This document shows, in pieces, positions 1 through 20,386 of a DNA stretch of 20,386 nt. Each line of letters starts with the position of its first letter. The first letter of the stretch is position 1. A program made the translations under genes and the position numbers. This DNA comes from a virus: IMG/VR virus record IMGVR_UViG_3300030430_004520, positions 1 through 20,386 of that record; one strand, given 5' to 3'. Under the pieces are notes generated by a model. The model did not search any database, was not told the origin of the DNA, and saw only the letters and a program-made list of their open reading frames with translations.

Positions 1-1
1 A

Positions 2-376
2 CAAACTGGACCTACCCCTCTCGCGCTACAGGGCGGTAACGCCGGGGCTGGTGGCGCCGGTGGGGCTGGATGGCATGGCGGCGGTGGTGGACAGGATAAA
101 GGCGCCACTCATAGTTCAGGTGGTGGTGGTTCTGGATTTTTCCGTACAGGGACTTTGCCAGCTGATATTACATATCCTGGTAGCGGCGGGTCAACTTCTG
201 CTGGAAATAATAACAATCGGGCTGGTCCAAGTGTAGGGTCTTATGGTCAATCTGGTATTGGTCAAGGCGGTACTAGTAATACAGGAGATAATGCAGGACC
301 AGGGTTAATTGTTATTACTGACCCAGCTGGTACACATGTATTTACCGCAGGAACACATACACATACCGTATCTTAA
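2..376 (+). CDS. Glycine-rich tail fibre/adhesin, C-terminal part (5' truncated)
   Basis: The frame is open from the window edge to the TAA at 374-376, so only the last 124 residues are visible. The first half is dominated by glycine runs (GGNAGAGGAGGAG, then GGGGG and GGGG), followed by a Ser/Asn/Gly stretch and a C-terminus that reads PGLIVITDPAG and ends GTHTHTVS. Glycine-rich C-termini of this kind are typical of distal tail fibres and adhesins of T4-like phages, where polyglycine helices form a receptor-binding sandwich. The H-x-H at the end recalls the metal-coordinating HxH motifs of T4 gp37, but that comparison is inference. The first 110 bases are clearly richer in G+C than the rest, with GGC, GGG, GCC and GCG codons that are rare elsewhere in the window. 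The exact fibre gene cannot be named without the upstream part. Confidence 0.7.
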   Translation, partial: QTGPTPLALQGGNAGAGGAGGAGWHGGGGGQDKGATHSSGGGGSGFFRTGTLPADITYPGSGGSTSAGNNNNRAGPSVGSYGQSGIGQGGTSNTGDNAGPGLIVITDPAGTHVFTAGTHTHTVS

Positions 377-377
377 C

Positions 378-406
378 TTGACACACTAAAAAATTAACTA
401 TATAAT
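378..406 (+). promoter_or_regulatory. Sigma-70-type promoter, perfect consensus
   Basis: TTGACA at 378-383 and TATAAT at 401-406 are separated by exactly 17 bases, the optimal arrangement for host housekeeping sigma. Transcription would start near 413, about 25 bases before the ATG at 438. There is no TG extended -10. The element lies directly behind the fibre stop codon and in front of the two oxygenase genes. It differs from the TATAAATA late elements found elsewhere in the window. Confidence 0.75.
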
Positions 407-437
407 ATCAAATATTATTTAACATTTGGAGTGAATT

Positions 438-1118
438 ATGCAACTAAGAAATGATGCAGGTATCTACTATTTTCAGAATAAAAAATATCTTGCCGTTGAT
501 AACTTTGTAGATGAAGATGCTGCTCAGATTATCACAGAAGAATATCTCAAAAAAGCTAGGGAAGATACAGAGAACGAGCTCAACGATTCTCAATGCCCTG
601 TAAACTCTAAAGCCTGGTATGGTCAGCCTAAATGTGAATATCTAATGGTAGATTGTCTTCCTAAAATGGAGGCACTCACTGGATTAAAATTACTTCCTAC
701 CTATACATATATGAGAGTATATGGTCCAGGTGAAGAGTTACACTATCATAAAGATAGAGGGTCTTGTGAAATTAGTGTTACAATTAATCTTGGTCAAAGT
801 GGTGACTTTGATTGGCCAATCTGGTATGCAAATCCAGATGATTTAACTATTCGTGTTCCTGTATCAGTTTTACCTCATAGTGCTATGATGTATCGTGGTT
901 GTGAAGTACCACACTGGCGAGAAAAATTTAATCCACCAAATGAAAACGATTGGCAAGTCCAACTCTTTTTACACTATGTAGATATGAATGGTCCATGTGC
1001 TCAGTTTGCATATGATAGACGAGATCAGTTATTTATTGAGCCTATCGGCACTAGTGAATTATACAAGACAACTGAAGTAAAATATTCGTTAATTGAAGGA
1101 GCTACACATAATGGGTGA
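438..1118 (+). CDS. Fe(II)/2-oxoglutarate-dependent oxygenase-like protein
   Basis: This 226-residue protein looks like a 2OG-Fe(II) dioxygenase with the double-stranded beta-helix fold. The iron ligands fit H104-x-D106 in ELHYHKDRG and H159 in EVPHWREKF, 55 residues apart as usual for the family. R161, just after the distal His, or a nearby basic residue would bind the 2OG carboxylate. The C-terminal QLFLHYVD strand resembles oxygenases repeatedly annotated in marine T4-like phages. A GGAG at 428-431 stands 6 bases before the ATG. The gene overlaps the next one, a second oxygenase, by 8 bases, so the two are probably co-translated. The substrate is unknown: modification of a virion or host protein, a nucleobase or a small molecule would all fit. 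The fold assignment is fairly secure; the function is not. Confidence 0.8.
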   Translation: MQLRNDAGIYYFQNKKYLAVDNFVDEDAAQIITEEYLKKAREDTENELNDSQCPVNSKAWYGQPKCEYLMVDCLPKMEALTGLKLLPTYTYMRVYGPGEELHYHKDRGSCEISVTINLGQSGDFDWPIWYANPDDLTIRVPVSVLPHSAMMYRGCEVPHWREKFNPPNENDWQVQLFLHYVDMNGPCAQFAYDRRDQLFIEPIGTSELYKTTEVKYSLIEGATHNG

Positions 1119-1848
1119 AAACCATATCTATGAAGGTCAGATTGTAACCACAACTCCATATAAAAATTGGTATTGGTATTTTGAAAGTTTATTCTGGCCA
1201 GAGCAGATTATGCGTATCAAAGAAATTTGTGGTGTGCATAATGAGGATGAAACTCTTGAAGTTGCTAAACATGTTGGTGCCAAAACAGATGACCAAGTAA
1301 TTAAAAATATTCGTAATAATAAAGTTTCTTGGCATGACAATGATGAACTGTATGGCATGGTAAGACCAATCATGGCGGAAGTCAACCAGTCTTCAGGATG
1401 GAATTTTGAGATTACGGCTATCGAACCAATTCAATATACTGTATATTATGGTGATGAAAATCACTACCACTGGCATACAGATACGATTATTAATGATGAT
1501 TGGAATAATCCTGAATGGTTGGAAGAAACTAATAATCAAAATCACGTATTAGCTAATACTATGAGAAAAATTAGTTGTAGTATTCAGCTGAGTGATCCTG
1601 ACGATTACGATGGTGGAGAATTTGAATTACTTCATGCAGATAGTAAAGTAACTAGTGATAGTAGTTTAAATAGTGAAGAATTGAGAAAAGATGGTTTTCT
1701 AAATGTTTCTCCCATTCCTTTACCACATTTTAAAGATAAAGGGTCCGCTTTATTCTTCCCATCATTTACCTATCATCGTGTAAAACCAGTAACAAGAGGT
1801 ATTCGTAGGTCACTAGTTGTTTGGTTTCGTGGTCCACAATGGAGATAA
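1111..1848 (+). CDS. Fe(II)/2-oxoglutarate-dependent oxygenase, PKHD/prolyl-hydroxylase type
   Basis: A 245-residue protein with a clear prolyl/lysyl-hydroxylase-like core. Iron ligands are H122-x-D124 in HYHWHTDT and H222 in FTYHRVKPV. R232, ten residues later in GIRRSLVVW, is the expected 2OG-binding arginine. The segment around residues 152-172 (RKISCSIQLSDPDDYDGGEF) is the typical strand and DGGEF/DGGEL turn of PiuC-like hydroxylases. The chosen ATG has AAGGAG at 1096-1101, nine bases upstream; an in-frame TTG at 1093 would sit on top of that ribosome site and is less likely. It overlaps the preceding oxygenase by 8 bases (ATGGGTGA). Phage P4H-like enzymes are common in marine T4-like genomes, but their substrates are mostly undefined. 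The two encoded enzymes are not close copies of each other. Confidence 0.88.
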   Translation: MGENHIYEGQIVTTTPYKNWYWYFESLFWPEQIMRIKEICGVHNEDETLEVAKHVGAKTDDQVIKNIRNNKVSWHDNDELYGMVRPIMAEVNQSSGWNFEITAIEPIQYTVYYGDENHYHWHTDTIINDDWNNPEWLEETNNQNHVLANTMRKISCSIQLSDPDDYDGGEFELLHADSKVTSDSSLNSEELRKDGFLNVSPIPLPHFKDKGSALFFPSFTYHRVKPVTRGIRRSLVVWFRGPQWR

Positions 1849-1855
1849 ATAAATA
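1844..1855 (+). promoter_or_regulatory. Possible T4-type late promoter (variant)
   Basis: GATAAATA at 1844-1851, overlapped by AATAAATA at 1848-1855; each matches 7 of 8 bases of the TATAAATA late consensus. It stands 35-40 bases before the fibre gene at 1890, the same range as the perfect elements in this window. Because the region is AT-rich, a 7/8 match alone is weak evidence. Confidence 0.4.
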
Positions 1856-1889
1856 GATTAAAGTAATCCAAACTATAAAGGAAAGACAC

Positions 1890-2666
1890 ATGCCAAAGGT
1901 AATCGGTAAAGGCGATCACAATGTTGTAGGTAAATACCTTTTTGATACAAAGGCTGATACAAGTCAGATTTTTAGTGGTGATTATAATAATCTAAGTAAT
2001 AAACCAACTATTCCAACTGATAACAATCAATTATCTAATGGCAGAGGATTTGTAACAACTTCTGGTATTAGTCAAAGTGATGGTGATAGTAGATATATCA
2101 AAAGAGGAAGTAACAGTGGAAGTCCAGATATCACTGGTGTAGATGATATTTCTTGTAGTGGTATCTTTGCTGATATTGGAAACGGTGGGGCAAGAAGGAC
2201 AGGATTTTTCAGCACTTGTAATGCTACTACTTTCCAAGGCGGTCATCATGACTTTGCAGAATTTTTTGAGACATATGATGGGAATGCAATATCTCCAGGT
2301 TACACAGTAGTATTACAAGATGGTAAAATTAAAACAGCAACATCAAGTGACTCCACAGATGACATAATTGGTGTTATCAGAGAAAATAATGGAGCCATGA
2401 TTGTTGGTAATCATGATAGTGGAGTATGGCAAGGAAAATATCTAAGAACAGAGTTTGGCTCACCAATTTACAATGAGGATGGCACCCCATCAATTAATCC
2501 TGATTTTGACGATACTCTAGAATATAAAACTAGAGAAGAAAGACCAGAGTGGCAACCTGTTGGTTTAGTAGGGCAGGTACAAATACTAACTGGTCAGCCA
2601 GTTAATCCTAGATGGCGTAAAATGAAGGATATTAGAGTCGGTCTAGAACTTTGGTATATCCGTTAA
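1890..2666 (+). CDS. Tail-fibre-like protein with C-terminal Peptidase_G2-type self-cleavage domain
   Basis: 258 residues. The N-terminal part holds a phage fibre linker, DYNNLSNKPTIP (31-42), followed by NQLSNGRGFVTTS, a repeat unit common in tail fibres and other phage appendage proteins. From about residue 115 it resembles the Peptidase_G2/intramolecular-chaperone autocleavage domain: HDFAEFFE (120-127), a G..V.L.DGKI strand (137-147), IIGVI (159-163), WQGKYLRTEFG (180-190), then WQPVGLVGQV (221-230) and NPRWRKMK (239-246). In that family the C-terminal part assists trimer folding and is released by self-cleavage. No long shaft is present, so this is a short fibre, a tip or a stand-alone chaperone-bearing piece. 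AAGGAAAG at 1878-1885 is the ribosome site. It lies between the oxygenases and the neck genes. The exact position in the virion is unknown. Confidence 0.72.
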   Translation: MPKVIGKGDHNVVGKYLFDTKADTSQIFSGDYNNLSNKPTIPTDNNQLSNGRGFVTTSGISQSDGDSRYIKRGSNSGSPDITGVDDISCSGIFADIGNGGARRTGFFSTCNATTFQGGHHDFAEFFETYDGNAISPGYTVVLQDGKIKTATSSDSTDDIIGVIRENNGAMIVGNHDSGVWQGKYLRTEFGSPIYNEDGTPSINPDFDDTLEYKTREERPEWQPVGLVGQVQILTGQPVNPRWRKMKDIRVGLELWYIR

Positions 2667-2667
2667 C

Positions 2668-2675
2668 TATAAATA
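2668..2675 (+). promoter_or_regulatory. T4-type late promoter TATAAATA
   Basis: A perfect match to the late consensus recognised in T4 by the gp55 sigma factor with the sliding clamp. It begins one base after the fibre stop codon and ends 27 bases before the gp13 ATG. No other TATAAATA was noticed before 11344, so this element may drive the whole gp13-to-gp17 unit. Confidence 0.75.
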
Positions 2676-2702
2676 AACCATAGACCGTAAAGAGAGGGTA
2701 CT

Positions 2703-3446
2703 ATGGCTAGACCTAATTCAAGAGAAAGTTTTAAACAGTATTGTCTTCGCAATCTTGGTTCTCCTGTTATTGACATTAATGTTGATGATGAGCAGTTAGA
2801 GGACCGGATTGACGAGGCTTTACAGTATTATCGTGATTATCACTATGATGGTACTACACACGATTATATGAAACATCAAATTACCTCAGATGACTTAACT
2901 AACAAATACATACCAATATCTGAAAATGTCCAAGGTATTGTAAGGGTATTTGATATTGATGATACCGGAATTGGTGCATCAAGTTTATTTAATGTCAGAT
3001 ATCAAATTCACTTAAATGATTTGTATAATTTTTCAAGTGCTTCATATGCTCCATATGTAAGTGCTCTAACCAATATTGCAACTATGGAAGAAATCTTTGT
3101 AGGTAAACAACCAATTCGATTTAATAGACATGTAAATAAATTGTTTATTGACATGGATTGGGATAGTGTGAAGGTAGGTGAATTTATTATTATAGAAGGT
3201 TACAGAACGACAGACCCAGACACATATACGGATGTATGGAATGACAGATGGTTACTTCGCTATGGCACTGCACTATTTAAAAGACAATGGGGTGAGAATC
3301 TTTCAAAATTCGCTGGTGTACAGTTACCTGGTGGTATCACACTTGATGGTCCAAGAATTATGTCAGAAGCACGAGAAGAAATTCAAAACCTCGAACAAGA
3401 AATGATTACGAGTTATAGTTTACCCGTACATGATATGACAGGATAA
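2703..3446 (+). CDS. 13: Neck protein gp13 (head completion)
   Basis: 247 residues, somewhat shorter than T4 gp13 (309). The strongest signature is residues 17-50, where a LGSPVIDINVDD segment runs into a DRIDEALQYYRDYHYDG segment, the conserved N-terminal region of the gp13 family. In T4, gp13 forms with gp14 the neck ring that seals the filled head and provides the tail docking surface. The gene order 13-14-15 that follows is the T4 order and supports the call. AGAGAGGG at 2691-2698 is the ribosome site, and a perfect late promoter sits just upstream. gp14 begins 4 bases after the stop codon. Confidence 0.93.
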   Translation: MARPNSRESFKQYCLRNLGSPVIDINVDDEQLEDRIDEALQYYRDYHYDGTTHDYMKHQITSDDLTNKYIPISENVQGIVRVFDIDDTGIGASSLFNVRYQIHLNDLYNFSSASYAPYVSALTNIATMEEIFVGKQPIRFNRHVNKLFIDMDWDSVKVGEFIIIEGYRTTDPDTYTDVWNDRWLLRYGTALFKRQWGENLSKFAGVQLPGGITLDGPRIMSEAREEIQNLEQEMITSYSLPVHDMTG

Positions 3447-3450
3447 TGGA

Positions 3451-4311
3451 ATGGCTGTCAACAAATATTTTAATCATTTCAATTATGCAAGAGAGCAAGA
3501 CCTTGTAGAAGATTTGACCATTGAGTCAATTAAAATCTACGGTCATGATGTAAAATATGTCCCTCGTACAATTGTAGCAAGAGATAATTTATACAGTGAA
3601 GACTCACTGTCTACATTCAATGATGCGGCAGATGTAGAGATGTATATCAAGAATGTTGAAGGGTTTGAAGGTGAGGGTGACCTACTATCACGATTTGGTC
3701 TACAGATTCGTGATGAGATTACTTTCACACTTGCCCGTAAGCGTTTTGACCAAATTAGGTCTGAAAAATTAATGACTGAAGTTGGCTATAACTTTGTGAT
3801 GGAAGATGCCAACACAGCCGCACCTTCAAGACAGTTTTTATCTGGAAATCATGAAACGGAATCTATTGTACTTGAACAAGGTACAGGTGACGGATATTCT
3901 ATTACATCTAATCGTCCTAATGAGGGTGATCTAATCTATTTTCCAATGGTGGACAAGACCTTTGAAATTAAACAGGTTGAACATGAAACACTCTTTTATC
4001 AAACCGGTAGATTACAAACATATGATTTACGTTGTGAATTATTTGAATATAGTTCAGAAGCAATTGATACTGGTATTACAGAAATTGATGAGATTGAGGA
4101 TAAGTTTAGTCTTAATATTCTTGATAATGAAATATTACTTGATGGTGAAGAAGGTAAATTATTAACAGAGGATGGTGGTAGTCTTATGCAAGAATATGAA
4201 GTAGAAACAAATGATACACAAGCCAATAATAGTCTTTTTACAAGTGATATTTTAGCTGGAGGTATTGTTGACTTTTCTGAAGCGGATCCATGGTCAGAAG
4301 GTAACTTCTAA
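3451..4311 (+). CDS. 14: Neck protein gp14 (head completion)
   Basis: 286 residues (T4 gp14 is 256). The N-terminus MAVNKYFNHFNY and the following segment through YGHDVKYVPRT (30-40), VEMYIKNVEGFEGEGD (62-77) and LQIRDEITFTLARKRF (84-99) are diagnostic of the gp14 family. The partner is gp13 in the neck collar, to which the finished tail attaches. The C-terminal third (from about residue 210) is acidic and low in complexity, with an LLTEDGGSLMQEYE segment also common in marine phage structural proteins; this extension accounts for the extra length. AGGA at 3440-3443 is the ribosome site. The stop codon overlaps the gp15 ATG by one base. Confidence 0.93.
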   Translation: MAVNKYFNHFNYAREQDLVEDLTIESIKIYGHDVKYVPRTIVARDNLYSEDSLSTFNDAADVEMYIKNVEGFEGEGDLLSRFGLQIRDEITFTLARKRFDQIRSEKLMTEVGYNFVMEDANTAAPSRQFLSGNHETESIVLEQGTGDGYSITSNRPNEGDLIYFPMVDKTFEIKQVEHETLFYQTGRLQTYDLRCELFEYSSEAIDTGITEIDEIEDKFSLNILDNEILLDGEEGKLLTEDGGSLMQEYEVETNDTQANNSLFTSDILAGGIVDFSEADPWSEGNF

Positions 4312-4997
4312 TGTTTGGATATTTTTCACATGGACTCATTCGTAAATATGTAATTGTATTTGGCAGTATGTTTAACGATCTTACTGTCCAACGTAATAAT
4401 GGATCTAGTCGTATACAAACATTGGCTGTACCTATAGCATATGGTCCAAAACAAAAGTTTTTAGTTAGATTAGATACAGATCCTAATCTTGATAGGGAGA
4501 TTGCAATCTCACTTCCTCGTATTGGTTTTGAGTTATCGGGTATCTCGTATGATTCTAATCGTAAACTAAATTCTGCTCAAAAAAATACTTATGACCATAC
4601 TGATAAAAATTTCAGGAAAACTCAGTATACTCCAGTACCATATAATATTGATTTTACAATGTCTATATTTGTAAAAAATGCAGATGATGGTACACAAATA
4701 TTAGAACAGATTTTACCCTACTTTAAGCCTGAGTGGAATATGTCGGTTAATTTAGTACCCGAGATGAATATTAAAATGGATATTCCAACTGTCTTAAATA
4801 GTGTAGACTTTGAAGATACGTATGATGGAGATTTTCAAACTCGCAGAGCCATTATCTGGAATCTTAATTTTACTATGAAGGGTTATCTATATGGACCTGT
4901 TTCTAATCAAGGTGTTATCAAAAGAATTTCTGTTGATATTTACGAGGATGATGCAGACTTCACTTTTTTACAGAGTTTAGGATATATCAATGACTAA
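4311..4997 (+). CDS. 15: Tail sheath stabiliser and completion protein gp15
   Basis: 228 residues (T4 gp15 is 272). The N-terminus MFGYFSHGLIRKYVIVFGSM closely follows the T4 pattern MFGYFY..SFRRY....G..F, and later EQILPYFKPEWNMSVN corresponds to T4 EQILPYFQPHFN. In T4, gp15 forms the hexameric terminator on top of the sheath and tube and binds the neck. The ATG shares its A with the gp14 stop codon (TAATG), so translation is probably coupled. It overlaps the following adhesin gene by 8 bases. In T4 gp16 would come next; here a 3.3-kb gene has been placed between them. Confidence 0.93.
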   Translation: MFGYFSHGLIRKYVIVFGSMFNDLTVQRNNGSSRIQTLAVPIAYGPKQKFLVRLDTDPNLDREIAISLPRIGFELSGISYDSNRKLNSAQKNTYDHTDKNFRKTQYTPVPYNIDFTMSIFVKNADDGTQILEQILPYFKPEWNMSVNLVPEMNIKMDIPTVLNSVDFEDTYDGDFQTRRAIIWNLNFTMKGYLYGPVSNQGVIKRISVDIYEDDADFTFLQSLGYIND

Positions 4998-7900
4998 ACC
5001 TTTCAGCCGAATAGTAGTTACTGCTAACACTACAACATCAGAACCCATTATCACTAAAACATTTTTAGATAAGGGATTACATACAGATTTGGATAGTGTT
5101 ACATATAGTTTGTCTTCTTCACATGTATCTGCAAATGAGGGTGACACTGTAACTATTACTCTGACTACTAGTGGACTTCCAAATAATTCAGATATTGCTT
5201 ATATTGTAACGGGTATAAGCTCTGCAGATTTATCATCTGGTAGTTTAACTGGGGATTTTGAAATTAGTAATAACACAGGGTCAGTATCATTTACATTAGC
5301 AAATGATTTGACCACTGAGGGAAGTGAAACACTAAGTTTGTCTCTTGTCAATGGTAAAGCTTCAAAAAATGTTACCATCGGAGATACTAGTCTTACACCA
5401 GCAACATATTCACTAACCAGTGACAATTCTTCTTACAATGAAGGCGACACTATTAATATTACCTTAACTACTACAAATGTAGATGACGGTACTAATATTC
5501 CATATACGGTTAGTGGTATTACTGGTGCAGATTTATCCTCTGGAGCTATCTCAGGAAACTTTACTGTTACTTCTGGAACTGCTTCATTATCTTTTGTTTT
5601 AACAAACGATGTAACAACTGAAGGTACAGAGACATTTACTATCGCTTTAAATAATGGAGAAGCTTCAAAATCAGTAACTATTAATGATACAAGTTTAACT
5701 AAAACATATTCTATATCTAGAAATGCAGCTAATGTAAATGAGGATGGTTCAGTAGTATTTACATTAACTACGGAAAATGTAGGTGATGGAACTGCAGTTC
5801 CATTTACAATAACAGGAATTAATTCTAGTGATATAACAGCTAGTACACTAACAGGAAACTTTATCGTATCTGGTGGTACTGCCACAAAATCTTTCACAAT
5901 GGTTGAAGATGCATCCACTGAGGGTGCTGAAACCATGACTTTAACATTAGACAATGGTTTGGCTTCTAACTCAGTAATAATCAATGACACTAGTCAAGGT
6001 CCAACATATTCTTTAACTAGTAGTTCGGAAAGTATAAATGAAGGTCAAAGTGTAATATTTACATTGACAACAACAAATGTTGCAGATGGTACAACTATAC
6101 CATATACAGTAACAGGAATTGATGTAGCCGATTTAGTCTCTGGTTCTTTAACAGGTGTTTTTACTATAAACTCTAATCAAGGAACACAGTCATACGGATT
6201 AGTTAATGATACAACAACAGAAGGTGAGGAAACTTTAACCTTATCACTTGATAATGGTGCTGCATCTAAGAATGTTACTATTAATGATACTAGTGTTGGT
6301 GTGCCTTCATATTCACTAGCTAGAAGTGCCAGTAATGTAAATGAAGGTGGTGCAGTATCATTTACATTGACAACAACTAATGTTGCTGATGGTACTAATA
6401 TTGCCTATACTGTTACTGGAATATCTTCAGCTGACCTTACTTCAGGTTCCCTTACCGGTAACTTTGTTATGTCTAGCGGTACAGCAACCCAAAGCTTTGT
6501 ATTAGCAGAAGATGCATCGACTGAGGGTGCTGAAACTATGACAATGGCTTTAGATAATGGTCAAGGTGGTACATCCAGTGTTACGGTCAATGATACTAGT
6601 GAAGCAGTATCATATTCATTAGGTAGAAATGCTACAGCAATTGATGAGGGATCACAGGTCGTCATTTCATTATCCACAACTGGTGTGTCAACAGGTACAA
6701 ATGTTGCATATACTGTTAGCGGTATTGATGCAAATGATATCGAGTCAGACAGTGCACCATTAACTGGAAACTTTACTACATCTGGGTCTGGAACTGATTC
6801 CAAAACATTTAAACTAAAAGAAGATGTTGCGACCGAGGGCACAGAAACATTAACATTAGCACTTGACAATGGTGAAGCAGCTATTACAGTAGATATTAAT
6901 GATACTAGTACGGCACCAACATATGATTTAAGTCCTAGTTCTAGTACTGCAAATGAAGGTGATACAATCACATTTACACTTAATACCACTGGTGTTAGTG
7001 ATGCTACCATGATTGCTTATACAGTGACAGGAATTAGTAGCGGTGATTTATCATCTGGTGATATGACTGGTAACTTTATCATATCTTCAGATACTGCGAC
7101 AAAATCATTTACCCTAGCTAATGATGAAAGCACTGAAGGTTCTGAAACTATGACAGTGACGATTGATGCTACTGGAGATAGTGCAAGTGTAACAATAAAT
7201 GATACTAGTACTACACCAACACCATCTGCTTCTGTCAAGTTGTATTTGCCATTTGATGGCAATTATAATGATGGTTCTACTTTCACTTATGCTCATAGAT
7301 TTGTCGAACAAGGTCATGGTGCTATCACAGCTGGGGGTGTTTCCGTATCTCAGATTATGAATTCAGGTTCTAAATATGGTTCCGGACATATGAAAACACA
7401 GATTGGAGATAGAGGATTTTATCAATCATCTTATAATGATTGGTGGACAGGTTCATCTTCCTCTGATATAAGATTATTAACATATGCATATACGGACCAA
7501 TCTACTATGCCGTGGTATCCAACAACTAATAGTGCTTATAATGGTCGGGCAAAATCCTTCACAATACAATTTTGGATTAAATTTTTAGAGGTTGATACTT
7601 CACCATCTCATGTTACTACATCATCGGTCGTTTCTCACAGAGCTTTTGCCATGGGAGATGCAGGTAGTACAATGCTTGGATCGTCAACATGGCGACCATG
7701 GCTAGTTTGTCAATTGCAAGGACCATCTTCATGGGATAGTTCATCTGAAACTCCATATCTTCAAATTTTTCAATATGTGAGTAGTACTGGCACTTATACT
7801 TCATATACATCTACTGGATTGGGTCATCTTATATCATATTCTAATACAAATTTGTCAAGAACAGATTGGAATCATGTTGCAATACAAAGAATTGCACCTA

Positions 7901-8286
7901 ATCCAGCAGACCATGCAAGTGTAACATCTCATCAACAAGCTTGTACTTATGCTGTATGGCACAATGGAACTAGAGTATCTACAGATGTAGCTCCAACCTC
8001 GTCTCAAGAACTAAGAAGAATTGGTAATTCAAGTAACTCGTATGGAGGTACGCCACATCCTAATCGTGATTGGGGATGGGGACATTCTGACACTGTCACA
8101 CCAACAATAACTGGTACTTACAGTGCATTTAGTCAACAACCAAAACATATAGTGAAATTTGGTGGTAGTAATGCAAGAGGTTTCAATCTAATTGACGATT
8201 TTAGATACACTGTTGGTGAAAGTATATACGATACAAGTCAATCATCAATCACAGTTCCAAGTTCAGCTTTAGGGAATACTATCTAA
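4990..8286 (+). CDS. Large Calx-beta-like repeat protein with C-terminal LamG-like domain (putative virion adhesin/decoration protein)
   Basis: 1098 residues. After about 37 residues come seven repeats of roughly 101 residues (starting at residues 38, 139, 239, 339, 440, 541 and 644). Each has a T/SYSL start, an N-E-G-D/Q-T/S turn, a central VTGI..ADL.SG.LTG.F stretch, a TEG.ETL strand and an end in NDTS. This is the pattern of Calx-beta-like, often calcium-binding beta-sandwiches. From about residue 745 to the end there is a concanavalin/LamG-like domain: LYLPFDGNYNDG, then FTIQFWIKF, WNHVAIQRI and DDFRYTVGESIYDT. Such domains commonly bind glycans. No signal peptide or membrane segment is seen, which fits a virion protein. 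It overlaps gp15 by 8 bases and gp16 by 1. A role on the virion surface is inferred from position and architecture; the T4 locus has no counterpart. Confidence 0.8.
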   Translation: MTKPFSRIVVTANTTTSEPIITKTFLDKGLHTDLDSVTYSLSSSHVSANEGDTVTITLTTSGLPNNSDIAYIVTGISSADLSSGSLTGDFEISNNTGSVSFTLANDLTTEGSETLSLSLVNGKASKNVTIGDTSLTPATYSLTSDNSSYNEGDTINITLTTTNVDDGTNIPYTVSGITGADLSSGAISGNFTVTSGTASLSFVLTNDVTTEGTETFTIALNNGEASKSVTINDTSLTKTYSISRNAANVNEDGSVVFTLTTENVGDGTAVPFTITGINSSDITASTLTGNFIVSGGTATKSFTMVEDASTEGAETMTLTLDNGLASNSVIINDTSQGPTYSLTSSSESINEGQSVIFTLTTTNVADGTTIPYTVTGIDVADLVSGSLTGVFTINSNQGTQSYGLVNDTTTEGEETLTLSLDNGAASKNVTINDTSVGVPSYSLARSASNVNEGGAVSFTLTTTNVADGTNIAYTVTGISSADLTSGSLTGNFVMSSGTATQSFVLAEDASTEGAETMTMALDNGQGGTSSVTVNDTSEAVSYSLGRNATAIDEGSQVVISLSTTGVSTGTNVAYTVSGIDANDIESDSAPLTGNFTTSGSGTDSKTFKLKEDVATEGTETLTLALDNGEAAITVDINDTSTAPTYDLSPSSSTANEGDTITFTLNTTGVSDATMIAYTVTGISSGDLSSGDMTGNFIISSDTATKSFTLANDESTEGSETMTVTIDATGDSASVTINDTSTTPTPSASVKLYLPFDGNYNDGSTFTYAHRFVEQGHGAITAGGVSVSQIMNSGSKYGSGHMKTQIGDRGFYQSSYNDWWTGSSSSDIRLLTYAYTDQSTMPWYPTTNSAYNGRAKSFTIQFWIKFLEVDTSPSHVTTSSVVSHRAFAMGDAGSTMLGSSTWRPWLVCQLQGPSSWDSSSETPYLQIFQYVSSTGTYTSYTSTGLGHLISYSNTNLSRTDWNHVAIQRIAPNPADHASVTSHQQACTYAVWHNGTRVSTDVAPTSSQELRRIGNSSNSYGGTPHPNRDWGWGHSDTVTPTITGTYSAFSQQPKHIVKFGGSNARGFNLIDDFRYTVGESIYDTSQSSITVPSSALGNTI
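5101..7212 (+). repeat. Seven tandem ~303-bp coding repeats (Calx-beta-like)
   Basis: Repeat starts are at 5101, 5404, 5704, 6004, 6307, 6610 and 6919, giving spacings of 300-309 bases. Most units end with GATACTAGT or a close variant encoding DTS (for example 6286, 6592, 6901, 7201). Similarity extends to DNA in places. Bases 6058-6093 and 6361-6396 are nearly identical at exactly 303 bases distance. The segment starting at 5905 is nearly identical to that starting at 6508 (two repeats away, differing at two of about 35 bases). Other parts have diverged to amino-acid level only. Confidence 0.9.
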
Positions 8287-8669
8287 TGGGATTCAATGAT
8301 AAAATGGGAGAAATCCTAAACATACAGTCTGAAGAACAAGAAGTAATTGCTCCTGATAACAGTAACAAGGATGTAGAGGATGACTATTCTTATGCACGCC
8401 GTAATCTTAGGGATCTTATTGATTCTGGTATGGGGGATCTTGATAGAGTAATGGAAATTGCTCGGCAAAGTGAATCACCCAGAGCATTTGAAGTTGCAAC
8501 TAATTTACTCAAGACTCTAACTGATACAAACAAAGATTTGTTAGAGTTGGCAAAGAAAAAGAAAGATTTAACACAAGAAAAGGAAAAAACACAGACCGTA
8601 ACTAACAACGCTTTATTTGTTGGTTCGACTGCTGACTTACAAAAGTTAATTCAAAACAAGAGTGAATAA
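8286..8669 (+). CDS. 16: Terminase small subunit gp16
   Basis: 127 residues (T4 gp16 is 164). Residues 34-64, YSYARRNLRDLIDSG followed by DRVMEIARQSE, then SPRAFEVATNLLKTLTDTNK (64-83) and the C-terminal NNALFVGSTADLQKLI (107-122) are the family signature of T4-like small terminases. A Lys/Glu-rich helix at 84-103 fits the central coiled-coil used for ring assembly. The protein recognises the DNA and regulates the gp17 ATPase during packaging. Its ATG overlaps the preceding stop codon by one base, and its own stop overlaps the next ATG. In contrast to T4, three extra genes separate it from gp17. Confidence 0.9.
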   Translation: MGFNDKMGEILNIQSEEQEVIAPDNSNKDVEDDYSYARRNLRDLIDSGMGDLDRVMEIARQSESPRAFEVATNLLKTLTDTNKDLLELAKKKKDLTQEKEKTQTVTNNALFVGSTADLQKLIQNKSE

Positions 8670-8851
8670 TGTATTATCTTGTTGTATACTTTTTAGTACA
8701 AGGTTTTTGGTTGTCTGCAGAAGAAGCAAATTATCATGGATGGTCTAGAGTACAATACGATACTCTAGAAGAATGTATAGAACGTCGAGATTTTATGAAT
8801 AAAAACTTTGGGAGTGATGTAAAAGCATTATGTTTAGCACCCAATACATAA
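8669..8851 (+). CDS. Small two-cysteine protein, unknown function
   Basis: 60 residues, not recognised. The first 15 residues (MYYLVVYFLVQGFWL) are hydrophobic and could be a secretion signal or membrane anchor, though there is no positive n-region. The rest contains YDTLEECIERRDFM and ends ALCLAPNT, so it has two cysteines 20 residues apart. This layout (an F/Y-D-x-L-x-x-C-x-x-R helix, then a second Cys near the end) is seen in many tiny phage proteins with no known function. It is tied to its neighbours by TAATG overlaps on both sides, which argues that it is a real gene. The next gene has a similar architecture. Confidence 0.6.
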   Translation: MYYLVVYFLVQGFWLSAEEANYHGWSRVQYDTLEECIERRDFMNKNFGSDVKALCLAPNT

Positions 8852-9066
8852 TGATACTGTCAGTCTGTATAAATTTTAATGGTATAAAAAATTGCCAAGA
8901 ATTTAAACGTGACTTTTTCTTTCAATCAAAAGCTCGGTGTGAAATGATAGCTGCCATCGAAAAAGGTCAATATTATGAAAGGACAGAAAGGAGAGATTGG
9001 TCTGAATATACATGGCGTTGTGAAGGTCTAAGTTGGGAGAAGGGATATGGAACCAAATCTAGCTAG
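8851..9066 (+). CDS. Small cysteine-containing protein, unknown function
   Basis: 71 residues from the ATG at 8851, which overlaps the previous stop codon by one base as at several other junctions here. An in-frame ATG at 8830 would add seven residues (MFSTQYI) and is a possible alternative. The protein is not recognised. It starts ILSVCINFNGIKNCQEFKRD, followed by ARCEMIAAIEKGQYYE and WRCEGLSWEKG, giving four cysteines. As in the gene before it, a Cys sits in a central helix-like stretch with another Cys near the end, so the two may be distant paralogues. The 3' end overlaps the MscS-like gene by 20 bases. No clear membrane segment is present. Confidence 0.55.
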   Translation: MILSVCINFNGIKNCQEFKRDFFFQSKARCEMIAAIEKGQYYERTERRDWSEYTWRCEGLSWEKGYGTKSS

Positions 9067-9502
9067 TTTATCAGGTGAGCTCACAGAGTTATTATTACCC
9101 TGGGTAGCAGTTCTTATTTCAATTGTCGTAGCAATTCTATTTAAAGACTTTGCAACAAGTCTATCGAAAGGCATTGCTTTTCAAATGGATAAAGCATTCA
9201 ACGAGGGTGATAAAGTTCTATTAGATGGCTGTGAGGCTACTATACTTAAAATTGGTATGAGACAAACTGTATTTGGCATCTATAGTGATAGAGGATATGT
9301 CTGGCGATATGTTCCCAATGAACGTATCCTAACTCTAAAACTTGAGAAGGTAATTGACTCTGAACTACATAAAGATACAGAAGAAGAAAAGGGCATTCGT
9401 ATTCAAAGACTAATTGATGCAGCCCAAGACGCACATATTCAAAAGAACAAAGAATTTATTGATAAAAATAGAAAAGATATTGAAGAGTTAAAAGGTAAAT
9501 AA
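9047..9502 (+). CDS. MscS-like mini membrane protein (one TM helix plus MscS beta domain)
   Basis: 151 residues. Residues 15-33 (LLLPWVAVLISIVVAILFK) form a membrane helix. DFATSLSKGIAFQMDKAFNEGD (34-55) aligns by eye with the end of MscS TM3 that leads into the beta domain. FNEGDKVLLDGCEATILKIG (51-70) and YVWRYVPNERILTL (84-97) match the F.xGD.V...G..G.V..I and V.IPN..I pattern of the MscS middle domain. TM1, TM2 and the C-terminal cage are missing. Instead there is a charged helix from about 105 to 151. A homo-oligomer with a pore-like single helix is conceivable, as is interaction with a host channel. GGAGAAGGG just before the ATG is a strong ribosome site. The gene overlaps gp17 by one base. 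Function in the phage is unknown. Confidence 0.65.
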   Translation: MEPNLASLSGELTELLLPWVAVLISIVVAILFKDFATSLSKGIAFQMDKAFNEGDKVLLDGCEATILKIGMRQTVFGIYSDRGYVWRYVPNERILTLKLEKVIDSELHKDTEEEKGIRIQRLIDAAQDAHIQKNKEFIDKNRKDIEELKGK

Positions 9503-11124
9503 TGTCAGACGCATATTTGTCCAATCCTAATCTAAAGAAGATTGGGGTTGATATTGAATTTACACAGAAACAGATTGAAGAATATGTGAAGTGTGCCAAA
9601 GACCCCATTTACTTCATTAGACAGTTTGTTAAGATTATTCATGTTGACCATGGGTTAATTCCTCTTGACCTATATGAGTATCAAGAGCGTATGGTCACAA
9701 CTTTCAATGACAACAGATTTGTTATCACAAAAATGCCAAGACAATCTGGTAAGTCAACAGCTGTCGTTGGTTATATTTTACATTACATTTTATTTAATCA
9801 GGATAAGAATGTAGCTCTGCTTGCCAACAAGGCAGAGTTGGCCCGTGAACTACTAGACAGACTTAAGAAGGCATATGAGAACTTACCACTCTGGTTACAA
9901 CAGGGTATTGTTGTATGGAATAAGGGCTCTATTGAAGTGGAGAACGGTTCTAAGATTATAGCAACCTCAACCACAGGGTCAGCAGCTCGTGGTCAGTCTT
10001 TCTCTCTAGTATTTCTAGATGAGTTTGCATTCGTACCACATGGACTAGCAGATGACTTCTTTAAATCAGTTTATCCTACTATCTCATCTGGTCAAGAAAC
10101 TAAAATGATTATCGTGTCTACACCAAAAGGTATGAATCACTTCTATAGAATGTGGACTGAGGCAGAAGAAGGAAGAAGTAACTTTCTACCACTCACAGTG
10201 AACTGGTGGGAAACACCAGGCAGAGATGAGAGATGGAAAGAAGAACAGATTGCAAATACCAGTGAAGAAGATTTTGAACAAGAGTTTGCATGTAATTTCT
10301 TAGGTACATCTAATACTCTTATCAATACTAATACTTTACGTAATTTAACATTCGTAAGACCTATATTTCAAAAACAAGGATTTGACCAATATGCAAATAT
10401 CGAACCTGGTCACGAATACATTATAACAGTAGATACTTCTAGAGGTGTGGGTGGGGATTTCTCAGCCTTTACAGTGGTAGATGTAAGTGATATTCCTTAT
10501 CGTGTTGTTGCTAAATATAGAGATAAAAACATCTCTCCTTTATTATATCCTGAACTCATCTATAATGTTGCTAATAATTTTAATCAAGCTTTTGTATTGG
10601 TTGAAATAAATGATATCGGTGAACAGATTGCAAATATATTATATCGTGATTTAGAATATGAAAATTTATTCATCACAGCTATGAAAGGTAGAGCCGGCCA
10701 AAGAGTTGGTGGTGGATTTGGTAAGAATGCTCAACTTGGAGTAAGAACCACAAAACAAGTAAAAAGAATAGGATGTTCAACTCTTAAAGATTTGATAGAA
10801 GACCAGAAGATTATCATTGAGGATTTTGATATTATTGAAGAACTTTCAAACTTCATATCTAAAAGGGAGTCTTACGAAGCCGATGAAGGTCATCATGATG
10901 ATTTAGTAATGTGTCTTGTTTTATTTGGTTGGTTAATTCGTCAAGAATATTTTAAGGATTTGACTAACTCTGATATTCGTCAAAAGTTTTTAGCTGATAA
11001 AGAAGAAATGTTAGATGAAGAGATGTTACCCTTTGGTTTTTATGACGATGGTCAGGATAATACTCCCAAGGTAGAACAGGTTGACCATTACTCTCTAGAA
11101 GATTTAAGAGAGTTCTTCAGTTGA
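9502..11124 (+). CDS. 17: Terminase large subunit gp17 (packaging ATPase/nuclease)
   Basis: 540 residues (T4 gp17 is 610). ATPase domain: Walker A PRQSGKST (79-86, K84), Walker B VFLDE (170-174, D173 with catalytic E174), and coupling motif STPKG (206-210). Nuclease domain with RNase H fold: D311 in TVDTSRG, E369 in VLVEIND and D466/D467 in HHDDLVM are the expected metal-binding acids. It docks on the gp20 portal, drives DNA into the prohead and cuts the concatemer. The C-terminal tail after about residue 485 is acidic. The ATG overlaps the previous stop codon by one base. Its last 21 bases are overlapped by an antisense NUMOD3 gene. All key residues are present, so it should be active. Confidence 0.97.
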
Positions 11125-11307
11125 CCATGGGTCTATAATTGTTACAGCATCTTTCTTACGCTTCATAGTCTCACTTATCTTTTTCTTGGTTTCTTCACTA
11201 TGTTTTTTTCCACGATGAGAATCGCTCATTTTCCGTTTAGTTTCATCGGAAAACTTACGACCCAACTTTGCTTCACGCATTTTATTTTTTGTTTCTTGAC
11301 TCTTCAT
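11104..11307 (-). CDS. Small NUMOD3-repeat protein (homing-endonuclease DNA-binding remnant)
   Basis: 67 residues on the strand opposite to all other genes. Residues 7-46 contain tandem NUMOD3-type motifs: [19 protein letters not shown], then [17 protein letters not shown], then [15 protein letters not shown]3 modules are DNA-binding pieces attached to GIY-YIG and HNH homing endonucleases. No catalytic domain is present here. The frame stays open for only 19 codons upstream of the ATG, without another standard start or any GIY-YIG motif. No good ribosome site is visible; an AATAAATA (11320-11313 on this strand) lies only about 5 bases from the ATG. The last residues overlap the end of gp17 and are probably incidental. 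It is either a decayed endonuclease or a small free-standing DNA-binding protein. Homing genes often sit beside terminase genes. Confidence 0.6.
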
Positions 11308-11343
11308 ATTTCTATTTATTAACTTAGTTAAAATAGTCTTTTC

Positions 11344-11351
11344 TATAAATA
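11344..11351 (+). promoter_or_regulatory. T4-type late promoter TATAAATA
   Basis: A perfect late consensus in the 90-base gap between the antisense gene and gp18, 46 bases before the gp18 ATG. It gives the highly expressed sheath gene its own transcription start. The AAGGAG ribosome site is at 11385-11390. Confidence 0.78.
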
Positions 11352-11375
11352 AAACGAATAATGATTAGTTCGTTT
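11352..11375 (+). other. Hairpin in the gp18 mRNA leader
   Basis: AAACGAA (11352-11358) and TTCGTTT (11369-11375) are perfect complements around a 10-base loop. The hairpin lies immediately after the late promoter and about 10 bases before the ribosome site, so it would be at or near the 5' end of the sheath transcript. It may stabilise the message. It has no T-tract of a terminator. Confidence 0.45.
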
Positions 11376-11397
11376 CTTAAACATAAGGAGTAAAGAA

Positions 11398-13401
11398 ATG
11401 CCTTTCCAAGTATCTCCAGGCGTGAATGTTAGTGAGATCGATCTTACTACTATTGTTCCTGCCGTACAAACAACAGGGGCCGGGATTGCTGGTCACTTCA
11501 GTTGGGGACCAGTTGATACTATTGTCTTAGTATCAGATGAAAATTCTTTAGTAAATAACTTTCAAAAACCAAATGCTAATACTGCAGATGACTTTTTTAC
11601 GGCTTCAAACTTCCTAGCATATTCAAATGCCTTACAGGTTGTTCGTGTTGTTGAGCCAAGTTCATCTTCTTCTGATGCAGATGCTGCTCGTAATGCTCAT
11701 CTAAATTCTGCCAACACACAAAATACTGTTATTAAAAATGATGACCACTATGATTCAAATTACTCTAGTGGTATCGGTGGTGTTGGTGAATTTGTTGCTA
11801 AATATCCAGGTGAGCTTGGTAACTCATTAGAGGTATCTGTCTGCTCTTCTACGGATGCTTGGGAGTCATCTTTATCAGCTAATCTAGTATTTACTGCTGG
11901 AAGTACAACAGTTCTTACTAAGGGTGCAAATACATCTGCAGACCTAACTTCTGGAGCGGATATTAATCTAAGCTCTTCTGTTAGTGTTGGTGACAGACTT
12001 TTCCTACAATCATCAACAATTAATATCGGTGATGCTCTAAAAATTGCTGCAGTTGATACAACAACAATTACCTTAGAAGCTGCACCAACTAGACAACAAT
12101 TAGGTACAACAGATGATACTACAAAAGTACAGTCTGCCTCTGTAAAGCGTCGTTGGGAGCATCATAATCAATTTGATGCAGCCCCTGGTACTTCTCCATA
12201 TGTAACAACTGCTGGTGGTTCAGCTGATGAGATGCATATTGTTGTAGTTGACCAAGACGGTGACTGGACTGGTGTTAAGAACCAAGTTATTGAAAAACAC
12301 GCTGCTGTTTCTAAAGCATCAGATGCCAAAACACCAGAGGGCAATTCAAACTATTATGTGAATATTATTAATAATCGTTCTGCATATATGTTCTGGGCAG
12401 CACATAATACTTCTGATACTAATGCCGGCCAGAAAGCTGGAGGAACTACTTTTGGTGGTTCTTCTCTACCTACTACCAAATCTTTCGTACATGGTAGAGA
12501 TGGTATCAAACCAAGTAATGCAGCTTACATTGATGGGTACGAAAAGTTTAGTAACGCTGAAGAAGTTGATATTTCTTTCATTCTTGGTGCTGGTGCTAAT
12601 CAAACTAGAGCTATTCATCTAATTAATAATATTGCTGAAAAGCGTTTAGACTGTATTGCTATCATTTCACCAGAACGTGCTGATGTAGTAGATAATGCAT
12701 TGTATTCTGGTAAACAAGCTGAAGATATTGTTGCATTCCGTAATACTCTTCCATCATCTTCATATGGTGTAATGGATAGTGGATGGAAGTATCAGTATGA
12801 TAAGTTCAACGATGTTTTCCGTTATGTACCACTAAATGGTGATACTGCCGGTACTATGGTTCGTACAGACCAACAACGTGACCCATGGTATTCACCAGCT
12901 GGTTTCAATCGTGGTAATGTTAAGAATGTTGTAAAACTTGCTTTCAATCCTAATAAAGCAGAACGTGATGTTCTTTACAAAGGTGGTGTTAATCCAGTTA
13001 CATCATTCCCAGGTCAAGGTACAGTTCTATTTGGTGATAAAACACTTCTTGCCAAACCAAGTGCCTTTGACCGAATCAATGTTCGTAGACTCTTCATCGT
13101 CCTTGAGAAAGCAATCTCTACTGCTTCCAAGTTCACACTGTTCGAGTTTAACGATGAATTCACTCGTGCTAACTTCGTCAACCTAGTTGAACCATTCCTA
13201 CGGGATGTTCAAGGTCGTCGCGGTATCACTGACTTCCGTGTCGTCTGTGATGAAACAAACAACACACCAGAAGTTATTGACCGTAATGAGTTCATTGGTG
13301 ATATCTTTATCAAACCTGCTCGTTCCATCAACTTTATTCAACTAAACTTCGTCGCTGTCAGAACTGGTGTCGATTTTAGTGAAGTAGTTGGCCAGGTTTA
13401 A
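11398..13401 (+). CDS. 18: Tail sheath protein gp18
   Basis: 667 residues, almost the same as T4 gp18 (659). The N-terminus FQVSPGVNVSEIDLT (3-17) and the following GAGIAGHFSWGP are typical of contractile sheath proteins. The middle third is Ser/Thr/Gly-rich and more variable, corresponding to the surface-exposed domains. The C-terminal domain, including LFIVLEKAIS, LFEFNDEFTRANFVN and GRRGITDFRVVCDETNN, is the conserved core that makes the inter-subunit mesh and contacts the tube. It polymerises around gp19 and contracts at infection. It has its own late promoter and a strong AAGGAG ribosome site. The 3' end (from about 13080) uses many more C-ending codons than the rest of the gene. gp15 upstream is its terminator partner. 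Confidence 0.96.
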   Translation: MPFQVSPGVNVSEIDLTTIVPAVQTTGAGIAGHFSWGPVDTIVLVSDENSLVNNFQKPNANTADDFFTASNFLAYSNALQVVRVVEPSSSSSDADAARNAHLNSANTQNTVIKNDDHYDSNYSSGIGGVGEFVAKYPGELGNSLEVSVCSSTDAWESSLSANLVFTAGSTTVLTKGANTSADLTSGADINLSSSVSVGDRLFLQSSTINIGDALKIAAVDTTTITLEAAPTRQQLGTTDDTTKVQSASVKRRWEHHNQFDAAPGTSPYVTTAGGSADEMHIVVVDQDGDWTGVKNQVIEKHAAVSKASDAKTPEGNSNYYVNIINNRSAYMFWAAHNTSDTNAGQKAGGTTFGGSSLPTTKSFVHGRDGIKPSNAAYIDGYEKFSNAEEVDISFILGAGANQTRAIHLINNIAEKRLDCIAIISPERADVVDNALYSGKQAEDIVAFRNTLPSSSYGVMDSGWKYQYDKFNDVFRYVPLNGDTAGTMVRTDQQRDPWYSPAGFNRGNVKNVVKLAFNPNKAERDVLYKGGVNPVTSFPGQGTVLFGDKTLLAKPSAFDRINVRRLFIVLEKAISTASKFTLFEFNDEFTRANFVNLVEPFLRDVQGRRGITDFRVVCDETNNTPEVIDRNEFIGDIFIKPARSINFIQLNFVAVRTGVDFSEVVGQV

Positions 13402-13409
13402 TATAAATA
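13402..13409 (+). promoter_or_regulatory. T4-type late promoter TATAAATA
   Basis: A perfect late consensus directly adjoining the gp18 stop codon and ending 24 bases before the gp19 ATG. AGGAG at 13421-13425 is the ribosome site. It allows the tube gene to be transcribed separately, ending at the hairpin terminator at 14016-14043. Confidence 0.75.
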
Positions 13410-13433
13410 ATAAAAAGATAAGGAGTCAAACAA

Positions 13434-13994
13434 ATGGCATTTAATATTACGGAGTTTCAAGGACAAATGACTGGCGGGGGTGCCCGTGCTAATTTGTTCC
13501 AAGTAACTATCGATAATCCAGTAGATCGTGGTGCCTTCATTAAAACATCTTTCATGGTATCGGCTGCACAGATTCCAGAGGCAACTTTAGGAACAGCAAC
13601 TGTCAACTATTTTGGTCGCCAGGTTAAACTAGCTGGTAATAGAACTTTTGCAGATTGGGAAGTTACAATTCTTAATGATGAAGATTTCCTAATCCGTGAT
13701 GGTATGGAACGATGGTCAAACGCTATCAATGGTCTACAGAGTAACTTACGGGATCCAGGTCTTGCAACTACAGCTCAGTATAAAACCAATGCTACTGTAA
13801 CACAATTTGCAAAGACTGGTGAACCAATTCGTACATATAACTTTGTCGGCATCTTTCCAATCACAGTTGGTGCAATTGCACTAGATTGGGGTACAAATGA
13901 TGAAGTCGAGACATTCCCAGTAACATTCGCTTATGATTATTGGCAAGCTGGTCAAGGTGTAATTGGACAGGTTACAAACGCACTATTTGGTTAA
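13434..13994 (+). CDS. 19: Tail tube protein gp19
   Basis: 186 residues (T4 gp19 is 163). The beginning, MAFNITEFQGQMTGGGARANLFQV, and the central FADWEVTILNDEDFLIRDGMERW (residues 74-96) are standard tail-tube family segments, as is the C-terminal pattern around TFAYDYWQAG. Hexameric rings of gp19 stack on the baseplate to form the rigid inner tube through which DNA passes. It lies between gp18 and gp20 exactly as in T4. It is bounded by its own late promoter and a strong terminator, making it a single-gene unit, consistent with a need for many copies. Confidence 0.95.
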   Translation: MAFNITEFQGQMTGGGARANLFQVTIDNPVDRGAFIKTSFMVSAAQIPEATLGTATVNYFGRQVKLAGNRTFADWEVTILNDEDFLIRDGMERWSNAINGLQSNLRDPGLATTAQYKTNATVTQFAKTGEPIRTYNFVGIFPITVGAIALDWGTNDEVETFPVTFAYDYWQAGQGVIGQVTNALFG

Positions 13995-14015
13995 TAATCA
14001 GTCACATAATTTTAC

Positions 14016-14043
14016 AAAACGGGGGCTTCGGTCCCCGTTTTTT
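14016..14043 (+). terminator. Rho-independent terminator with C(UUCG)G tetraloop
   Basis: The stem pairs AAAACGGGG plus GC (14016-14026) with GT plus CCCCGTTTT (14031-14041), with one G-U pair and a TTCG loop at 14027-14030, giving 11 base pairs. The 3' arm runs into six T residues (14038-14043). The C(UUCG)G loop is a hallmark of T4-type terminators. It lies 21 bases after the gp19 stop codon and separates gp19 from gp20. Confidence 0.93.
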
Positions 14044-14053
14044 GTTTGAACTA

Positions 14054-14061
14054 AATAAATA
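14054..14061 (+). promoter_or_regulatory. Probable late promoter for gp20 (variant AATAAATA)
   Basis: AATAAATA matches 7 of 8 bases of TATAAATA and ends 32 bases before the gp20 ATG. Since a strong terminator stands just upstream, gp20 needs a new promoter, which supports this weak element. AGGA at 14081-14084 is the ribosome site. Confidence 0.5.
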
Positions 14062-14093
14062 ATGACAACAGTTTAATCTGAGGAAATGAGATA

Positions 14094-15713
14094 ATGGCAG
14101 TACAATTATTTGGATTTGAGATAGCAAGACAAAAAGGTGAAGAAAAGGAACTAGAGACAGTCAAGTCTCCAGTTCCACCATCTTATGATGATGGAGCAAT
14201 GGAAGTAGTTGCTGGTGGTTCTTACGGAACATATGTAGATTTAGAAGGTAAAGCTAAATCTGAAGGAGAACTAGTTACAAGATATCGTGAAATGGCCTTA
14301 CAACCAGAATGTGATAATGCTATTGAAGATATTGTTAACGAGGCGATCGTTGTAAATAAAGAGTCACCAGTCAATGTTGTTCTAGATGATATTGACCAAC
14401 CGCGTGCTTTAAAAAATCGTATTAGAGAGGAGTTCTATAATGTTCTAAAACTCCTTGACTTCAATAATCTAGCGTATGATATCTTCCGTCAGTGGTATAT
14501 TGATGGTAGACTATATTATCATATCATGATTGATGAAAAGAAACCACGCGATGGTATCAAAGAGTTACGTAAGATTGACCCTAGAAAAATTAAAAAAGTC
14601 CGTGAAAAAGTTTCAGAAATGGATAAAAGGACTAGTATGAAAATTGAGAAGGGTTATCAAGAGTACTATATCTATCATCCTAAAGGAATTACATCTCAAA
14701 GCAATCAAACAGCTGTTAAAATTTCTAAAGATTCTATTTGTTATGTGACGAGTGGACTTATAGATCCAGCCAATAAAATGGTTATGGGTTATCTACATAA
14801 AGCAATTAAACCTTTAAATCAACTTCGTACACTTGAGGATGCAACTGTCATTTACAGACTTTCTCGTGCTCCGGAGCGTCGTATTTTCTATATTGATGTA
14901 GGTAATCTACCTAAAATGAAAGCTGAACAATACCTGGCCGATATGATGGCAAAACATAAAAATAAGATTGTATATGATGCATCTACTGGTGAAATCAGAG
15001 ATGACCGTAAATTTATGACCATGATGGAAGACTTTTGGCTCCCACGCAGAGAAGGCGGTAGAGGAACAGAAATTACAACACTTCCAGGTGGTCAAAACTT
15101 GGGTGAAATGGATGATGTTGATTACTTCCGGAGAAAACTTTACAAATCTTTGAATGTCCCCATTACAAGAATGGAGTCGGATGGACAATTCAACCTCGGA
15201 CGCACAAGCGAGGTTACACGAGACGAACTAAAGTTTACTCGGTTTATTGAGAGACTTCGGGCCAGGTTTACCCATGTGTTTGATAGCCTCCTTGAGATTC
15301 AATTAGTTCTCAAGGGGGTTATCAATCGTAAACAATGGAAAGAGTTACGTGAAGATTTATATTATGACTTTCCGAAAGATAACTACTTCTCTGAATTAAA
15401 AAATGCTGAAGTTCTTACAGAGAGACTTAGACTAATGGGTGAGGTAGAACAGTATGTTGGTAAGTTTTATTCATTAGAGTGGGTTCGTAAAAATATTCTT
15501 CAAATGTCAGAAGAAGAAATTCGTGATATGAATAAACAAATCAAAATTGAACAAGAAGAAGAAGGTAATCCTATGAATGATGAAGAACCAGAAGATGAGG
15601 TTGATGAAGAAGGATTTGAACCTGTGGAGATGAGTGAAGAAGATCGTGCACTCATTTCTAAAATGACCTCACTCCTAGAAAATGTAGAGTTGGGAGATGA
15701 TGAGGACTTCTAA
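14094..15713 (+). CDS. 20: Portal vertex protein gp20
   Basis: 539 residues (T4 gp20 is 524). The segment [27 protein letters not shown] in the N-terminal quarter, the [16 protein letters not shown] stretch near residues 256-271, and [15 protein letters not shown] followed by [15 protein letters not shown] (from about residue 352) are core features of T4-like portal proteins. The dodecamer forms the head vertex, initiates capsid assembly, and is the docking site for gp17 and then for the gp13/gp14 neck. The last 50 residues are strongly acidic. T4 would continue with the prohead core and protease genes (67, 68, 21, 22). Here the stop codon overlaps the start of a giant collagen/PKD gene instead. 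Confidence 0.96.
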
Positions 15714-18700
15714 TGAAAGAGTTAGAAAACGCTAAACTTCTTGCTGCTGGTTTGAAACTTGCAAGAAGTGAGATTAATAAAAAAGTAAAACCTCTTAGAG
15801 AGGAAATAAGTAAAATTCACCAAATCCCTGGACCTCAAGGACCACGGGGCGAAAAAGGTGAGAAGGGAGATATTACCCTTGTTGAAGGTCCACAAGGACC
15901 ACAAGGACAAAAGGGTGAAGTTGGTGAAAAAGGTGATACTGGATTATCTGGTATCAGCGTTATAGGTGTTGAATTATTTGAAAATAATCTTGTCTTTAAC
16001 TTTTCAGATGGTAATACAATAGATGTTGGTGAGATCAATCGTGGAGAAAAGGGTGATAAAGGTGACCAAGGTATACAGGGTGAAAGAGGTTTCACTGGTT
16101 TTAGGGGTGAAAAAGGAGATTTAGGTGAGCAGGGTATCCAAGGTATACAGGGGCCTCGAGGCCCAAGCGGTATTCGCGGACCTACCGGCTTACAGGGTCC
16201 AAAAGGTGAAACCGGTCAAAGAGGCATCCAAGGAGAACGTGGTCAAACAGGAGCACAAGGAATCCCAGGACCAAAGGGAGAGCCAGGACAAGATGGTAAA
16301 GATGGAGTTGATGGTTTACAAGGAGAGAAAGGTGATGTTGGACCCCAGGGGCCAGCTGGGAAAGATGGTAGACCTGCTGATTTAAATCCCATTAAAGAAA
16401 ATTTAAAAAAACTACAGGATGAATTACAAGTATTTGAAAAGAAGGTAAATGCTAGAATTAGTCAAGTGAGTATGGCTTCAATTGGTGGAGTTAGTTCTGG
16501 TGGTGGTGAAGTTAGATTATTAAGGTTAGATGATGTAAATGTAGATGTTAGTAATCCAGGAACTGCTAATGGTAAAGCATTAATATGGAATTCAGACTCC
16601 AATAAATTTGTTCTTGGTCAAGTAAGTGCAAATGGAAGTGGAGGAAGTTCTGGTAACGGAGTTAGTATTTCTGATTTTCAGTCTTTTGTTTCAAATACAA
16701 ATTCATTTATTAATTCTCAGTTAGCTAATACTAATGCTGCGATTGCTAGTTTAGAGGTAGGTGCTGGAGCTAATACTGGAATGGATTTACCACTAGGTAA
16801 TCCTACAGATACTAGTTTAACAACAGACGGTGCTTATCAAAGTTTTACAACTAGTACAAAAACAACAGATGCAATTGATACTCTCAATGAGGTTATTGAG
16901 AATATCAGAAACAATACATTTGTTAAATCAGTTGAATTCATTTCAGACAAAACATCTGGTGGTGCTGGTCTTACCGTTCAACTTACTATTACAGCTGTAG
17001 GAAATCCAGATCAATTTGTTATTGATTGGGGTGATGGTACACCTAACGATACAACATCAAGCACAACACCAACTCACACATATAATACAAATGTGGGGTC
17101 ACCTTTCACAGTACAGGTTACTGCCAGTAATACTAGTGGATCTGGTGATGGAAGTTTTGCATCTTTTACAAGACCTGATTATATTGCAATTGCAACAGCT
17201 GATCCAGTTGTTAGTTTTGAGGTTTATGCTAATCCAACTGGTGGTTCACCAATTACATTTTGGGATGATGGTGCAACAGTTTACTTTGAAAACAATACTA
17301 CAAATATTGGACCGGCAACTATTCAATTTACATGGAATTGGGGTGATGGTTCATCAAACGATGTTATTACCTCTGATACTGATCCAGGTGGTACAGCAGG
17401 TTCTAGACTTGCTCATACATTTACTGCTAGTACAGAACAGGATCAAACCAGAAATGTCAGTCTTACATTAGACTCTCATAATACAGCTGATCCAGCAGTC
17501 ATTCCTACTGATTCCAGCACTGGGTTTAGAATATATGATACTCACACACCAAGCTTGACACTTAGTAGCACGTCTGGTATTAATGAAGAGTCCACCTCTG
17601 GTCATAATGTTACATTTACTAATACAACTGAAAATACTATCGGTAGTCATAGTGTGTTTGGTATTCAATATGTCTATACCTTCGGTGATGGTACATCACA
17701 AACTGTAAATGTTGGATCTGGAAATGATGGTGATACTGGAGGAACTATTGCTCATACATACACTCTTTCTAGTTCTGACCAAGCATCTGGTACACCTGCA
17801 GATTATACTGGTAATCTACAGGTAACAAGTAACCATACATCTAGTCCGTTCACGAGTTCTTCTTTTACAGTCCATATTGAACCGGATGTAAGAGCAAATA
17901 TCACAGGCACGGCCGTTACCGTATCTGATGGTAGTGGTGATAATGCATTCACCATCTACAATCATACAGACTTGACAGGTGCAAATCGTGCATTAGTCAG
18001 AGTCACAAACAGTTCTCAAAATGGTAATATCTATGGATATGCATGGGGTGATGGTGATACAGATTCGGCAATTCCACAGGATGGTACTACACCAGGAAGT
18101 GTAGGTGCAACTATTGACCATGATTATACTGGCGAAAGTACTGGTAATTATACTGTTACTCTAACAGCAAATGGTACACCAGACTTAACATATCAAACAG
18201 ATACAGAAAGTATCACATATAATCTCAAAGCAGTACCTGCAGCACCAGGTGGTTTAAGTACAAAAAGCATTACACTGAACACTAGTTCAGTAGGAACACA
18301 ACCAAAATTAGCTTCTGGATTTACAGATATAAGTTCAAGTAATCCATTAGTTGCTGGAGCAAATCTGAATACATCTACGGCAAGAAGATATACTTCTGGT
18401 TCAGTAGTTACATCTACTGCTAGTAATGCATTTAATGGATCAGCTGGTGATTTGACTGTAAGTATTAACGGATCTAGTGATGGTCAAAAATCATTCTCAA
18501 CAGCCTTAAATGAAACTGGTACATTCACAAGTTTGATTGTGTCAAGTCAAGTTGATTTTAATGGGGTAGATTCATCTTATCCTTCAAACTTCTACCAGGT
18601 ATTCAGTGCTAATATTAATAAAGATATAACCAGTTTAGGTATTGGTGTGACTGATATGAGATTACGTCATACAACTACAGGTGATACAAATCATGTTGCC

Positions 18701-19852
18701 TTTCTAAAAGATGATTTAACAGCTGTCTCATCTTTTGATTCTACTGGTAGTCTCAGTGAAGGTACAGCTGGTTTTAAAAGATATATTTCAGGTATTCCTT
18801 ATTATAATACAGGTTCACCAGCGATCACTCTGTCTGGAGCAACCGTAAATAATTTAGTTGGTCAGGCTTATACTAATCAATCAAATATTGTAGAAATTGA
18901 TAGTCATACAAACCATGAAGGTACATCTTCTAACGCGTTTAGTAATCAAAACTATTCGTATTCAGATATTGATGGCACCTCAACAATGTTATCAAGTGGC
19001 ATTCCTATTGTCAACACCGGTGTTGGTTCTGCATATGCACTTGGTGACTTATCTATTCCAATTACATCTTCAAGTGTAAGAACTATTGACACTGCAAAAA
19101 TTAGAGTAAGAAACGTCAATGGTACAAGTTCATACACTCCACTCACTACAAAGATTCAAGTACACACGGCATCACAGTCTGGTATTGTTGAGCAAGCTAT
19201 TCCAGTTGCTGATGCCTTAGGTGCTATATTTGACGATGATGGTGTCCGTATTTTCGACTTTAGTACTGATACTACTGATACTCCCTCATTCAATGGGTCT
19301 ACAAACTTTTATACAAATAGTTTGTATAGTGAAGGTGCTGATCCTGGGGTATCTGGTACAAAAGAAGCCACAATTCGTCTAGGTGTGCTGAAGCATGATG
19401 TAACAGATTATAGTACAGGATATTTACCTGTTGGTCCAGATCGTAGTGGTGATACCGGCACTCAGTATTTCACTTTTGCATTTAGAAGACAAACAGTTGC
19501 TAACTTTGATTTAAATATAACTAGTAGTACAGGTATTGCTGGTTGCTTTATTGCCGCCCCTGGCACTACTATTGATAATACAAGTGGACTAAACGGTTGG
19601 TTAGATACTAGTGTTACATATGCAGGTGCCGGCGTACCAGGAAGTAATACTGGTAATGGTGGTAATGGTTCAGATGGTTGTGCATTTACACCAGGTGATA
19701 GAATCTCAACCGGTACAAGTCTAAGTGGTTCATTTAGTTTTACATTAGGAAGTGAAAACATGTCTAATGCTACCGGTAATGTTCTTCTAGTCAGAATAGC
19801 TTTAACTAGTGGACAATCTATTTCTGCTATTAGTGTAGGAGTACCAACCTAA
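15713..19852 (+). CDS. Giant collagen-like and PKD-repeat structural protein (putative fibre)
   Basis: 1379 residues. Residues 1-36 form a charged helix. Collagen-like G-X-Y tracts cover 40-53, 59-80 and 111-221; the last is 37 unbroken triplets. The 30-residue insert between them (81-110) has an [17 protein letters not shown] beta motif. A helical stretch (224-250) and a phage-fibre segment [12 protein letters not shown] with [14 protein letters not shown] (268-302) follow. Four PKD-like domains are marked by DWGDG (438-442), NWGDG (542-546), TFGDG (656-660) and AWGDG (777-781), each followed by an H-T-Y/F or H-D-Y. Residues 850-1379 are Ser/Thr/Gly-rich beta sequence that I do not recognise. 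Triple-helical stalks with a beta tip suggest a trimeric virion fibre, perhaps on the head or neck given its place after gp20. It starts at a TAATG overlap. Confidence 0.8.
15830..16375 (+). repeat. Collagen-like Gly-X-Y coding repeats
   Basis: Three runs of nine-base Gly-X-Y units: 15830-15871, 15887-15952 and the unbroken 37-triplet run at 16043-16375. Common units are GEKGDKG, GIQGERG, GPQGP and GPKGE, rich in the Lys-Glu/Asp pairs that stabilise bacterial and phage collagen triple helices without hydroxyproline. The interruption at 15953-16042 encodes a small beta module. Confidence 0.92.
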
Positions 19853-20386
19853 TGGCTATTTCAGATGCACAAAAATTAGATTTCTTATGGAAAAAAATTG
19901 GTTATGGTGTATCAAAGACTGATACTAATGATAACAAAAAAGCTCCTAACGAATCTATTGCTAGTCCATTATTACTTCGGGGTGATAAAGTGTGGGCTCA
20001 AGCAGGTAGTATTCCTGCTGCCATCCCAACATCATCTTCAACTGTAGTGCGAATATACCCAACTTCTAATCCAGTAGAAACAACTGCAGATAATACAGCC
20101 ACAGCAAATAGAACTTGGAAAACCGGAGATACGGATTGGATTCCACCAGAAATTGGAGCCACATATGGAGTGAAAGTGTATGTACACACTAGCTCAGATG
20201 CAGCTGGTGCTTCTGGTGGGACACAATTATTTGCCACAGGGTCAGGGAATAATGACGAATGGTTTTTTGATTATCAAAGTGGTGTATTACATTTTATTGG
20301 AGAAAATTTACCTAATGGTGTAGACTTTACTGGTAAAAGTATATATATAAGTGGGGCGAGATATATTGGCACTTTCGGTGTCTCTA
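19852..20386 (+). CDS. Putative virion structural protein, 5' part (runs off the window)
   Basis: The ATG at 19852 overlaps the preceding stop codon by one base (TAATG) and the frame stays open for 178 codons to the window edge. The N-terminus contains KLDFLWKKIGYGVSKTD (8-24) and APNESIASPLLLRGDKVW (31-48), a segment that resembles conserved structural proteins of marine T4-like phages, followed by a WKTGDTDWIPPEIGATYGVKVYV stretch. The visible part is soluble, beta-rich in appearance, and has no signal peptide or membrane helix. It likely works with the collagen/PKD protein upstream, for example as a fibre base or attachment partner, but this is inferred only from adjacency and translational coupling. 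The specific role is unknown. Confidence 0.68.
   Translation, partial: MAISDAQKLDFLWKKIGYGVSKTDTNDNKKAPNESIASPLLLRGDKVWAQAGSIPAAIPTSSSTVVRIYPTSNPVETTADNTATANRTWKTGDTDWIPPEIGATYGVKVYVHTSSDAAGASGGTQLFATGSGNNDEWFFDYQSGVLHFIGENLPNGVDFTGKSIYISGARYIGTFGVS

Follow-up and report, generated by a model that had tools for sequence, protein, structure and literature searches.

What does a T4-like phage gain from a 1379-residue protein encoded directly after its portal gene, and on which part of the particle does such a protein sit? The window, as we call the whole 20,386-base virus record analysed here, carries a T4-type structural block that includes genes for a head-tail adaptor, a head-closure protein, a tail sheath stabiliser, the small and large terminase subunits, the sheath, the tube, and the portal. 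The original prediction, made from the DNA letters alone, described a collagen stalk followed by four PKD-like domains and a C-terminal region of no recognised family, and proposed a long trimeric fibre, perhaps on the head or neck. The best reading of our results is a modular virion fibre for which the head or neck is a more likely site than the tail. Its informative part is the pair formed by the C-terminal region (T) and the product of the next open reading frame (B), rather than the stalk or the position beside head genes.

Architecture of the 1379-residue protein

The stop codon of gp20 and the start codon of the 1379-residue ORF are joined in a TAATG overlap, and the next ORF (B) likewise begins on the stop codon of the 1379-residue ORF. 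The features of this stretch, in window coordinates, are as follows.

14094..15713, + strand: gp20 portal gene (Portal_T4, E 5.7e-178)
15713..19852, +: 1379-residue ORF with collagen stalk, PKD shaft, and T region (ORF list; Gly-X-Y scan)
15713..15820, +: N-terminal cap, residues 1-36, helical-looking (alignment; helix read from the sequence)
15830..15958, +: first, interrupted Gly-X-Y tract, residues 40-82 (Gly-X-Y scan)
15959..16042, +: non-collagen insert, residues 83-110 (Gly-X-Y scan)
16043..16375, +: 37 unbroken Gly-X-Y triplets, residues 111-221 (Pfam, scan, shuffles)
16391..16642, +: coiled-coil-like stretch and LDDVN..V..GKALIW motif region, residues 227-310 (alignment)
16643..16771, +: NTN-repeat linker, the stalk/tip fusion junction, residues 311-353 (alignment)
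16922..17173, +: PKD unit 1, residues 404-487 (Pfam; profile comparison)
17180..17536, +: PKD-like unit 2, residues 490-608 (profile comparison)
17537..17896, +: PKD-like unit 3, residues 609-728 (profile comparison)
17897..18247, +: PKD-like unit 4, residues 729-845 (profile comparison)
18248..19849, +: T region, core of PHROG 8578, residues 846-1379 (profile, alignment, model)
19433..19849, +: most conserved C-terminal domain of T, residues 1241-1379 (alignment, conservation profile)
19852..20386, +: B partner gene, PHROG 9417, cut by the window end (ORF list; profile match)

The ORF at 15713-19852, the unbroken run of 37 triplets (residues 111-221), and the second, interrupted tract (residues 40-82) with its insert (residues 83-110) are all present as originally described. 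The Pfam Collagen family PF01391 matches the protein at E 4.9e-19 (68.3 bits, with a cut-off of 27.2), and the longest Gly-X-Y run across 2000 shuffles of the protein was six triplets. As a triple helix, the main run would be ~32 nm long. The interrupted tract consists of two short runs before the insert, at residues 40-54 (five triplets) and 59-82 (eight triplets). The alignment shows that the N-terminal cap also opens the separate stalk genes of relatives, with which the window protein has residues 227-310 in common as well.

The four PKD-like domains of the original description were found as four mutually related units, of which unit 1 alone passes the Pfam cut-off in the window (PF00801, 27.2 bits against 23.5), units 2-4 falling below it. 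The whole protein gave no PKD match in Pfam at E ≤ 1; residues 354-850 scanned alone matched PF00801 above the cut-off at E 3.8e-6, and 17 of the 32 alignment members, the window included, match this family. Compared profile against profile, every unit is related to the other three (E 6.5e-6 to 3.7e-11 over the six pairs), and each contains a GDG motif (residues 440, 544, 658, and 779). The PKD profile gave no match among solved structures, and the middle part (residues ~230-869) gave no match at E 1e-3 in a tblastn search of named phages. The Pfam search placed no Mtd_N domain on the window protein. A head-core scaffold in place of T4 gp67/68 was considered for this gene, and nothing in the sequence fits it.

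Several other genes of the window are recorded here in their own right. A 2OG-Fe(II) oxygenase (positions 1093-1848; PF13640, E 2.1e-13) lies in the same window as the collagen-like gene; this enzyme might hydroxylate the stalk, but the idea was set aside, the main run holding only three prolines at the Y position. Just upstream (438-1118) is a 226-residue protein that matches PHROGs labelled ferrochelatase at E 1.8e-46; its HYHKD stretch is oxygenase-like, and the ferrochelatase label may be wrong. A 258-residue protein (1890-2666) with a Peptidase_G2 (IMC) autoproteolytic domain (E 2.4e-31) is encoded upstream of the neck genes. Between the gp15-like and gp16 genes, positions 4990-8286 encode a second long adhesin-like protein of 1098 residues, with at least five tandem ~100-residue NEG..V.FTL.T repeats followed by a different C-terminal region. 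Between the large terminase and sheath genes is a short ORF on the minus strand (11104-11307) with lysine-rich repeats that resemble homing-endonuclease DNA-binding repeats.

The T region and its conserved C-terminal domain

The C-terminal region, originally taken to have no recognised family, belongs to PHROG 8578, with residues 738-1375 aligned on positions 75-649 of 652 at E 4e-59. A tblastn search with residues 820-1379 found matches in 52 of 50,697 named phage records at about 24-34% identity; the carriers include phiCbK-type Caulobacter and Brevundimonas phages, Agrobacterium phage Atu_ph07, Sinorhizobium phage Phosso, and Salicola phage SCTP-2, and 41 of the 52 records carrying T and B are not RefSeq entries. 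Among uncultured virus contigs, a scan with the whole protein returned 323 relatives and a scan with the T alignment at least 582, with 80 loci kept from each; one T-alignment scan of cellular genome contigs gave 20 pattern matches, none of which was confirmed. The literature search, which covered subscription journals little, found no mention of the two PHROG names, CbK_gp073, or two protein accessions, and no paper linking the T family to head fibres.

An AlphaFold2 monomer of residues 820-1379 was predicted with a mean pLDDT of 88.5 and a pTM of 0.80. Over its first 330 residues the model looks like a row of sandwiches of the Ig or FnIII type, and the whole fold has weak similarity to solved structures: the best hit of a PDB fold search had E 5.6e-4 and a TM-score of 0.12, the VIA Z-scores against Ig-type domains (up to 7.4) cover model residues 25-328 only, and the T profile compared by sequence with solved structures returned only one antibody at E 0.067. 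The best fold matches are predicted phage proteins, among them a PKD protein of an uncultured phage (TM-score 0.89), proteins of CcrColossus and Atu_ph07, and, more distantly, one of Tenacibaculum phage PTm1. The model of B has a mean pLDDT of 66 and no PDB match at E 0.001.

Conservation was profiled with 59 full-length relatives, compared in 1343 pairs. Relative identity peaks over the final 140 residues (1.18 and 1.14), drops to 0.87 at residues 1081-1160, and is lowest in the linker at residues 354-410 (0.82); the contrast weakens when the window is set against L003, L004, and L094, the relatives closest to it. By these values, T ends in a conserved domain and not in a variable tip. A receptor-binding tip that changes fast would be expected to give the opposite pattern. 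The possible new receptor-binding fold of the original prediction is not supported: the predicted monomer opens with Ig-like sandwiches and ends in its least variable part.

T and B form a two-gene cassette

B belongs to PHROG 9417 (residues 1-177 on positions 1-188 of 231, E 5.8e-34). The tblastn searches with T and with B find the identical 52 records of the 50,697. In the uncultured contigs, we surveyed 97 distinct T loci, taking one locus per identical T sequence and leaving out the window's own locus (L083) and those of named phages (L081, L082, and L084-L087). In eight of the 97, the contig ends less than 200 nt past T; in every one of the 89 others, among the loci kept, the start of B follows T at a distance of 0-22 nt. 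Start positions in this survey were called by ATG only and several are wrong, which leaves the counts unaffected. In CcrSC gp131, Bajun_02310, Atu_ph07 AUZ95084, and Phosso XYS97283, a single polypeptide holds both, with B on the N-terminal side of T. Because T and B are neighbours everywhere and fused in places, they most likely act in one structure.

CcrSC and Bajun (L082 7389-12166; L087 7585-12484) each hold a T-alone gene, a B-T fusion, and a B-alone gene in a row, which looks like a cassette that was duplicated and then fused. A separate observation concerns a C-terminal motif, D[GCY]G.[FYW], mostly DGG[ST]F, that stands at the end of 31 ORFs out of 1217 distinct ones, where its frequency at internal positions predicts 0.03; many of the 31 are relatives of each other. 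It occurs at L002-L004, L041, L068, L145, L147, L155, and L162, and also at the phiCbK-type loci L081, L082, L087, and L089-L092, and is common to B proteins of different phage groups and to unrelated-looking neighbours. This sequence pattern hints at a docking tail.

Genome neighbourhood and N-terminal modules

Of the loci surveyed, 91 have a T identity above 50%, L088-L093 (phiCbK-type or more distant) being left out of this set. Among these, 52 contigs extend 7 kb or more upstream of T, and 46 of them have gp23 on that side at a distance of no more than 8 kb; in the other six, T stands twice after gp20, twice after gp16, and twice without a placement. T follows gp20 in the window and in L004/L094, and the cassette follows gp16, not gp23, in L077, L145, L160, and L162. 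In phiCbK, the capsid genes (major and minor) come first, gp073-gp074 lie just behind them, and gp076 stands further downstream; in PTm1 the cassette precedes a gene annotated as a neck protein, with the portal gene ~8 kb further on. Atu_ph07 has a neighbour labelled tail fibre and Phosso one labelled minor tail protein, and some T-B genes are themselves annotated 'tail protein'.

The N-terminal part ahead of T is swapped among relatives. L004 carries an Mtd_N module ahead of T and the PKD units (Pfam E 8.4e-13), L077 carries a T4 gp9/10-type module ahead of T (E 2.3e-8), and further relatives have N-terminal modules without an assignment at this place. Mtd_N and the T4 gp9/10 N module are known from tail or baseplate proteins.

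The strongest alternative is a tail, baseplate, or whisker-type fibre whose place beside head genes merely follows late-gene order. The Mtd_N and T4_gp9_10_N modules of some relatives speak for it, as do the tail-labelled neighbours in Atu_ph07 and Phosso, the position after gp16 in a few contigs, and the mostly tail-labelled PHROGs that contain collagen; it has to contend with capsid, portal, or neck neighbours that recur in several unrelated genome types, and with three cassette-carrying phages that have head appendages. We regard a tail-side fibre as a serious contender that falls short of being probable.

Cassette-carrying phages with head appendages

The three phages are phiCbK, Atu_ph07, and PTm1. 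The phiCbK genome paper describes a head filament that binds the flagellum and treats the identity of the proteins that make up this filament and the tail fibres as 'of significant interest' (PMC3556154). Two of its points weigh against a head fibre made of T-B: its authors favour gp76 for the filament, and the eight proteins found in phiCbK virions include neither gp073 nor gp074. The whiskers of Atu_ph07 are termed 'primarily capsid-associated' in the available text, in which CDS 284-329 form one of three clusters that encode most of the 131 virion proteins detected by mass spectrometry (PMC6102473). By CDS counting, which reproduces that paper's portal gp198, major capsid gp215, and tail fibre gp288, the B-T fusion of Atu_ph07 is gp325 and lies, by position, inside CDS 284-329.

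PTm1 is reported to bear capsid hairs. Its ORF-291 matches PHROG 9417 at E 1.7e-5 and our alignment A4 at 3.1e-4; alignment A5 includes the B protein of PTm1, which in part accounts for the E-values that it gives for PTm1 and PTm5. The T profile gave no match against PTm1 as a whole, and against ORF-290 alone it gave a weak 129-column alignment (probability 28%, E 6e-4). From this alignment together with the fold match, ORF-290, directly before ORF-291, is likely T, the BFVD entry of PTm1 being equated with ORF-290 by its equal length (629 aa) and the adjoining B gene.

RaK2 is a hairy phage. Profile searches of the hairy or capsid-fibre phages CBB, 121Q, RaK2, 7-7-1, and Y3 found neither T nor B, and T-B cannot define all head or capsid fibres because 7-7-1, CBB, 121Q, and RaK2 are without the cassette; the 7-7-1 paper calls the capsid fibre proteins of this phage unknown. 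For AP-J-162, an Atu_ph07-like Sinorhizobium phage, the available part of the paper mentions no head fibres of its own but names a pair of 'tail proteins', 726 and 679 aa long, that resemble proteins of Atu_ph07 (PMC11242549); our guess, from their length, is that these are T genes.

A fibre turned the other way round, attached to the capsid by T's conserved C-terminal domain and pointing its variable N-terminus outward, would be a Hoc-like decoration. T4 Hoc binds the capsid via its C-terminal domain, and the combination of Ig-like and PKD units with a conserved C-terminus and a variable N-terminus suits this design; however, T spans T4-type and phiCbK-type genomes, so that a contact with the capsid would need to work on shells of very different kinds, and the B-T fusions place another domain at the N-terminus of T. 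We consider a Hoc-like orientation improbable.

Fusion of stalk and tip

Among the relatives kept, only L001 and L078 share with the window a collagen stalk fused ahead of the tip; every other relative with a visible start begins with something else. In L002, L003, L004, and L068, the stalk is a gene of its own (443-531 aa) just upstream of the tip. Since near relatives hold the stalk as a separate gene and other relatives do not begin with it, the stalk is, judged by these gene arrangements, a lineage-specific addition. L002 already has the NTN-repeat linker on its tip, with a cut-short Mtd_N start left upstream, and is likely an intermediate between the separate and fused states. The series would then display a stalk gene and a tip gene in the course of merging, from split (L003/L004) through intermediate (L002) to fused (window/L001/L078). 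An assembly artefact might be suspected where stalk and tip are separate genes in L002-L004 and L068, but this is very improbable, as the same fusion stands in the separate contigs L001 and L078 with junctions that agree with the window.

Proposed role and comparison with known systems

We estimate a probability of about 0.52 that the protein is a head or neck fibre with T-B at its working end. Such a virion fibre would be built from swappable parts: the lineage-specific N-terminal half, a collagen-type stalk, would anchor the fibre to the particle and trimerise it; the four-PKD shaft would follow; and T and the B product, most likely one complex at the working end, would form a portable two-part end common to phages of unrelated capsid types. 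The target of T-B would be some widespread feature of the host surface or of a host appendage, and this binding would provide a first, reversible contact ahead of engagement by the tail. Such a fibre would most likely be mounted on the head or neck. The long fibre on a collagen-type stalk, encoded beside head genes, is thus retained from the original prediction, and its head or neck site is kept as plausible only.

A wider proposal treats T-B as a head-fibre adhesin of two proteins that travels as one cassette between phages with unrelated shells and is mounted on each lineage's own anchor, here the collagen stalk. It would span phiCbK-type, Atu_ph07-type, Tenacibaculum PTm1-type, and uncultured T4-like phages, and we consider it tentative and rather unlikely. 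If true, proteins of the head appendages seen in phiCbK, Atu_ph07, and PTm1 would come from T-B. Phage head-fibre proteins are mostly unassigned, and a strict T-B unit in phages with head appendages is a concrete lead, with phiCbK gp073 and gp074, Atu_ph07 gp324-326, and PTm1 ORF-290 and ORF-291 as named candidate genes.

Compared with known systems, the window protein has a Gly-X-Y stalk like that of the collagen-containing phage tail fibres (PHROGs 5073, 6320, 366, and 819), which match the collagen and its flank to residue 421 but neither the PKD shaft beyond nor T. The modules of Bordetella phage Mtd and T4 gp9/gp10 are N-terminal in L004 and L077, respectively, and absent from the window protein. 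T4 Hoc is a modular Ig-like protein of the head gene region without a collagen stalk; going by this general description, it resembles the window protein in being modular, Ig-like, and encoded in the head region. The closest counterparts are the PHROG 8578 proteins phiCbK gp073, CcrSC gp130/gp131, and Atu_ph07 gp325, which have a ~540-residue C-terminal region like that of the window, at 24-33% identity in the named phages aligned, and share the B partner with its T. In contrast to the window with its collagen stalk, these named relatives have no collagen run in the sequences compared, and the records consulted label them only 'tail protein' or give no function. In PHROG 9417, represented by phiCbK gp074, the first 180 residues are conserved and the gene lies directly after T or is fused ahead of it; compared with phiCbK gp074, the window copy of B ends at the contig end.
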